Source: an uncultured Candidatus Cenarchaeum sp.
GTDB lineage: Archaea > Thermoproteota > Nitrososphaeria > Nitrososphaerales > Nitrosopumilaceae
Reading direction: 5' to 3'
DNA: 64,000 nt
Assembly: GCA_958295735.1 (NCBI GenBank)
Contig: OY282369.1
Location: 1,968,161-2,032,160 of the forward strand
A model generated the notes under the pieces. That model was not told the DNA's origin, searched no databases, and worked only from the letters and a program-made list of their open reading frames with translations. A program made the translations under genes and the position numbers. Below are positions 1 to 64,000 of this stretch, one piece after another (the first letter of the stretch is position 1; each line of letters opens with the position of its first letter).

Positions 1-420
1 GCCGGAGGGGGCGCCTCGGCCGCCGGAGGGGGCGCCTCGGCCGCCGGAGGGGGCGCCTCGGCCGCCGGAGGGGGCGCCTCGGCCGCCGGAGGGGGCGCCT
101 CGGCCGCCGGAGGGGGCGCCTCGGCCGCCGGAGGGGGCGCCTCGGCCGCCGGAGGGGGCGCCTCGGCCGCCGGAGGGGGCGCCTCGGCCGCCGGAGGGGG
201 CGCCTCGGCCGCCGGAGGGGGCGCCTCGGCCGCCGGAGGGGGCGCCTCGGCCGCCGGAGGGGGCGCCTCGGCCGCCGGAGGGGGCGCCTCGGCCGCCGGA
301 GGGGGCGCCTCGGCCGCCGGAGGGGGCGCCTCGGCCGCCGGAGGGGGCGCCTCGGCCGCCGGAGGGGGCGCCTCGGCCGCCGGAGGGGGCGCCTCGGCCG
401 CCGGAGGGGGCGCCTCGGCC
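1..420. repeat. 21-bp tandem repeat, 20 copies, open at left edge
   Basis: Twenty essentially perfect copies of a 21-bp unit (GCCGGAGGGGGCGCCTCGGC plus C) run from the first base to 420; the next unit degenerates at about 427. The unit is seven codons long and lies inside the minus-strand gene ending off the left edge, where it encodes a repeated Ala-Ala-Glu-Ala-Pro-Pro-Pro heptapeptide. The true copy number is unknown because the array leaves the window. Confidence 0.95.
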
Positions 421-866
421 GCCGGAAAGGCGGCCGGGAGGCCGGTTGCCGGCCCCCTCGCCTCCCTTTCCGCCGCATGGACGTTCTCCGCTCCCCCCAT
501 GCGCAGCTGCATGGCGCGTATTCGCGCCATCGCGTCCTCGGCGGAGACCACGATCTCGTTGATGTCGCCGTCCAGCCTCCCGATGTCTTCAACGGAGCGG
601 GTTATCACGTCCACGAACTCCTGCAGCAGGTCGCGCACGTCCTCCTTGTCCTCGTGCTTTGAGAGGACGAACCAGGCCATGTGCAGCACGCTGTACGTGT
701 CCTGCAGCTCCTCGGCGTCCATGCCCGCCACCACCTTCCTGTACGCGCCGTCAGCGTCCTTTTCCCGCCCCTCCCGCAACCGCTCCTTCACCAGCGCCGA
801 GAGTCCCGCTATGCGCGCCGCCTGCCGGCGGCGCTCCCTGCCGCCCCTCCCCCCCAGTATGCTCAA
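1..866 (-). CDS. Helical protein with Ala/Glu/Pro heptad-repeat tail (partial, C-terminus off window)
   Basis: Not recognised. The reading frame starts at TTG 866, overlapping the TGA stop of the upstream CdvB-like gene by four bases (TTGA), so the two are translationally coupled. The first ~130 residues are charged and helical, with stretches such as [20 protein letters not shown] and [20 protein letters not shown]. From about residue 145 the protein becomes AAEAPPP repeated at least 20 times, a flexible proline-rich extension. Coupling to an ESCRT-III-like gene suggests a role in cell division or membrane remodelling, for instance as a partner or a diverged Cdv subunit; that is inference. 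The stop codon lies beyond the left edge. Confidence 0.7.
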
Positions 867-1441
867 CCGGTGTCTTGTATACGCAATGCTAGATTAGGAT
901 ACAGCTCGCTTAATTTAGAGCAGGCGATCAACTTTGCTTCATCAAGCAGAGCCGCGGACTCTAGGTTGTGGCGGCCAAAGTCGCACGAGGCCCCCGTCAT
1001 GCTCGCAGAGTCCGCCATCACGCTCCCGAGTATGGAGGAGACCTCGCACAGCAGGGCGCTGTACCCCGGATAGGCGGCGTGCAGCGCCGAGCTGAGCCCC
1101 CGCGCGGCCGGGATCATGGGGGGGAGCACCTCGGGCGCCCGCCGCAGCAGGGTGAGCCGGGCCAGCCGCCTCTGCATGTGGCGGGTCACGTGCACGGACA
1201 CGCGGAGCAGCATCTCCCTCTCGATCCCCTCGCGGGCCGCCCTGGCCGGGCCGGGCGCGCGGGCGGCGTTGCGCCTGCGCACCAGGTCGCGCTCGCGCCG
1301 CATGGACGACAGCAGCCCCCCGACCGCCCCCCTCGCCAGGTCCAGCCGCGGCAGTATGGCCCGCGTGCGCAGGGCCGCGGCGCGGGCGGCCGGCTCCTGG
1401 TGGAGGAGGAGGGAGGGCGCCCGCGCCGCGGCCTGCATCAC
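863..1441 (-). CDS. CdvB-like ESCRT-III family protein
   Basis: A 192-residue protein with the layout of archaeal ESCRT-III (CdvB): a basic N-terminal helix (LLSSMRRERDLVRRRNAAR), a long helical hairpin, then a glycine/serine-rich turn region (ARGLSSALHAAYPGYSALLC, SSILGSVMADS) and a C-terminal helix ending LDEAKLIACSKLSELYPNLA, like the final helix of thaumarchaeal CdvB paralogues. CdvB polymerises on membranes during archaeal cell division. GTG 1441 or ATG 1438 are possible starts; a TATA-like GATATAC on the minus strand (about 1462-1469) fits either. No winged-helix or MIM domain is seen, so it is a short paralogue. Family assignment rests on pattern only. Confidence 0.55.
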   Translation of the reverse strand: MMQAAARAPSLLLHQEPAARAAALRTRAILPRLDLARGAVGGLLSSMRRERDLVRRRNAARAPGPARAAREGIEREMLLRVSVHVTRHMQRRLARLTLLRRAPEVLPPMIPAARGLSSALHAAYPGYSALLCEVSSILGSVMADSASMTGASCDFGRHNLESAALLDEAKLIACSKLSELYPNLALRIQDTG

Positions 1442-1579
1442 ACGTTAAAGGCTCGGCCCGGGTATATCAGGCGGGACGTCACGGCATTCGCGGTAACCGC
1501 GGTGACGGCGCGCGCGGGGACGGGGGAACTTTTTTTGAGCGGTTTGGCTAAACAGTTTCACACGGCGCATTGCCCACCC

Positions 1580-2791
1580 ATGCCGCGACGTCAGGGCATG
1601 GAGGCGGGGACGGAGGCGCTCTCGGTGGGCCTGGCCGAGTTCGGGCTGAGCAAGTACGAGGCCCGGGCGTACGTGACCCTGGTGTCCAAGGGCGGCATCT
1701 CGGCCAGCGAGCTCGCCCACTACTCCGACATACCCAGGCCCAAGGCGTACCCCACGCTGCACAAGCTCGAGACGAAGGGACTCGCCATACTGCACGGCGG
1801 CAAGCCGACGACGTGGACCCCCGTGGCCCCGGAGGACGCGTTCGACGGGATAGTGCAGGACCAGATAGGCAGGATAGAGGCCATGAACTCCCTGGTGGCC
1901 GACCTGAAGAAGACGAACGACGGCAACAGGAGGTCGCGCGGGGCGCGCGAAAAAACCTACATCGGGCTCGAGGCGAGCGGCACCCTGGGCCAGATGCGGA
2001 GGATGATCGACGGGGCGACCAAGACAGTCTGCGCCATGGCCGACCGGTGGATGATGGGCCTGCTCGCGGAGTGCGGCGACCAGCTGGTCTCCGCCGACAG
2101 GAGGGGGGTGGACGTGATGATCGTGATGCCCCTCGCGCTGGTCGGATCCAGGGCGCACAGGGCGGTGCCCGGCGGGGCGGCGGTCCGCATCTCCGAGACC
2201 GTCCACAACTGCATCGTGTTCGACGGGGTGGACGTGATCGCGGCGGACAGCTCCAGCGGGAAGGCCGACGCGTTCCCGTCCGCGGGGGCGCTGGGCGCCG
2301 CAACGTCGGCGCTGTTCGCCCGCGTCTGGGAGGACGCCTCCGGCACGGCCTGCATGGACGACATGACCAGCGGCGAGGCGAGCGAGGTCTACGGGATGGT
2401 GCGGCTGGTGGGCGAGGAAGCGCTGGGCCACGTGCTGGGATCCGACGTGGCCTCCAGGCGAGGGCTAGACCTGCTCGGGATGCTGGAGGGGCGCGGGATA
2501 GACCTGAACGGCAGGCCGGTCGACGACGTGGTGGAACTGGTCGACTCGGCGTTGCAGATCGCCTGCTCGGGGCACGCCGACCTGGACGACAAGGCGGGCA
2601 ACATCGCCATAAGGTCGGCCGCAAGCGGCGGCCGCTCCCTGCCGTGGGCCTCCATACTGGACGGCTACCTCCGCAGGGCGGGCTACTCCACCCGGATGAC
2701 GTACAAGAAGGGCTCGGGGAGTTCGGGCGAGATGGTGCACCTAAAGTTCGCCGCCGCGCCCCCCGCCAAGCTGGCGCGGGCGCAAGGCTAA
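1580..2791 (+). CDS. TrmB-family transcriptional regulator
   Basis: 403 residues. Residues about 8-75 form a TrmB-type winged helix (LAEFGLSKYEARAYVTLVSK ... SELAHYSDIPRPKAYPTLHKL), the domain archaeal TrmB proteins use to bind promoter DNA. The rest resembles the TrmB/PLD-like effector region (KTVCAMADRWMMGLL, VDVMIVMPLALV). A C-terminal extension with HADLDDKAGNIAIRSAASGG is unassigned. ATG 1580 was chosen because a TATA-like GGCTAAAC (about 1546-1553) lies ~29 nt upstream; the frame is open further upstream but that DNA is the antisense of the divergent Cdv gene. It is transcribed divergently from the cdv pair and might regulate it, which is inference. The effector ligand is unknown. Confidence 0.85.
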   Translation: MPRRQGMEAGTEALSVGLAEFGLSKYEARAYVTLVSKGGISASELAHYSDIPRPKAYPTLHKLETKGLAILHGGKPTTWTPVAPEDAFDGIVQDQIGRIEAMNSLVADLKKTNDGNRRSRGAREKTYIGLEASGTLGQMRRMIDGATKTVCAMADRWMMGLLAECGDQLVSADRRGVDVMIVMPLALVGSRAHRAVPGGAAVRISETVHNCIVFDGVDVIAADSSSGKADAFPSAGALGAATSALFARVWEDASGTACMDDMTSGEASEVYGMVRLVGEEALGHVLGSDVASRRGLDLLGMLEGRGIDLNGRPVDDVVELVDSALQIACSGHADLDDKAGNIAIRSAASGGRSLPWASILDGYLRRAGYSTRMTYKKGSGSSGEMVHLKFAAAPPAKLARAQG

Positions 2792-2816
2792 AATCGCCGC
2801 CGCGCCGGCTCCCCGC

Positions 2817-3335
2817 GTGCAGTCGGTCCGCGGGAGGCTGGAGCGCGCGGGAATGCGCCTGCCCAGCCCGCCGTCCGCCGTGGGAGTCTACGTGCCGGTG
2901 GCCGTGGCGGGGGGCGCCGCCTACGTCTCCGGCCAGATACCGGTGGACGGCTCCGGCGCCGTGCTGTACTCCGGCGCCGTCTCGGATGCGAATGCCGGGG
3001 AGGCCCGCAAGGCCGCGAGGCTGTGCGCCCTCAACGTGCTGGCGCAGCTGGAGAAGGAGATAGGCTCGCTCGATGCGGTGACCAGGGTGGTCAGGATCGG
3101 CGGCTTCGTCAACTCGGCCCCCGGGTTCTCGGGGCACCCCCGCGTCGTGAACGCCGCCTCGGACGTCATGCTCGAGGCGTTCGGCGACAGGGGGCGCCAC
3201 GCCAGGGCGGCCGTCGGCGCGTGCGGCCTCCCCCTGAACGCCATGGTGGAGGTGGAGGCGCTGGTCGAGTTCGACCGCGGGGCCGCGGCGCCGGGCGGGC
3301 GGGATCCGGCGCGGCTCAGCCCAGGCTCAGGTTGA
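2817..3335 (+). CDS. RidA/YjgF-family protein (enamine/imine deaminase-like)
   Basis: 172 residues matching the RidA (YjgF/YER057c/UK114) fold: VYVPVAVAGGAAYVSGQIPV near the N-terminus, LAQLEKEIGSLDAVTRVVRI in the middle and VGACGLPLNAMVEVEALVEF at the end. RidA enzymes hydrolyse reactive enamine/imine intermediates from amino-acid metabolism; the family also contains non-catalytic members. The usual catalytic Arg is replaced near the C-terminal strand (GACGLPLNAMVEVEAL), so activity is uncertain; this form belongs to the YjgF-like branch with sequence ...PLNAMVEVE. GTG 2817 sits 26 nt after a TATA-like GCTAAAATC. Its 3' end overlaps the convergent DHH gene by 20 bp. Confidence 0.85.
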   Translation: MQSVRGRLERAGMRLPSPPSAVGVYVPVAVAGGAAYVSGQIPVDGSGAVLYSGAVSDANAGEARKAARLCALNVLAQLEKEIGSLDAVTRVVRIGGFVNSAPGFSGHPRVVNAASDVMLEAFGDRGRHARAAVGACGLPLNAMVEVEALVEFDRGAAAPGGRDPARLSPGSG

Positions 3336-4662
3336 ACTCCCTCACGAACCGCGCCATGTTGGGGAGCGGGATCATGGCCCCGCACGCCCTGTCGTGGCCG
3401 CCGCCCGAGCCGCCAAGCTTCGCGGCCAGCCTGTTGGTGAGGCGGCCCAGATGCGTCCCGCACGACCGGGACCCGCGTATCGACACGGCGTAGTCGTCCC
3501 TCTTTGACAGCTTTTTGTATGCGACGCCCACGTCCTTTCCGGAGAGCCCCAGGACGAAGTTGACGGCCGCCCCGGCTCCCGTCTTGGACACCTCCATGTA
3601 GCCCAGGTTCTTCATGACCTTCACGTTCTCCTTCACGTACGATATGGTCTTGGACATCTTTTTTGCCTGCTCCCGCACGTGCTTGAAGACCCGGGGCATC
3701 TCGAACGGGTACCGCGACTCGGACAGCCGCTCCACCAGATCGAGCAGGTAATCCATGTTCCTCTGGTGCCCCACTATGTTGTAAGTGAGGATCGTCGCGT
3801 TGAGCATCGCGAACTGGCGGTCGTACATCTGGAGCAGCGCCGAGCCGAGGGGCCTGTCCTCCATGTAGTCCGCGATGGCGGCGCACGCGGCCACGAACGA
3901 CGAGTGGTCAGACAGCAGCTTCCGGAACGCGCTGTGCACCTGCACCGCGGTGCACTCGTTCGTGTCGTGAATCATCCTGACGCCGGCGGCGTCCAGCCGC
4001 TTTGCCACCTCGCCGTCGATCTCGTGGTGATCTATGTACGCGACGGCGACGCGCGCATTCCGGAGCGAGGAGAGTATCTTGACGAACTCGTCCTGGTTCT
4101 TCTGGCTCAGGCCCAGATCGCACACGTACAGCGTCTTGAGCGAGGGATCCTCGGAGATCCGCCTCAGCGCATCCATCTGTTCGGTGTAGTCCACGAGGAC
4201 GGAGTCGCCGCCGAACGCCTCGCGGATCAGGGCTGCGGAGCTTATGCCGTCGGCATCCTCCATGTGCGAGAGGCAGACCGTGCGCGTCCTGGCACCGGCC
4301 CGACGCTTGGCAGGGGCCGCCGCGGGGCTCTTCGTCCGGGCCGGGCTCTTCGTCCGGGCCGGGCTCTTCGTCCGGGCCGGGCTCTTCGTCCGGGCCGGGC
4401 TCTTCGTCCGGGCCGGGCTCTTCGTCCGGGCCGGGCTCTTCGTCCGGGCCGGGCTCTTCGTCCGGGCCGGGCTCTTCGTCCGGGCCGGGCTCTTCGTCCG
4501 GGCCGGGCTCTTCGTCCGGGCCGGGCTCTTCGTCCGGGCCGGGCTCTTCGTCCGGGCCGGGCTCTTCGTCCGGGCCGGGCTCTTCGTCCGGGCCGCGGAT
4601 GTCTTAGTGCCGGCGGCATTGCGCAACATCTTTTCGCGCACAGGCGTCTTGTCGGTCACCAT
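3316..4662 (-). CDS. DHH-family phosphoesterase with basic RTKSPA-repeat N-terminus
   Basis: About 448 residues. The catalytic DHH domain shows HMEDADGISSAALI (motif I), CDLG (motif II) and the eponymous DHH in VAYIDHHEIDGEV, followed by a DHHA1 domain ending GGGHDRACGA. Such proteins are RecJ-like exonucleases or oligonucleotide/cyclic-dinucleotide phosphodiesterases; the exact substrate cannot be read from sequence. Before the enzyme lies an ~90-residue tail of 15 copies of TKSPAR, strongly basic and like histone H1 tails. A longer frame starts at GTG 4686, but a TATA box (ATTTAAAT, 4687-4694) directly abuts it; transcription should begin near 4662, where an ATG (MVTDKTPVRE) gives a leaderless start. 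Confidence 0.85.
   Translation of the reverse strand: MVTDKTPVREKMLRNAAGTKTSAARTKSPARTKSPARTKSPARTKSPARTKSPARTKSPARTKSPARTKSPARTKSPARTKSPARTKSPARTKSPARTKSPARTKSPARTKSPAAAPAKRRAGARTRTVCLSHMEDADGISSAALIREAFGGDSVLVDYTEQMDALRRISEDPSLKTLYVCDLGLSQKNQDEFVKILSSLRNARVAVAYIDHHEIDGEVAKRLDAAGVRMIHDTNECTAVQVHSAFRKLLSDHSSFVAACAAIADYMEDRPLGSALLQMYDRQFAMLNATILTYNIVGHQRNMDYLLDLVERLSESRYPFEMPRVFKHVREQAKKMSKTISYVKENVKVMKNLGYMEVSKTGAGAAVNFVLGLSGKDVGVAYKKLSKRDDYAVSIRGSRSCGTHLGRLTNRLAAKLGGSGGGHDRACGAMIPLPNMARFVREFNLSLG
4328..4597. repeat. 18-bp tandem repeat, 15 copies, coding
   Basis: Fifteen perfect copies of an 18-bp unit (CTCTTCGTCCGGGCCGGG on the plus strand) inside the N-terminal part of the DHH gene. On the coding strand each copy encodes Ala-Arg-Thr-Lys-Ser-Pro. 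A unit of six codons keeps the frame whatever the copy number. Confidence 0.95.
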
Positions 4663-4686
4663 AGGGCGGATCGCCCCCCGGCCCAC

Positions 4687-4694
4687 ATTTAAAT
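4687..4694 (-). promoter_or_regulatory. TATA box of the DHH gene
   Basis: The palindromic ATTTAAAT is an archaeal TATA-box match 25-30 nt before ATG 4662 and immediately next to the alternative GTG 4686, so it argues against the longer start. Confidence 0.65.
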
Positions 4695-4714
4695 CAAAAT
4701 GGACCGGCCAGTGT

Positions 4715-4942
4715 TCACGGTGCGTTTTTCTTTCTCGAGTCGCCGCGTGCGGGAGATGCCAGCATGTCTGTGTTGTTGCCGCCGCCGCACCCGCGGCGCC
4801 TGTCCAGGAACGCGTCGTAAAACGAACCGCCCAAAAGCTGCAGTGCGAGGTCGATCTCCTGAAACCTACTCAGGTCCTCTGGGGACGCTTCCAAGATCAT
4901 CGCGTCGACCTCCTTTTGGAACAGCCTTTCCGCGTCGTCCAT
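4715..4942 (-). CDS. Small acidic hypothetical protein
   Basis: A 75-residue frame starting MDDAERLFQKEVDAMILEAS and continuing with SPEDLSRFQEIDLALQLLGG, then a basic Gly/Asn-rich end. The amphipathic helical pattern and the drop in GC upstream (an AT-rich stretch near 5000-5010, CTAAAATTTA) suggest a real gene with its promoter. The predicted transcript start (about 4979) leaves a short leader before ATG 4942. No function recognised; it is the gene just upstream, on the same strand, of the DHH phosphoesterase. Confidence 0.5.
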   Translation of the reverse strand: MDDAERLFQKEVDAMILEASPEDLSRFQEIDLALQLLGGSFYDAFLDRRRGCGGGNNTDMLASPARGDSRKKNAP

Positions 4943-5029
4943 ACCATCATTGCGCGCAAGTGCGGTAATGCCTACGAGAATTGTGGATTTAGACAAGAAG
5001 CTAAAATTTAGTGCACCATTTTCTGCGGG

Positions 5030-5556
5030 CAACCCGCAGGCGGAGCGGGGTTCGGGAAAAACAGATCGGCGCGCGTTGCCCCCCCGGCGGCTGAGCGGCG
5101 CCGCCTCCGGCGCCCGGGATCGGGGGCGTTGCTTGCAGGGAAGGGCGGATGCTCCGTCGTCGGCGAACCGGCTTGACATTCCGCCTGCCGGGTGCGCGCC
5201 TGCTGGCTAGAGCGCGTCGCCCTCCGTTGCCGGGAGAAAACTCGCTCCTTCCCGCGAGGGCTAGTGCTGATGCGAGCGAGGATGCTGGGAAAGGGGCCGA
5301 TCGATGCGGCCCGTCCCGCGCCGGAGGCGCGCTGGGCGCGCCCCCGCCTGCCCGGCGCGCGGAACCGAGGCTCTGGAAGAGGCGCCATGGAAAGGCCGGG
5401 CGGACCCGCAGCCGCGCATCGCGCATCGCGCGGGAGCGCGCGGCCGCGCGCCCGGCCCCGCAGCGGCCGATCGCCGACGTCCGGCACCGATGCGGCCCCG
5501 CCCGCCCCGCCGCCCCGCGCGGCTTCGATCCGGGCGCCGGTCCGCGCGCGGGACCG
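5030..5556. other. GC-rich stretch without a supported gene
   Basis: All six frames stay open for long distances because of extreme GC content, but none shows a recognisable domain, a plausible promoter or natural amino-acid composition. I see no RNA gene here. It leads into the 96-bp repeat array. Confidence 0.5.
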
Positions 5557-5842
5557 CGGACTCGGGCCCAAACCGAAACCGCGCCTAGCAACGGCGGCCC
5601 GCTCCCCGATCCCGCGCCTGGATCACAGCGGACCCGAGTCCGCGCGGGACCGCGGACTCGGGCCCAAACCGAAACCGCGCCTAGCGGCAGAAAACCGCTC
5701 CCCGATCCCGCGCCTGGATCACAGCGGACCCGAGTCTACGCGCGTGACCGTGCAGACTTACGTCCATCGTGATCTGGGCGTGAGATCATGAGGTGGCTTG
5801 CCGTTGCTAGGCGTGGTTCCGGTTTGGACGCAAGTCTACACG
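5557..5842. repeat. Array of three ~96-bp hairpin elements (family 1, copies a-c)
   Basis: Copies at 5557-5642, 5653-5739 and 5750-5842, separated by about 12 bp (CGCGCGGGACCG-like). Each has inverted ends and a shared core (AAACCGAAACCGCGCCTAGC ... GGATCACAG). Copies a and b face one way and copy c the other. The arms are CGGACTCGGG-type in a, mixed in b, and CAGACTTACGTCCA-type in c. A fourth copy lies at 16463-16554. Copy c ends just upstream of the citrate synthase TATA box. Confidence 0.85.
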
Positions 5843-5856
5843 CGTGACCGCCGCCA

Positions 5857-5866
5857 AAGTATAATA
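5857..5866 (+). promoter_or_regulatory. TATA box of citrate synthase
   Basis: AGTATAATAG is a strong archaeal TATA match centred about 28 nt before TTG 5890, implying a leaderless transcript; it begins 14 nt after hairpin copy c. Confidence 0.7.
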
Positions 5867-5889
5867 GCGCAGGAATCCCCGGCACGCCG

Positions 5890-7053
5890 TTGGACACGAA
5901 GAACCAGGGCCTGCGCGGCGTCGTGGTTGCCGACACGAAGATATCCAACATTGACGGCGCGCGCGGCCGGCTGTTCTACCGCGGCTACGACATTGCGGAT
6001 CTGGCGGAAAAGTCCAACTTTGAGGAAGTCGCGTACCTCCTGCTACACGACGACCTCCCGACCAGCGAGGATCTGAGCCAGTTCCGCTCCGCCCTGATCG
6101 AGGCGCGCCGCATACCGAAGCAGATGCAGATCAACATGGGGAACTGGCGGAAGGATGCGGATCCGATGGACATGCTCCAGGCGTTCGTGGCCGCCCTTGC
6201 GGGGTACTACGACGAGGAGTTCTCCAGCAAGGAGGCGAGCTACGACAGGGCCACCAACCTGGTGGGCAAGGTGCCGACCATAGTGGCCAGCTGGCAGAGG
6301 CTGCGGAACGGGCTGGACTTGATCGACATGGATCCCGACGTGGGGCACGCCGCCAACTTTCTGTACATGATGACCGGCGAGAGGCCCGATGCCGAGACCG
6401 AGAAGATATTCGACACGTGCCTCATACTGCACGCGGATCACACGTTCAACGCCTCGACGTTCACCGCCAGGCAGGTGGCATCCACGAGGGCCCACATGTA
6501 CTCGGCCGCGAGCGCGGCCATAGGCTCGCTGAGCGGCGAGCTCCACGGCGGGGCTAACTACGAGGTGATGAGGATGCTGCTGGACATAGGCTCGGCGGAC
6601 GGGGTCGACGAGTGGATAGGGGCCAGGATGGACGCCGGCGGGAGGATCATGGGGATGGGGCACGCCGTGTACAGGACGTACGATCCGCGCGCCCGCATAC
6701 TGAAGGAGATGTCCAGGAGGCTCGCCGAGAAGACCGGCGAGCCGTGGTTCGAGATAACGGAGAGGGTCGAGCGGGCCGCCATACGCGAGATGCGCGAGAG
6801 GAAGGGGATCGACATCTACCCCAACGTCGACCTGTACAGCGCGTCGCTGTACTACATGCTGGGGATACCCATGGATCTGAACACGCCGATATTCGCCATA
6901 TCCCGGGTGGCCGGGTGGGCGGCCCACGTGATAGAGGAAAAGTTCGCCGAGGCGGCCCCCAAGCCCGCGCTGTACCGGCCCAAGGCCGCCTACGTCGGAA
7001 AGGACTGCGGGCCCGACGGCTGCGAGTACAAGCCCCTGAACCTGCGCAAGTGA
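5890..7053 (+). CDS. gltA: Citrate synthase
   Basis: 387 residues, the length of archaeal/type-I citrate synthases, which condense oxaloacetate and acetyl-CoA. Key motifs are present: LHADHTFNAST and LHGGAN (substrate histidines), MGMGHAVYRTYDPRA (catalytic histidine and CoA/citrate-binding arginine region), and VDLYSASLYYMLGIP containing the catalytic aspartate. The TTG start at 5890 is set by the TATA box 28 nt upstream. The last residues (CGPDGCEYKPLNLRK) carry two cysteines. A degenerate second copy of the 3' end follows at 7089-7125. The gene stands alone; its promoter is preceded by a hairpin array that could affect expression (inference). Confidence 0.96.
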   Translation: MDTKNQGLRGVVVADTKISNIDGARGRLFYRGYDIADLAEKSNFEEVAYLLLHDDLPTSEDLSQFRSALIEARRIPKQMQINMGNWRKDADPMDMLQAFVAALAGYYDEEFSSKEASYDRATNLVGKVPTIVASWQRLRNGLDLIDMDPDVGHAANFLYMMTGERPDAETEKIFDTCLILHADHTFNASTFTARQVASTRAHMYSAASAAIGSLSGELHGGANYEVMRMLLDIGSADGVDEWIGARMDAGGRIMGMGHAVYRTYDPRARILKEMSRRLAEKTGEPWFEITERVERAAIREMRERKGIDIYPNVDLYSASLYYMLGIPMDLNTPIFAISRVAGWAAHVIEEKFAEAAPKPALYRPKAAYVGKDCGPDGCEYKPLNLRK

Positions 7054-7125
7054 CCCTGATGCGGGGTTCGGCGGGCACCACCGCGGCGGGCTGCGAGTGC
7101 AACCCCTGAACCTGCGCAAGTGACC
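7018..7125 (+). repeat. Duplicated 3' end of citrate synthase
   Basis: Bases 7018-7055 (last codons, stop and two following bases) recur at 7089-7125 with one substitution and a one-base deletion. The second copy is out of its original frame context and not translated as citrate synthase. Confidence 0.85.
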
Positions 7126-7201
7126 GCCGCCGGCCCGGCGCGGGCCGCCGCCCGCCTGTCTCCCCCCGCCGCCCGGGCCTTCGCGGGCCGCCGCCCGCCG
7201 C

Positions 7202-7296
7202 GGGGCCCTCACCCCGCCGCGGGGCCCTCACCCCGCCGCGGGGCCCTCACCCCGCCGCGGGGCCCTCACCCCGCCGCGGGGCCCTCACCCCGCCGC
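7202..7296. repeat. 19-bp tandem repeat, 5 copies
   Basis: Five copies of GGGGCCCTCACCCCGCCGC with period 19. It lies mostly between genes and just touches the 3' end of the small minus-strand gene at 7285. Confidence 0.9.
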
Positions 7297-7524
7297 GCAC
7301 CCGTCAGGCGCGCGGTCGGGCCGTTCCGCGCCGTCCAGCCAGCGCCGCAGGGCCCTCCCCTCGTCGCACCCGTACAGCACCTCTAAGGCCATCTCGCGGA
7401 ACGCGATTCCCCTCTGCCTGGCCTGCGCGTCGATCCAGCGCCTGCACTCGGCGGGATCCGGATCGTCCTCCGGGGTGCCCGCCAGATCGTCGATCATCCT
7501 GCGGAGGATCTGCTCCCGCGTCAT
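7285..7524 (-). CDS. Small hypothetical protein, 79 aa
   Basis: Starts MTREQILRRMIDDLAGTPED and continues with PAECRRWIDAQARQRGIAFR and EMALEVLYGCDEGRALRRWL. Soluble, helical, no recognised domain. ATG 7524 is supported by a TATA-like CATATTG on the minus strand near 7544-7550, 24-26 nt upstream. Longer upstream extension in the same frame would run through the ABC ATPase antisense and is not natural protein. The C-terminus (ERPDRAPDGCAAG) ends inside the 19-bp repeat. Confidence 0.6.
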   Translation of the reverse strand: MTREQILRRMIDDLAGTPEDDPDPAECRRWIDAQARQRGIAFREMALEVLYGCDEGRALRRWLDGAERPDRAPDGCAAG

Positions 7525-7657
7525 GCCGTACTGTCGCCGCGCGGCAATATGCGGGGCAGCCTGAAAAACATAGACAAGAAGGGAAAAAAACCTAGACCCG
7601 CGGCGGGCGGGAGGGGCCGGCCGCAAGGCAGAAATCGGCCCGCGGGAGCGGGCGCGC

Positions 7658-8647
7658 GTGGGGCTGCTCGAGGTGGACCGCCTGTCGGTCGAGTACGGGA
7701 TGCGCGACGGGGGCGCCGTGCGCGCCCTGGACGGCGTCTCGCTATCCCTGGACGGCGGGAAGGCGGTGGGGATAGCGGGCGAGAGCGCCTGCGGCAAGAG
7801 CACCCTGGGCCTCGCCATAGTGCGGATGCTTCAGGGGGGGCGGGTGACGTCGGGCACCGCGCTTCTCGACGGCGAGCCCGTGCTGGAGATGGATCCAGGC
7901 GCCTTCGACCGCACCGTGCGGTGGAAGAGGGTGGCGATGGTCTTCCAGGGGGCCATGAACGCCCTGGATCCGGTGTTCACCGTGAAGCAGCAGATGGCCG
8001 AGGCCCTCGACCAGCACGGGTTCAAGGGGGACCGCGAGGCGCGCATGCTGGAGGCGATCGCCTCCGTGGGCCTGGACGGGGGGGTGCTGCGCAGGTTCCC
8101 GCACGAGCTCAGCGGCGGGATGAGGCAGCGCGTCGTCATAGCCATCGCGCTCCTCCTCAGGCCCGCGCTGGTAATAGCTGACGAGCCTACCACCGCGCTG
8201 GATGTGCTGGTGCAGGCGCAGATAATAGGCACGCTGAAGGACCTGAAGGAGCGGGGCGGCATGTCGTTCATGCTGATAACGCACGACTTGGCGGTGCTGT
8301 CGGAGGTCTGCGAGTCGATAGGCATCATGTACGCGGGGCAGATGGTGGAGTTCGGCCCGGCCGAGCAGATCTACCGGAATCCGCGGCACCCGTACACCAA
8401 GGGCCTCCTGGAGTCCATACCCACCCTGCGGGGCCCCCGGCCCGGGCACATACCGGGCGACCCCCCCAGCCTGCTCGCGCCGCCCTCCGGATGCAGGTTC
8501 CTTGGGCGGTGCCCCCGCGCGATGGAGAAGTGCGGCGAGGAGCCGCCCGGCATCGGGATGCCCGAGGGCGGGTACGTGAAGTGCTGGCTGCACGAGGAGG
8601 ATGCGGGGGGGCGGGGCGGCGGCGTCAGGAATTCTGCCTCACTATAG
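7658..8647 (+). CDS. Oligopeptide/dipeptide ABC transporter ATP-binding protein (OppD/DppD type)
   Basis: 329 residues. Walker A GESACGKSTLGLAI (residues ~40-53), Q-loop region VAMVFQGAMNALDPVF, signature LSGGMRQRVVIAIALLL, Walker B LVIADEPTTALD, H-loop ITHDLAVLSEVC. The C-terminal oligo_HPY extension with two cysteines (CRFLGRCPRAMEKC) is typical of OppD/DppD, the ATPase that drives peptide (or nickel) import. Permease, partner ATPase and binding-protein genes are not adjacent, so it is an orphan here. GTG 7658 has a weak TATA-like AGAAATC ~27 nt upstream. The 3' end overlaps the convergent small gene by 23 bp. Confidence 0.92.
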   Translation: MGLLEVDRLSVEYGMRDGGAVRALDGVSLSLDGGKAVGIAGESACGKSTLGLAIVRMLQGGRVTSGTALLDGEPVLEMDPGAFDRTVRWKRVAMVFQGAMNALDPVFTVKQQMAEALDQHGFKGDREARMLEAIASVGLDGGVLRRFPHELSGGMRQRVVIAIALLLRPALVIADEPTTALDVLVQAQIIGTLKDLKERGGMSFMLITHDLAVLSEVCESIGIMYAGQMVEFGPAEQIYRNPRHPYTKGLLESIPTLRGPRPGHIPGDPPSLLAPPSGCRFLGRCPRAMEKCGEEPPGIGMPEGGYVKCWLHEEDAGGRGGGVRNSASL

Positions 8648-8999
8648 GGAGGCACGAGTCTATTATCCGGAGCATCTCGCTCCTGACCACCTTTTTGTCG
8701 ATCGACGCCCACACCCGGAGCTTTTTGATCGCGAACGATATGATCTGCACCTTTCCCCGCTCCTCCCAGACGAACTCCACCTCCCCCAGGCTCCTGTCGA
8801 AGAACGACTCCATTCCGGTCTTGATGGCGATGTGGGTGAACTGGTCGTGCGTGCCGCGCACGTCCAGCATGGGATCCAGGTCGTGCCTCCTGAAGTACGA
8901 CAGGAGATCGCCGCCTGGCCCCACCACCCCGACGAACCGGATGTACGGGCTTATCTTCGCTATGGCGTTCACTATCTCCCCGTACCTCTTTTTGGCCAA
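8625..8999 (-). CDS. DUF6659-like small thaumarchaeal protein
   Basis: 124 residues. It shares a layout with the gene at 23507: an N-terminal helix, IRFVGVVGPGGDLLSYFRR (compare MRFVALVDLKGNIVEG), a central FFDRSLGEVEFVWEERGKVQ (compare EFDKSLGKVLYVHVERENVA) and an R.. C-terminal helix. This matches my memory of the DUF6659 proteins common in Thaumarchaeota, which may have a roadblock/longin-like fold; function unknown. TTG 8999 lies ~29 nt downstream of a minus-strand TATA (ATTAAAAT, 9025-9032). Transcribed toward the OppD gene with overlapping 3' ends. Confidence 0.7.
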   Translation of the reverse strand: MAKKRYGEIVNAIAKISPYIRFVGVVGPGGDLLSYFRRHDLDPMLDVRGTHDQFTHIAIKTGMESFFDRSLGEVEFVWEERGKVQIISFAIKKLRVWASIDKKVVRSEMLRIIDSCLPIVRQNS

Positions 9000-9035
9000 C
9001 CCGGGCCTGCGTGCGGCTGCGGTGTATTTTAATGG

Positions 9036-9455
9036 TGGCGGAGCCGCCGGGTACGGGGCAGGCTGCCCCCGCCCCGCAGGCGCGAATCAGATCGGCGGAG
9101 GCGCTTTCATGCATGCGGCTGGCGGGTGCGCGGCCTCGCACGCTGCCGGGTGCGGGTACGAGCGCGGCGGAAGGGGGCGGCGGCCCCGCGCGCCGAAGGC
9201 GCGAGGCGGAAGGGGGCCGCGGTGGGCCCCGCAGGGCGGCCGGCGCGGCGCGGGCGTTCCGGCTCACCCGCCCGCCCGCCCCGCCGGGACCTGTGGCCGC
9301 CGCGCGATCCGGCCTCCGGGCGGCGGTCGCCGGCATTCCGGGCCGTGGGCGCGGGCTGGCATGGGGGGCGGACGGGACGCCCCCCTGCCGCGGTTCTGCC
9401 GGGAATCGGGGCTCCCTGCCCCATATTAACACCACGTATAATTTATCCATAATGG
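9036..9455. other. Intergenic region with hairpin repeat A
   Basis: Contains one copy of the dispersed family-2 hairpin repeat (about 9070-9140) and a GC-rich stretch with CGCGCCGAAGGCGCG inverted repeat near 9187-9205. No gene is supported. AT-rich promoter sequence for the next gene starts near 9430. Confidence 0.5.
9070..9140 (+). repeat. Dispersed hairpin repeat family 2, copy A
   Basis: Contains GGCGCGAATCAGATCGGCGG then GGCGCTTTCATGC and GCTGGCGGGTGCGCGGCCTC, matching the order of blocks in copies C, D and E. Arms are partly decayed. Confidence 0.7.
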
Positions 9456-9466
9456 TTTAATATACC
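9456..9466 (+). promoter_or_regulatory. TATA box of the AT-hook gene
   Basis: TTTAATATACC lies ~24 nt before ATG 9484, within an AT-rich block in an otherwise very GC-rich region. Confidence 0.65.
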
Positions 9467-9483
9467 CTGTCGCAAGCAAACGC

Positions 9484-9795
9484 ATGACACGGTGGAGCAA
9501 GGGCGAGACGGTGTTTCCGATCAAACTGCACTACAGCGAGGGGCGGGGTTGCCTTGCGGTGATTCCGAAGCCGATCCTGGATCTCTTTGGCACGCCCAAG
9601 GGAATCACCTTCAGGAGGCACAGAAACGGCGTGGCAGTCGTTCCAAGCGACGGGAAAAAGATCCGCAAGGTGGCGGCCCCGAAGGGCCAAAAGCGGGACG
9701 CGGGGAGCCACAAGGGCCAAAAGCGGGACGCGGCGGCCCCCAAAAGGGGGCGTGGCCGGCCGGCCGCGGAGCGCACCCGCCGGCGCCTGTTCTGA
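9484..9795 (+). CDS. AbrB-like small DNA-binding protein with AT-hook tail
   Basis: 103 residues. Residues 10-55 (FPIKLHYSEGRGCLAVIPKP, ILDLFGTPKGITFRRHRNGV) look like a swapped-hairpin AbrB/SpoVT-type domain as in antitoxins and small archaeal regulators; this is a pattern judgement. The C-terminal 45 residues are strongly basic, with a repeated KGQKRDA and an AT-hook core KRGRGRPA, which in eukaryotic and bacterial proteins binds the minor groove of AT-rich DNA. No toxin gene neighbours it. In this high-GC genome, AT-hook binding would select promoters or the low-GC island (inference). ATG 9484 follows a TATA box by ~24 nt. Confidence 0.7.
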   Translation: MTRWSKGETVFPIKLHYSEGRGCLAVIPKPILDLFGTPKGITFRRHRNGVAVVPSDGKKIRKVAAPKGQKRDAGSHKGQKRDAAAPKRGRGRPAAERTRRRLF

Positions 9796-10318
9796 GGCCG
9801 GGGCGCGGCGGAGGCACCCGTCCTGCGGGGGCGGCCTTTCGCATCCCGCGCGCCGTCCTCACCCCGCCCGCGGCCCCGCCGCGCGCGGGCAGGCCGCCTG
9901 CCGCGCGCAGCGGCTCGGCGGGAAGCGCCGCGCGGGGGGATTCGCGGCCGCCGGGCATCCGGCGCCCGGGGAATGCGGGCGGGGTCGCGGCGCGCCCCGC
10001 CGCGGCTTCCGGCCCCGGCAGCGGCGCGGATCGGGGCACTGGCATTTTGCCGCCGGACCCTGGACCGCCGCATCACGGGGCGCGGGGGCGGAGCCGCCCC
10101 CGCCGGGGGGAAGGAAGCCGCCCTAAGGGCGCGGCCAGCATCGCGCAAGGCACGCAAGCGGAAACGCCCCCGCCGGGGGGAAGGAAGCCGGCCCCGCGCC
10201 CGCCCCCTGCGTGAGGCCACGCACCCGTCAGTCACGGGCGTGAAAGCGCCTTCGCTGGTCTGGATTCGTGCCTGGGGAGTGGGAGCCGCCGGCCCCGTGC
10301 CGCCCCGGGAGATTTCAG
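9796..10318. other. Intergenic region with short direct repeats and hairpin copy B
   Basis: Holds two copies of a 26-bp direct repeat (CGCCCCCGCCGGGGGGAAGG then AAGCCG) near 10096 and 10168, and family-2 hairpin copy B at about 10200-10280. No supported gene. Confidence 0.55.
10200..10280 (-). repeat. Dispersed hairpin repeat family 2, copy B
   Basis: Reverse orientation: on the minus strand it reads GGCACGAATCCAGACCAGCG, GGCGCTTTCACGCC, then CGGGTGCGTGGCCTC, in the same order as copies C-E. Confidence 0.7.
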
Positions 10319-10326
10319 TTAAATAC
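10319..10326 (+). promoter_or_regulatory. TATA box of the VTT gene
   Basis: TTAAATAC centred ~27 nt before TTG 10349 and only ~18 nt before ATG 10340, favouring the TTG start. Confidence 0.6.
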
Positions 10327-10348
10327 AATCGGGCCAGACATGCGGCGG

Positions 10349-10999
10349 TTGGACGTCACCGATCTGTTCCCCTTTGCGACAGAGGGCGGTTACCTCCTCT
10401 TGGCGCTCGTGAGTTTTTTCGGCTCGCTCATACCGTTCGTGCCGGTCCCGTCGTTCCTGCTGCTGGCCACCATGGCGGTGGGCGACCAGTTCGACCTGCA
10501 CGCGCTCGCGATCTCCTCGGCGGTCCTGGCCACGGCGGCAAAGCAGATCATATTCTACGTCAGCTACGGCGGGAGGAGGATCATAGGCGAAAAGTCGCGC
10601 AAGAGGATGGCGCCGTTCCAGAGGCTGGTGAAGAGGTACGGCGCGGGAGCGGCGTTCGTGGCGGCGGCCACCCCGATCCCCGACGATCTCGTGTACGTCC
10701 CGCTGGGACTGGCGAGGTACGACCCGAGGAAGTTCTTCGTGGCCACCCTGGCCGGAAAGGTGGTGCTGCACTACGTTATAGTGGTGGTGGCGCATTTTCT
10801 CGGCCTGCCCCTGGTGCAGCCGCTGCTGGAGAGCGTCGAGGATACCGCGCCCGTATACATAGGGATGGTGGTGTTCGGCGCCTCGCTCACCGCGGTGGTC
10901 GTCCTGCTGCTGCGGCTGGACTGGGCCCGCATACTGGGAAGGGCCGCGCCGTGGACGCTGGAGGACGGCGAGGACGAGGGCGGGCGCGGCAGCGGCTGA
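10349..10999 (+). CDS. VTT/DedA-family (SNARE-associated) membrane protein
   Basis: 216 residues. Several membrane segments: GGYLLLALVSFFGSLIPFVP, PSFLLLATMAVG, and a C-terminal VYIGMVVFGASLTAVVVLLL. The conserved VTT core is visible as an N-terminal re-entrant region with paired prolines (SLIPFVPVPS) and a basic mid-loop (KRYGAGAAFVAAATPIPDDL). Bacterial DedA and eukaryotic VTT proteins act in lipid translocation/scrambling or membrane homeostasis; archaeal members are uncharacterised. TTG 10349 (MDVTDLFPF) is preferred to ATG 10340 because of TATA spacing. Convergent with the glycosylase pair. Confidence 0.85.
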   Translation: MDVTDLFPFATEGGYLLLALVSFFGSLIPFVPVPSFLLLATMAVGDQFDLHALAISSAVLATAAKQIIFYVSYGGRRIIGEKSRKRMAPFQRLVKRYGAGAAFVAAATPIPDDLVYVPLGLARYDPRKFFVATLAGKVVLHYVIVVVAHFLGLPLVQPLLESVEDTAPVYIGMVVFGASLTAVVVLLLRLDWARILGRAAPWTLEDGEDEGGRGSG

Positions 11000-11013
11000 T
11001 CCTACACGGGGGG

Positions 11014-11607
11014 CTAGGCCTCGATGCTGAAGTTCCACAGCCTGTCCGCGCCGCGGCTTATGCCTACGCGGCGCCGCGCCACCGCGCCGGGGAAGCGCAG
11101 GCCGGGCCGGGCCGCGGCGACGAACAGGGCGCTCCCGGCATCCGTGAGGTCGGCCCCGTACTGCTCGCGCGTTATGCGCATCGCCTGGGCCAGCTTGGCC
11201 GGCCCGTCGGCCAGCCCCTTCGGCCCGTCCAGCCCGCGGTTGCGCATCATGGCCGCCTCCCCCGCCAGCGGCCGGACGGCCCTTATCAGGACCGCTCCCG
11301 CCTCCGCGCCGCGGCGCCGCGCCACCGCGTTCACGCAGTGGTGCATTCCGTACGCCATGTAGACGTACGCGGCCCCGACGGTCCCGAACATGGCGGCGTT
11401 CCTGTCCGTGGCCCCCCCGAACGCGTGGCTGGCCGGATCGTCCGACGCGCGGTACGCCTCGGTCTCGGTTATGATCCCCGCCAGGGGGCCGCCGCGGTGC
11501 CTCCTGACCAGCGTCTTGCCGAGCAGCCCCTTGGCCACCTCCACGGTGTCCCTGGAGTAGAACGAGCGGGGCAGCGGCCTGTACGCGGCCGCCGCGCGGC
11601 CGCTCAG
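11014..11607 (-). CDS. 3-methyladenine (alkyladenine) DNA glycosylase, AAG/MPG family
   Basis: 197 residues, the size of bacterial/archaeal AAG proteins that excise alkylated and deaminated purines. Motifs: LPRSFYSRDTVEVAKGLLGK at the start, ITETEAYRASDDPASHAFGG containing the catalytic Glu and base-stacking Tyr, and YVYMAYGMHHCVNAV with the nucleotide-flipping Tyr region. The frame has no ATG/GTG/TTG before these motifs; a CTG at 11607 overlaps the UDG stop by four bases (CTGA), with a GGAGG ~10 nt upstream, so a coupled CTG start is most likely. It forms a two-gene base-excision-repair operon with the UDG gene. Confidence 0.88.
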   Translation of the reverse strand: MSGRAAAAYRPLPRSFYSRDTVEVAKGLLGKTLVRRHRGGPLAGIITETEAYRASDDPASHAFGGATDRNAAMFGTVGAAYVYMAYGMHHCVNAVARRRGAEAGAVLIRAVRPLAGEAAMMRNRGLDGPKGLADGPAKLAQAMRITREQYGADLTDAGSALFVAAARPGLRFPGAVARRRVGISRGADRLWNFSIEA

Positions 11608-12140
11608 GCCGGGCCGCCCTCCGCCAGCCGCACGAGCTTCTCCACGTCGGCACGCAGCACGGGAAGCAGATCCCTGTTGTAGATGGCGGCGGCGGGATGC
11701 ACGGTGACGAAATAGTCGCGGCCCCCCTTCCGCACCACCTTTCCCCTGTGCCTCGTTATCCCCTCCAGCCCCAGGACGGAGCCGAGCGCCGTGTTGCCCA
11801 TCACGCATATCATGCTGGGGCCCACCAGCCGGATCTCCGCCTCCAGGTACGGCATGCACTTTTCGCGCTCCCCGTCCGTCGGGACCCTGTTGCCGGGCGG
11901 CCTGCACTTTACGACGTTGGTTATGTACACCGAGTCCCTCCGCGCGCCCGCGAGCTCGAGCGCCTCGGTGAGTATGCGGCCGGCGGCGCCCACGAACGGC
12001 TCGCCGCGCGCGTCCTCGGATCTGCCGGGCGCCTCGCCGACCAGCATGATCCGCGAGCCGGCGCTGCCGCTTCCGGGCACCGCGTTCGTGCGGCCCTCGC
12101 AGAGGCTGCACAGGGTGCACCCCGCGACCCGCCTGCGCAC
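11604..12140 (-). CDS. Uracil-DNA glycosylase, family 4 (4Fe-4S)
   Basis: 178 residues. The N-terminal CTLCSLCEGRTNAVPGSG supplies two iron-sulphur cysteines, with further ones expected at CRPPGNR and later. Catalytic and uracil-binding motifs: VGEAPGRSEDARGEPFVGAA (motif A) and VTVHPAAAIYN (motif B, HPA). Family 4 enzymes remove uracil from DNA, important because archaeal B-family polymerases stall at uracil. GTG 12140 gives a short N-terminus; the frame stays open upstream with protein-like EADAALSAEDLDG but no standard start before an in-frame TAG near 12237, so the true start may be a non-standard codon. Confidence 0.9.
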   Translation of the reverse strand: MRRRVAGCTLCSLCEGRTNAVPGSGSAGSRIMLVGEAPGRSEDARGEPFVGAAGRILTEALELAGARRDSVYITNVVKCRPPGNRVPTDGEREKCMPYLEAEIRLVGPSMICVMGNTALGSVLGLEGITRHRGKVVRKGGRDYFVTVHPAAAIYNRDLLPVLRADVEKLVRLAEGGPA

Positions 12141-12302
12141 GCCGTCGAGGTCCTCCGCGCTCAGCGCCGCGTCCGCCTCCGCGCGCGCGGGCCCCCGGCG
12201 GGGACGGCCGCTCCCCCGTCCCCCGCGCCGCGCCCTAGGGCCATGCGCGCGCCCCCGCCGGCCGCCTTTTACCTGTTTGGCGGCGCGCGGCGTACGGGGT
12301 CA

Positions 12303-12390
12303 GCAACCCCCGCTCCTCGGGCGTGAATCTGGATCAGCGAGGGCGTTTTCACGCCTGGCTGGCGGGTGCGCGACCTCATGCCGCGCGGCC
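12303..12390 (+). repeat. Dispersed hairpin repeat family 2, copy C
   Basis: Blocks in order: CCCCGCTCCTCGGGCGTGAA, GATCAGCGAGGGCGTTTTCA, CGCC, GGCTGGCGGGTGCGCGACCT, CATGCCGCG. The arms GGCGTGAA and TTCACGCC pair perfectly around a ~20-nt loop. Confidence 0.85.
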
Positions 12391-12505
12391 CGCGCGCGTC
12401 GCGTGAAAATTAGGCCGCACCAACTTTGGGCGGCCGGCGGCCCGCGGCCTGGGGTGCGCCCGATCGGGCGTGCCGGCCGCCGCGCCCCGGGAGCCCGGCG
12501 GGGCG

Positions 12506-12700
12506 TCAGCCCGAGCCCGACACGGCCGGCATCGTGTAGTAAAACTCGTCCTCGAACGGGTAGTCGTGCAGGCCCCGCCTCCGCAGGTATTCAAAGTACG
12601 CCGCGCAGTGCGCGTAGAACCGATCGTTGGAGGGAGCGGGGCCGCGCCGCGCCGCCTCCGGCTGCCGCGCCGCCCTTTCCCCGCCCGCGTTGCCTTCCAC
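12506..12700 (-). CDS. Small hypothetical protein, 64 aa
   Basis: Begins MEGNAGGERAARQPEAARRG and ends with an aromatic, charged stretch FYAHCAAYFEYLRRRGLHDY, PFEDEFYYTMP that does not look like chance translation of GC-rich DNA. A minus-strand TATA (TTTATTTA, 12736-12743) lies upstream; predicted transcript start about 12714 leaves ~14 nt before GTG 12700. No recognised domain. It is divergent from the PINA-like gene, whose promoter is ~340 bp away. Confidence 0.5.
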   Translation of the reverse strand: MEGNAGGERAARQPEAARRGPAPSNDRFYAHCAAYFEYLRRRGLHDYPFEDEFYYTMPAVSGSG

Positions 12701-13073
12701 GATGCCCGCCCCCGCGCGGCATCAGGCGCGAGTCGTAAATAAACACGCGCAATCCGGATGCGCGGGCCCGCGCCTCCCCCCGCCGCGGGCGCGGGAACGC
12801 CCCGGCCGATCCAGGTCAGCGCCGGGGGGGGGGGGCCCGCCCCCCGCCCCTCTTCGGGCCCGCCCGGCCCCCGCCCCGGCTCGAACTCCGGCCGGAGGGA
12901 CCCGCGCCCCCGCTCCCCTTCGGGCCCGCCCCCGCGCGGCGCGGGCGGCGCGGAGGGCGCCCGCGCGCGGCCCGGGCCGGGGGCCTCCCGTCCCACGGTG
13001 GTCCCGCGCGCGCGGCCCGGGCCGGAAGGGGGGGAACAGGGCGCGGCCGGGCCTCCGCAGGCCGCACAGTTAT

Positions 13074-13081
13074 GGTTAAAA
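13074..13081 (+). promoter_or_regulatory. TATA box of the PINA-like gene
   Basis: TGGTTAAAAG is centred ~26 nt before TTG 13105. It overlaps the ATG at 13072, which therefore lies upstream of the predicted transcript start. Confidence 0.6.
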
Positions 13082-13104
13082 GGCCCACAAATCGCCGCAC
13101 GCCG

Positions 13105-14910
13105 TTGGACGAGACAGAAGCGGACACCCGGCTCCCCGCCCCCGGGCATGCGGCACCCGAGCGCCGCGCGCCGTCGGACAAGATAGTGGTGGACACCAGC
13201 ATAGTGATCAACGGCGAGATCATACGGCTCATCGACCAGGGCATGGTCGACGACTCGCGGATCATAGTGCCGGCGGCCGTGGTCGACGAGCTCCAGTCCC
13301 AGGCGTCCCAAAAGCAGGAGCGCGGGTTCATCGGCCTGGAGGAGGTCAAGAAGATGAGGGAGCTGGCCCCGCGGCACAACCTCGAGATCAGCTTCGAGGG
13401 GACGCGCCCCACGGTCGACGACGTCATGCTGTCCGACAGGGGCCGCATAGACGCGATAATCAAGGACGTGGCAAAGGCGAACGGGGCCGTCCTGTACACG
13501 TCCGACAGGGTGCAGGCCATAGTGGCCGAGGCCGAGGGGATCCAGACAAGCCTCGTGCGCCAGCGCAGGCGCCAGAAGGAGATGGAGTTCCTGAGGTTCT
13601 TCGACTCGGACACCATGAGCGTCCACCTCAAGGAGGGCCTCCGGGCCAAGGCCAAGAGGGGAAAGCCCGGCCTGTTCGACCTGACGGACATAAGCGACGC
13701 CCCCCTCTCCAAGGACTACCTGCACCACATAGCCACCGAGATACTCGAGACGTCGAGGGCCGAGGGCTCGGACATTGAGATATCCAAGCCCGGCGCCCTG
13801 GTCATCCAGCACAACGACTACCGCATAGCGATCACCCAGCCGCCCTTCTCCGAGGCGTACGAGATCACCATAGTGCACCCCATAGTGAAGATGGCCCTAG
13901 AAGACTACGACATATCGGAGAAGCTCATGGCGCGCCTGGCGCAAAAGGCCGAGGGCGTCCTGATATCCGGCTCGCCCGGCTCGGGCAAGAGCACCCTGGC
14001 ATCCAGCCTGGCCAACTTTTACCACGGGAAGGGCAAGGTGGTCAAGACCTTCGAGTCCCCGCGCGACCTCCAGGTGGAGCAGGGCATAACGCAGTACACG
14101 AAGCTGGACGGCAGCTTTGAGAACAGCGCGGACATACTCCTGCTGGTCAGGCCGGACTATACAGTGTTCGACGAGGTCAGGAGGATCGAGGACTTTGGCA
14201 TATTCTCCGACCTGAGGCTGACGGGGGTGGGCATGGTCGGGGTGGTCCACGCCAACTCGCCCTTGGACGCGGTGCAGAGGTTCATAGGAAAGATAGAGCT
14301 CGGGATGATACCCAGCGTGCTGGACACCGTGGTGTTCGTCAAGGACGGCCAAATCGCCAAGGTGCACGAGCTGGAGCTGAAGGTGAAGGTGCCCTCCGGG
14401 ATGGCCGAGCAGGACCTGGCCAGGCCGGTCATCGAGGTGAGGAACTTCGAGGACTCTGAACTGGAGTACGAGATATACACGTTCGGCGAGGAGAACGTCA
14501 TCATACCGGTGACTAAAACGCAGGCAAAGGGGGCCATCGCCAAGATGGCCGAGGAGAAACTGGCGGAGATATTCAGGAGGGACTACGATCCGGGCGCCGA
14601 GGTCGAGGTGGTCTCGGACAACGGCATCAAGGTCACCGTGGCCGATCACGTCGTGCCGCGGCTGATCGGCAAGGCCGGCTCCAACATCCAAGAGCTCCAA
14701 AAGTCGCTCGGCGGCATCCACATCGACGTGGTCAAGGGCGAGGATCGCGGCGGCCCGGACGGCGACGACGGGGGGGAGTGGAGCGCCGGGCCAGGCCCGG
14801 ATCGCGGCGGCGGGGGCGGCCGCGGCGGCGGCGGGGGCGGCCGCGGCGGCCGGCGCGGGGGGCGGCGCGGCGGCAGGGGAGGCCGAGGCGGCGGCCGCGG
14901 CGGCAACTAG
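13105..14910 (+). CDS. PIN-domain / VirB11-type ATPase / KH protein (PINA-like)
   Basis: 601 residues. Residues ~30-150 are a PIN domain (KIVVDTSIVINGEIIRLIDQ; later DVAKANGAVLYTSDRVQAIV). The central region is a PilT/VirB11-like ATPase with Walker A SGSPGSGKSTLASS, Walker B-like LLLVRPDYTVFDEV and VGVVHANSPLDAVQRF. A KH domain (VVPRLIGKAGSNIQELQKSL) follows, then a ~35-residue Arg/Gly tail. In Sulfolobus the equivalent PINA is a hexameric ATPase that drives Holliday-junction migration with Hjm/Hjc. The RGG tail suggests extra nucleic-acid binding (inference). TTG 13105 chosen from TATA spacing; ATG 13072 would add 11 residues. Confidence 0.9.
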   Translation: MDETEADTRLPAPGHAAPERRAPSDKIVVDTSIVINGEIIRLIDQGMVDDSRIIVPAAVVDELQSQASQKQERGFIGLEEVKKMRELAPRHNLEISFEGTRPTVDDVMLSDRGRIDAIIKDVAKANGAVLYTSDRVQAIVAEAEGIQTSLVRQRRRQKEMEFLRFFDSDTMSVHLKEGLRAKAKRGKPGLFDLTDISDAPLSKDYLHHIATEILETSRAEGSDIEISKPGALVIQHNDYRIAITQPPFSEAYEITIVHPIVKMALEDYDISEKLMARLAQKAEGVLISGSPGSGKSTLASSLANFYHGKGKVVKTFESPRDLQVEQGITQYTKLDGSFENSADILLLVRPDYTVFDEVRRIEDFGIFSDLRLTGVGMVGVVHANSPLDAVQRFIGKIELGMIPSVLDTVVFVKDGQIAKVHELELKVKVPSGMAEQDLARPVIEVRNFEDSELEYEIYTFGEENVIIPVTKTQAKGAIAKMAEEKLAEIFRRDYDPGAEVEVVSDNGIKVTVADHVVPRLIGKAGSNIQELQKSLGGIHIDVVKGEDRGGPDGDDGGEWSAGPGPDRGGGGGRGGGGGGRGGRRGGRRGGRGGRGGGRGGN

Positions 14911-14926
14911 GGCCGCGCGCAGGCTC

Positions 14927-15020
14927 GTCCGTACAGCGCCCCGTTGCCCGAGGCGCCCCGTCCGTACAGCGCCCCGTTGCCCGAGGCGCCCCGTCCGTAC
15001 AGCGCCCCGTTGCCCGAGGC
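14927..15020. repeat. 33-bp tandem repeat, ~3 copies
   Basis: Three copies with period 33, each containing GTCCGTACAGCGCCCCGTTG and CCCGAGGCGC, directly after the PINA-like stop codon. Appears noncoding. Confidence 0.9.
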
Positions 15021-15144
15021 GCGGCGGCAACCGGCGCCGCGCGCGTAGCCTTGAACTGGAACCGCGCCCGGCGCCCGCGGGCAACCCCCGATCCAGCGCC
15101 CGGATGCGGCGCCCGCGGGCCCGCGCCCGCGCGCCCGCCGGATC

Positions 15145-15636
15145 CTAGCCGCCGCCGGAGCGCGAGAACCTGGCCAGCACGCCCGGATCCGACTTGAGGA
15201 ACACCATGAACTTGCGCAGCTGCCGGGTCGTGTGCGGGTTGAGGTGGTGCTCCACGCCCTCCGCATCCAGGTTGGCCGCGTCCCGCCCCACGCCGATCAT
15301 CGAAAAGAACTCCAAGAGTATGCCGTGCCTCTGCTGTATCCCGCGGGCCACCTGCGCCCCCTTTGCGGTCAGGTTTATGCCGTGGTACTTTTCGTACTCG
15401 AGGTAGCCCCCCTCGTCGAGGCGCTGCAGCATCTTGGTGACGCTGGGCGCGCTCACCCCCATGTACTGGGACACGTCCAGTGTGGTCGCGTACCCCTTGA
15501 GGTCCACGAGCTCGGAGATGACCTCCAGGTAGTCCTCCATGCGCGAGCTGAGTGCCGCCTTTTCGGACTCGTGCGCCGCCTTTATGGACTCCAGCCTGGC
15601 ATCCTTGCCAGCGCCCCGCGCCCCCCTGCGGCCCAT
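15145..15636 (-). CDS. DtxR/MntR-family metal-dependent regulator
   Basis: 163 residues. An N-terminal winged helix (MEDYLEVISELVDLKGYATT, LDVSQYMGVSAPSVTKMLQR, LDEGGYLEYEKYHGINLTAK) is followed by the metal-binding and dimerisation domain (RHGILLEFFSMIGVGRDAAN, AEGVEHHLNPHTTRQLRKFM). Residues E and H in AEGVEHHL fit MntR/IdeR metal ligands. These proteins repress iron or manganese uptake genes when metal is bound. ATG 15636 (MGRRGARGAG) was chosen because AAATTATACC on the minus strand is centred 26 nt upstream; longer frames are GC-rich antisense. Target genes are not evident. Confidence 0.92.
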   Translation of the reverse strand: MGRRGARGAGKDARLESIKAAHESEKAALSSRMEDYLEVISELVDLKGYATTLDVSQYMGVSAPSVTKMLQRLDEGGYLEYEKYHGINLTAKGAQVARGIQQRHGILLEFFSMIGVGRDAANLDAEGVEHHLNPHTTRQLRKFMVFLKSDPGVLARFSRSGGG

Positions 15637-15656
15637 CCCCGCATCACGGCCCGCCC

Positions 15657-15666
15657 GGTATAATTT
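15657..15666 (-). promoter_or_regulatory. TATA box of the DtxR-family gene
   Basis: Minus-strand AAATTATACC centred 26 nt before ATG 15636, in a GC-rich background. Confidence 0.7.
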
Positions 15667-15963
15667 CCTGCCTATGGGCCGCGGTGCGCGCCTGCCTCCC
15701 CCCGGCCCCTCCGCCGCGCCGGTTCCCCGCGCGCCGCCGCCGATTCCGCCGCGCCGCCGCCGATTCCGCCGCGCCGGCACCGGCCAGCCAAGGGATCCAG
15801 CCGTCCGGCCAGGACTGCGCGGCGCGCGGGCCCGCCGGGGCGGCCCCGAGTCGCGGCGGGATGGGAAAGAGGCAAGCGTGTGCGGCCCGCGCCCGGCCGG
15901 CGGCGCCCCGCGATCCTTAGGCGGAACTAATTTTGGGTCAACACAGCGCCCCGCGGCACCGAG
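15667..15963. other. Intergenic region, no supported gene
   Basis: GC-rich with a short duplicated block (GCCGCCGATTCCGCCGCGCC at about 15736 and 15755). A GGAACTAATTTTGGGTCAAC stretch near 15923 may be promoter-related. No gene or RNA recognised. Confidence 0.45.
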
Positions 15964-15998
15964 GGCTTAACTAGGCATCCCGCCAGACAGTAGCGCGG

Positions 15999-16349
15999 AT
16001 GGCCGACACGATGGAGAGCCGTTTGGCAAAAGTCAGGGCGTACTCGGACTCCGCCAAGCGGCGGGCGAGCCTGTACGGCGACATAGCGGGGATGGGCGGC
16101 AGGCGCACGTCAAAGTCCCTCGGCGCCCTCCGGAACGCGCCCGCCCCGGGGAAAAAACTCCAGAAAATAGGCTTCATAATGCTGTGGATCCCCGAGCCGA
16201 CCGGCGCCACGTGCGCCGTGGGAGCCCCAATGATACTGGCCGGCCGGTACCTGGACAGGAAGTACAACAGCGCGACCATCTCGGACGTCGGAAGCCAGGC
16301 AAAGGCGAACGCCTCGGCGATAACCGGGTTCAAGAAGACGATAATGTGA
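15999..16349 (+). CDS. Conserved-looking hypothetical protein, 116 aa
   Basis: MADTMESRLAKVRAYSDSAK starts a basic helical half; the second half contains a hydrophobic segment (GFIMLWIPEPTGATCAVGAP then MILAGRYLDRKYN) that could be membrane-associated, then a polar tail ending GFKKTIM. No domain recognised. ATG 15999 sits ~28 nt after a TATA-like GCTTAACTAG (15964-15973). Single gene, followed by hairpin repeats of both families. Confidence 0.65.
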   Translation: MADTMESRLAKVRAYSDSAKRRASLYGDIAGMGGRRTSKSLGALRNAPAPGKKLQKIGFIMLWIPEPTGATCAVGAPMILAGRYLDRKYNSATISDVGSQAKANASAITGFKKTIM

Positions 16350-16370
16350 CAGGCGCGGGGCGCACGAGGC

Positions 16371-16455
16371 CAGCAACCCCCGCTCCTCGGGCGCGAATAT
16401 AGATCAGCGAGGGCGTTTTCGCGCCTGCGACTGACGGGTGCGCGACCCCATGCCG
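16371..16455 (+). repeat. Dispersed hairpin repeat family 2, copy D
   Basis: CCCCCGCTCCTCGGGCGCGA, TAGATCAGCGAGGGCGTTTT, CGCGCCTG, GACGGGTGCGCGACCCCATG. Arms GGCGCGAA and TTCGCGCC pair perfectly; relative to copy C one base changes in each arm so pairing is kept. It abuts family-1 copy d. Confidence 0.85.
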
Positions 16456-16462
16456 CGGGGCC

Positions 16463-16554
16463 GTGTAGACTTACGTCCATTGTGATCTAGGCGTGAGATC
16501 GGGGAGCGGTTGCCGTTGCTAGGCGTGGTTTCGGTTTGGACGTAAGTCTACACG
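16463..16554 (+). repeat. Hairpin element family 1, copy d
   Basis: Perfect 17-bp inverted ends (GTGTAGACTTACGTCCA and its complement) around a ~58-bp core shared with copies a-c (TGTGATCTAGGCGTGAGATC, TTGCTAGGCGTGGTTTCGGT). It ends 11 bp before the TATA region of the DUF192 gene, mirroring copy c at citrate synthase. Confidence 0.88.
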
Positions 16555-16564
16555 CGGGGCCCGC

Positions 16565-16577
16565 CGTATACTTTAAT
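16565..16577 (+). promoter_or_regulatory. TATA box of the DUF192 gene
   Basis: GTATACTTTAATG, centred ~27-30 nt before ATG 16601, immediately downstream of hairpin copy d. Confidence 0.65.
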
Positions 16578-16600
16578 GGGCGGCTCCCCGCAGGGGCGCC

Positions 16601-17092
16601 ATGCCCACCCGCATCCAGGTGCTCGCCCCGATCGGCGCGGCCGCCGTCGTGATAGGGGTGGCCGGCATGCTCTCCATCCCGAGCGACTCGAAGCTGGAGG
16701 CGGTCGAGTTCCCGCGCGGCACGGTGAAGTTCGGCGGCCACGTCCTGGAGGTGCAGGTGGCGGACACCGAGCCGAGGAGGGTGCGCGGGCTGATGTTCCA
16801 GGAGAGGCTCCCGTACGACGAGGGGATGCTGTTCGTGTACGGCGAGCCGGGCGCGTACTCGCTGTGGATGCTCAACATGCAGTTCCCGCTGGACATGGTG
16901 TGGTTCGACGGAGCCGGGAACATAGTGCACATGGAGCGGGACGTGCCCCCGTGCAAGTCGGCGCTGGAGACGGCCAGCTGCACGCCGGTCAACCCCGGGG
17001 GGCAGGCGCTGTACATGCTGGAGGTGACCGCCGGGTTCGTCGACGCGATGGGAATAACCGACGAGTCCAAGCTGGAAATAATATCGGTATAG
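16601..17092 (+). CDS. DUF192-family extracytoplasmic protein
   Basis: 163 residues. An N-terminal hydrophobic segment (VLAPIGAAAVVIGVAGMLSI) acts as signal or anchor; no lipobox cysteine. The rest is a DUF192 domain: VEVQ.ADTE region, RRVRGLMFQERLPYDEGMLF and YSLWMLNMQFPLDMVWFDGA, then MERDVPPCKS and a second cysteine in ETASCTPVNPGGQALYMLEV. DUF192 proteins are small beta proteins of unknown function, usually secreted. ATG 16601 fits the TATA box. Gene order before carA is probably incidental since carA has its own TATA-like box. Confidence 0.88.
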   Translation: MPTRIQVLAPIGAAAVVIGVAGMLSIPSDSKLEAVEFPRGTVKFGGHVLEVQVADTEPRRVRGLMFQERLPYDEGMLFVYGEPGAYSLWMLNMQFPLDMVWFDGAGNIVHMERDVPPCKSALETASCTPVNPGGQALYMLEVTAGFVDAMGITDESKLEIISV

Positions 17093-17216
17093 CCGCCCCG
17101 CCGCGCGCCCCCGACCGGCGCCGCCGCCTCACAAAATATAAATTCCCAGCTGGGGCCAGCCGGCGAGGGTTACGATTAGCACAAAGAGATCGCGCCACAC
17201 GGGGAAGAACGCGAGG

Positions 17217-18338
17217 TTGATCCTGGAGGACGGAACGGTGATGCGGGGCGGCGGCTTCGGGGCCTCGGCCTCCTCGTTCGGGGAGATCGTGTTCAACACG
17301 GGGATGGTGGGATACGCCGAGACGCTGACCGACCCGTCGTACAGGGGCCAGCTGCTCGCCCTGACGTACCCGCTGGTCGGGAACTACGGGGTGCCCGATC
17401 CGGGCCGGCGCGACGCCGACGGGATATCGATGTTCTTCGAGTCCGAGTCCATACAGGCGCGGGGGCTCGTGGTGCACGAGCTGTCCGGGATGGCGAGCCA
17501 CTGGAACATGGCCATGACGCTGGACGAGTGGATGCACGGCGAGGGCGTACCCGGCATATCCGGGATAGACACGCGCGCGCTCACCAGGACGCTCCGCGAG
17601 GCGGGGGTCATGATGGCCGCCCTCGTGGTATCGGACGGGGAGATAGACGAGGAGGACGCCGCGAGGCGGCTCGAGGCCGCCCCCAGGTACGCCGACGAGC
17701 ATCTCATGGGCGCGGGCGCCGGGGAGGGGGGGAGCGACGCGGTGTACGGGGACGCGGGAAAGGGGACCGTGGTGGTGGTGGACGCGGGGGCCAAGAACGC
17801 CATACTGCGGTGCGTGCGCGAGATGGGGTACCGCGCGGTCACCGTCCCGTGGGACTCCACCGCGGAACACATCATGTCGCACCGGCCGGACGGCGTGGTG
17901 GTCAGCAACGGGCCGGGCGACCCGCTCCGGTGCGGCCGGACGGTCTCGGCGGTCCGCTCGCTGATCGGGATGGACGTGCCGATGCTGGGCATATGCCTCG
18001 GCGCGCAGATAATGGGGCTGGCCGGGGGGGCCAGCACGTACAAGCTAAAGTACGGCCACCGCGGCCAGAACAAGCCGTGCCTCAACCTGGAGGACGGCAG
18101 GGTGCACGTGACCAGCCAGAACCACGGCTACTGCATAGACCCCGACTCGCTGGCGGGATCCGAGTTCGAGGCCTGGTTCACCAACTCGGACGACCGCACG
18201 GTGGAGGGCATACGGCACCGCACGAAGAGGTGCGTCGCGGTCCAGTTCCATCCGGAGGCCTCGCCGGGCCCGTACGACTGCAGGTTCGTGTTCGAGCGGT
18301 TGCGCAAGATGATGGCGGGGGAGGGCGCCGCTGCCTAG
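17217..18338 (+). CDS. carA: Carbamoyl-phosphate synthase small subunit (glutaminase)
   Basis: 373 residues. The small subunit hydrolyses glutamine and channels ammonia to CarB for pyrimidine and arginine synthesis. N-terminal domain: LILEDGTVMRGGGFGA, GEIVFNTGMVGYAETLTDPS. Class-I amidotransferase domain: nucleophile Cys in MLGICLGAQIMGLAGG and His/Glu of VQFHPEASPG. TTG 17217 is the first clear start; protein-like codons (KRSRHTGKNAR) continue upstream without a standard start, and a TATA-like AAATATAAAT (17136-17144) would start the transcript near 17166, so either there is a ~50-nt leader or a rarer start codon is used. Overlaps carB by 8 nt. Confidence 0.93.
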   Translation: MILEDGTVMRGGGFGASASSFGEIVFNTGMVGYAETLTDPSYRGQLLALTYPLVGNYGVPDPGRRDADGISMFFESESIQARGLVVHELSGMASHWNMAMTLDEWMHGEGVPGISGIDTRALTRTLREAGVMMAALVVSDGEIDEEDAARRLEAAPRYADEHLMGAGAGEGGSDAVYGDAGKGTVVVVDAGAKNAILRCVREMGYRAVTVPWDSTAEHIMSHRPDGVVVSNGPGDPLRCGRTVSAVRSLIGMDVPMLGICLGAQIMGLAGGASTYKLKYGHRGQNKPCLNLEDGRVHVTSQNHGYCIDPDSLAGSEFEAWFTNSDDRTVEGIRHRTKRCVAVQFHPEASPGPYDCRFVFERLRKMMAGEGAAA

Positions 18339-21300
18339 GAAGGAGACCCTCCGGAAGATCCTCGTGCTGGGAAGCGGGGCGATAAAGATCGGGGAAGCCG
18401 GCGAAAGCCGCCGAAAGCGGCCGCCAGTTTGACTACTCCGGCAGCCAGTGCCTCAAGGCCATCCGCGAGGACGGCCTGAAGAGCGTCCTGATAAACCCGA
18501 ACGTGGCGACGATCCAGACGGACACGCGGTTCGCGGACCGCGTCTACCTGCTTCCGGTGGACCCCCAGTACGCCGGCTCCATAATAGAGTCCGAGAGGCC
18601 GGACGGCCTGATGCTGGCGTACGGGGGCCAGACCGCGCTGAACTGCGGCGTGCGCCTGGACGACGCGGGGGTCCTGGAAAAGTACGGCGTGCGGGTCCTG
18701 GGCACCCAGGTGCCGGGCATACGGAGCACCGAGGACAGGCAGCTATTCAAGGACTCGATGGCCGGGTGCGGCGTCCCCGTCCTGCGCAGCCGCACCGTGA
18801 CCAGCTTCGAGGAGGCCAGGGAGGCCGTCGGGTGGCTCGGCTCGTACCCGGTCATAGTGAGGGTCGCGTACACGCTAGGGGGCAAGGGCGGGGGCGTGGC
18901 CCACAACGAGATAGAGCTGCACGAGATAGTGGGGCGCGGCATAAACGCGAGCCTGGTGGGCCAGGTGCTCGTCGAGGAGTACATCGGGGACTGGAAGCAG
19001 ATAGAGTACGAGGTGATGCGGGACGAGGCGGGCAACAGCGTGGTGGTGTGCAACATGGAGAACGTCCTGTCCATGCGCGTGCACACCGGCGACAACATCG
19101 TGGTGGCGCCCTCGCAGACCGTGGACAACCGCGAATACCACGCCATGCGCTCGGCGGCGCTGCGCGCCACCGGCCACGTCGGGATAGTGGGCGAGTGCAA
19201 CATACAGTACGCGCTGGATCCGGGCTCGGGGCGGTTCGTGGCCATCGAGATAAACCCGCGCCTCTCGCGCTCCTCGGCGCTGGCCAGCAAGGCCACCGGC
19301 TACCCGCTGGCGTACATGTCTGCCAAGATAGGGCTGGGGTACACGCTGCCCGAGCTGGCCAACCGCATAACGAAGACCACCACCGCCTGCTTCGAGCCGT
19401 CCCTGGACTACGTGGTGTGCAAGCACCCGCGGTGGGACTTTTCCAAGTTCGAGATGGTCAACCGCCGGCTGGGGGTCACGATGAAGTCCGTGGGCGAGGT
19501 CATGGCGGTGGGGCGCACCTTCGAGGAGTCGCTCCAGAAGGCCATACGCATGCTGGACATCGGCGACGACGGCCTGGTGCTCAACCGCCCGCGGCGCCAG
19601 GAGGCGCGGGGCGGCGGGGGGGACGGCGCCGGCGGCGACGAGGAGGAGATCGAGCGCCGCCTGTCCGGCGCGGACGACCGCATACTGCGCCACGTGGCCG
19701 AGGCGCTCCGGCGCGGCATCGGGGCGGACCGCATAAGCCGCCTCTCCGCCATAGACCCGTGGTTCGTCGACAAGATACGGAACATCGTGGACGCGGCCGC
19801 GGAGCTGGAGGGAGGCCCCGGCCCCGGCCCCGGCCGGGCCCCCCGCCCCCTCCCCGGCGCCGCGGCGATGCGCAGGGCCAAGGAGCTGGGGTTCTCGGAC
19901 CAGCAGATAGCGAGGGCGCGCGGCTCCACGCAGGCCGAGGTGCGCCGCGCGCGCAAGGCGCAGGGCGTCGTCCCCTGCGTGAAGCAGATAGACACGCTGG
20001 CCGCCGAGTGGCCGGCGCAGACCAACTACCTGTACGTGACGTACGGGGGGTCGTCGAGCGACATAGAGGTGGGGCCAGGCGAGCGGGGCATCGTGGTGCT
20101 GGGGGCCGGCCCGTACCGCATAGGCAGCAGCGTCGAGTTCGACTGGGGGACGGTCAACATGGTGTGGGGCCTGCGCGAGCACGGCGAGCGCCGGGTCTCG
20201 GTGGTTAACTGCAACCCCGAGACCGTCTCCACCGACTACGACGTGTGCGACCGGCTGTACTTTGAGGAGCTGACCGAGGAGCGGATAACGGACATAGCCG
20301 AGTTCGAGCGCCCGCGCGGCATAGTCACGTGCGTGGGGGGGCAGACCGCCAACAACCTCTCCCCCGAGCTGGCCGCCGCCGGCATGCGCATACTGGGCAC
20401 GGCGGCGGAGGACGTGGACAGGGCCGAGGACCGGTCCAAGTTCAGCGCCGTCCTGGACGGGCTGCACATACGGCAGCCTCCCTGGCAGGCATTCGCGGAC
20501 ACGGAGGAGGCCGGGCGCTTCTCCAGGGACGTCGGGTACCCCGTCATAGTGAGGCCCTCGTACGTGCTGAGCGGGGCGGCGATGCGGGTGGTCTGGTCGC
20601 GGGACGAGCTCGGCGCGTACGTGGCCGAAGCGGCGGACCTCTCGCCGGACCGCCCCGTGGTCATATCCAAGTTCATGATGGGCGCGCTCGAGGTCGACGT
20701 GGACGGCGTCTGCGACGGGGAGCGCGTCGTCATAGGCGCCGTGGTGGAGCACATCGACAGCGCAGGGGTCCACTCGGGCGACGCCATGATGTGCATACCG
20801 CCGTGGCGCCTGAGCAACAAGGCCATAGAGACCATGACCGACTACACCTGCCGCATAGCCAGGGCCTTCCGGGTGAAGGGGCCGTTCAACCTGCAGTTCC
20901 TGGTGAGCGGCGGCGTGGTGTACGTGATAGAGCTGAACATACGCGCCTCCCGATCGATGCCGTTCGTCTCCAAGCTCGTCCGGACCAACCTCATACACCT
21001 GGCCGCCGGCGCCGTCCTCGGCGGGCGGCTGCCCGACATACCGCACGACCGCTGGCGGCAGGCGGGCGTGTGCGGGATAAAGGTGCCGCAGTTCTCGTTC
21101 ATGCAGCTGGACGGGGCCGACATCGTGCTGGGCGTGGAGATGCAGTCGACGGGGGAGGCGGCCTGCTTCGGCACCAGCTTTTACGACGCGCTCTCCAAGG
21201 GGCTGGCATCGGTCGGGTACGACCTGCCCGAGTCGGGCACGGCCCTCATAACCATAGGCGGGACGGAGAACAAGGAGCGGCTGCTGCCGACCGTCGCGCA

Positions 21301-21886
21301 CCTGGTGGACCTGGGGTTCGAGATACTGGCCACGGAGCACACCGCCGAGTTCCTCCGCGGCAGCGTGCCCGGCGTGACGGTCGTGCACAAGATAAGCGAG
21401 CCGGAGCGCAAGCCGAACATATCCGACCTGCTGCACGGCCGGCGCATCGACTTCATCATAAACATACCTAGCACCTCCACGCTGGAAAAGTACGTGGGCA
21501 TGCTGTACGACGAGTACCAGATACGGCGCAAGGCGCTGGAGATGGGCGTGCCCGTCCTGACCACCACGGAGCTGGCCGAGTCGTTCGTAGGCACACTGGA
21601 GTGGCTGCGGCGCAACAAGACCACGCTTCTCCCGCTCGAGCCGTACGAGGACCCGCCGGCCGCCGGCGGCGGCAACGCCGGCGGCGGCAACGCCGGCGGC
21701 GGCAACGCCGGCGGCGGCAACGCCGGCGGCGGCAACGGCGGCGGCGGCAACGGCGGCGGCGGCAACGCCGGCGGCGGCAACGGCGGCGGCGGCAACGGCG
21801 GCGGCGGCAACGGCGGCGGCAACTCGGAGAGGAACATCAGGGCCGCCCCCACCCGGCCGGGCAACGGCGGCGGCCCCGATCTCTAG
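18331..21886 (+). CDS. carB: Carbamoyl-phosphate synthase large subunit, with apparent frameshift near 5' end
   Basis: The conserved CarB N-terminus (RKILVLGSGAIKIGEAG) is encoded from CTG 18331 but runs to TGA 18430-18432; the next conserved block (QFDYSGSQCLKAIREDGLKS) is one frame over. A 22-nt insertion at 18403-18424, resembling imperfect copies of GAAAGCCGCC, separates them. From GTG 18503 an uninterrupted 1127-residue frame has both ATP-grasp halves (RVAYTLGGKGGGVAHNEIEL; RPSYVLSGAAMRVVWS), INPRLSRSSALASKATGYPL, and the C-terminal MGS-like domain. The protein ends with 11 Gly-Gly-Gly-Asn units. Either this is a sequence error or assembly artefact, or CarB is made from GTG 18503 lacking ~57 residues including part of the first nucleotide fold. 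Confidence 0.85.
21664..21822. repeat. 15-bp Gly/Asn tandem repeat in carB
   Basis: Eleven degenerate copies of GGCGGCGGCAACGCC or GGCGGCGGCAACGGC, encoding AGGGN/GGGGN near the CarB C-terminus. The five-codon period preserves frame. Confidence 0.93.
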
Positions 21887-22677
21887 GCGGCCCCTTCCAG
21901 CGACGAGGGCCCGCCTCCTATTATGGAGCCGTCCAGCGTTATTATCCTGGCCTCCCAGCCGCGGCCCCTCTTGATCCTCTCGATTATGGGCGACGTCGGC
22001 CCGCCCCTGCCGCCGCCCCGCGCCCGGATGCCGCGGCCCCCCTCGCGCCCGGCCCTCGCGTACCGGTTGAACGCGGGCACCACGGTTATCTCCACGGCCC
22101 GGCCGGCCCGCGAGGGGAACAGGAGCCCCCCGTCAGCCCGTATGGACAGCCAGACCGGCCTGCCGTCCAGCACGGAGCCGCCGCCGCGGAACACCGGATG
22201 CACGTGGCCCATCACTATCCCGTCCACGTGGGACAGGTTGTCGGAGGGCATCGCGTGCCCGTGCGTCAGCAGCACGTTGCCCACCACCAGCCCGGCGGGG
22301 CTAGCCAACTCCGTCCGCCCAGGGAGCAGGCGCTCTATGCCGGCATCGTGGTTTCCGGGGACCAGCGCGACGTCCTCCACCATGCCGTGCGCGGCCTCGA
22401 AGAACTCCCTTACGCCGCTCCACTCGCCCCCGACGATCGAGCCGGTGCCGGACTTCGCGTCGCCCAGCACTACCAGCGAGTCGGCCCCCGACTTTCCGAC
22501 AGCCCGCCCCAGGTCCTCCACCAGATCGCCCGTCGAGGTCATCTTGCCCACGCTCACGCCGGCGCCCAGCGAGTCCTCCAGCCCCACGTGCAGGTCGGCG
22601 ATGACGAGGTGCCTCCTCCCGCCGGACGACAGCACGAGGGCCGGCTCGTGCTGGACCATCCTGCACTGCGCGGCCAC
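21883..22677 (-). CDS. Metallophosphoesterase (calcineurin-like)
   Basis: 264 residues. Metal-binding motifs in order: VIADLHVG (DxH), LVVLGDAKSG (GD), VPGNHDAGIERLL (GNHD), LLTHGHAMPSDN (HGH) and VMGHVHPVFRG (GHxH). This pattern matches archaeal ICC/MJ0037-type phosphoesterases; the substrate (nucleotide, cyclic nucleotide or nucleic acid) is not predictable. GTG 22677 (MAAQCRMVQHEP) lies 26 nt after minus-strand CGCATATACC. The C-terminal ~60 residues are Arg/Gly-rich with IERIKRGRGWEARIITLDGS. The 3' end overlaps carB by 4 bp, convergent. Confidence 0.88.
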   Translation of the reverse strand: MAAQCRMVQHEPALVLSSGGRRHLVIADLHVGLEDSLGAGVSVGKMTSTGDLVEDLGRAVGKSGADSLVVLGDAKSGTGSIVGGEWSGVREFFEAAHGMVEDVALVPGNHDAGIERLLPGRTELASPAGLVVGNVLLTHGHAMPSDNLSHVDGIVMGHVHPVFRGGGSVLDGRPVWLSIRADGGLLFPSRAGRAVEITVVPAFNRYARAGREGGRGIRARGGGRGGPTSPIIERIKRGRGWEARIITLDGSIIGGGPSSLEGAA

Positions 22678-22697
22678 GGGCGTGCGATGCGGGGGCG

Positions 22698-22706
22698 CGG
22701 TATATG
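22698..22706 (-). promoter_or_regulatory. TATA box of the phosphoesterase gene
   Basis: Minus-strand CATATACC, centred 26 nt before GTG 22677; decides between GTG 22677 and ATG 22659. Confidence 0.6.
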
Positions 22707-22851
22707 CGTAGCCGGGCGGGCCGCCAGGCCGCCAGGCCGCCCGGCCGCGGAGCGCCGCCGACCGCCGCCCCGTTTTTCCGCGCCGCGGGAGGGCGGGACC
22801 CGGGCGGCGCCTGCCGGCAACCTGAATATACGGGGCCGCCTCCCGCGGCGC

Positions 22852-23166
22852 GTGGAATCCAGGGCCGCGAGGATACGCGGCGTGGTGGGCGCGCACGGGG
22901 TAAAGATGCACGTGTTCCTGCCCAGCGGCCGGACGGTGTGGACCGTGGTGGGGGAGCGCGGCGAGTACTGGGCCCATCCCGAAATGGACTACTGCTCGTG
23001 CCCCGGCCACTACTTTGGCAAGCTGTCGGGGCGGGAGGACGGTTGCTATCACGTGATGGCCATAGCGTCGGCCGTCGAGCAGGGCATGGTGGACGAGGTT
23101 CGGTTCGACGACGAAGAGTACGCCGCGTTCGTGGCCCGGATCATGGACGACATGGGCGGCGGCTGA
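22852..23166 (+). CDS. Small SWIM zinc-finger protein
   Basis: 104 residues. The SWIM motif CxC...CxH is explicit: DYCSCPGHYFGKLSGREDGC followed by YHVMAIASAVEQGM. SWIM domains bind zinc and mediate DNA or protein contacts; in yeast and archaea some partner with RadA/Rad51 paralogues (Shu2-type SWIM proteins promote recombination). Small single-SWIM proteins are common in Thaumarchaeota. GTG 22852 (MESRAARIRGVVG) lies 25 nt after GAATATAC (22824-22831). Divergent from the phosphoesterase gene. A recombination role is inference. Confidence 0.85.
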   Translation: MESRAARIRGVVGAHGVKMHVFLPSGRTVWTVVGERGEYWAHPEMDYCSCPGHYFGKLSGREDGCYHVMAIASAVEQGMVDEVRFDDEEYAAFVARIMDDMGGG

Positions 23167-23470
23167 GCGGCGGGGGCCGGATCCGCCCCCCGCGGCGGGG
23201 GCGGGCGAACGCGGGGTCGGCATCGCGCTTCTGCGGGTCCGGCGGGGGCCGGATCCGCCCCCCGCGGCGGGGACGGCGGCCGCCGCCGCGGGCTCCGCGG
23301 CCCGCCGGTCCCCCGCGGGCGCCCCCGCCGGGGAGCGCGGCGGCGCGGCGCCGTCCCGGGGGAGAAAAGCCGCCCCGCGGCGGCGGGATGCCGCCCGGGA
23401 GCGGCTGGCCTACATGTTCGGGGTGGACCAGGGAGAAAAGCCGCCCCGCGGCGGCGGGATGCCGCCCGAA
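23167..23470. other. Intergenic region with short duplicated blocks
   Basis: Two pairs of direct repeats: GGGGGCCGGATCCGCCCCCC near 23174 and 23245, and GGGAGAAAAGCCGCCCCGCG near 23360 and 23431. No gene supported; the frame continuing into the next gene (GEKPPRGGGMPPE) is repeat-derived and precedes the promoter. Confidence 0.5.
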
Positions 23471-23506
23471 TTCAAGGATTATAACAGGGCGCACGGGGGC
23501 CCCGGC

Positions 23507-23884
23507 ATGGCGCTGAAAAAGGACGACCTTCTGGAGATCGTCGAGACCATCATAGACTACAGCCCAAAGATGAGGTTCGTCGCCCTCGTCGACCTAAAGG
23601 GCAACATAGTGGAAGGCATAATGAAAAAGGGAAAGACATCGCTCGAGTCGCAAAAGGAGGAGGAGCACTTTTGCCGGCAGGTGGCCCAGAGGCGCCTCAT
23701 GCGCAAGGAGTTCGACAAGTCGCTCGGGAAGGTGCTCTACGTCCACGTGGAGCGGGAAAACGTCGCCCAGCTTGTAGTATACACGCAAAAGTACACGATA
23801 TTCCTCACGGTTGAGCCGGAGCTCGGGCTGCAAAAGAAGGTCGGCTTGGTGAGAACCGTCAAAGACATGCTCTCCAAGGCCTGA
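23507..23884 (+). CDS. DUF6659-like small thaumarchaeal protein (second copy)
   Basis: 125 residues: MALKKDDLLEIVETIIDYSP, MRFVALVDLKGNIVEGIMKK, RRLMRKEFDKSLGKVLYVHV and TIFLTVEPELGLQKKVGLVR. It shares order and several motifs with the protein at 8625-8999. Fold is probably a roadblock/longin-like alpha/beta domain; function unknown. ATG 23507 sits 26 nt after TTATAA (23479-23484). Base composition is more balanced than its surroundings. Confidence 0.75.
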   Translation: MALKKDDLLEIVETIIDYSPKMRFVALVDLKGNIVEGIMKKGKTSLESQKEEEHFCRQVAQRRLMRKEFDKSLGKVLYVHVERENVAQLVVYTQKYTIFLTVEPELGLQKKVGLVRTVKDMLSKA

Positions 23885-24002
23885 GCGGGGCCCGGCGGCC
23901 CCAGCCGCGGCGCATTCTGGCGAGGCGGCGCCGTCCCGCCCCCCCGATCGGCGCCGGGGGCGCCACGGAAAGTCTCTTTAGGCACCGGTTGGGTGACACC
24001 GC

Positions 24003-24275
24003 GTGGGGGGCGACCATGACGATCCGGGATTCACGGACGAGCAGATAGGCGACGTGGCCGGGATCCTCGAGGCGGACGGCATCTCGGCCGACGAGCAGGA
24101 CGAGGCGGTAATGCGCAGGTACGCCGGCATCGCCGCCGCCAGATGCGGGACGGACGCCGAAACCTCGATCCGGCTGGTCGGCGAGGCCCTGCTGTACCTG
24201 AAACTAAAGGCCTCGGACTCGTCGCAGGCGGATCCGTTGCAAGACGGGGCGCGGTTCGGGGCGGGGTTCAGCTAG
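24003..24275 (+). CDS. Small acidic hypothetical protein, 90 aa
   Basis: MGGDHDDPGFTDEQIGDVAG, ILEADGISADEQDEAVMRRY, AGIAAARCGTDAETSIRLVG, EALLYLKLKASDSSQADPLQ. Acidic helical protein without recognised domain. GTG 24003 follows a TATA-like CTTTAGG by ~25 nt. Its stop overlaps the end of the convergent gene by 4 bp. Confidence 0.65.
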   Translation: MGGDHDDPGFTDEQIGDVAGILEADGISADEQDEAVMRRYAGIAAARCGTDAETSIRLVGEALLYLKLKASDSSQADPLQDGARFGAGFS

Positions 24276-24577
24276 GAGTTGCCCAGCGGAATCGTGAACA
24301 GGTCGTCCTTGCTCACGCCCTTCCACAGGCCGATCATCCCCTCCGGCTCCACGGGCTCCACCTTTGTGATCCGCTGGATCTTCACGTGGTCTGGGTTGGG
24401 GGGCATCCACAGCATCGCCATATAGTCGCCGACCTGCCCCGCCTTGCTGGGCAGGGCCGCGACCACCTTCTCCTTCTTGAAGCCCTTGGACACCACGGCC
24501 GCGACCGCCTTTTCCTGCAGGTCGGACCTGCCGTGGGTGAACAGGTACACGTCCCTGTCGGCGTCGATCTCTGGCAT
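24272..24577 (-). CDS. Hypothetical protein, 101 aa
   Basis: MPEIDADRDVYLFTHGRSDL, QEKAVAAVVSKGFKKEKVVA, ALPSKAGQVGDYMAMLWMPP, with a C-terminal EPEGMIGLWKGVSKDDLFTI. Soluble mixed alpha/beta pattern; no family recognised. ATG 24577 fits a minus-strand TATA-like GATTAAGC (about 24596-24603). No operon partner. Confidence 0.7.
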   Translation of the reverse strand: MPEIDADRDVYLFTHGRSDLQEKAVAAVVSKGFKKEKVVAALPSKAGQVGDYMAMLWMPPNPDHVKIQRITKVEPVEPEGMIGLWKGVSKDDLFTIPLGNS

Positions 24578-24796
24578 GGAGCGCCCCCCGCCGGTTGCTT
24601 AATCAATCTTTGGCCCGCGCGGCCGCGGGCGTCCGAGCGGCAGCCCGCATCCCCGCAAATCCCGGCACGAGCAGGGGCGCCCGCGCCGGGCCCGAGCGGC
24701 CGCGCGCGCCCCTGCCTCCGCCCGCAGGGAAGCGCGCCGTTGCGCGGATCGCGGGATGGCGGGCGGGCCGCCCAGGCGCCCGCGCCCGGCGCTTGT

Positions 24797-24820
24797 CCGC
24801 AACTACTGCTTCAGTTGCGG
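24797..24820. other. Small hairpin upstream of atpF
   Basis: CCGCAACT and AGTTGCGG form a perfect 8-bp inverted repeat with the 8-nt loop ACTGCTTC, about 50 bp before the atpF TATA box. Could be a terminator or operator; no T-tract follows. Confidence 0.45.
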
Positions 24821-24903
24821 AAGGGCATCCGTCCGGCGCGGGGGCGGCCGCGGCGCCGGCCCGATAAAGGGTTAAATTGCCAGCGGGGCGCTTCGGCGCC
24901 GGG

Positions 24904-25197
24904 TTGAAGATCTTCACCGTCGGCAGCCAGTCGTTCGTCACGAGCTTCCGCCTCGCCGGGGTGCCCGGCGTCGTGGCGGACACGTCGGATCGGGCCCTCG
25001 AGGAGATCAGGCGACTCTCGGACGACTCGGAAGTGGGGCTAGTGCTGGTAAGCGACGACATGTCGGAGCCGATAACCGACAAGCTCACGGCGCTGCGCGC
25101 CGAAAAATCCACCCTGGTGTTCGCTCTGCCGGCGGCGGGCAGCAAGAAGGTCGATATCGACTACCGCCTGATGCTCAAAAAAATCTTGGGCGTCTAG
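24904..25197 (+). CDS. atpF: A-type ATP synthase subunit F
   Basis: 97 residues: MKIFTVGSQSFVTSFRLAGV, then a DDSEVGLVLVSDDMSEPI core and KSTLVFALPAAGSKKVDIDY, RLMLKKILGV. This matches the small Rossmann-like F subunit of the archaeal A1Ao ATP synthase, part of the central stalk. The TTG at 24904 is ~29 nt after TTAAAT (24872-24877); an upstream in-frame TTG at 24877 overlaps the TATA box and is unlikely. Other ATP synthase genes are not adjacent, so subunit F is separate from an operon here, as it is in some Thaumarchaeota. Confidence 0.82.
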   Translation: MKIFTVGSQSFVTSFRLAGVPGVVADTSDRALEEIRRLSDDSEVGLVLVSDDMSEPITDKLTALRAEKSTLVFALPAAGSKKVDIDYRLMLKKILGV

Positions 25198-25784
25198 CCC
25201 CCGGCCCCTCCGCGCCCGCAATGTCCGGATCGCGGCGCGCCCTGTCTTTGACGCGGGGAGTGGCGGGCGTGGGCCGGGAGCCGCACCGCGTTGGCGCGTT
25301 TCGGGGAGGTGCGCCGGATGCGCGATCCCGACTTTCGGATCCGGCGCGGGGCGATCTCGGGATCGCGGGGCGCCCCGCCGCGCGGGCGCGGCGCCCCCGC
25401 GCCCCGGGTGGGCGAAGGCGTCCACAGAGGCCGAGGCCGCGGTTGCGGGAAAAGCGTACGAGCTCACGCTTTTGAAGCGGATTCGCAGGCATTACAGACA
25501 CACTCGTAAAACCCCAAGCTGCAGAAGATCGCGGGCGGGATCCGCTCGTGGAAGGGCCCGGATTGCTGAGCGATCTTGATGAGCATGAGAGAGACATGTG
25601 GGATGGGCGGGGTAAGATTCGAATTCGACATCGGATACCTGGCAGGGGGAGCCTCGAAGGCGGCCTGTCGCGCGGCGCACAGGCCGGCGCCCTACCGGGG
25701 GCGAAGTCGTCCCCGGAGGCCAAAGCCGACGTTGCGGGGAAAACTGCTTCAAAACTGTTAGCTCGCACATGACGAGCGATGCAT
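25198..25784. other. Gene-poor region with a diverged 70-bp duplication
   Basis: No intact gene recognised. Segments at about 25408-25480 and 25698-25765 share GGGCGAAG.CGTCC, GGAGGCC and TTGCGGG blocks and encode similar peptides (AKASTEAEAAVAGKAYEL; AKSSPEAKADVAGKTASK). Local GC falls near 25480-25640. It probably holds remains of mobile DNA leading into the IS complex. Confidence 0.5.
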
Positions 25785-26209
25785 CCTTCAAAGAGCCCGC
25801 GATCAAGCTACACTCGGCGCTGGTCGCCATGGCCCTGCTGGTGGGGCGCGGACGCGTGACCGGGCCCGCCTCCCGTCGCGTAGTCGGCCCGCTTCGATCC
25901 TCCCGCGCCCGCCGCGTAGCGATCCTTCCGCGCGGCCCGCCGCGCCCGCCGGCGATCGCCCGCGTAAATGCCCGCGCGGCCCGCCGCCGTTCCCGCGCAA
26001 CCGGTTTCGCCGGGGGATCCCGCGCGCCGCATCGCGCGCGGCCGCGCCCCGGCTCTGGCCTGCCCCGACATTCCGGCGCCGTGCTACAAAACGCGTCGCC
26101 AAAACCTCCGCGATCCCGCCCGGCGCCTCCCCGGCTCGCCAAACCGTGCGTTTCGTGGAATTTTCGGGCTGGAAACGGCGTGCCGGGCGGTCTACTCTTG
26201 CGTTAACTG
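25785..26209 (+). mobile_element. Orphan right end of an IS related to the 26216-29454 element
   Basis: About 420 bp similar to 29030-29454: it includes the last transposase codons (IKLHSALVAMALLVG versus IRLHSALVAVAVLAW) and the GC-rich tail, and ends in CTTGCGTTAACTG, the same terminal sequence as the neighbouring element. No transposase body is left, so it is a relic. Confidence 0.7.
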
Positions 26210-26210
26210 A

Positions 26211-26215
26211 CAGAT
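26211..26215. other. Left target-site duplication (CAGAT)
   Basis: CAGAT directly before the left inverted repeat at 26216 recurs directly after the right one at 29455-29459, as expected for a 5-bp target duplication. Confidence 0.6.
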
Positions 26216-27390
26216 CAGTTAACGCAAAAGTGGCGGAATCTGCCACCGAGGCTGGCAGCGATCCCGGGGGCCGGCTACCGGAAGATGCGTAAATGATAGT
26301 CCCGGTGGCTTTCCAACTACCGTGAAAAAAAGCCGCCCGGGACGCATCAGGGGAGTGCACTACTAATGTGAACGAATGATCGACGTGGTAGCCAAAGGCG
26401 CGGGCGTCTGCAGGTTATCGGACGCCCCCGACGCCAAGTACGGGGCGCGCATCCTGGTCGGGTGCATCCCGGAGGCGGCAACGGGCAAGGGCAGCACGGT
26501 TGGAGCCGCGGAGGCCGGGCGGGAAGCGCGGGAGGCGGCCCGCGCGGCCGGCACCGGCGTGCAGTCGGGCGGGCGGGTGCGCCTGGCGATGCACGGCGCG
26601 GCTCCGGGCGTGGCGGTCGGGGCGCCGCACGCGCAGATCCGCGACGTGCTGGCGGAGATGCGGCACGTCGGGAAGATCGACGACGGGCTCGACGCGGCGA
26701 TCGACTTCCACAGCGCGCGGCGCTTCGACAAGAAACCCGGCCCGGAGCTTGTCCGCGGCGGGGACGAGGCGTCAAAGTCCAAGGCGTCCTGCGAGGCGTC
26801 CTGCGAGGCGTCCTGCGCTGTGCGGTGCCTCGCGGGCGGCCGGAGGCTCACGCTGGGCATGTTCCCGCACGCCACGGCCGACAGCCACGCCGGGGCCGTG
26901 CGCGCCCTGCTCGCCTCCTGCAAGGAGCACGGCGTGCGGCTGGGGAAGGTCATGACGGACCGCGAGTTCTTTTCGCAGTCGGTGGTATCCCTGCTCCGGG
27001 AATCGGGCGTCAAGCGGCTCATGCCGTGCCCGAATGCGCCCTACGCATAGCGGGCCCCCGCCGATTACGGGGCCGGCGGGCGCGAGCGGGTCTAGGACGC
27101 GGCGATCGCCCCGTCGGAAGGCCAGCAGTGCCCGCACGCGATTATGGTAGCCGAAAGGAGATCCGTAGCGCGCACAATTAAAAAATGGAATATACTACAA
27201 TCCGCGGCCCGCACGCCCGGCGGATTCCGGTTTTGCGGGCGGTCGCGGCGGGCCGGACCGCCGCGCGGGGGGCGGATCGGGACTTCGCGGGGCGGCGGGG
27301 CGCGGAACGGCCGGCATCGCCGAGGAAAAGCGGCGCGGAAGGCGGGGCGCGCGGGAACGGGGGCGGCGGGCGGGCGGGGCGCCGAGGCGG

Positions 27391-28445
27391 TCAGCACGTC
27401 GGGCAGTCGAACAGCCTGGCGGGCTTCAGTTCCCCCGCGCGGAACGTCCCGCGCGCGGACTCCTCCATCTCGTCCAGCGTCCTGAAGATCTTGCCGGCGA
27501 GCGCGCGCTTGATCGCCCCCCGCTGCATCTCTCTACGGGGTTGGGCTCCGGCGCGTGCGGCGGCAGGCACTCCAAAATTATGTCCCCGTCGAGGGATTCC
27601 AGGAACTTTTTGGCCTTCGCCGACTTGCGGTACGACGCGTTGTCCACGAATATCAGCGCCTTGCCGAACTTCTTGTGGACGCGCCCCAGGAAGCCTATGT
27701 AGTTGTCGGCGTTCGCCTTGCCGCAGGACTCGTAGAAGAACACGCCCGCGGCCAGGATCCCGAAGATCTGCATCTTCTCCCGCGTCAGGTAGGAGTGGGA
27801 CCGGGCGGGCCTGCCGCGCCGGAACCACCCGTAGCCGGGCCTGTTCCGGGCCTTCTCGATGCCGGCATTGTCGCCGGCCGCCGCCATGTAGCCCTCCGCC
27901 GCCTTTTTCCGCGCGAGCTCGCCCGCGCGCTCCTTGAACTCTTCCTGCTTTTTCTTCGAGGCGGCGCCCGGGTTCTTCGGCCGCGGCTTCTTCCACGAGA
28001 ACTTCCGCCCTTTCATGATGCCCCGCATCCCCGACTTGGTGTACTCCGCGCCGAACTTTTCCTTCACGTGCTGGCGGGCGAGGTCGGAGTTCCACTGGCC
28101 GGACTCGAAGCCGCACAACTCGGGGCCGCCGTCGAGATCCGCCGAGAGCTGCCTGGGCTGGGCCCCGTCCAGGCGGCATTTCCGCCCGCGCCCCCCGCGC
28201 CCGCGCCTCGCGCGTATGCCCTCCTCCTGGGCCCGAACCAGCCAGTCGTGCGCGGCGGACTTGCTCCTGTTGACGATGGAGGCAATCTCGGCCACCGTCT
28301 TGCCCTCCTTCCTCTGCATGTAGGCGGTCAGCTTCGCGCTTGCCCTGATGTCCTTCTCCTTCCTGTGGCACCGCTTCAGGTACGCCATGCTGGTGTTGCG
28401 GAGGTATCCGGGCCCCCTCTTCGCCTTGATCGCCGGCTTTGCCAC
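27391..28445 (-). pseudogene. IS630-family transposase with C-terminal frameshift
   Basis: Starts GTG 28445 (MAKPAIKAKRGPGYLRNTSM). An HTH (KTVAEIASIVNRSKSAAHDW) precedes the DDE_3 nuclease domain, with RPGYGWFRRGR, KALIFVDNASYRKSAKAKKF (second Asp) and LPPHAPEPNPVE (catalytic Glu). After NPVE, near 27530, the family-typical ending (MQRGAIKRALAGKIFRTLDE, EMEESARGTFRAG) lies in a different frame, finishing at 27391; the original frame ends at 27426 with Arg/Ser-rich nonsense. A 1-nt deletion or 2-nt insertion explains it. The catalytic triad is intact before the shift, so some activity is possible but doubtful. Transposases of this family use TA targets. Confidence 0.82.
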
Positions 28446-28527
28446 GATCCTGCATCGCGGCCTGGGTTGTTAACCGTGCATGCCAAGAATAATTTACAAA
28501 ATGGCGAGTTTTTTTTACGTCCCGCCG

Positions 28528-28730
28528 CGGCATCCGTCGGGCGCGCCGGCCGCGGCATCCGTCGGGCGCGCCGGCCGCGGCATCCGTCGGGCGCGCCGGC
28601 CGCGGCATCCGTCGGGCGCGCCGGCCGCGGCATCCGTCGGGCGCGCCGGCCGCGGCATCCGTCGGGCGCGCCGGCCGCGGCATCCGTCGGGCGCGCCGGC
28701 CGCGGCATCCGTCGGGCGCGCCGGCCGCGG
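28528..28730. repeat. 25-bp tandem repeat, 8 copies
   Basis: Eight copies of GCGGCATCCGTCGGGCGCGC plus CGGCC, period 25, ending at the GGATTGTCG that begins the right terminal match of the IS630-type element. The unit is a copy of the inner terminal sequence, so part of the inverted repeat has been amplified. Confidence 0.92.
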
Positions 28731-29454
28731 ATTGTCGAATTATCCACTTTTCTGCCGTTTTCATTACGGGAGCAAGGAGGACGACTGGCGCAAGGAGCCG
28801 CACGAAAAAGACATCGCGTTCGCCACCAACGATCCGGGCATCGACGTGGAAGAGTACTCCAAGCGCTGGGGCACAGGGACGTGTTGCCGGTTGCTGGAAT
28901 CGATGCGGGTAGAGACCCGGAGCACCGGGCACGGTCCCCGGGTCACGTGCGTGGCCATCACCATAATGCTCCTCAACGCGTGGGTGCTGGTTGGCGCGCT
29001 GGCCGGGTTGCCGGGCGACGCGGCCTGCGCGGGGCGCCCGATCAGGCTGCACTCGGCGCTGGTCGCCGTGGCCGTCCTGGCGTGGTACCAGGACACGGGC
29101 CCGTGCCCGCCGCCAATTGCTCCGTAGCTGGTTTCTCCGTGGATGGCTGCGCCGTGGCCCGCCCCGATCCTCCCGCGCGGCCCGCCGCGCCCGGCGGCGA
29201 TCTCCCGCGCCATTCCCCGCGCGGCCCGCCGCCGTTCCCGCGCCGCCCGTTCCGCCGGGGGATCCCGCGCGCCGCATCGCGCACGGCCGCGCCCCCGCCC
29301 CGGCCCTTCCCGACTTTCTGCCGCCGCGCCCCGGGGCGCGCTGCCATAACCGCCGCGATCTCGCCCAACGCGGCCACGGCCCGCCAGACCTCGCGTTTCC
29401 GGGGATTTTCGGGCCGGAAACGGCGTGCCGTGCAGTCTACATTTGCGTTAACTG

Positions 29455-29459
29455 CAGAT
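29455..29459. other. Right target-site duplication (CAGAT)
   Basis: Matches 26211-26215 and lies one base before ATG 29460, so the IS sits directly upstream of the mod gene. Confidence 0.6.
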
Positions 29460-29498
29460 ATGGAAGCGCTGAAATACCCCCTGTGTGTAGTGTGCGCC

Positions 29499-32078
29499 AT
29501 GACTGCTGCACGACGACCGGCCCGGACGGGGGGGGGGGGGAGTGAAGGCAGTGTTGCTAATGCCCAAAACCACGGCCGTGGAGCAAGCCGCGCCAAAAGA
29601 TCAAGATCTAACACAAAAAATGTCAGCCAATACACACATGATGAAACCAAAAGGCCCAACAACCCACCTGTCGGCTTAGTCTCTTTAGAAACTGATCCAG
29701 ATAAGCCAAAAAAGAAATATTCGTATGATCCCCACTTTGATCCACAACTGCAGTGGTCCAGCAAACGAGAGAATCTAGAGTTTGAGGTAGACACGGTATC
29801 CCTCCACATTCATGAGCGAATAGATCCAGTGACGATCTTAGAAAAAGCGATGAAACCAAAGCAAGACCAATCACAGGCAACACTGTTTGGCTATTTTGAC
29901 GATCCAGACAACCACCTCCCTCTCCGAAATGCGATAGAGTTTTACAAGCATGACCAAAATTGGTCAAACAGACTGATTGCCGGAGATTCGCTACTGGTGA
30001 TGAATTCTCTTCTCGAAAAAGAGGGAATGTCCGGAAAGATTCAGATGATATATGTTGACCCTCCTTACGGTATCAAATACGGATCTAATTTCCAGCCGTT
30101 TGTCAACAAGCGGGATGTCACAAATGGCAAGGACGAGGATCTGACTCAAGAACCCGAAATGATCAAAGCATTTCGCGACACATGGGAGCTTGGAATTCAT
30201 TCTTACTTGTCATACATGCGGGATCGACTACTTCTGTCCAAGAACCTTTTAAATCAATCTGGAAGTTGCGTAGTACAGATATCTCTAGAAAACGCATCGC
30301 GGGTTAAGCTCATCATGGATGAAATATTTGGAGAGAAGAATTTTGTTAACATGATCACACTCCAAAAAACAACCTCTTCTGCAAGCAAAGCACTTGATTC
30401 CGTTGCAGACTATTTGTTGTGGTATGCAAAAGATATTAAGCATATGAAATATCGGAATTTGTACATCAAGAAGGATCTTCCTGTAAACGACGGCGCTTAC
30501 AAGCATGTGGAACTTGCTAACGGCATCAGGCGACTCATGACTGCAAAAGAACGCGCAGATCCAACCAAAACACCTAAAGGCTCCAAAATCTTCATGTTGG
30601 GCGATCTTACATCAAAAAGCGGGGACAAGAATGTAAAATTTGAGTTCAAAGGAAAGATTTTTACTCCAGCTAGGGGCTCGTGGTCAACCTCAGTCGAAGG
30701 GTTAAAGAAACTTGCAAAAAATAACCGAATAGAAAAAACCGGTAAACACATAAGATATGTAAGGTATTTTGATGATTTCCCATACAAAAACATTACTAAT
30801 ATTTGGACAGATGTCTTGCCAAGCGGATTTCAAGCAAGAATATACGTGGTCCAGACCAATTTCAAAGTAGTAGAAAGAATCATGTTGATGGTTACAGATC
30901 CCGGAGATCTGGTACTTGACCCCACATGCGGTTCTGGCACAACTGCCTATGTGGCGGAAAAATGGGGAAGGCGATGGATCACATGCGACACGTCAAGAAT
31001 AGCACTAGCGTTAACTAAGCAGAGGTTGATGACATCGTCATTTGAATATTTCAAATTATGCGGGCCAGAGGGCATATCATCTGGATTTGAATATGATGTG
31101 GTTCCTCGCATTGCACTGAAATCTATCGTAAACAATATGGAATCAATTGAAACATTATACGACAGTCCAAAAATTGACAGAACTAAAACACGGGTTTCTG
31201 GGCCGTTTACTGCAGAAGCAGTGCCATCTCCTGTTGTGAAGTCTGTGGATGCGATTTCTGAAAACGTAGACGATCCTGACAACACTGAGGAAAGTAACAG
31301 GCAGAAAGAATGGCGAAGCGAGCTGTTAAAGACTGGAATACGTGGATGCGCCAGACAGACTATGATGTTCAGCAGGGTGGAACCACACTCCGCTACTAGG
31401 TGGCTTCACGCCGACGCTGAAACCAAAGAGGCGGAACCGAAACGGGCCATGGTGTCGTTCGGCCCCAGATACGCTCCACTTGAGCAACGACAAGTGGAGC
31501 TTGCCGTTGAGGAGGCACGATCACTTGTTCCAAAGCCCGAAATGATCATTTTTGCCGCCATGCAGTTTGATCCGGAGGCGGCCAAGGACATAGAAGAGCT
31601 CAATTGGAAGGGGGTGAAACTGCTCAAGGTTCAGATGAACGCCGATCTGCTAACGGAGGACCTGAAGAAGAAGAGAACCAGCAATGAGTCGTTCTGGCTC
31701 ATGGGCCGCCCAGATGTAGAACTTAACAAGTGCGAAGATGGGAGACACACGGTTGATCTTAGGGGATTTGATTACTACAACGCAAGAAGTGGCGATATTG
31801 AGTCGGGTGACTCATCTAGGATCTCGATGTGGATGCTGGACACAGATTATGACGGCAGAAGCATCTACCCCCAGCAGGTCTTTTTTCCGATGGGCGGGAA
31901 AGCTCTTTCCTGGTCCAAGCTGGCCAAAACACTGAGAGTCCAGCTTGATGAAGAGCTGATCAACAAATATTCCGGAACACGGTCGATCCCATTTGAAGCT
32001 GGGAAAAATAAGCGCGTTGCTGTCAAGATAGTCGACGATCGAGGAATAGAATCAATTCGCTTGGTGAGGTTAGACTGA
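29499..32078 (+). CDS. mod: Type III restriction-modification methyltransferase (Mod)
   Basis: About 859 residues. Beta-group adenine methyltransferase: catalytic DPPY in MIYVDPPYGIKYGSNFQPFV, SAM-binding motif in LVLDPTCGSGTTAYVAEKWG and RRWITCDTSRIALALTKQRL. The N-terminal KKYSYDPHFDPQLQWSSKRE and VSLHIHERIDP are typical of type III Mod. Mod recognises the site for both methylation and cutting. Start: ATG 29499 is 25 nt after TATA-like GAAATACC; ATG 29460 is an alternative. Right after the start lies G13 (29528-29540), in frame as four Gly codons; one G more or less truncates the product. GC is far below the rest of the window, indicating acquisition by transfer. res follows directly. Confidence 0.92.
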   Translation: MTAARRPARTGGGGSEGSVANAQNHGRGASRAKRSRSNTKNVSQYTHDETKRPNNPPVGLVSLETDPDKPKKKYSYDPHFDPQLQWSSKRENLEFEVDTVSLHIHERIDPVTILEKAMKPKQDQSQATLFGYFDDPDNHLPLRNAIEFYKHDQNWSNRLIAGDSLLVMNSLLEKEGMSGKIQMIYVDPPYGIKYGSNFQPFVNKRDVTNGKDEDLTQEPEMIKAFRDTWELGIHSYLSYMRDRLLLSKNLLNQSGSCVVQISLENASRVKLIMDEIFGEKNFVNMITLQKTTSSASKALDSVADYLLWYAKDIKHMKYRNLYIKKDLPVNDGAYKHVELANGIRRLMTAKERADPTKTPKGSKIFMLGDLTSKSGDKNVKFEFKGKIFTPARGSWSTSVEGLKKLAKNNRIEKTGKHIRYVRYFDDFPYKNITNIWTDVLPSGFQARIYVVQTNFKVVERIMLMVTDPGDLVLDPTCGSGTTAYVAEKWGRRWITCDTSRIALALTKQRLMTSSFEYFKLCGPEGISSGFEYDVVPRIALKSIVNNMESIETLYDSPKIDRTKTRVSGPFTAEAVPSPVVKSVDAISENVDDPDNTEESNRQKEWRSELLKTGIRGCARQTMMFSRVEPHSATRWLHADAETKEAEPKRAMVSFGPRYAPLEQRQVELAVEEARSLVPKPEMIIFAAMQFDPEAAKDIEELNWKGVKLLKVQMNADLLTEDLKKKRTSNESFWLMGRPDVELNKCEDGRHTVDLRGFDYYNARSGDIESGDSSRISMWMLDTDYDGRSIYPQQVFFPMGGKALSWSKLAKTLRVQLDEELINKYSGTRSIPFEAGKNKRVAVKIVDDRGIESIRLVRLD
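29528..29540. repeat. 13-G homopolymer in the 5' part of mod
   Basis: Thirteen consecutive G residues, 29 nt into the mod reading frame from ATG 29499. With 14 G the frame meets TGA at once; with 12 G it runs to TAG near 29681. Such tracts slip during replication. Confidence 0.9.
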
Positions 32079-32085
32079 ATTGCCT

Positions 32086-34833
32086 ATGGCTGGAGCGATA
32101 GATCACCTTATCATCAACAACCCTTACGAGAAGCCAAAAGAGCACTGGCAGCACGTTGGAGGAGAAAAATTCAAGAGAGTTTGTGGGCGAAGGCAAGCTG
32201 GGTACTTGATAGCTTCAAAAGATAGCAAGACGTTTGACGACCCGGGTGAGTTTCAAGAGATTGGTCTGGCTAACCGGATCAGGGAGAGGGTAGATTCATG
32301 GAAGGAAAAGGGGTATCCCAACATCACGGGCATCACCAGACAACTCTTGAAGTTCTGGTACGACGGAACTAAGCGAGCAAACCCATTCTTTTTCTGCCAG
32401 CTGGAAGCCATAGAAACACTGATCTGGCTGATTGAGTCCCACGAATCCGAAAAACAAGGGATCGGCATTCCGACAGATGGGGGCCCATTCCAGAGGCTGT
32501 GCTCAAAGATGGCAACCGGAAGTGGTAAGACAATCGTGATGGCCATGCTAGTCGCTTGGCAAGTCCTCAACAAGGCGACATACTCGCAAGATGTCAGATT
32601 TTCAAAAAACGTCTTGATAATGGCGCCCGGCTTGACAATAAAGTCGAGGCTGGAAGTATTGATTCCTGACGCAGAAAACAACTACTACGACCTTTTTGGC
32701 ATAGTGCCTAGCGACTTTTACGACAGACTTCGTCAAGCAAGAGTCGTCATACACAACTGGCACACATTAGTCCCGCTGGAAGACGCAAAGCGCGGCGTTG
32801 TGAAAAAAGGACAGGAAAGTGACGCGGCCTTTTCGAAGCGGATTTTGGGCTTCGACTCGAAAAGCATTATTGTGATCAACGATGAAGCGCACCACGCATG
32901 GAGGAAGGCGACGGAGACCGACGCCACAAAAGATGAAGAAGAAGAAGCCACACGGTGGATGGAAGGACTAGACAAAATACACAGATCAAGGGGGATCTTG
33001 AAGTGCTTTGATTTTTCTGCTACCCCGTTCATACCCACCGGAAAGGATGTATCAGAAGAAATGCTTTTCGAGTGGGTGGTCTCCGATTTTTCTCTCAACG
33101 ATGCGATCGAGTCGGGGCTTGTAAAGACTCCAAAAATTGCCATCAGAGATGACAGTGGAGCCTACGACAAGAACTACCAATCCAAATTCTATCACATATA
33201 TATGGACAAAGAGGTGAAGGCCAACCTGAACAGGAGGGCCAAGCCGGAAGACAAACTACCGGATCTGGTAAAAAACGCATACTACCTTCTCGGACAGGGC
33301 TGGACGGAGACACAAAGGAAGTGGAATAAGAGTGGCTCGAAGATACCTCCAGTGATGATAACGGTATGTAACAGGACCGAGACGGCGGCTAGAATAAAGC
33401 ACTCGTTTGAGAAGAACAAATTCGGCCTAGATGTACTTTCAAACCCCGAATTTCTTCTGCACATAGATTCTAAAGTGCTGAAGAAAGCAGAAAAAAAATC
33501 CACGGTTGCCAAAAACAGCAGTGTTGGTCAAACGTCTGTAGAAGATGATCTACGTGGAAAGGTGAACACTATAGGGCAGGAGGGGAAGCCCGGCGAAAAG
33601 ATTAGGAACATAATAGCGGTGCAGATGCTCTCTGAGGGGTGGGATGCAAAGACCGTCACCCACATAATGGGGCTGAGGGCATTTTCAAGCCAGTTGCTTT
33701 GCGAACAGGTGGTGGGAAGGGGCCTCCGGAGGAGGTCGTACGAGATCAACAAGAATACCCGCATGTTTGATCCTGAGTACGTCTACATATTCGGCGTACC
33801 GTTCACATTCTTGCCACACGAGAGCACAGGCTCTGTTCTGCCACCGCCGAAGCCTACCACGAAGATCGAGCCAGACGCCGCAAAAATCAAGCACGAGATC
33901 ACGTGGCCGAATGTAGACAGGATCGAGACCGTGCTAACGCCAAGAGTTACGGTCGACTGGTCAAAGATTTCGGCGCTAAATATTAGTTCTACTGAGATAG
34001 CAACAACGGTGGGAATGAGTCCGATAATAGGGGGCAAACCACACGTCGACAAGATGTCTGATATAGAGATTCTCGATATCAACAACAATTTGAGAATGCA
34101 AAAGATCATATTCATAGCTGCCAAAGATGTCTATGACATGGTTGCTCCGAATTGGCGAGGAGACCGCGGATTTCTATTGGCACAGGTAATCGTGCTTATA
34201 GAAGATTTTATAAAATCTGGAAAATTGGATGTTGTCGACGTACCTGAAGAGATGGAAGTCAGAAGAAGGATGACTATCATCTTCAACATGCAAAAGATAG
34301 TCTCGCATGTCTTCAGTGCCATAAAGTCCGATAATCTAAACGAACGTAAGCTGATTTTCAACGCAAAACCGAGAAAGTCTACTGCGGACATGCAGTCATG
34401 GTACACCAAAAAACCGTGCATCTGCGTAAAGAAATCACACATCAACATGGGTGTCTTCGACTTGGGGTGGGAAGTATTTACTGGACAAGAACTTGAGAGT
34501 AAAAGCGACGTAGTTTCGTGGGCTAAAAACGACCATCTCGGGTTCGTGATAAAGTATATCTACAGCGGATCCATACACGACTACTGGCCAGACTTTCTGG
34601 TCAGGCTAAAAAACGGAATCAACTTGGTGCTGGAAATAAAGGGCCGAGACACCGATCGAGATGTGGAAAAGCGCAGAGCGCTAGCAGAGTGGGTGGCAGC
34701 AGTCAACGAGAATGACGAGTTTGGGACATGGGCGTCTGATGTCGCGTTCAGCAAGTCCGATGTCCGTGTGATAATAGCCAAGCACTCAAAATCGCCGGCC
34801 TCGGTCATAGCGTCACCGAGTTCCGCAACATAA
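32086..34833 (+). CDS. res: Type III restriction enzyme Res subunit (helicase-endonuclease)
   Basis: About 915 residues. SF2 helicase motifs: MATGSGKTIVMAML (Walker A), IIVINDEAHHAWRK (DEAH), CFDFSATPFIPTG (SAT), MLSEGWDAKTVTHIMGL, and EQVVGRGLRRRSYE (motif VI). The C-terminal nuclease is PD-(D/E)xK type: HDYWPDFLVRLKNGINLVLE followed by IKGRD. With Mod it forms a type III complex that translocates or diffuses along DNA and cuts near its site. It begins 7 nt after the mod stop (ATG 32086; TTG 32080 also possible), so the pair is one transcription unit. Intact and low-GC like mod. Confidence 0.93.
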   Translation: MAGAIDHLIINNPYEKPKEHWQHVGGEKFKRVCGRRQAGYLIASKDSKTFDDPGEFQEIGLANRIRERVDSWKEKGYPNITGITRQLLKFWYDGTKRANPFFFCQLEAIETLIWLIESHESEKQGIGIPTDGGPFQRLCSKMATGSGKTIVMAMLVAWQVLNKATYSQDVRFSKNVLIMAPGLTIKSRLEVLIPDAENNYYDLFGIVPSDFYDRLRQARVVIHNWHTLVPLEDAKRGVVKKGQESDAAFSKRILGFDSKSIIVINDEAHHAWRKATETDATKDEEEEATRWMEGLDKIHRSRGILKCFDFSATPFIPTGKDVSEEMLFEWVVSDFSLNDAIESGLVKTPKIAIRDDSGAYDKNYQSKFYHIYMDKEVKANLNRRAKPEDKLPDLVKNAYYLLGQGWTETQRKWNKSGSKIPPVMITVCNRTETAARIKHSFEKNKFGLDVLSNPEFLLHIDSKVLKKAEKKSTVAKNSSVGQTSVEDDLRGKVNTIGQEGKPGEKIRNIIAVQMLSEGWDAKTVTHIMGLRAFSSQLLCEQVVGRGLRRRSYEINKNTRMFDPEYVYIFGVPFTFLPHESTGSVLPPPKPTTKIEPDAAKIKHEITWPNVDRIETVLTPRVTVDWSKISALNISSTEIATTVGMSPIIGGKPHVDKMSDIEILDINNNLRMQKIIFIAAKDVYDMVAPNWRGDRGFLLAQVIVLIEDFIKSGKLDVVDVPEEMEVRRRMTIIFNMQKIVSHVFSAIKSDNLNERKLIFNAKPRKSTADMQSWYTKKPCICVKKSHINMGVFDLGWEVFTGQELESKSDVVSWAKNDHLGFVIKYIYSGSIHDYWPDFLVRLKNGINLVLEIKGRDTDRDVEKRRALAEWVAAVNENDEFGTWASDVAFSKSDVRVIIAKHSKSPASVIASPSSAT

Positions 34834-34950
34834 TGTCGGCGCATTCCGGCAGCAAGCTAAAAGATCACCTCTCCAGTGCCGTCACGCCGGCACGCGGATC
34901 CCGTCTCTTCGGGCGCTGTTGTGTTACGCGGCGGCTAGGATCTCCTGTAG

Positions 34951-35132
34951 TAAATCTATAAAAAAATCCAACTTTTGTCAATTTTCTTAGATCATGCACG
35001 GTTGACAACCTAGGCCGTGATACCATAACATGGCGAGAAGGGCGAGCAAGGTGAAGTCGGCGCGCAGTGTCCGCAAAAACAACACAAATGAACGCCCGCG
35101 ATTAGCTCAGTTACTTATTTACACGGCTATAT
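34951..35132 (+). pseudogene. Relic of an IS630-type 5' end (copy 1)
   Basis: TAAATCTATAAAAAAATCC and ATCATGCACGGTTGACAACC align with the end and leader of the IS630-type element at 28445-28525. The following frame (ATG 35030, MARRASKVKSARSVRKNNTN) is a decayed version of MAKPAIKAKRGPGYLRNTS and stops after ~33 codons. Confidence 0.65.
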
Positions 35133-35183
35133 AAAAGGACGGAGTAACACAGTTCGCCGTGGGGTCGGGCCGAGCACGAAGAA

Positions 35184-35320
35184 CAAATGCATAAAAAAAT
35201 CCGCCCGCTGGGCGATTTCGCTCGTTCGTGCACGGTTGCCAACTCGGGCCTCGTTGCGCGGCCATGGCGAGAAAGGCGATCAAGGCAAGGATGGGCGGGG
35301 GATTCTTCCGGAACGCCAGC
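35184..35320 (+). pseudogene. Relic of an IS630-type 5' end (copy 2)
   Basis: AAATGCATAAAAAAATCCG, GTGCACGGTTGCCAACTCGG and ATG 35264 (MARKAIKARMGGGFFRNASP) align with the IS630 transposase start. Similarity ends after about 20 codons, so only the terminal ~130 bp is left. Confidence 0.7.
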
Positions 35321-35593
35321 CCCTTTCCCGCGCGCGCGCAACTCGGCGCCTCCCGCTTCCCTCTGCGGCGCCGCGTTCCTCTTCGCGCCCCGCATTCGGC
35401 AGCGGACCAGTTCCTCTCTCCGCGCGTCGGAGCCCGGTTTGCCGCGATCTTGCGCCCTACCGGCGGCCGCGGAGCATCGCTGTCGGAAGCTCCCAGGCGG
35501 CGGGTTTCTTTGGCGCGCTCGCCGCGGCCGGAGCCTCCCGGCCGGACCGGATCTTCCTGCACGGTTTATAGCCCGCCCAGAGGGGGCGGGCGC

Positions 35594-35878
35594 ATGGCGT
35601 CGGGCAGCAAGATAAAGTGCTCCCACATACTGGTCAAAAAGCAGAGCGAGGCGCTGGCCGTGGTGGAGAGGCTCCGCTCCGGGGAAAAGTTCGGCAGGAT
35701 CGCGAGGGAGATCTCCTTGGATCCCGGAAGCGCCAAGAAGGACGGGAACCTCGGGTACTTTTCGAGGGGCGCGATGGTCAAGCAGTTCGAGCAGGCCGCG
35801 TTCGACTTGGCCGTCGGCCAGACTTCCGAGCCGGTAAAGTCCAAGTTCGGCTACCACGTGATAAGGCGCACGGGCTGA
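35594..35878 (+). CDS. Parvulin-type peptidyl-prolyl isomerase
   Basis: 94 residues, a single parvulin domain: KIKCSHILVKKQSEALAVVE, GEKFGRIAREISLDPGSAKK, GNLGYFSRGAMVKQFEQAAF, FGYHVIRRTG. Both histidines of the parvulin active site (CSHILV, YHVI) and the Phe/Met pocket are present. Closely follows the known Cenarchaeum/Nitrosopumilus parvulins, cytosolic enzymes that speed proline isomerisation. ATG 35594 is 27 nt after GGTTTATAGC. It converges with the helicase gene, whose stop is the very next base. Confidence 0.95.
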   Translation: MASGSKIKCSHILVKKQSEALAVVERLRSGEKFGRIAREISLDPGSAKKDGNLGYFSRGAMVKQFEQAAFDLAVGQTSEPVKSKFGYHVIRRTG

Positions 35879-37417
35879 TCAGAAATAGTCGTCGAGGCCC
35901 CCGGGGGCCTTGGCCTTGGGCTGGCTCCCGCGGGGCCCGGCGCCCGACTCCTGCAGCGCGCGGTTCATCCTGGCGCCCATCCCCCTCGCCGCGGTGATCT
36001 TCCTCCTCCCTATCCAGTAGTACGCCTCGTCTATGGTGCCCTTTGCTATGAGGACCACCAGCCGGCCGGCGCTCCGCCTCCCGGTCCTCCCCTTCCTCTG
36101 GACGTACCGTATGGAGCTCGGGACGTTGTCGTAGAACACCACCAGGTTCACCTCCGAGACGTCCAGCCCCTCCTCGCCCACCCTCGTGGCCACGAGCACC
36201 TGGTACTCGCCGCCACGGAACTTCTCGACGGCCTCCACCTGCTTCTTCTGCTTGAGGCCGGTCTCGCCGGCCTTCCCTATCAGTATGCCGGCGCTCACCC
36301 CCGCCGCCTCGAGCCTGTCGCGTATGAGCCCGACCGAGTCGCGGTAGCTGGAAAAGACGAGCGCCCTGCCGCCGCCCTTCCTTATGATCTCCTCGAGCTT
36401 CGGGATCTTGCTGTGCTCCACGCCCTTGGCGCGGGCCTCCTCCGCCAGGCGCATCGCCCTGGTAAAGTTGGCGTCGATCTCGAAGAGCTCCTTTATGCCA
36501 GCGCCCTTCTTCTTGGCCGTGCGCTCGCAGAACGCCAGGAACGGCGAGACCCCGTGCGCCTCCAGTATGTTCAGCGCGTACGTTATCCTGATGGCGGTGA
36601 ACAGCGGCTTGGCGGCCGCGCGCCTGCTGCCCAGCACGAACGGCCGGACCCTGAGCAGGGCCGAGAGCGACCTCTGCTGGCCCATGGCCACGCCGCACTT
36701 GCCCATCTGCGCGTACCTCTCGTTCAGCGCGAGCTTCAGCAGGGCCTGGATGGCCTTCATCTCGGGGGGAAGATCAACCTCGATCCACTCCGTCTTGGTC
36801 ACCTGTATGTACGGCCGGACGTCCTCGCTCTCCTCCGTGCGCTGCTGTATGGACCTGGCGCGGAGCGTCTTCATCACGGACTCGGCCTTCTCCCTCTCGC
36901 TGGGCAGGGTGGCCGTCATGCCCACGATGCGGGCGCCGGCCGGCGCGGTCCTCTCGGCTATCCCCGAGTACGCGTAGTCGCCGACGGTCCGGTGCGCCTC
37001 GTCGAATATGACCAGGCTGAACTGCGAGGGGGACACCAGCTGCCTGTCCAGATCGTTCTTGGCTATCTCGGGCGTGGCGCAGACGACGCTGGAGCCGGCC
37101 CACTTGGCCTTGCGCTTGCGCACGGGATCTTCGCCGGTGATCAGCGAGACGTCGGAGACCGTGAGGTTGTCCCTGAGGAACCCGTAGTGCTGGTTGGCCA
37201 GCACCCTGGTCGGGGCGAGGAACAGCGCTCCGCCCTCGCCCTTTTCCATGAACGAGGCTATCACCTGCAGGGCCACGGCGGTCTTGCCGAGGCCCGTCGG
37301 GAGGACTATTATGCAGTTTTCCTCCCTGGCCTTCTCGGCCAGGGCCACCTGGTACTCCCGCCACTCTATGGCGCCCTTGGCCACGTACTTTTGCTCCACG
37401 TGCATGGGGCCCTCCAT
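35879..37417 (-). CDS. Hef/Mph1-like DEAH helicase
   Basis: 512 residues. SF2 motifs: IEWREYQVALAEKAREENCI, IVLPTGLGKTAVALQVI (Walker A), LVIFDEAHRTVGDYAYSGIA (DEAH), VGMTATLPSE (TAT), ALVFSSYRDSVGLI, VATRVGEEGLDVSEVNLVVF and VQRKGRTGRRSAGRLVVLIA (motif VI). This is the helicase half of Hef/FANCM, which remodels stalled forks; the ERCC4 nuclease half is absent, as in other Thaumarchaeota. The end, GGLDDYF, resembles a PCNA-interacting peptide. ATG 37417 (MEGPMHVEQK) is ~26 nt after the minus-strand CCATAAAAGC. Confidence 0.92.
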   Translation of the reverse strand: MEGPMHVEQKYVAKGAIEWREYQVALAEKAREENCIIVLPTGLGKTAVALQVIASFMEKGEGGALFLAPTRVLANQHYGFLRDNLTVSDVSLITGEDPVRKRKAKWAGSSVVCATPEIAKNDLDRQLVSPSQFSLVIFDEAHRTVGDYAYSGIAERTAPAGARIVGMTATLPSEREKAESVMKTLRARSIQQRTEESEDVRPYIQVTKTEWIEVDLPPEMKAIQALLKLALNERYAQMGKCGVAMGQQRSLSALLRVRPFVLGSRRAAAKPLFTAIRITYALNILEAHGVSPFLAFCERTAKKKGAGIKELFEIDANFTRAMRLAEEARAKGVEHSKIPKLEEIIRKGGGRALVFSSYRDSVGLIRDRLEAAGVSAGILIGKAGETGLKQKKQVEAVEKFRGGEYQVLVATRVGEEGLDVSEVNLVVFYDNVPSSIRYVQRKGRTGRRSAGRLVVLIAKGTIDEAYYWIGRRKITAARGMGARMNRALQESGAGPRGSQPKAKAPGGLDDYF

Positions 37418-37438
37418 CGCCGCGCCCTTCCGCGCGCC

Positions 37439-37448
37439 GCTTTTATGG
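37439..37448 (-). promoter_or_regulatory. TATA box of the Hef-like helicase
   Basis: Minus-strand CCATAAAAGC centred ~26 nt before ATG 37417. Confidence 0.6.
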
Positions 37449-37529
37449 ATTGCCGTGCGCACCGGCGGGGCCGCGCGCCCGCCGGCCGCGGGCGCGGGGG
37501 CGCCCCCGCCGATCCGGGCCCGCGCCATG

Positions 37530-37540
37530 TTGATATAGAT
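37530..37540 (+). promoter_or_regulatory. TATA box of the deaminase-polymerase operon
   Basis: TTGATATAGAT is centred ~25 nt before GTG 37559 and ~16 nt before ATG 37550, favouring the GTG start. Confidence 0.55.
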
Positions 37541-37558
37541 CGCCCGCCAATGCGGGCC

Positions 37559-38089
37559 GTGGCCGGAACGTTCGAGCGCCCCGACTGGGACGAGTACTTC
37601 ATGTTGCAGGCAGAGCTCGCGAAGCTCCGCTCCAACTGCCGCTCCAGGCAGGTGGGCGCGGTGATCGTCCGGAACAACCGCCAGCTGGCGACCGGATACA
37701 ACGGTACCCCGCCCGGCATGCCCAACTGCCACGAGGGGGGATGCGAGAGGTGCCTGCGGCGCGAGCAGGGGCTGCTGGGGCCGGGCGAGCAGCTCGAGCG
37801 GTGCATGTGCACCCACGCCGAGGCCAACGCCATAATGCACTGCGCCATACTGGGGATAGAGGCGGGCGCCGCCGGCGCCGCCCTGTACACCACGATGGCC
37901 CCGTGCCTGGAGTGCGCCAAGATGGCGGTCACCATCGGGATCAGGCGGTTCGTCTGCCTCGGCAGCTACGCCGAGCACGACATGGGCCTGCTGGACAGGG
38001 CGGGGGTGGAGATGCTCGTGATGGACCGCGGCAGGCTCTCGCGCTGGATGGGCAAGATGCTGACGCCGGGCGAGGACGGCGGGAAGTAG
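37559..38089 (+). CDS. dCMP deaminase family protein
   Basis: 176 residues from GTG 37559 (MAGTFERPDWDEYFMLQAEL), or 179 from ATG 37550. Zinc deaminase motifs: CTHAEANAIMHCAILG (HAE) and TMAPCLECAKMAVTIG (PCxxC), with an extra zinc site suggested by CHEGGCERCLRR as in ComEB/dCMP deaminases. These enzymes convert dCMP to dUMP, supplying thymidylate synthesis. It sits just before the DNA polymerase B gene (spacing of 62 nt to ATG 38152, or 3 nt to an upstream TTG), so nucleotide supply and replication are probably co-transcribed. Confidence 0.93.
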   Translation: MAGTFERPDWDEYFMLQAELAKLRSNCRSRQVGAVIVRNNRQLATGYNGTPPGMPNCHEGGCERCLRREQGLLGPGEQLERCMCTHAEANAIMHCAILGIEAGAAGAALYTTMAPCLECAKMAVTIGIRRFVCLGSYAEHDMGLLDRAGVEMLVMDRGRLSRWMGKMLTPGEDGGK

Positions 38090-38151
38090 CGTTGGCCGCG
38101 GCGGCGGCGCGGCAGGCGGGCCGCGGGGCGGCGGCGGAGCAGCCCCAGTCG

Positions 38152-40749
38152 ATGCCCACGTCCCTGCTGGTGTCGGCCGCCTACGACGGCCCCAGGAAGT
38201 CCGCGGTGCTCAAGTTCTACGAGCCCGAGTCCGGGGAGATAATACTCTGGCACGACCGCACGGGGCACCTGCCGTACTGCTATTCCAGGCTGGGGCCCGA
38301 GGAATTGGGCGAGATCAGCGCGAGGGACGACATCGTCCGGGTGGAGAGCGTCAGGCGCCGCGACCCGCTCACCGACGGCGAGGTGAGCGTCTCGAAGATA
38401 GTGGCCGCCGACCCGCTGGCCATCGGGGGGGCCCAGTCCGACCGCAGCATCAGGAACCTGGTGGACACGTGGGAGTCGGACATAAAGTACTACGAGAACT
38501 ACCTGTACGACTGCGACCTCACGGTGGGGCGGTACTACGGGGCGGAGGGGGGCCGCCTGGTCCCCCGCGAGAGGGAGGTGCCCGAGGAGGTCCGCAGCTC
38601 GCTGGACCGGCTGCTGTGGGACCGCGTCTCGTACGAGGGCGCGGTCGATCCGGCGCAGTTCCGGATGCACGTGCAGGGGTGGGCCGACCTGCTCAACCAG
38701 CCCATACCCGGCATCCGCCGGCTCAGCTTCGACATCGAGGTGGACTCGGAGCCGGGCCGCCTGCCGGACGCCAAGGTGGCCGACAGGCAGGTGACGGCGG
38801 TGGGATTCGCCGGCACGGGGGGGTACAGGCGGGTGCTCGTGCTGGAGCGGCCGGGCGTCGCGAGGGGGGCCCGCGAGCTGCCCGAAGACGTCGACGTCGC
38901 GGTGTACGGGGAGGGCCGCGAGAAGGAGATGATCCGCGACGCGCTCGCCGCGATAGCCGGGTTCCCGTTCGTGCTCACGTACAACGGCGACGACTTCGAC
39001 ATGCCGTACCTGTACAACCGGGCCGTCCGACTCGGCGTGCAAAAGGAGGACATCCCGCTGTACATGATGCGCGACTCGGCCACCCTCCGCAAGGGCGTGC
39101 ACATAGACCTGTACAAGACGCTCTCGAACCGCGCCTTCCAGATATACGCGTTCGGGGCAAAGTACTCGGACTTTTCCCTGAACAGCGTCTGCCGCGCGCT
39201 GCTCGGCGAGGGCAAGGTCGACTACGGCAAGGACCTCGGGGACCTGGACCTGCACCAGACGGCGAACTACTGCTACCACGACGCCCGCCTCACCCTGGCC
39301 CTCACCACGTTCGGCAGCGGCGTGCTGATGGACCTGCTGGTGGTCATATCCCGCATCGCGAAGATGCCCATGGACGACGTGGCCCGCATGGGGGTGTCCC
39401 AGTGGATACGCAGCCTGCTGTACTACGAGCACCGGCGCAGGAACCTGCTCATACCGAGCCGCGCCGAGCTGGAGGCGCGCTCCTCGGCGGCGAGCAGCGA
39501 GGCGATCATAAAGAACAAAAAGTACAGGGGGGGCCTGGTGGTCGACCCCGAGGTGGGCATCCACTTCGGGGTGACGGTGATGGACTTTGCCAGCCTGTAC
39601 CCGAGCATCATAAAGGTCAGGAACCTCTCGTACGAGACGGTGCGCTGCCCGCACGAGGGGTGCCGCTCCAACGTCATACCGGACACGGCCCACTGGTCCT
39701 GCACCAGGAACAACGGGCTGACCTCGCTCCTCATAGGATCGCTGCGCGACCTCCGCGTGAACTACTACAAGAGCCTCTCCAAGGACGCCTCGCTGGGGGA
39801 GGAGAGGCGCCAGCAGCACAACGTGGTGAGCCAGGCCCTCAAGGTCATACTCAACGCCAGCTACGGGGTGATGGGGGCGGAGATATTCCCGCTGTACTTC
39901 TTGCCGGCCGCCGAGGCGACCACGGCCGTGGGCCGCCACATCATCGAGAAGACCATCGAGCGGTGCCGCCGGGACGGCATACGCGTGCTGTACGGCGACA
40001 CGGACTCGCTGTTCCTGGAGCGCCCCACGAAGGAGCAGGTGGCCGGGGTCATAGAGGGGGCCAAGAGGGAGCACGGCGTCGAGCTGGAAGTGGACAAGGA
40101 GTACCGGTACGTGGTGCTCAGCAGCCGAAAAAAGAACTACTTCGGGGTGACAAAGTCGGGCAAGGTGGACGTCAAGGGGCTGACGGGAAAAAAGTCGCAC
40201 ACGCCGGCGTTCATCAAGAGCCTGTTCTACGAGCTGCTCGACGTGCTGTCTGTGGTCGAGAGCGCCGAGCAGTTCGCGAGCGCCAAGAAGAAGATAAGCG
40301 AGCGCATCGCCGAGTGCGGGAGGAGGGTGGGCGAGAAGAGCATACCGCTGGAGGACCTCGCGTTCCGCGTCATGCTCAGCAAGGCGCCCAGCGAGTACGT
40401 CAAGACCGTCCCGCAGCACATACGCGCGGCCCGGCTGCTGGAGCAGCACAACATGGTCCCGTCGGGGATGGCGGCGGACTCGGGCAGGCGGAGGGCGCCG
40501 GGGCGCGGCGCCGACGGGGCCGCGCGGGGCCTCGGCAAGGGCGACGTCGTCTCGTTCGTCAAGACCGCCGGCGGGGCGGGGGTCAAGCCGGTGGAGCTGG
40601 CGCGGCCGGACGAGATCGATCCCAAAAAGTACATAGAATTCATGGAGTCGACGCTGGACCAGATCACGTCGTCGATGGGCCTGGACTTCGACCAGATACT
40701 GGGCAAGCCCAAGCAGGCGGGGCTCGACCAGTTCTTCGACTTTGCGTGA
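38152..40749 (+). CDS. polB: DNA polymerase, family B
   Basis: 865 residues, replicative-type archaeal PolB. Proofreading exonuclease motifs: LSFDIEVDSE (Exo I), LTYNGDDFDMPYLYNRA (Exo II), YCYHDARLTLAL (Exo III). Polymerase motifs: MDFASLYPSIIKVRNLSYET (A), KVILNASYGVMGAEIF (B), VLYGDTDSLFLERP (C). The C-terminus KQAGLDQFFDFA contains a PCNA-interacting box (QAGLDQFF). The N-terminus MPTSLLVSAAYDGPRKSAVL, and DPLAIGGAQSDRSIRNLVDT, match thaumarchaeal PolB; ATG 38152 is chosen by this similarity, though TTG 38093 extends the frame with Ala-rich sequence. Confidence 0.96.
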   Translation: MPTSLLVSAAYDGPRKSAVLKFYEPESGEIILWHDRTGHLPYCYSRLGPEELGEISARDDIVRVESVRRRDPLTDGEVSVSKIVAADPLAIGGAQSDRSIRNLVDTWESDIKYYENYLYDCDLTVGRYYGAEGGRLVPREREVPEEVRSSLDRLLWDRVSYEGAVDPAQFRMHVQGWADLLNQPIPGIRRLSFDIEVDSEPGRLPDAKVADRQVTAVGFAGTGGYRRVLVLERPGVARGARELPEDVDVAVYGEGREKEMIRDALAAIAGFPFVLTYNGDDFDMPYLYNRAVRLGVQKEDIPLYMMRDSATLRKGVHIDLYKTLSNRAFQIYAFGAKYSDFSLNSVCRALLGEGKVDYGKDLGDLDLHQTANYCYHDARLTLALTTFGSGVLMDLLVVISRIAKMPMDDVARMGVSQWIRSLLYYEHRRRNLLIPSRAELEARSSAASSEAIIKNKKYRGGLVVDPEVGIHFGVTVMDFASLYPSIIKVRNLSYETVRCPHEGCRSNVIPDTAHWSCTRNNGLTSLLIGSLRDLRVNYYKSLSKDASLGEERRQQHNVVSQALKVILNASYGVMGAEIFPLYFLPAAEATTAVGRHIIEKTIERCRRDGIRVLYGDTDSLFLERPTKEQVAGVIEGAKREHGVELEVDKEYRYVVLSSRKKNYFGVTKSGKVDVKGLTGKKSHTPAFIKSLFYELLDVLSVVESAEQFASAKKKISERIAECGRRVGEKSIPLEDLAFRVMLSKAPSEYVKTVPQHIRAARLLEQHNMVPSGMAADSGRRRAPGRGADGAARGLGKGDVVSFVKTAGGAGVKPVELARPDEIDPKKYIEFMESTLDQITSSMGLDFDQILGKPKQAGLDQFFDFA

Positions 40750-40794
40750 CGGCGCCCCGCCCGGCCCGCGGCCGGAGGGCGGCGCGTGGGGCCG

Positions 40795-40850
40795 CGCGCC
40801 CGCCGGCCGCGGGCGCGAAAGCGCTTTTGCTGATCCTGGCCCGCGCCGGC
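40795..40850 (-). repeat. Dispersed hairpin repeat family 2, copy G
   Basis: On the minus strand reads GGCGCGGGCCAGGATCAGCA, AAAGCGCTTTCGCGCC. The core and inner arm match; the flanking GGGTGCGCG block is lost. Confidence 0.55.
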
Positions 40851-40922
40851 GGGGCGCGGGTTGCCGGCATCGCGCAAAGCGGCCCGCCCAAGCGATAAAT
40901 ACGGCCCGCCCCCCGGTGCCGC

Positions 40923-41612
40923 GTGCTGCTGGTCAACTGCAAGAACTACCCCGAGGCGTCGTCGCCGGCGGGGGTGCGCCGCATGGTGGAGGCGGCCGCG
41001 GCGGTCTCGAAGGAGCGCGGCATCCAAATCGGCGTGGCGCCCCCCGCGCATCTGCTGGCCCCCGCCGTCGCCACGGCGGTCACGGCGGGGCCAGTCGTGG
41101 GCATATTCGCCCAGCACGTGGACCCCAAGAAGCCCGGCAGCACCACGGGGCACGTGGTGCCCGAGGCGGTGAGGGGCATCGGGGCGATCGGCTCGATGGT
41201 GAACCACAGCGAGCGCCGCCTGGACGGGGCGACGGTGGAGGCCACGCTGGCCCGGCTGAAGCTCCTGGGCATGATCTCGGTGGCGTGCGTCAGGGATGCC
41301 GGGGAGGCCGGCCGGTACGCGCTCATGGGGCCGGACTACGTGGCGGTGGAGCCGCCCGAGCTCATAGGCTCGGGCCGGGCCGTCTCCGCGGAGAGGCCGG
41401 AGCTCATACGCGAGGCCGCCGACGCGGTGGCCGCGGCGGGCCGGGGCATGAGCGAGCCGCCCACCTTCCTGTGCGGGGCCGGCATCGTGTCGGAGAGGGA
41501 CGTGCGCAAGTCGTTCGATCTCGGCGCCATGGGCGTGCTGGTGGCCAGCGGCGTCGTGAAGGCGGACAACTGGCGGTCGGCGATCGCCGATCTGGCGTCC
41601 GGGTTCGACTGA
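40923..41612 (+). CDS. tpiA: Triosephosphate isomerase (archaeal type)
   Basis: 229 residues, the short archaeal form. Active-site residues: Asn and Lys in LLVNCKNYPEA, electrophilic His in GSMVNHSERRLD, catalytic Glu in YVAVEPPELIGSG, and the phosphate loop near GAGIVSERDVRKSFDLGAMG. It interconverts dihydroxyacetone phosphate and glyceraldehyde 3-phosphate in gluconeogenesis/glycolysis. GTG 40923 lies 25 nt after GATAAATACG. Followed at 280 bp by pyruvate phosphate dikinase, another gluconeogenic enzyme, with a separate promoter. Confidence 0.95.
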   Translation: MLLVNCKNYPEASSPAGVRRMVEAAAAVSKERGIQIGVAPPAHLLAPAVATAVTAGPVVGIFAQHVDPKKPGSTTGHVVPEAVRGIGAIGSMVNHSERRLDGATVEATLARLKLLGMISVACVRDAGEAGRYALMGPDYVAVEPPELIGSGRAVSAERPELIREAADAVAAAGRGMSEPPTFLCGAGIVSERDVRKSFDLGAMGVLVASGVVKADNWRSAIADLASGFD

Positions 41613-41739
41613 TCGGGGGAGGCCCCGCCGCGGGGCAGGACGCGCGCCTCCGCGCCGCGCGGGCCCGCGATCCAGCGCGGGCGGAATTCCCGCCGGCGGG
41701 GCGGCGCGCCCGGCCCGCAGGGCGGCCGCGCGGGTTCGC

Positions 41740-41785
41740 GCGCCTGCCGGCAAGCGCGGAAGCGCTCCCGCCGATCCCGGTTTGA
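41740..41785 (-). repeat. Dispersed hairpin repeat family 2, degenerate copy H
   Basis: On the minus strand GGGATCGGCGGGAGCGCTTC then CGCGCTTGCC resembles the core of copy F (GGATCGGCGGAGTCGCTTTC). Weakest member of the family. Confidence 0.4.
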
Positions 41786-41892
41786 TCTTCGGGGGGGAGC
41801 GGGCGGCCCCATGAAAGGATGCGGGGCGCGCGGCCCGGACGCGCGCGGGCGTTGGCAATGCTTAAAGCACTGCCCCGGGGCCCGCCCAACCG

Positions 41893-44538
41893 ATGGCGAA
41901 ACAGGACGTGTACTTTTTCGACGAGGGCGACGGATCCGACCGCCTCCTCCTGGGGGGGAAGGGGGCGGGCCTGTGCGAGATGACGCGCCTCGGCCTGCCC
42001 GTCCCCCCGGGGTTCGTGATCACCACGGAGGCGTGCAGGCGGTACTATGCGGGCGGCGGCAAGCTGCCCGCCGGCCTCATGGCGCGGGTGAGGAAGAACA
42101 TAGCGAAACTCGAAAAGTCCACGGGGAAGGGCTGGGGCTCGCCGGACGACCCGCTGCTGGTCTCCGTGCGCTCCGGGGCGGCGGTCTCGATGCCGGGAAT
42201 GATGGACACCATACTGAACCTCGGGATGGACGACCGGGCCGCCGAGGGGCTGGCCGAGAAGAGCGGCGATGCGAGGTTCGCCTGGGACTCGTACCGCAGG
42301 TTCGTCCAGCTCTTCGGCAAGGTGGTGTTCGGGGTGGGCGACTCGGAGTTCGACGGGATACTGGAGGAGGCCAAGCGGAAGCAGAGGGCCGCCCTGGACG
42401 GCGATCTGGGCGAGGGCGCGCTCCGTGAGGTGGTCGCGAGGTACAAGGGCGCGTGCGAGAGGAAGGCGGGGCGCCCGTTCCCGGACGACCCGGACGAGCA
42501 GCTGGAGCTGGCGGTGATGGCGGTGTTCGGCAGCTGGATGGGCGAGCGCGCCGTGGTGTACAGGGAAAAGAACGGCATAACGCGCGACGTGGCCGACGGG
42601 ACCGCGGTCAACGTGGTGGCGATGGCGTTCGGCAACATGGGCCGCGGCAGCGCGACCGGCGTCGTGTTCACGCGCAACCCGGGGGACGGGTCCAACCGCA
42701 TCTTCGGCGACTACCTGGCCAACGCCCAGGGGGAGGACGTGGTGGCCGGCACCCGCACCCCCAAGCCGGTGGCGCTCATGAAGAGGGAGATGCCCGACGC
42801 GTACGCAAAGCTGGAGAGGGTCTGCCGCCGGCTGGAAAAGCACTACCGCGAGCCGCAGGACATAGAGTTCACGGTGGAGCGGGGCCGGTTCTACCTGCTC
42901 CAGACGCGGTCCGCGAAGATGAACGCCGCCGCCATGGTGAAGACCTCCGTGGACATGGTCCGCGAGCGGCTCGTGACCCGGGAGCGGGCGCTGCGGAGGA
43001 TCCGCCCCGAGCTGCTCGAGCAGCTCCTCCACGAGACCATAGACCCGAAGGCGGCCGCCCGCCTGGAGCCCGCGGCCCGCGGGATCGCCGCCTCGCCCGG
43101 CGCCGCCTCGGGCGTCGCCGTGTTCGACGTGGGGCGGGCGGTGCGGATGGGGGAGGACGGCGGGAGCGTCATACTGGTGCGCGAGGAGACCAAGCCGGAG
43201 GACGTGCCGGCGTTCTTCGCGTCGGCCGGGATACTGACCAGCCGCGGCGGCAAGACCTCCCACGCGGCGGTGGTGGCCCGCGGCATGGGCAAGCCGTGCA
43301 TAGTGGGGGCGGCGGAGCTGTCGATAAGCAGGAAGGAGGGGAGGTTCGCCGCGGCGGGCGGGGCCGTGGTGCGCGAGGGCGACGTGATCACGATAGACGG
43401 CAGCAGCGGGCGCGTCTATGCGGGGAAGGTCCCCACCGCGAAGCCCAGGATGACGCGCGACTTCGGGACCATCCTGGAGTGGGCGCGCGGGGCCAAGCGG
43501 ATCGGGGTGCGCGCCAACGCGGACACGCCGGAGGCCGCCGCGCTGGCACGCCGGTACGGCGCCGAGGGGATAGGCCTGTGCAGGACGGAGCGCATGTTCG
43601 GCGCCGAGGGGCGCCAGGAGCTGTTCGTCAGCATGATAATGGCGCGGGACGAGGGCGAGCGCCGCGCCGCGCTGGAAAAGCTGGGCCGCCTCCAGAAGGG
43701 CGACTTTGTGAAGATACTGGGCCGGATGCGCGGCCTCCCCGTCACCATACGCCTCTTGGATCCCCCGCTCCACGAGTTCCTGCCGAACCCCTCGGATCCC
43801 CCCCCGCCCGGGGCGAAGGGCGGGGCCCGCAGGCTGCACCAGCTCCGCCTGGAGAGGGCCAGGGAGCTGGCCGAGGTCAACCCGATGATGGGCCACCGCG
43901 GCGTCCGCCTCGGCGTGACGTACCCGGAGATATACGAGATGCAGATAGGCGCCGTGTTCGAGGCGGCCGCCGAGCTGGCCCGCCGCGGGGTGGGGGACGC
44001 CGTGCCCCAGATAATGATCCCGCAGGTGGCCAGCATCGAGGAGCTGGAGTACGTGCGGGGCATATACGAGCGCGTGCGGGACCGGATGCGCGAAAAGCAC
44101 CGCATGCGGTTCGGGATAAGCTTCGGGACGATGATCGAGGTGGTGCGGGCGGCAGTCACGGCCGGCCGGCTGGCGGGCGCGGCGGAGTTCTTCAGCTTCG
44201 GCACCAACGACCTCACCCAGGCCACGTTCAGCTTCAGCCGGGAAGATGCCGAGGGGACGTTCCTCCCGGAATACCTGGACAAGGAACTGCTGCGGTCCAG
44301 CCCGTTCCAGTCCATCGACGCTGACGGCGTGGGCGCCCTGGTGCGGTCGGGGATAGCCGCGGGCAGGGCCGCCAAGGCCGGCCTGGAGGTGGGCGTCTGC
44401 GGCGAGCACGGCGGGGATCCGCGCTCCATACGGTTCTTCCACGATGCCGGCGTGAGCTACGTGAGCGCATCGCCCCACCGCATCCCGATCGCGATCGTGG
44501 CCGCGGCCCAGGCGGCCATATCGCGGAAGGGCGCCTGA
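41893..44538 (+). CDS. ppdK: Pyruvate, phosphate dikinase
   Basis: 881 residues, full length. N-terminal ATP-grasp (LLLGGKGAGLCEMTRLGLPV, SVRSGAAVSMPGMMDTILNL), central phosphohistidine domain with the catalytic His in TSRGGKTSHAAVVARGMGKP, and C-terminal PEP-utiliser barrel (GIGLCRTERMF; ISFGTMIEVVRAAVTAGRLA; SFGTNDLTQATF; catalytic Cys in VGVCGEHGGDPRSIRFF). It interconverts pyruvate and PEP using ATP and phosphate; in autotrophic Thaumarchaeota this feeds gluconeogenesis. ATG 41893 is 28 nt after GCTTAAAG. The HTH-CBS gene follows 34 nt later but has its own TATA box. Confidence 0.97.
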   Translation: MAKQDVYFFDEGDGSDRLLLGGKGAGLCEMTRLGLPVPPGFVITTEACRRYYAGGGKLPAGLMARVRKNIAKLEKSTGKGWGSPDDPLLVSVRSGAAVSMPGMMDTILNLGMDDRAAEGLAEKSGDARFAWDSYRRFVQLFGKVVFGVGDSEFDGILEEAKRKQRAALDGDLGEGALREVVARYKGACERKAGRPFPDDPDEQLELAVMAVFGSWMGERAVVYREKNGITRDVADGTAVNVVAMAFGNMGRGSATGVVFTRNPGDGSNRIFGDYLANAQGEDVVAGTRTPKPVALMKREMPDAYAKLERVCRRLEKHYREPQDIEFTVERGRFYLLQTRSAKMNAAAMVKTSVDMVRERLVTRERALRRIRPELLEQLLHETIDPKAAARLEPAARGIAASPGAASGVAVFDVGRAVRMGEDGGSVILVREETKPEDVPAFFASAGILTSRGGKTSHAAVVARGMGKPCIVGAAELSISRKEGRFAAAGGAVVREGDVITIDGSSGRVYAGKVPTAKPRMTRDFGTILEWARGAKRIGVRANADTPEAAALARRYGAEGIGLCRTERMFGAEGRQELFVSMIMARDEGERRAALEKLGRLQKGDFVKILGRMRGLPVTIRLLDPPLHEFLPNPSDPPPPGAKGGARRLHQLRLERARELAEVNPMMGHRGVRLGVTYPEIYEMQIGAVFEAAAELARRGVGDAVPQIMIPQVASIEELEYVRGIYERVRDRMREKHRMRFGISFGTMIEVVRAAVTAGRLAGAAEFFSFGTNDLTQATFSFSREDAEGTFLPEYLDKELLRSSPFQSIDADGVGALVRSGIAAGRAAKAGLEVGVCGEHGGDPRSIRFFHDAGVSYVSASPHRIPIAIVAAAQAAISRKGA

Positions 44539-44572
44539 ACGGTTTAAAGCCCCCGCCGCGCCGTGCAGGCCG

Positions 44573-45133
44573 TTGCTCCCGCGCCTCGACTCCATACGGG
44601 GGGCGAGGATGCGCATCGGCGCCACGCAGAGGAAGCTCGCCGAGATGTCCGGGGTGAGCACCTCCATGATAAACCAGGTCGAGTCGGGGCGCAGCAAGCC
44701 AAGCTACGAGACGGCGTGCCGCATCTTCGACGGCCTGGCGACCCTGGAGGGGCGCTCCTCGTCGCACAACGCCGGCGACTTTTGCTGCACGGACATCGTG
44801 CGGCTCAAGCCGTCGGACACCCTGCACTCGGCCGTGCGGCTGATGCGGCAGTTCTCCATCAGCCAGATACCGGTGTTCGACGGCGAGGTGCCGGCGGGCA
44901 TAGTGACGGAGGACGGGATAATGCGCCACCTGGCGGGCGGGGGGGAGGCCGGGCTGGAAAAGGCCCCCCTGGTGCGGACGATGGACCCGCCGCCGCCCAT
45001 AGTGGACCACGAGACGCCGGCCAACGTGCTGGTCCCGCTCATCCGGTTCACGAAGTGCATACTGGTGTCCAAAAAGTCCCGCATACTGGGGATCATAACG
45101 GCCTCCGACGCCCTCCGCATGATGGAGACGTAG
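44573..45133 (+). CDS. HTH (XRE-type) plus CBS-pair regulator
   Basis: 186 residues. Residues 1-55: an XRE-type helix-turn-helix (RMRIGATQRKLAEMSGVSTS, MINQVESGRSKPSYETACRI). Residues 70-185: two CBS repeats (DIVRLKPSDTLHSAVRLMRQ ... IPVFDGEVPAGIVTEDGIMR; PANVLVPLIRFTKCILVSKK ... ILGIITASDALRMMET), a module that senses adenosine nucleotides or related ligands. This architecture is widespread in archaea. TTG 44573 lies 27 nt after GGTTTAAAGC. Position next to ppdK suggests control by energy state, which is inference. Confidence 0.9.
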   Translation: MLPRLDSIRGARMRIGATQRKLAEMSGVSTSMINQVESGRSKPSYETACRIFDGLATLEGRSSSHNAGDFCCTDIVRLKPSDTLHSAVRLMRQFSISQIPVFDGEVPAGIVTEDGIMRHLAGGGEAGLEKAPLVRTMDPPPPIVDHETPANVLVPLIRFTKCILVSKKSRILGIITASDALRMMET

Positions 45134-45244
45134 CGGCGGGCGCGGGGGCGCGCCCCCGGCGCCGGCGGGGAGACGCGGCCGCACGTGCAAGCCGGCCTGG
45201 ACGCAGCGGCGGGCGCGGGGGCGCAGCGGCGGGCCGGGAGGCCC

Positions 45245-45670
45245 TCAGGACGGCGGAGCCGCGGCGCCGCCCTCCGCGGCGGGCGGCGAGCACAGCTCGG
45301 CCAGCACGCCGTTGAGCGACTTTGGGTGCACGAACGCGACGCGGGTGCCCTCCGAGCCCCCGCGTATGCCCCCTATGAAGCGCGTCCCACCTTCCTCCAT
45401 CCTGGCCACCTCCCCCTCGATGTCGCCCGTCTGCAGCGCGACGTGGTGCAGGCCCTCGCCCTTCCTTTCCAGGAACCGGCTTATGGGGCTGTCCGGGCCC
45501 GTCGGCTGCATCAGCTCTATGCGGCCGTTCTCCAGGCGTATTATGGCCACCCTCACGCCCTCGCCCGGGACGGTCTCGAACTCGGCGCCGCCGGCCCCGA
45601 GGGCCTTCGCGTACCTAGCGGCGGCCTCCTCGACGTCCTCGACGGCGATCGCCACGTGGTCTATCCTCAC
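45245..45670 (-). CDS. mce: Methylmalonyl-CoA epimerase
   Basis: 141 residues of the glyoxalase/VOC fold: MRIDHVAIAVEDVEEAAARY, IRLENGRIELMQPTGPDSPI, GLHHVALQTGDIEGEVARME, RVAFVHPKSLNGVLAELC. Metal ligands H (IDHVA), Q/E (RIELMQ), H (LHHVA) and E (VLAEL) are all there. It converts S- to R-methylmalonyl-CoA for the mutase. The GTG start at 45670 is directly adjacent to the mutase stop (TAG), so the genes are coupled. The C-terminal PPAAEGGAAAPPS tail is extra. Confidence 0.95.
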   Translation of the reverse strand: MRIDHVAIAVEDVEEAAARYAKALGAGGAEFETVPGEGVRVAIIRLENGRIELMQPTGPDSPISRFLERKGEGLHHVALQTGDIEGEVARMEEGGTRFIGGIRGGSEGTRVAFVHPKSLNGVLAELCSPPAAEGGAAAPPS

Positions 45671-47272
45671 CTAGAAGACCTCCCTCGGCCTGTACTCGCC
45701 GAAGACCTCCCTGAGCGCGTTGCTTATCTCGCCCGTGGTGGCGCGCGCCTTGGCGGCCTCGAGTATGGGCGGCATGAGGTTCCCGTCCGACTCTGCCGCC
45801 GAGGTCAGGGCCGACAGCGCCGCCTCGGCCCCGCGGCCGTCCCTCCTCCTCCTCGTGCCCCGGACGGCCCTCCTCTGCCTCGACTCCACGGCGGCGCCCA
45901 CGCGCAGCAGCTTCGGCCGCCCCTCCCGCTCCTCGGCGAACCTGTTCACCCCCACTATGACCCTCTCCCCGGCGTCGGCCTCCTTTTTCAGCCTGTACGC
46001 GTTCTTGCGTATCTCCGACTGGAAAAAGCCCCTCTCGATCGCCCTTATGGATCCCCCCATCCGGTCTATCCTCCGCAGGTACGAGCGGACCCCCGCCTCC
46101 ATCTCGTCGCACAGGCTCTCCAGGTAGTGGGAGCCGCCCATCGGGTCGGCCGCCTTCGTTATGCCGCTCTCGTGCGCCACCACCTGCTGCGTCCTCAGCG
46201 CTATCCTGGCCGACTCCTCGGTGGGCAGGGCGAGCGCCTCGTCCCTCGAGTTGGTGTGGAGGGACTGGGTCCCCCCCAGCACGGCGGCCATCGACTGGAC
46301 GGCCACCCTCACGACGTTGTTGTCCGGCTGCTGCGCGGTGAGGGACTCGCCGCTGGTCTGCGTGTGGAACCTGAGCTGGAGCGAGCGCTGCTTCTTGGCG
46401 CCGAACCTCTCCTTCAGCATGCTGGCGTAGACCCTCCTGGCCGTCCTGAACTTGGCCACCTCCTCGAAGAACTCCATCGTGCAGCAGAAGAAGAACGAGA
46501 GCCGCGGCGCAAAGTCGTCTATGCGCAGGCCCTGGTCGAGGCACGCCTGTATGTACGCCACGGCGTTGGCCAGGGTGAACGCCACCTCCTGCGTGGCCGT
46601 CGATCCGGCCTCGCGCATGTGGTACCCCGATATGGATATCGGGTACCACAGCGGCACGTGCCTGGAGCAGTAGCCCACCATGTCGCCGATGATCCTCATG
46701 GACGGCCGCGGCGGGTAGATGTAGGTGTTCCTGGCGATGTATTCCTTCAGTATGTCGTTCTGGGTGGTCCCGCGCAGCCGCTCCCCGCCGTACCCCTGGG
46801 CCTGGCCCACCGCTATGTAGTACGCCAGGAGCGTGGACGCCGTGGCGTTTATGGTCATGGAGCTGCTCACCTTCCCCAGCGGTATCCCGTCGAATGCGGC
46901 CGCCATGTCGTCGAGCGAGGATATGGACACGCCGACCTTGCCGACCTCGCCCTCGGCCTGCGGGGCGTCGGGATCGTGCCCTATCTGGGTGGGCAGGTCG
47001 AAGGCCATGCTCAGCCCCGTCTGCCCCTTTTCCAGCATGAACTTGAACCGCTCGTTCGTCTGCGCCGCGTCGCCGAACCCCGAGTACTGGCGCATCGTCC
47101 ACAGCCTGTCCCTGTACATCCCCGGGTGTATGCCCCTGGTGAACGGGTACCTTCCGGGCTCCTCGCCGCGGCCTCCCGCCCCCCTCCTCGGCCCGTAGAA
47201 CCTCTTCACCGCGTATCCCGAGTCGGTGACGGGCCCCTTCCCGCCGCGGCCCCCCCCCGTCGCGGCGGCCAA
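45671..47272 (-). CDS. Methylmalonyl-CoA mutase, catalytic (large) subunit
   Basis: 533 residues: the substrate-binding TIM-barrel half only, without the B12-binding domain, which in archaea is encoded separately. Motifs: RLWTMRQYSGFGDAAQTNER, GLSMAFDLPTQIGHDPD, INATASTLLAYYIAVGQAQG, GTTQNDILKEYIARNTYIYP, and TQSLHTNSRDEALALPTEES. It interconverts R-methylmalonyl-CoA and succinyl-CoA; in Thaumarchaeota this step belongs to the 3-hydroxypropionate/4-hydroxybutyrate cycle. TTG 47272 follows the meaB stop by 3 nt. The last ~70 residues hold an Arg-rich linker (RQRRAVRGTRRRRDGRG) before the conserved end. Confidence 0.95.
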   Translation of the reverse strand: MAAATGGGRGGKGPVTDSGYAVKRFYGPRRGAGGRGEEPGRYPFTRGIHPGMYRDRLWTMRQYSGFGDAAQTNERFKFMLEKGQTGLSMAFDLPTQIGHDPDAPQAEGEVGKVGVSISSLDDMAAAFDGIPLGKVSSSMTINATASTLLAYYIAVGQAQGYGGERLRGTTQNDILKEYIARNTYIYPPRPSMRIIGDMVGYCSRHVPLWYPISISGYHMREAGSTATQEVAFTLANAVAYIQACLDQGLRIDDFAPRLSFFFCCTMEFFEEVAKFRTARRVYASMLKERFGAKKQRSLQLRFHTQTSGESLTAQQPDNNVVRVAVQSMAAVLGGTQSLHTNSRDEALALPTEESARIALRTQQVVAHESGITKAADPMGGSHYLESLCDEMEAGVRSYLRRIDRMGGSIRAIERGFFQSEIRKNAYRLKKEADAGERVIVGVNRFAEEREGRPKLLRVGAAVESRQRRAVRGTRRRRDGRGAEAALSALTSAAESDGNLMPPILEAAKARATTGEISNALREVFGEYRPREVF

Positions 47273-47275
47273 CCG

Positions 47276-48262
47276 CTACACCGCGCCCATTCCGGCCGCC
47301 ACGCGGCGGGCGGCCTCGTACGGATCCACCTTTCTCGCGCGCAGCCGGCGCAGCTGCGCCTCGTACGGCCCGCCGCCCTCGTCAAGCACCGACCTCGCCC
47401 TTTCGGTTATGATATTTAAAATAATGTCCCTCATCTCGGCCTCGAGGCGGTCGCCCTCGCGCGCGGCCTTGGCGGCGCGGGCCCCGCCCATCATCCCCTT
47501 CAGATGCCTCGCGAGCTCGGCCACGCCGCTGCCGCTCCTGGCCGACGTCATGAGCACCGTGGCGCGGCCCCCGCCCCCCTTTTCGCCCGCGGCCCCCCGG
47601 GAGGCCGGGCCGGCAAAGTCGGCCAGGGCGTCGCGCAGCTGCGCGGCGCCGTCCAGGTCGCTCTTGTTGACCAGGTAGAGGTCGCCTATCTCGGTCAGCC
47701 CCGCTTTTACGGCCTGTATGACGTCGCCGGTCTGGGGGCTGAACACAACCGCGGTAATGTCGGCGACGTTGGATATCTCCACCTCGGTCTGGCCCGCCCC
47801 GACGCTCTCTATCACCACGGGATCAAAGCCCGCGTATTCCAGGACCCTGATGCTGTTGCGCACCGATCTGGAGACGGCCCCAGCCGAGCCCCTGGACGCT
47901 ATGCTGCGTATGTACGCGCCCGAGTCCGTGGCCTCGGTCATCCTGACCCTGTCGCCGAGTATGGCCCCGCCGGTGACGTGGCTCGTGGGGTCTATGGCCA
48001 GGACGGCCGGCCGCATCCCGAGGCTCCTCATCTCGGCCACCAGGCCGTTTATGAGGGAGCTCTTTCCGGCGCCGGCCGGCCCCGTTATGCCGACCACCAC
48101 GGATCTTCCGGTCTCCTTGAATATCGACTTGAGCATCCTGGCGGTGCCCGCCGGATCGTCCTCGGCCACCGATATGGCCCTGGCTATCGAGCGGCGCTCG
48201 CCCCTCGCCAGCCCGTCGAGCAGCGCGGCCATCCGGGACGCGGCGGAGGCGGGGCGGCCCAT
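47276..48262 (-). CDS. meaB: MeaB/ArgK-type GTPase, methylmalonyl-CoA mutase chaperone
   Basis: 328 residues. G1 loop VVVGITGPAGAGKSSLINGL, switch region DPTSHVTGGAILGDRVRM, DPVVIESVGAGQTEVEISNV (G3), and LVNKSDLDGAAQL (NKxD). MeaB protects and reloads the B12 cofactor of methylmalonyl-CoA mutase. First gene of a three-gene operon with the mutase and epimerase. ATG 48262 is 27 nt after the minus-strand CTTTATTG. An Ala/Gly-rich variable stretch (RGAAGEKGGGGRATV) sits between the GTPase core and the C-terminal helices. Confidence 0.95.
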   Translation of the reverse strand: MGRPASAASRMAALLDGLARGERRSIARAISVAEDDPAGTARMLKSIFKETGRSVVVGITGPAGAGKSSLINGLVAEMRSLGMRPAVLAIDPTSHVTGGAILGDRVRMTEATDSGAYIRSIASRGSAGAVSRSVRNSIRVLEYAGFDPVVIESVGAGQTEVEISNVADITAVVFSPQTGDVIQAVKAGLTEIGDLYLVNKSDLDGAAQLRDALADFAGPASRGAAGEKGGGGRATVLMTSARSGSGVAELARHLKGMMGGARAAKAAREGDRLEAEMRDIILNIITERARSVLDEGGGPYEAQLRRLRARKVDPYEAARRVAAGMGAV

Positions 48263-48284
48263 GCCCCGCCGGGGGCCCGGCCCT

Positions 48285-48292
48285 CAATAAAG
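48285..48292 (-). promoter_or_regulatory. TATA box of the meaB operon
   Basis: Minus-strand CTTTATTG centred ~27 nt before ATG 48262. Confidence 0.6.
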
Positions 48293-48483
48293 CCTTGCAG
48301 CGCGGGGGGGCCCTCGGCCGGCCGCCCCGCGGCCCGCGCGCCGGGCGCGGGGGCGCGGCACGCGGGACCGCGCTCCCCCGCCGCCCGGTCGGGATTCCCC
48401 GCGGCGCGGATCCGGGCCGCCTGCGCGATGCGCCGGGAGGGCCCGGATCGGCGCGGCCGGCCGGGGCGGTTCTGCCGGAAAAA

Positions 48484-49233
48484 TCACGGCTTTCGGGCGC
48501 CGCCGCCCGGCCCCGCGCCCGTCCCGCCGGCGGCCGGCCCGGACGCCCGGCGCCGCCCGCCCGGCCCCGCGCCGCGCGCGGCGGCATCCGGCGGGGGCAT
48601 CTTCCTCGCGTGGGCCTGGGCGGGGGTCTCCCTCTTCGACCAGTCCAGCGACATGTGCGGCCGGTCGTTGTTGTACCAGTCCACGAACCTCTCCACCGGA
48701 TCGCGCGGCCTGGCCGTGCAGAACGGCCCGCCCATGTGCGCATCGCCCCCGCCGGGTGATGCCTTCGTCGCGATGCCGCAGGAGGCCGCCACGAAGATCG
48801 GCAGCTTGCGCTGCAGCTCCCCGTAGAACCTCCCCAGCTTGCCGTTCGTCTGCGGGTGGCCCGCGCGCGCGAGGCGGTGCGAGATGCCGAGCTGGACGAG
48901 CTTTTTCTCAAAGGCGGCGCTCCCGCGGATGCGCGGCTCTTCGCTTGCGTAGAACTGGCTGCCGTGATCGGTCAGGACGGATGCCGGCTTTCCGTGCCTG
49001 GAAACGGCGCTTTCTAGCACGGAAGCGGCGTTTTCGGCCGTGGCGCGGTCGAAGACGCCGTGCCCCACGATGAGGCGGGACGCGTCGTCCTGGTAGGCGA
49101 CGAGCCACCTGCCGTCGTCCAGCAGCTTGTAGTCGGCGTGCCACATGGAGTTGGAATACGCCCTCTCGTACCTGACCCATTTTCGCCTCCCGGGATTTTC
49201 GGGCCGCCTTTCGGGTGATCCCGCCTCCGGCAA
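48484..49233 (-). CDS. Truncated rve integrase (IS481-like) with altered catalytic Glu
   Basis: 249 residues. The RNase-H-like core starts almost at once: NSMWHADYKLLDDGRWLVAY (first Asp), SVLTDHGSQFYASEEPRIRG (second Asp), then HPQTNGKLGRFYGELQRKLP, where the family has NGKLER and the Glu is catalytic; here it is Gly. The end contains FVDWYNNDRPHMSLDWSKRE, TPAQAHARKM and a Gly/Ala-rich tail. The usual N-terminal HTH domains are missing, though a minus-strand GRPFMTPEGIAHLEG peptide at about 49540-49600 may be a remnant of the linker. A TATA-like AATATATC lies 26 nt before TTG 49233, so the shortened gene may be expressed, but probably not as an active transposase. Confidence 0.75.
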   Translation of the reverse strand: MPEAGSPERRPENPGRRKWVRYERAYSNSMWHADYKLLDDGRWLVAYQDDASRLIVGHGVFDRATAENAASVLESAVSRHGKPASVLTDHGSQFYASEEPRIRGSAAFEKKLVQLGISHRLARAGHPQTNGKLGRFYGELQRKLPIFVAASCGIATKASPGGGDAHMGGPFCTARPRDPVERFVDWYNNDRPHMSLDWSKRETPAQAHARKMPPPDAAARGAGPGGRRRASGPAAGGTGAGPGGGARKP

Positions 49234-49255
49234 CGCGGGATGCGCGATGCGCCGC

Positions 49256-49264
49256 GATATATTG
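49256..49264 (-). promoter_or_regulatory. TATA-like box before the truncated integrase
   Basis: Minus-strand CAATATATC is centred 26-27 nt before TTG 49233. Confidence 0.5.
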
Positions 49265-49860
49265 ATTCCATCCCCCCGCAGTTCCGCGCAGCAGGGCGCG
49301 GGCGGCGGCAGGCCGCCCCCCGATCCCGCGCCCGGATCGCGACGGGCGGGGCGAACCGCGCCGCACGGAAGCCGCGCCGCCCGCCCGCGTCCTCCTCCGT
49401 CCGGCGCGGGCCGTTCTTCTCGATCGACCCCGCGGCCTTACCGGCCGGGCATGCCCCGGGCGGGGCCTCCCCGCCGCCGATGCCAAGCGGGCGGCGGGGC
49501 CGCCGCCCGCCGCGGAACGCGACGAATTCCGGCGGGCCCTCGAGGTGCGCGATCCCCTCCGGGGTCATGAACGGCCTCCCCGGCCTGCCGCAGGCCGCGG
49601 GCGGCGGGGCCGCCGCCCGCCGGATCAACGCCGCGCTCCGGCATGTGTCCCTCCCGGGCACGGCGGGCCGCCGCGATCCCCCCGCCCTGATCCACGGGGC
49701 CGTCCAAGACGTCATGCGCCCCTCGTGCGCCGCCTTGCCGCGTCATTGATCTGCCTGCCGGCCGGGAAGTCGGCCATCCGCTTTGCGGCTGGCGCAACTT
49801 GGAAAAACCGCCCGCCTAAAGTTAGTGCGACCTAATTTTCATACACGCATGCGGGGCGAA
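49265..49860. other. Region without a supported gene, possible decayed transposase 5' part
   Basis: GC-rich, no convincing protein. A block GCGGGCGGCGGGGCCGCCGC recurs near 49490 and 49600. One short minus-strand peptide resembles a transposase linker. AT content rises after 49790 ahead of the binding-protein promoter. Confidence 0.45.
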
Positions 49861-49865
49861 CCAAA

Positions 49866-49875
49866 ATCTTTAAGA
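49866..49875 (+). promoter_or_regulatory. TATA box of the four-domain binding protein
   Basis: AATCTTTAAGAA, centred ~27 nt before GTG 49898. Confidence 0.65.
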
Positions 49876-49897
49876 ATAGCATGTTGAAGCGCTCGGC

Positions 49898-52800
49898 GTG
49901 GCAGCAGGCAACAAAAAACTCATTTACATTGGCGCGATCGTGGCGGCGGCAGCTGCTGTAGGCATCGCCGTAGCCGCCGTCTCCATGACGGATCCCGCAG
50001 CCGAGACTCCGCCTGATGTGCCATTTACCCCCGATGCCGACGATGCGGCAACGGAAACGGCGACCCCGACAAGCCTTGTGGGAGACGTGATGATCGGCCT
50101 CATCCTCCCGCTCACCGGCGACCTCTCCTCGCACGGCGAGGAGAACCACGAGGGCTCAAAGCTCGCCGTGGATGACTTTAACGCGTACCTGGAGGAGCAG
50201 GGCGAGGAGTGGCGCCTCGTGATGACCTCGGAGGACTCGGCCACGAGCCCGGCCGTCGCGCTTGAAAAACTCACCTCGCTCAACGCGAAGGGCATCGGGG
50301 TCGTGGTGGGCCCCGAGACCAGCTCCAACATACGCAACATCAAGGGGTATGCCGACGCCAACAACATGCTGCTGGTCAGCTGCTGCTCCACGGCGCCGTC
50401 CCTCGCGGTGGCCGACGACAGCGTGTACCGCCTCGTCCCCGACGACAGCAACCAGGGCACCGCGGTGGCCAAACTGTTGCGCGAGGACGGCATTGAAATG
50501 TACGTCCCAGTATGGAGGGCCGACGCTTGGGGCGAGGGCCTCATAGCCTCCACCAGGGCCTCGTTCGAGGACCGCGGCGGCCAGTCCGTGGAAGGCTTCG
50601 CGTACGATCCCGAGGCGCCCGAGTTCTCGGCGGCCGCCTCGTTGCTGGCCGCAGAAGTGGAAGAGCATGTCGAAGAGTTCGGCGCGGACAAGGTGGCCGT
50701 CCACATGGTCGGCTTCGCCGAGACCGTCCAGCTGATGCAGTCCGCCTCCAACCACGACGTTCTGGACGACGTGGCCTGGTACGGCTCCGACGGCAGCGTA
50801 AAGGAGGACCGCATCGTGTCAGACGCCATAGGCTCCGAGTTCGCCAGCACCGTGCACTTTACGGCCATGCAGCCGGGCTCGCCCTCCAACCCGACGTACG
50901 CCCGCGTCGAGGCGCACGTGCAGGACGTCCTGGGAAGGTCGCCCAGCACGTACGTGCACACCTCGTACGATGCGGTCTGGCTCGTCGGGCTCGCGATGAT
51001 GGAAGCGGGAAGCTCCGACGTCGATGCCATAAAGGAGGTCATGCACGGCGTGGCCGACGAGTACGTGGGCGCCACGGGCGACATAAAGCTGAACGAGGCG
51101 GGGGACCTGGCGTCGGCCGACTATGAGATCTGGGCCGTCGAGGACGGCGAGTGGGCGAGGATGGGCACGTACTTCCTGGCCACCGACGAGCTGGATCTCG
51201 AGCCGCCCATGGAAGAAGGCATGATGGAAGAAGGCATGATGGAAGAAGGCATGATGGAAGAAGGCATGATGGACGGGACCATGATGTCCGGCGACGTCCG
51301 GATCGGCCTCATCCTCCCGCTCACCGGCGACCTCTCCTCGCACGGCGAGGAGAACCACGAGGGCTCAAAGCTCGCCGTGGATGACTTTAACGCGTACCTG
51401 GAGGAGCAGGGCGAGGAGTGGCGCCTCGTGATGACCTCGGAGGACTCGGCCACGAGCCCGGCCGTCGCGCTTGAAAAACTCACCTCGCTCAACGCGAAGG
51501 GCATCGGGGTCGTGGTGGGCCCCGAGACCAGCTCCAACATACGCAACATCAAGGGGTATGCCGACGCCAACAACATGCTGCTGGTCAGCTGCTGCTCCAC
51601 GGCGCCGTCCCTCGCGGTGGCCGACGACAGCGTGTACCGCCTCGTCCCCGACGACAGCAACCAGGGCACCGCGGTGGCCAAACTGCTGCGCGAGGACGGC
51701 ATTGAAATGTACGTCCCAGTATGGAGGGCCGACGCCTGGGGCGAGGGCCTCATAGCCTCCACCAGGGCCTCGTTCGAGGACCGCGGCGGCCAGTCCGTGG
51801 AAGGCTTCGCGTACGATCCCGAGGCGCCCGAGTTCTCGGCGGCCGCCTCGCTGCTGGCCGCAGAAGTGGAAGAGCATGTCGAAGAGTTCGGCGCGGACAA
51901 GGTGGCCGTCCACATGGTCGGCTTCGCCGAGACCGTCCAGCTGATGCAGTCCGCCTCCAACCACGACGTTCTGGACGACGTGGCCTGGTACGGCTCCGAC
52001 GGCAGCGTAAAGGAGGACCGCATCGTGTCAGACGCCATAGGCTCCGAGTTCGCCAGCACCGTGCACTTTACGGCCATGCAGCCGGGCTCGCCCTCCAACC
52101 CGACGTACGCCCGCGTCGAGGCGCACGTGCAGGACGTCCTGGGAAGGTCGCCCAGCACGTACGTGCACACCTCGTACGATGCGGTCTGGCTCGTCGGGCT
52201 CGCGATGATGGAAGCGGGAAGCTCCGACGTCGATGCCATAAAGGAGGTCATGCACGGCGTGGCCGACGAGTACGTGGGCGCCACGGGCGACATAAAGCTG
52301 AACGAGGCGGGGGACCTGGCGTCTGCCGACTATGAGATCTGGGCCGTCGAGGACGGCGAGTGGGCGAGGATGGGCACGTACTTCCTGGCCACCGACGAGC
52401 TGGATCTCGAGCCGCCCATGGAAGAAGGCATGATGGAAGAAGGCATGATGGAAGAAGGCATGATGGAAGAAGGCATGATGGAAGAAGGCATGATGGAAGA
52501 AGGCATGATGGAAGAAGGCATGATGGAAGAAGGCATGATGGAAGAAGGCATGATGGAAGAAGGCATGATGGAAGAAGGCATGATGGAAGAAGGCATGATG
52601 GAAGAAGGCATGATGGAAGAAGGCATGATGGAAGAAGGCATGATGGACGGGACCATGATGTCCGGCGACGTCCGGATCGGCCTCATCCTCCCGCTCACCG
52701 GCGACCTCTCCTCGCACGGCGAGGAGAACCACGAGGGCTCAAAGCTCGCCGTGGATGACTTTAACGCGTACCTGGAGGAGCAGGGCGAGGAGTGGCGCCT

Positions 52801-54952
52801 CGTGATGACCTCGGAGGACTCGGCCACGAGCCCGGCCGTCGCGCTTGAAAAACTCACCTCGCTCAACGCGAAGGGCATCGGGGTCGTGGTGGGCCCCGAG
52901 ACCAGCTCCAACATACGCAACATCAAGGGGTATGCCGATGCCAACAACATGCTGCTGGTCAGCTGCTGCTCCACGGCGCCGTCCCTCGCGGTGGCCGACG
53001 ACAGCGTGTACCGCCTCGTCCCCGACGACAGCAACCAGGGCACCGCGGTGGCCAAACTGTTGCGCGAGGACGGCATTGAAATGTACGTCCCAGTATGGAG
53101 GGCCGACGCCTGGGGCGAGGGCCTCATAGCCTCCACCAGGGCCTCGTTCGAGGACCGCGGCGGCCAGTCCGTGGAAGGCTTCGCGTACGATCCCGAGGCG
53201 CCCGAGTTCTCGGCGGCCGCCTCGCTGCTGGCGGCCGAGGTCAACCGGCAGGTGAGGGAGTTCGGCGCGGACAAGGTGGCCGTCCACATGGTCGGCTTCG
53301 CCGAGACCGTCCAGCTGATGCAGTCCGCCTCCAACCACGACGTTCTGGACGACGTGGCCTGGTACGGCTCCGACGGCAGCGTAAAGGAGGACCGCATCGT
53401 GTCAGACGCCATAGGCTCCGAGTTCGCCAGCACCGTGCACTTTACGGCCATGCAGCCGGGCTCGCCCTCCAACCCGACGTACGCCCGCGTCGAGGCGCAC
53501 GTGCAGGACGTCCTGGGAAGGTCGCCCAGCACGTACGTGCACACCTCGTACGATGCGGTCTGGCTCGTCGGGCTCGCGATGATGGAAGCGGGAAGCTCCG
53601 ACGTCGATGCCATAAAGGAGGTCATGCACGGCGTGGCCGACGAGTACGTGGGCGCCACGGGCGACATAAAGCTGAACGAGGCGGGGGACCTGGCGTCTGC
53701 CGACTATGAGATCTGGGCCGTCGAGGACGGCGAGTGGGCGAGGATGGGCACGTACTTCCTGGCCACCGACGAGCTGGATCTCGAGCCGCCCATGGAAGAA
53801 GGCATGATGGACGGGACCATGATGTCCGGCGACGTCCGGATCGGCCTCATCCTCCCGCTCACCGGCGACCTCTCCTCGCACGGCGAGGAGAACCACGAGG
53901 GCTCAAAGCTCGCCGTGGATGACTTTAACGCGTACCTGGAGGAGCAGGGCGAGGAGTGGCGCCTCGTGATGACCTCGGAGGACTCGGCCACGAGCCCGGC
54001 CGTCGCGCTTGAAAAACTCACCTCGCTCAACGCGAAGGGCATCGGGGTCGTGGTGGGCCCCGAGACCAGCTCCAACATACGCAACATCAAGGGGTATGCC
54101 GACGCCAACAACATGCTGCTGGTCAGCTGCTGCTCCACGGCGCCGTCCCTCGCGGTGGCCGACGACAGCGTGTACCGCCTCGTCCCCGACGACAGCAACC
54201 AGGGCACCGCGGTGGCCAAACTGTTGCGCGAGGACGGCATTGAAATGTACGTCCCAGTATGGAGGGCCGACGCCTGGGGCGAGGGCCTCATAGCCTCCAC
54301 CAGGGCCTCGTTCGAGGACCGCGGCGGCCAGTCCGTGGAAGGCTTCGCGTACGATCCCGAGGCGCCCGAGTTCTCGGCGGCCGCCTCGTTGCTGGCCGCA
54401 GAAGTGGAAGAGCATGTCGAAGAGTTCGGCGCGGACAAGGTGGCCGTCCACATGGTCGGCTTCGCCGAGACCGTCCAGCTGATGCAGTCCGCCTCCAACC
54501 ACGACGTTCTGGACGACGTGGCCTGGTACGGCTCCGACGGCAGCGTAAAGGAGGACCGCATCGTGTCAGACGCCATAGGCTCCGAGTTCGCCAGCACCGT
54601 GCACTTTACGGCCATGCAGCCGGGCTCGCCCTCCAACCCGACGTACGCCCGCGTCGAGGCGCACGTGCAGGACGTCCTGGGAAGGTCGCCCAGCACGTAC
54701 GTGCACACCTCGTACGATGCGGTCTGGCTCGTCGGGCTCGCGATGATGGAAGCGGGAAGCTCCGACGTCGATGCCATAAAGGAGGTCATGCACGGCGTGG
54801 CCGACGAGTACGTGGGCGCCACGGGCGACATAAAGCTGAACGAGGCGGGGGACCTGGCGTCTGCCGACTATGAGATCTGGGCCGTCGAGGACGGCGAGTG
54901 GGCGAGGATGGGCACGTACTTCCTGGCCACCGACGAGCTCGACCTGTCTTGA
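49898..54952 (+). CDS. Membrane-anchored protein with four tandem ABC-type substrate-binding domains
   Basis: 1684 residues. Residues ~5-27 (KKLIYIGAIVAAAAAVGIAV) form an N-terminal signal anchor; no lipobox. Four nearly identical ~370-residue type I periplasmic-binding (Peripla_BP_6, amino-acid/amide/urea type) domains start near residues 63, 465, 923 and 1311; each runs from IGLILPLTGDLSSHGEENHE to MGTYFLATDELDL and contains GVVVGPETSSNIRNIKGYAD and CCSTAPSLAVADDSVYRLVP. Linkers of MEEGM occur 4, 15 and 1 times, each closed by MDGTMMSGD. Such proteins normally have one domain (~400 aa). Domain 3 differs at NRQVREFGADK versus EEHVEEFGADK. No transporter permease or ATPase is adjacent. Assembly collapse or expansion of the repeats is a risk. 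Confidence 0.9.
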   Translation: MAAGNKKLIYIGAIVAAAAAVGIAVAAVSMTDPAAETPPDVPFTPDADDAATETATPTSLVGDVMIGLILPLTGDLSSHGEENHEGSKLAVDDFNAYLEEQGEEWRLVMTSEDSATSPAVALEKLTSLNAKGIGVVVGPETSSNIRNIKGYADANNMLLVSCCSTAPSLAVADDSVYRLVPDDSNQGTAVAKLLREDGIEMYVPVWRADAWGEGLIASTRASFEDRGGQSVEGFAYDPEAPEFSAAASLLAAEVEEHVEEFGADKVAVHMVGFAETVQLMQSASNHDVLDDVAWYGSDGSVKEDRIVSDAIGSEFASTVHFTAMQPGSPSNPTYARVEAHVQDVLGRSPSTYVHTSYDAVWLVGLAMMEAGSSDVDAIKEVMHGVADEYVGATGDIKLNEAGDLASADYEIWAVEDGEWARMGTYFLATDELDLEPPMEEGMMEEGMMEEGMMEEGMMDGTMMSGDVRIGLILPLTGDLSSHGEENHEGSKLAVDDFNAYLEEQGEEWRLVMTSEDSATSPAVALEKLTSLNAKGIGVVVGPETSSNIRNIKGYADANNMLLVSCCSTAPSLAVADDSVYRLVPDDSNQGTAVAKLLREDGIEMYVPVWRADAWGEGLIASTRASFEDRGGQSVEGFAYDPEAPEFSAAASLLAAEVEEHVEEFGADKVAVHMVGFAETVQLMQSASNHDVLDDVAWYGSDGSVKEDRIVSDAIGSEFASTVHFTAMQPGSPSNPTYARVEAHVQDVLGRSPSTYVHTSYDAVWLVGLAMMEAGSSDVDAIKEVMHGVADEYVGATGDIKLNEAGDLASADYEIWAVEDGEWARMGTYFLATDELDLEPPMEEGMMEEGMMEEGMMEEGMMEEGMMEEGMMEEGMMEEGMMEEGMMEEGMMEEGMMEEGMMEEGMMEEGMMEEGMMDGTMMSGDVRIGLILPLTGDLSSHGEENHEGSKLAVDDFNAYLEEQGEEWRLVMTSEDSATSPAVALEKLTSLNAKGIGVVVGPETSSNIRNIKGYADANNMLLVSCCSTAPSLAVADDSVYRLVPDDSNQGTAVAKLLREDGIEMYVPVWRADAWGEGLIASTRASFEDRGGQSVEGFAYDPEAPEFSAAASLLAAEVNRQVREFGADKVAVHMVGFAETVQLMQSASNHDVLDDVAWYGSDGSVKEDRIVSDAIGSEFASTVHFTAMQPGSPSNPTYARVEAHVQDVLGRSPSTYVHTSYDAVWLVGLAMMEAGSSDVDAIKEVMHGVADEYVGATGDIKLNEAGDLASADYEIWAVEDGEWARMGTYFLATDELDLEPPMEEGMMDGTMMSGDVRIGLILPLTGDLSSHGEENHEGSKLAVDDFNAYLEEQGEEWRLVMTSEDSATSPAVALEKLTSLNAKGIGVVVGPETSSNIRNIKGYADANNMLLVSCCSTAPSLAVADDSVYRLVPDDSNQGTAVAKLLREDGIEMYVPVWRADAWGEGLIASTRASFEDRGGQSVEGFAYDPEAPEFSAAASLLAAEVEEHVEEFGADKVAVHMVGFAETVQLMQSASNHDVLDDVAWYGSDGSVKEDRIVSDAIGSEFASTVHFTAMQPGSPSNPTYARVEAHVQDVLGRSPSTYVHTSYDAVWLVGLAMMEAGSSDVDAIKEVMHGVADEYVGATGDIKLNEAGDLASADYEIWAVEDGEWARMGTYFLATDELDLS
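51208..51282. repeat. 15-bp MEEGM repeat, linker 1 (4 copies)
   Basis: Four copies of ATGGAAGAAGGCATG, followed by the ATGGACGGGACCATGATG spacer that ends every linker. Confidence 0.93.
52418..52644. repeat. 15-bp MEEGM repeat, linker 2 (15 copies)
   Basis: Fifteen perfect copies of ATGGAAGAAGGCATG. Linker 3 (about 53791-53805) has a single copy, so the linkers differ only in repeat number. Confidence 0.93.
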
Positions 54953-55314
54953 TCGGGCGCGCCCGATACCGCAACTGATTCGCCGCCGGCATCCCGCAAT
55001 GCGTGCCTGCCGGCCGGCGGGGCGCCGCATCTGCGCGACTGCCTGCACGCGCGCGTGAGGTGAACGGCACTTCTGCCTGCCCCCGCCGCGCGGTGCGCGA
55101 GATCAGCACCCCCGCTTCGCAGGCGCGAATGCGGATCAACGGAGTCGTTTTCACGCCTGTGGCCAGCAGGTGCGTGACCTCGTACCGCGCGACTCCGCAG
55201 GCAGTAGCGGCGGCGGCAGGCTAGCCCCCCGCGCGCCTGCTTCCTGCCGGCTCCGCGCTCCCGGAGGCGCGCCGCTCCGGCTCCGCGCCGGGATCGCGGG
55301 GGCCCCCCGCGCGC
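54953..55314. other. Intergenic region with hairpin copy E
   Basis: Contains family-2 hairpin copy E and a CGGCTCCGCG duplicated block near 55247 and 55275. No gene recognised. Confidence 0.5.
55107..55197 (+). repeat. Dispersed hairpin repeat family 2, copy E
   Basis: ACCCCCGCTTCGCAGGCGCG, GATCAACGGAGTCGTTTTCA, CGCCTG, CAGCAGGTGCGTGACCTCGT. Arms GGCGCGAA and TTCACGCC pair with one mismatch. Confidence 0.8.
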
Positions 55315-55725
55315 CTAGCCCACGCCGAATATGACGGGAGCCGCCGGCTCCCCCGCCGCCCGGATCTCGGTCTTTATGTTCACCGTGCCGTATTTTTCAT
55401 GATCGACTACCAGCGTTATGGGGTGAGCCTGCCAGCCGTACTTTGGGACCTTCGCGAACGGGACGGCCAGCTCGAACGCGCTCGACTCGTACGTCTTCTG
55501 GAACGACTCGCTCATTCCGAGCACCTCGAGCACGGCCGAGCGCGTCCCCCCCGTGCTGTCCTCGTACGCGATCTCCGCGAGCCCGTCGACCTCGTTGTAT
55601 ACCCCGGTGATGCTGAATACCCCCGCGAGCTCCCCGTCCGGCGGGCCCTGCCCGCCCTGCAGCGCGGCCGCAACGGCCACGGCCGCGGCGGCGGCGGCGG
55701 CGGCGGCTACCAGCGCCCTCCTCAC
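55315..55725 (-). CDS. Secreted hypothetical protein, 136 aa
   Basis: GTG 55725 starts MRRALVAAAAAAAAAVAVAA, an Ala-rich signal peptide or anchor. The mature part is beta-rich: GELAGVFSITGVYNEVDGLA, EIAYEDSTGGTRSAVLEVLG, AHPITLVVDHEKYGTVNIKT and a C-terminal EPAAPVIFGVG. No family recognised; likely extracellular. It lies 33 nt downstream of the aminopeptidase stop on the same strand and is probably co-transcribed with it. Confidence 0.7.
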   Translation of the reverse strand: MRRALVAAAAAAAAAVAVAAALQGGQGPPDGELAGVFSITGVYNEVDGLAEIAYEDSTGGTRSAVLEVLGMSESFQKTYESSAFELAVPFAKVPKYGWQAHPITLVVDHEKYGTVNIKTEIRAAGEPAAPVIFGVG

Positions 55726-55758
55726 CGCGGCCGCCCGCCCCGCACCGCGGCCGCCACC

Positions 55759-58314
55759 TCAGGCCGTCTCCCTTCTCGCCCTCTCCAGGAACGCGTGGTT
55801 TATCCTGATGCGCTCCAGCGCCTGCCGCAGCGCCCTTTCCGTCCCGGGCGCCGGGTTCTCGGCGAAGAATCCCTCTATGTCCCGCCGCGAGTCCTCGCCG
55901 GCGGCGGCCGAGAGGCTGGACACGATCCGGGCGAGGAGCGGGTTTCCGCGCCCGGCCTTAGAGCTTACTGCCCGCCAGTTGGACTTCAGCCACGGCCACA
56001 GGATCCCCCTGCCGAGCGGGTTTGCCGCCGCGCGCACTATGGGGACGTGCACGTTCTGCGATCTCACGTGGTGCCCGAGGGCGAACTCCAGGGTGCGCCT
56101 CAGCAGCCCCTCGTCCCTGAAGGAGCACAGGCCCCCGCCGAGGATCCTGGCCTTTTCCTCCTGCGAGCCGGCCCTCTTGTACGCGGCCACCATCTTCCGG
56201 TGCAGGGCGGAGCCGCGGCCGCCGGCGTTCCAGGCGGCCGCCGAGTACACCGGCTCGCGGAGGTCGGCCGCCAGCGGGCCGGCGCCGTCGAGGTACGCGC
56301 CGAGCCTGCGGGACGCCTCGGCGGCCACGCCGGCGTCGCCCAGCCTGCCGAGGGCCGATATGGCGGGGCCCCGCAGCAGCGCGTCCGAGTGCCGCTCGCC
56401 CCTTTTCGCGTCCCAGCCGAGCCTGCCGAGCAGCCGCCCAAAGTGCCGCGCGGCCCTCCCCGCCACGAGCCCGGCGCACGGCTCCCCGTAGGTCCGGAGC
56501 CACAGGGATGCGAGGTTGGCGGACAGGTCGGCGTTGACCATGTAGCTCTCCTCGTCACCGTACGCGTCGGCCAGTTCCAGGTACGCGCGGAGCGGCTCGA
56601 GGCCGGCGATGCACAGCGCGTGCATGTCGTTCTGCACTCCCCACCTGTCGGCCGCGGGGATGGCCATCCGGGACACGGCGTGCCGTATGTCGAGCAGCGC
56701 GCCCTGGTCGTACCTGACGCGGTAGAACCCGCGGCGGCCGCTGTTGGCGACGAACCCGGATCCGGCGCCCTCCAGCCTCGCGGCGCCCGTCCTGCCCTCC
56801 AGCAGGAGCCTGCCGCCCTTCCTGGGCCCGCGGCCGCCCCCTCCGGCCAGCCCGAACGACACGGGGATGGGCCATTTTCCGCCGCCGCCCCCGCGCCCCC
56901 CCAAAGCGAGGAACCTCTTCTGGGACAGCCTGACGGTGCGGGCCCCGCCCGCGGCGGCGGAGCCCCTCGCCTCCAGCAGCGGAAAGCCGGCCTTGCGCAG
57001 CCACGCGCCGACCAGCGCGGCCACCGGGAGCCTCGCGGCGCGCCCGATGGCCTCCCACAGGTCGGAGCCGGAGGCGTTGCCGTAGGCGAACTCCTTCAGG
57101 TAGCGCCTCAGCCCCCTCCTGAACGCCGCCTCCGTCACGTGGTCCTCCAGCATGCGCAGTATGCACCCGCCCTTGTCGTACGATATGGCGTCGAATATCT
57201 CCCTGATCTCCGCGGGGCTCCCGACCTTGACGTCTATGGGGTGGGACGACCTCAGCGCGTCCAGCGACATGGCCGCGTTGGCCGCCTCCTGCGTGAACTG
57301 CTCCCACATCTCCCACTCCGGGTGCGCCGCGTGGACGAACTTCGTGGCCATGAACGTCGCAAAGCTCTCGTTGAGCCACAGATCGTTCCACCACTTCATG
57401 GTCACCAGGTTGCCGAACCACTGGTGGGCTATCTCGTGTGACACGACTTCTGAGATGTACTGCTTGGTGCGCGTGGACGAGTTCTTCGGGTCGTACAGCA
57501 GGAGGGCCTCGCGGAAGGTTATGGCCCCCCAGTTCTCCATGGCGCCGGCGGCAAAGTCCGGTATGGCTATCAGGTCAAGCTTTGGCAGCGGGTACGGGAT
57601 GCCAAAGTACTTTCCGTACATGCCCAGCAGCCTCTTGGCCTCCCCCAGGGCGTACCTTCCCTTCTCGCGGCTCCCCGGGACGGTGGCGACCCTCACCGTC
57701 ACGCCGTCCTGCCTGCCGGTGAGGAACTCAAAGTCGCCCACCCCCAGGTACACCAGGTACGTGGACATGGGGGGGGTGGTGGCGAACGAGTGGCGGATGC
57801 GGCCGCCGGGCAGCCTCTTCCTGGAGCGCACGGGCATGTTGGATATGGCCTGCAGGCCGTCCCTCGCGACTATCGACACGTCGAACGTGGCCTTGGCCGC
57901 CGGCTCGTCCCAGCACGGGAAGGCCCTCCTCGCGTCGGCCGCCTCGAACTGCGTGGTGGCGAGATGCGAGGTCCTGCCCCCGCTCGTGTAGGTGCTCCGG
58001 TAGAACCCGAGCAGCCTGTCGTTGAGCGTCCCCGCGAACTCCAGCTCCAGCGCGGCCTCGCCCCTCACGGCCCCCCCGAGATCCACGTCGAGGCGCTCGG
58101 CGCCCGCATCGGCGGACACGGCCGCGCGGCGGGGCGCGGCCGCCCGCGCGCCGACGGCGGCCCGGGTGATCTCGAGCTCCGCCGCATCGAGCCTCAGCGA
58201 GGAGACGGGCCTTTCGCACAGGAACCTGATGCGCGCCCGGCCCGAAAACCTGGCCCTGCGCAGGTCCGGCTCGAACTCCAGCTCGTAGTTGATCGGCCTG
58301 ACCCCGGGCTGCAT
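55759..58314 (-). CDS. M1-family aminopeptidase (aminopeptidase N / tricorn-factor type)
   Basis: 851 residues. The substrate-binding GAMENWGAITFREALLLYDP and the zinc site HEIAHQWFGNLVTMKWWNDL followed by WLNESFATFMATKFVH (HExxH-18-E) are intact, as is the proton-donor Tyr region SYDKGGCILRMLED. N-terminal beta domain begins MQPGVRPINYELEFEPDLRR; C-terminal helical repeats follow. M1 enzymes remove N-terminal residues from peptides, completing proteasomal degradation; no signal peptide, so cytosolic. Start ATG 58314 was chosen over the upstream ATG 58338 by similarity and by a minus-strand CTAAATGTACATA upstream. Confidence 0.95.
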   Translation of the reverse strand: MQPGVRPINYELEFEPDLRRARFSGRARIRFLCERPVSSLRLDAAELEITRAAVGARAAAPRRAAVSADAGAERLDVDLGGAVRGEAALELEFAGTLNDRLLGFYRSTYTSGGRTSHLATTQFEAADARRAFPCWDEPAAKATFDVSIVARDGLQAISNMPVRSRKRLPGGRIRHSFATTPPMSTYLVYLGVGDFEFLTGRQDGVTVRVATVPGSREKGRYALGEAKRLLGMYGKYFGIPYPLPKLDLIAIPDFAAGAMENWGAITFREALLLYDPKNSSTRTKQYISEVVSHEIAHQWFGNLVTMKWWNDLWLNESFATFMATKFVHAAHPEWEMWEQFTQEAANAAMSLDALRSSHPIDVKVGSPAEIREIFDAISYDKGGCILRMLEDHVTEAAFRRGLRRYLKEFAYGNASGSDLWEAIGRAARLPVAALVGAWLRKAGFPLLEARGSAAAGGARTVRLSQKRFLALGGRGGGGGKWPIPVSFGLAGGGGRGPRKGGRLLLEGRTGAARLEGAGSGFVANSGRRGFYRVRYDQGALLDIRHAVSRMAIPAADRWGVQNDMHALCIAGLEPLRAYLELADAYGDEESYMVNADLSANLASLWLRTYGEPCAGLVAGRAARHFGRLLGRLGWDAKRGERHSDALLRGPAISALGRLGDAGVAAEASRRLGAYLDGAGPLAADLREPVYSAAAWNAGGRGSALHRKMVAAYKRAGSQEEKARILGGGLCSFRDEGLLRRTLEFALGHHVRSQNVHVPIVRAAANPLGRGILWPWLKSNWRAVSSKAGRGNPLLARIVSSLSAAAGEDSRRDIEGFFAENPAPGTERALRQALERIRINHAFLERARRETA

Positions 58315-58350
58315 GCGGCGTCCCCCGCCCCGCGCCATATGTACATTTAG

Positions 58351-58918
58351 CGGCGGCCCGGATGCCCGGCCCCCCGCGGGCGGGGATCCGGGGGGCGCTT
58401 TCCCGCCCGGCGCGCCGCGCGGGCAGGCCCGGGAAGAGGCCGCCCGGGGCATCTGCCGTCGCGGGGGGAAGGAGGAGCGGCGCGGGCAGGCGGGGGAAAG
58501 CGCGAGGCCGCGCGCCCGTCAGTCAGGCGCGAAAGCGACTCCGCCGATCCGGATCCGCGCCCGGGGGGCGGGGGTCGCCGACCCCGCACGGGGGAAACGG
58601 GCGCCGCAACCGCCCCCCTCCCGCCGCGCGTCCGGGCGCTCCCCCCGTCCGGGCGGGGGGCGGGGCCCTGCCGCATCCGGGAACGGCCTCCGCCCCGGGC
58701 GGAGCCCGAAAGGCCGCCGCGCGGGAGGGCCGCGCGCGGGCGCGCGGGATGCCGCCCCGATGCCCCCGCGGGAGGGCCGCGCGCGCGAAAAAACGGCGGC
58801 CGCGGGTCCGTGCGGGACGGCCGCCGGGATCGGGGAGCGGGACCGCCTCCCGCCGGGATGCGCGCGCCCGGCCGGGGGGCGCCGCGCGGGGGACGACCGC
58901 GGACACGGCCCGCGCGCC
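58351..58918. other. GC-rich intergenic region with hairpin copy F
   Basis: Includes family-2 copy F and GC-rich sequence with GGGAGGGCCGCGCGCG duplicated near 58722 and 58765. No gene recognised; open frames are compositional. Confidence 0.5.
58508..58575 (-). repeat. Dispersed hairpin repeat family 2, copy F
   Basis: On the minus strand: GGGCGCGGATCCGGATCGGC, GGAGTCGCTTTCGCGCCTGA, CTGACGGGCGCGCGGCCTC. Confidence 0.7.
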
Positions 58919-58921
58919 GCC

Positions 58922-58994
58922 GCGATCCCGAAACCATTTCGGGATCGCACACGGCCCGCGCGCCGCCGCGATCCCGAAACCATTTCGGGATCGC
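58922..58994. repeat. Duplicated perfect hairpin upstream of uvrB
   Basis: GCGATCCCGAAA-CCA-TTTCGGGATCGC occurs at 58922-58948 and 58968-58994, within a ~46-bp direct repeat. Each is a perfect 12-bp inverted repeat with a 3-nt loop, 25-100 bp before the uvrB TATA box. Candidate operator or terminator. Confidence 0.85.
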
Positions 58995-59019
58995 ACACGG
59001 CCCGCGCGCCACACATCAA

Positions 59020-59027
59020 CTTAAATT
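59020..59027 (+). promoter_or_regulatory. TATA box of uvrBA
   Basis: CTTAAATTT, centred ~25 nt before GTG 59049, and only ~13 nt before GTG 59037. Confidence 0.65.
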
Positions 59028-59048
59028 TGCCGCGCCGTGGGCGATCGC

Positions 59049-61076
59049 GTGCAGGCGCTGGACAAGTTCGCCCTCCGTTCCGACTTTAAGCCCACGGGAG
59101 ACCAGCCGGAGGCCATCGACTCGCTGGTCGAGGGGGTCAGAAAGGGAAGGACGCAGACGCTGCTGGGGGTGACCGGGTCGGGCAAGACGTTCACGGTCGC
59201 CAACGTCATAGCCCGCACGGGAAAGAACACGCTCGTGATCTCCCACAACAAGACCCTGGCGGCGCAGCTGTACGGGGAGCTCAGGCAGTTCTTCCCGGAG
59301 AACAACGTGGGCTACTTCGTCTCGTACTACGACTATTACCAGCCCGAGAGCTACATGCCGCAGACGGACACGTACATCGCAAAGGACACCCAGGTGAACA
59401 AGGAGATCGAGAGGCTGCGGCTGGAGGCCACCGCGATGCTGCTCTCCGGGGAGCCCACCATAATAGTGGCGACCGTCTCCTGCATATACTCCCTCGGCAA
59501 CCCGGACGACTGGGGCGAGATGGCCCTGACGCTCCGCGAGGGCGAGGAGCCGGGCCGGACGAGCATAATAAAGGCGCTGTCGTCGGCCCGCTACGAGCGG
59601 AACGACACCGAGGTGGCGCCGGGCAACTTCCGCGTGAAGGGGGACGTGATCGAGGTCTCGCCGGCCTACTCGCCCGACCTGGTGAGGGTCTCGCTGTTCG
59701 GCGACCGGATAGACGGCATATCCGTGGTCGATCCGGTGACGCGCGGGGTGAAGAGGCGCCTGCGGCAGGTGCGCATATTCCCCGCAAAGCACTACCTGGT
59801 GGCCGGGGACGTGGTGGAGGAGGCCGTCTCCTCCATCCGCTCCGAGCTCGCCGCGCGGCTGCCCGAGCTCCCCGAGCTCGAGAGGCAGCGCCTGGAGACG
59901 CGCACGAACTACGACCTCGAGATGATAGAGGAGCTCGGGTACTGCTCGGGGATCGAGAACTACTCGAGGCACTTCGACGGGCGGAGCCCCGGCGAGAAGG
60001 CCTTCTGCCTGATGGACTTTTTCGGCAAGGACTTCCTCATGGTGGTCGACGAGTCCCACGTGACCCTCCCCCAGCTCCACGCCATGTACAAGGGCGACCG
60101 CTCCCGCAAGAAGGAGCTCGTGGACTACGGGTTCAGGCTGCCCAGCGCGTACGACAACCGCCCGCTCAAGTTCGAGGAGTTCGAGGAGTACGTGGGCAAC
60201 ACGATATTCGTCTCGGCCACCCCCTCCGCGTACGAAAAGGAGGCCTCGTTCAGGGTGGTCGAGCAGCTCGTGAGGCCCACGGGCCTGACCGACCCCGTGG
60301 TGGACGTGCGCGGCACCGACGGGCAGATGGACGACCTGCTCGGCGAGATAGCGAAGAGGGCGCGGAGGGACGAGCGCGTCCTGGTCACCACGCTGACCAA
60401 GAGGATGGCCGAGGACCTGGCCGAGTACCTGTCCAAGAACGGCGCCCGCGTCCGCTACATGCACGCGGACATCGAGGGGCTCAAGAGGACCGAGCTCATA
60501 CGGCAGCTCCGCATGGGCGTGTTCGACGTCCTGGTGGGCATAAACCTGCTCAGGGAGGGGCTCGACATACCGGAGGTCTCGCTGGTGGCGGTGCTCGACG
60601 CGGACAAGGAGGGGTTCCTGCGCAACTACACCAGCCTCATACAGACGTTCGGGAGGGCCGCGCGCAACTCCAACGGCCGCGTGGTCATGTACGCGGACCG
60701 GGCCACCGACTCGATGCGCGCGGCGATGCTGGAGACGCGGCGCAGGAAGGAGCGGCAGCTCCTGTACAACCGCGAGCACGGGATAACCCCGAGGACGATA
60801 GTCAAGCCGATCCCCCAGGAGCCGGCGGCCGATCTCGGTGGGGAGTCGCTGTCGGCCCACGATGCGGCCCTGGAGATCGAAAGGCTGGAAAAGATGATGG
60901 AGCGGTACGCCTCCGACCGCGACTACGAGGGCGCCGCCGAGTGCAGGGACCGCATCGAGCGGCTCCGCGCCGGGGCCGGCGGCGGGAAGGGGCGCCGCGG
61001 CAGGGGCGGGGCCGGCGGCGCCGGGAAGCGCATCCGCCGGGTTGCCGGCCGCGGGAGGCGGGGCGGGGGGGCATGA
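59049..61076 (+). CDS. uvrB: Excinuclease ABC subunit B
   Basis: 675 residues. UvrB damage-verification helicase of bacterial-type nucleotide excision repair: Walker A LLGVTGSGKTFTVANV, beta-hairpin YYDYYQPESYMPQTDTYIAK, DESHVTLPQLHAMYKGDRSR, SATPSAYE, LREGLDIPEVSLVAVLDADK, TFGRAARNSNGRVVMYADR. The C-terminal UVR motif (LEKMMERYASDRDYEGAAEC, RDRIERLR) binds UvrC/UvrA. A Gly/Arg-rich basic tail (GKRIRRVAGRGRRGGG) is extra. The uvrABC genes in Thaumarchaeota are thought to have come from bacteria. GTG 59049 chosen by TATA spacing. The stop overlaps the uvrA start (ATGA). Confidence 0.97.
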   Translation: MQALDKFALRSDFKPTGDQPEAIDSLVEGVRKGRTQTLLGVTGSGKTFTVANVIARTGKNTLVISHNKTLAAQLYGELRQFFPENNVGYFVSYYDYYQPESYMPQTDTYIAKDTQVNKEIERLRLEATAMLLSGEPTIIVATVSCIYSLGNPDDWGEMALTLREGEEPGRTSIIKALSSARYERNDTEVAPGNFRVKGDVIEVSPAYSPDLVRVSLFGDRIDGISVVDPVTRGVKRRLRQVRIFPAKHYLVAGDVVEEAVSSIRSELAARLPELPELERQRLETRTNYDLEMIEELGYCSGIENYSRHFDGRSPGEKAFCLMDFFGKDFLMVVDESHVTLPQLHAMYKGDRSRKKELVDYGFRLPSAYDNRPLKFEEFEEYVGNTIFVSATPSAYEKEASFRVVEQLVRPTGLTDPVVDVRGTDGQMDDLLGEIAKRARRDERVLVTTLTKRMAEDLAEYLSKNGARVRYMHADIEGLKRTELIRQLRMGVFDVLVGINLLREGLDIPEVSLVAVLDADKEGFLRNYTSLIQTFGRAARNSNGRVVMYADRATDSMRAAMLETRRRKERQLLYNREHGITPRTIVKPIPQEPAADLGGESLSAHDAALEIERLEKMMERYASDRDYEGAAECRDRIERLRAGAGGGKGRRGRGGAGGAGKRIRRVAGRGRRGGGA

Positions 61077-64000
61077 GCCGCGACGAGGCCGGCCCCGCGC
61101 ACGTGGGCGAGGGGGTCCTGCGGATACGCGGCGCCAGGCACCACAACCTGAAGAACATAGACCTCGACATACCAAAGTACCGCCTGGTGGTGGTGAGCGG
61201 GCTGTCCGGATCCGGAAAGAGCACGCTGGCCTTCGACACCATATACGCCGAGGGGCAGAGGCGCTACGTGGAGTCCCTCTCCACGTACGCCAGGCAGTTC
61301 CTCGAGATAATGGACAAGCCGGACGTGGACACGATAGACGGCCTGAGCCCCGCCATATCCATACAGCAAAAGACTACCAGCAAGAACCCGCGCTCCACGG
61401 TGGGCACCACCACGGAGATATACGACTACCTGAGGCTGCTCTTCGCACGCATAGGCGTCCCGTACTGCATAAGGTGCAGGAAGAGGGTGTCCAGCCAGTC
61501 GGCCGAGACCATCACTGACTCGGTGCTGCGCGAGCACGCCGGCAAGACGATCCTCGTCCTGGCCCCCGTCGTCAGGAACAAAAAGGGGACGCACGAGAAG
61601 GTGCTGGGGCAGGCCGCCGACGACGGGCGCGCCCGCGTCCGGATAGACGGAGAGATAGTGCGGCTGGACGGGGCGGGGCAGGAGGGGGCGGGCGCGAGGC
61701 CTCCCGCGCGCAGGAAGAGGGGCAGGCCCTCCGCCGCAGCCCTGGCCGCGGAGGCCTCCTCGGCGCCCGCGCGGCTGGACAAGAACCTGCGGCACAACGT
61801 AGAGCTCGTGATGGACAGGCTGACCGCCGAAAAGCACGAGAGGACGAGGCTGTTCGAGGCCATAGAGGCCGCCCTCGCGGCGGCCTCGGGATACGTGCTG
61901 ATCGTGCCGGAGCGCGGGGACGGGGCCGCGGAGGCCGGCGGCGGGGCCGCGGAGGCCGGCGGCGAGATGTACGGCGCGAGCGTGCCCGGCCTGGACGGCG
62001 GCGGGGATGCGGAGGACGGCGGGGATGCGGAGGCCGGCGGGGATGCGGAGGACGGCGGGGATGCGGAGGACGGCGGGGACGGCGGCCGCGGAGCGGCGGC
62101 CGGGGAGCCGGCCAAGCCCCCCGCGGGCCAGCTGTACTCGCAGAACAACGCGTGCCCGCACTGCGGGTTCACCCTGGGCGACCTGGAGCCGCGGACGTTC
62201 TCGTTCAACTCGCCGTTCGGCATGTGCCCCGCGTGCAACGGCATCGGCTCGGCCATGGCGGTCGACCCGCGGCTGGTGATCCCCGACGCGTCCCTCTCCA
62301 TACTGGACGGGGCCGTGGTGCCGTGGAGGCGCAGGAACTCGATGGCGCGCTCGTGGCTGGTGTTCATAGAGCGCGAGATGGGGATAGACCTGAAGGCCCC
62401 CGTGTCGTCGTTCACCAAGCGCCAGCTGGAGATGTTCCTCTACGGGATCGACGCGGCGGGGGACGAGGACGGGGAGGGCGGCAGCGGGGACGACTACGAC
62501 TACGACGACGACGATGACGACGACGACGACTACTACGAAAAGGGGCCGCTGGCCGGCAGGAGGCTGTTCGGCGAGCGGGTCGTCGACCCGCACGGGTTCT
62601 CCGGGGTGGTGCCCGAGCTGGAAAAGGCCGCCGGGCGCGCGTACACGGGGGCCCAAAAGGCCGCGTACGCCAAGTTCATGAGGGAGATGAAGTGCCGCAA
62701 CTGCGAGGGCAGCAGGCTGAAGCCCGAGGCGCTGGCCGTCACCGTGGGCGGCAAGAACATGCGCGAGGTCTGCGACCTCTCGGTGGACCACTGCTACGAC
62801 TTTTTCGCGTCGCTGTCCCTGGGCGAGACCGAGGCGTACATAGCCAAGGACGTGCTCAAGGAGGTGCGCAGCAGGCTGGAGTTCCTGAAGAACGTGGGCC
62901 TCAACTACGTCAGCCTCAACAGGGGCAGCTCCACCCTGTCCGGGGGCGAGGCGCAGCGCATAAGGCTGGCCACCCAGATAGGCTCCAACCTGACGGGCGT
63001 CCTGTACGTCCTGGACGAGCCGACCATAGGGCTGCACCAGCGCGACAACGCCCGCCTGATAAAGACGCTCCTGGCCCTGCGCGACCTCGGGAACACGGTG
63101 ATGGTGGTGGAGCACGACGAGGAGGTGATACGCAGCGCGGACTGGCTGGTGGACATGGGCCCCGGGGCCGGCGTCATGGGGGGCGGGGTCGTCTTCGAGG
63201 GCACGCTGGAGCGGATGCTGGAGGACGGCGACTCGATCACCGGCAGGTACCTGCGCGGCGGCTCCCCCATACGGCTGAAGGGGGGCCGGAGGGCCGCCGG
63301 CCGGAAGCGCCTGGTGGTGCGGGGCGCGGCAGAGAACAACCTGAAGGGGATAGACGTGGAGTTCCCGCTCGGCCTGTTCACCGTGGTGACGGGGGTCTCC
63401 GGCTCCGGCAAGTCCACGCTGATCAACGACGTGCTGCTGGAGGCCCTCCATGCCGAGTTCTACGAGGGCGACCACAGGCCGGGAGTGCACGACCGCATAG
63501 ACGGCATATCACACGTGGACAAGGTGATAGCCATAAACCAGTCGCCGATAGGCAGGACGCCGAGGTCCAACCCCGCCACGTACATCGGCGCGTTCACGCC
63601 CATACGCGACCTGTACGCGGGGACGGCCGCCTCGCGGGAGCACGGGTACTCGGCGGGCCAGTTCTCGTTCAACGTGGAGCAGGGCCGCTGCATGTCGTGC
63701 GACGGCGACGGCGTCAAGCGCATAGAGATGCAGTTCCTCTCGGACGTCTACGTGAAGTGCGACGAGTGCAAGGGGAGGCGGTACACGTCGGCCACCCTGG
63801 CCGTGCGGTACAAGGGCAAGAGCATAGCGGACGTGCTGGACATGACCGCCAGGGAGGCCCTGGAGTTCTTCGAGAACGTGCCGTCCATCCAGCGCAAGAT
63901 GCAGACGCTCAACGACGTGGGGCTGGGCTACATAAGGCTGGGCCAGTCCTCCACCACGCTGTCGGGGGGCGAGGCGCAGCGCATAAAGCTGGCGGCCGAG
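61073..64000 (+). CDS. uvrA: Excinuclease ABC subunit A (partial, runs off right edge)
   Basis: 976 residues visible. First ATPase: SGLSGSGKSTLAFDTIYAEG (Walker A), signature STLSGGEAQRIRLATQIGSN, Walker B VLYVLDEPTIGLHQRDN. UvrB-binding/insertion zone and zinc finger CPHCGFTL ... CPACNGIGSA. Second ATPase: VTGVSGSGKSTLINDVLLEA, zinc motif CMSCDGDG ... CDECKGRRY, signature TTLSGGEAQRIKLAAE at the window end. Unusual insertions: a GGDAEDGG-type repeat around 61980-62090 and an Asp/Tyr run (GDDYDYDDDDDDDDDYYEKG) near 62488-62545. ATG 61073 overlaps the uvrB stop by four bases, so the two are co-translated. UvrA finds DNA damage and loads UvrB. Confidence 0.97.
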   Translation, partial: MSRDEAGPAHVGEGVLRIRGARHHNLKNIDLDIPKYRLVVVSGLSGSGKSTLAFDTIYAEGQRRYVESLSTYARQFLEIMDKPDVDTIDGLSPAISIQQKTTSKNPRSTVGTTTEIYDYLRLLFARIGVPYCIRCRKRVSSQSAETITDSVLREHAGKTILVLAPVVRNKKGTHEKVLGQAADDGRARVRIDGEIVRLDGAGQEGAGARPPARRKRGRPSAAALAAEASSAPARLDKNLRHNVELVMDRLTAEKHERTRLFEAIEAALAAASGYVLIVPERGDGAAEAGGGAAEAGGEMYGASVPGLDGGGDAEDGGDAEAGGDAEDGGDAEDGGDGGRGAAAGEPAKPPAGQLYSQNNACPHCGFTLGDLEPRTFSFNSPFGMCPACNGIGSAMAVDPRLVIPDASLSILDGAVVPWRRRNSMARSWLVFIEREMGIDLKAPVSSFTKRQLEMFLYGIDAAGDEDGEGGSGDDYDYDDDDDDDDDYYEKGPLAGRRLFGERVVDPHGFSGVVPELEKAAGRAYTGAQKAAYAKFMREMKCRNCEGSRLKPEALAVTVGGKNMREVCDLSVDHCYDFFASLSLGETEAYIAKDVLKEVRSRLEFLKNVGLNYVSLNRGSSTLSGGEAQRIRLATQIGSNLTGVLYVLDEPTIGLHQRDNARLIKTLLALRDLGNTVMVVEHDEEVIRSADWLVDMGPGAGVMGGGVVFEGTLERMLEDGDSITGRYLRGGSPIRLKGGRRAAGRKRLVVRGAAENNLKGIDVEFPLGLFTVVTGVSGSGKSTLINDVLLEALHAEFYEGDHRPGVHDRIDGISHVDKVIAINQSPIGRTPRSNPATYIGAFTPIRDLYAGTAASREHGYSAGQFSFNVEQGRCMSCDGDGVKRIEMQFLSDVYVKCDECKGRRYTSATLAVRYKGKSIADVLDMTAREALEFFENVPSIQRKMQTLNDVGLGYIRLGQSSTTLSGGEAQRIKLAAE

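Follow-up and report, generated by a model that had tools for sequence, protein, structure and literature searches.

A gene for four near-identical LivK-type binding domains in tandem in a Candidatus Cenarchaeum genome

Within the window, i.e., the 64,000-nucleotide stretch of DNA analyzed here, lies a gene for four LivK-type binding domains (Table 1). Its reading frame opens with a GTG start codon and runs for 1,684 codons with no internal stop, and Pfam places four stretches each of PF01094 (ANF_receptor) and PF13458 (Peripla_BP_6) in it (E values of 3.4e-112 and 5.4e-136). The frame stops one codon past the fourth domain, and permeases are encoded at other loci. A hydrophobic stretch preceded by KK is the only N-terminal anchor. 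The translation contains no lipobox Cys at this anchor, and a similar hydrophobic N-terminus is present in single-domain homologues. The protein has a calculated mass of 180.1 kDa and a pI of 4.1. The window belongs to a 3.17-Mb single-contig genome, and the label of ammonia oxidizer holds because this genome encodes archaeal AmoA. The initial annotation had described a single gene with four nearly identical substrate-binding domains, one membrane anchor, flexible linkers and a product of ~180 kDa in an ammonia oxidizer, all of which agrees with the present results, in which the linkers look flexible. Upstream of the gene, an AT-rich island holds a TATA-like candidate element and, at positions 49820 to 49835, the palindrome TTAGTGCGACCTAA, a possible regulator site.

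Table 1. Features of the four-domain gene and its surroundings (window coordinates)
Feature	Position	Strand	Details and basis
Segment missing from C. symbiosum	48263..55314	.	7.1 kb; gene-order comparison
Truncated IS481-type transposase	48484..49233	-	Pfam rve; NCBIfam IS481 model positions 106-243 of 284, under cut-off
Candidate TATA-like element	49868..49874	+	CTTTAAG; AT-rich island ~25-30 nt 5' of start codon; predicted from sequence
Four-domain LivK-type binding-protein gene	49898..54952	+	1,684 aa; open-frame reading and Pfam
N-terminal hydrophobic anchor	49919..49987	+	Residues ~8-30, KK before it; translation read
Binding domain 1	50075..51199	+	tblastn 100%; AlphaFold2 and structure matches
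Linker 1	51200..51283	+	28 aa, four MEEGM units
Binding domain 2	51284..52408	+	tblastn
Linker 2	52409..52657	+	83 aa, fifteen MEEGM units
Binding domain 3	52658..53782	+	tblastn; divergent nine-codon patch at 53231-53257
Linker 3	53783..53821	+	13 aa, one MEEGM unit; sequence read
Binding domain 4	53822..54946	+	tblastn

The four domain copies, whose repeated DNA begins at positions 50081, 51290, 52664 and 53828, are 98 to 99.8% identical (2 to 21 differences per 1,105 nucleotides in ungapped comparison). Only 20 codons vary among them, mostly synonymously, and the amino acid changes are limited to one M/R exchange at the edge of domain 1 and four exchanges in a patch of copy 3. In this patch, nine successive codons (190 to 198) are changed, synonymous ones included. 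It resembles what gene conversion by a diverged sequence would leave behind; a second occurrence within 3 mismatches was not found anywhere in the genome. Each linker consists of EPP, a run of MEEGM units and MDGTM, which at the DNA level corresponds to 15-bp repeat arrays at 51209 to 51273 (4.3 units) and 52418 to 52647 (15.3 units) and to a single unit before copy 4. The repeat does not occur in the genome outside this gene. The linkers are rich in methionine and glutamate and look disordered; ELDLEPPMEEGMM is an example of a peptide that spans a domain-linker junction.

The nearest relative in the comparison set (G001) belongs to the same genus and is, we assume, the sponge symbiont Cenarchaeum symbiosum A. 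Its gene order at this site reads PPDK-like, HTH, small gene, methylmalonyl-CoA mutase, MeaB, small open reading frame (ORF) and M1 aminopeptidase, the small ORF following MeaB after only ~16 bp, and the last three genes are also contiguous in two further genomes of the family (L189 and L190). In the window, the segment missing from C. symbiosum parts meaB from the small ORF beside the M1 aminopeptidase gene. The four-domain gene and the shortened transposase are all that was recognized in this segment, and arrival by transposition is suggested; clear element ends were not found around the insert when each flank was searched for repeats on its own. As C. symbiosum encodes a single-domain LivK 3.1 kb past its M1 gene, albeit one just 44% identical, the wider neighborhood has a livK in both species. 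A virus origin of the four-domain gene was also considered, and a scan of viral contigs gave no relative.

Pfam, NCBIfam and PDB sequence searches all placed the domain with the Leu/Ile/Val (LIV)-binding proteins, which are also its closest solved relatives by sequence score. A single domain was modeled by AlphaFold2 with a pLDDT of 95.3 as a two-lobed type I binding-protein fold, whose best Foldseek matches (3td9, 4n0q with leucine, and 4gnr; TM scores of 0.78 to 0.82) include a Thermotoga LivK, a LivJ and a homologue from Brucella with leucine bound. The cleft positions of LIVBP for the α-amino acid are S79, T102, Y150, Y202 and E226. Among 55 aligned sequences, the counterparts of S79 (S83) and Y202 (F214) are kept in all, that of Y150 (W152) is W or Y in all, and that of T102 (T106) is T or S in 53. 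E226 aligns with D239 in the window domain and with G in 13 of the 55 relatives. By sequence and model, the domain is of the LivK type, the binding component of LIV-type ABC importers; its ligand is probably an amino acid or a comparable small compound. The NCBIfam LivK-type model scores the domain at 62.6 against a curated cut-off of 477, and the LivH-type permease of the genome scores higher as UrtB than as LivH, with both scores under their cut-offs. Urea specificity is conceivable but was not adopted, as UrtA structures fit the domain model worse than LivK and LivJ do and all urea models fall below the NCBIfam cut-off. E. coli LivJ and LivK (LIVBP and LBP) have the fold, the family and, in kind, most cleft positions in common with the window domain. 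However, they consist of one soluble periplasmic domain, whereas the window protein is an anchored four-domain chain.

The genome encodes one complete livHMGF set (L090:8737-13511), 1.3 Mb from the four-domain gene, and this set includes its sole LivH/LivM permease pair. The genes follow the usual order livM-livH-livG-livF in the same divergent layout as in relatives, and no binding-protein gene was found at its normal position beside them. In at least seven relatives (G018, G006, G001, G192, G068, G061 and G113), homologues that are 43 to 62% identical to the window domain adjoin livF, livG, livH and livM. Across 250 genomes of the family, the presence of the domain and of PF02653 (the LivH/LivM permease family) agrees in 239: 34 encode both and 205 neither, while 6 and 5 encode only one of them (Fisher P = 1.8e-30, uncorrected for relatedness). 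Incomplete genomes may lie behind some of the 11 exceptions. LivH and LivM of the window genome are 75 to 79% identical to those beside the two-domain homologue of G018. The C. symbiosum liv set is just 52 to 57% identical to that of G018, and the liv sets of the two genomes of this genus may thus differ in history.

Genes with several LivK domains have been reported previously. In Candidatus Nitrosospongia ianthellae, Moeller et al. (2019, PMC6790972) described three livK domains that follow one another in a single gene, next to a livK that is expressed. The same study counted four copies of livK for C. symbiosum and named livFGHMK as characteristic of the sponge-associated members (PMC6790972). 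Comparisons of sponge Thaumarchaeota found the transporter enriched, and LivK multiplied, in other sponge symbionts (PMC7848895, 2021; PMC6697440, 2019). Besides the window gene, our search for multidomain homologues recovered about 12 two-domain and two three-domain genes among relatives, with occurrences in several other Nitrosopumilaceae. The statement in the initial annotation, that no described equivalent was known in ammonia oxidizers, is therefore wrong.

Like the window gene, the gene of Ca. N. ianthellae (IBTHAUMO2; L091 and L142) belongs to a sponge-associated ammonia-oxidizing archaeon and strings together, within a single ORF, several LivK domains of the same domain family. However, its three domains are 42 to 46% identical and adjoin livHMGF and a single-domain livK, whereas the four domains of the window gene are 98 to 99% identical, lie away from the operon and are joined by long repeat linkers. 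The two-domain genes of Nitrosopumilaceae (G018, 894 amino acids and adjoining livFGHM; G015, G258 and G259, which are Cenarchaeum sp. SB-type bins) likewise have tandem domains behind a single N-terminus but, unlike the window gene, have short linkers and 41 to 63% domain identity, the range found within the other clear multidomain genes of LivK type. In a quick tree with SH-aLRT support, in which many deep forks are unsettled, first domains cluster with first and second with second in the better-sampled groups, and all window domains fall into a single tight clade. By this sequence comparison, the two- and three-domain genes are apparently old fusions and the window array a recent, separate multiplication. 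New in the window gene are the number of four copies, their near identity, the expandable linkers and the separation from the operon; the gene is real and unusual, yet it is the extreme of a kind already described. Other LivK loci were found in disrupted form. In Nitrosopumilus sp. H13, two LivK-domain runs with frameshifts lie beside livF and livG (L092:5660-11599) and represent either a pair of multidomain genes misassembled in places or copies in decay. A single-contig genome also has LivK copies interrupted by frame breaks or a stop (L076:5058-7302; G006:C1:1119166-1120286), suggesting birth and loss of copies.

Owing to the LIV-type fold and sequence, the co-occurrence with liv genes and the L090 set without a binding protein, we read the four-domain gene as the displaced binding protein of the sole importer. 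The distance of 1.3 Mb to livHMGF and the low NCBIfam scores speak against this reading. It is probable, in our view, that it encodes the LivK of the cell's single LivHMGF importer, tandemly multiplied to four, and that the anchored chain binds one ligand and passes it to LivHM. The computed support covers the identity and fold of the domain, its recent multiplication, the cross-genome link to livHMGF, the livK-less operon and the insertion site. The N-terminal helix would keep the chain at the membrane's outer surface. All four domains would share one ligand, probably of the amino acid kind, and each would dock on LivHM. Provided that the protein is made and kept intact, one anchor could supply four binding sites and thereby increase the capture of a scarce ligand; the increase in local capture that the initial annotation proposed is thus reasonable. 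The bridging of several transporters, as initially proposed, is weakened by the single LivH/LivM permease pair, which would allow bridging only between copies of one transporter.

As in GlnPQ-type importers, multiple binding domains in the window chain share a polypeptide with flexible linkers and would supply one importer. The binding domains of GlnPQ are of a different fold class from the LivK type. They form one polypeptide with the permease and are not alike in specificity, whereas the window chain is separate from its permease and its copies are nearly identical. The tandem domains of GlnPQ work independently, and longer linkers cut the transport rate (PMC8025302). As longer linkers slow delivery in that system, the 83-residue linker need not help; it argues for reach over speed, or else linker length is not under selection. 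A highly speculative extension, to which we attach very little probability, is that the MEEGM arrays are length-variable, possibly Cu(I)-binding (Mets-type) tethers and the chain an antenna for multivalent capture that can expand: repeat slippage would alter how far it extends through the S-layer space, and tandem recombination how many sites it has.

Copies that are this similar in DNA are the classic setting for repeat errors, and the assembler could have duplicated one domain or miscounted the copies. However, each copy has private variants, the linkers differ in their number of units, the copy-3 patch is unique, all junctions are in frame in a genome assembled as a single contig, and two- and three-domain relatives exist. 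An assembler would have had to invent the differences and keep all junctions in frame, and the array was therefore judged from the assembled sequence to be real; an artifact is very unlikely, although the count of copies or of repeat units may not be exact. Cleavage of the chain in its disordered, Glu/Met-rich linkers into separate binding proteins, with fusion merely raising the dose, is also unlikely. While domain 1 alone would remain anchored in that case, the linkers contain no known protease site, domains 2 to 4 have no second anchor or signal, and the older two- and three-domain genes have retained both fusion and domain order over long times.

A role as a sensor, adhesin or surface structure instead of in transport would be in line with the many large surface proteins of this genome that carry a divergent version of the domain. 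The genome has 47 matches to the domain, many in frames of 1,100 to 7,600 amino acids and some with NHL, Big_12 or HYR domains. The window domain is nevertheless closer to livHMGF-linked LivK (56 to 62% identical) than to these proteins (25 to 38%). As the protein also has no signaling domain and the livHMGF link is strong, we regard such a role as quite unlikely. The possibility that deserves more weight, though we still doubt it, is that the protein serves the importer in a fourfold state that is neutral or transient, i.e., a tandem expansion that is recent and brings no gain in function, which would be compatible with our main reading of the domain. The near-identical copies and the slippage-type linker arrays point in this direction, but multidomain LivK genes are spread over several lineages, where their domains group separately and the old copies are kept intact.

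LivHMGF has been reported as enriched in sponge-associated ammonia-oxidizing archaea (PMC7848895) and is a main argument for their mixotrophy. The repeated multiplication of its binding domain in separate lineages, extreme in the window genome, suggests that adaptation has acted on ligand capture more than once. Of most interest in the present gene are how alike its four copies are, the Met-rich linkers with their capacity to expand and the lost operon linkage. Several short-read contigs terminate inside a LivK domain (L127, L129 and L148); arrays of near-identical copies may be underreported in short-read assemblies, and the four-domain array warns of such undercounting.

Divergent relatives of the domain are widespread elsewhere in the window genome, where dozens of large surface-type ORFs (~1,100 to 7,600 amino acids; L024 to L039 and other sites in G000) carry, close to their C-terminus, a domain of the type I binding-protein class. 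The giant ORFs that were fully read have the common tail ...LxLPxLxxGxxSxPARQTITNxG...QTVTYxVNC, and relatives of the IS481-type transposase lie near several of these proteins (L024, L027, L030 and L032). C. symbiosum has just four matches to the domain, all single-domain. Two further four-domain arrays are present in the genome (L022:2763-9857, minus strand; L026:4582-9555, plus strand), and because their domains are strongly diverged, these arrays appear to be old rather than recent.
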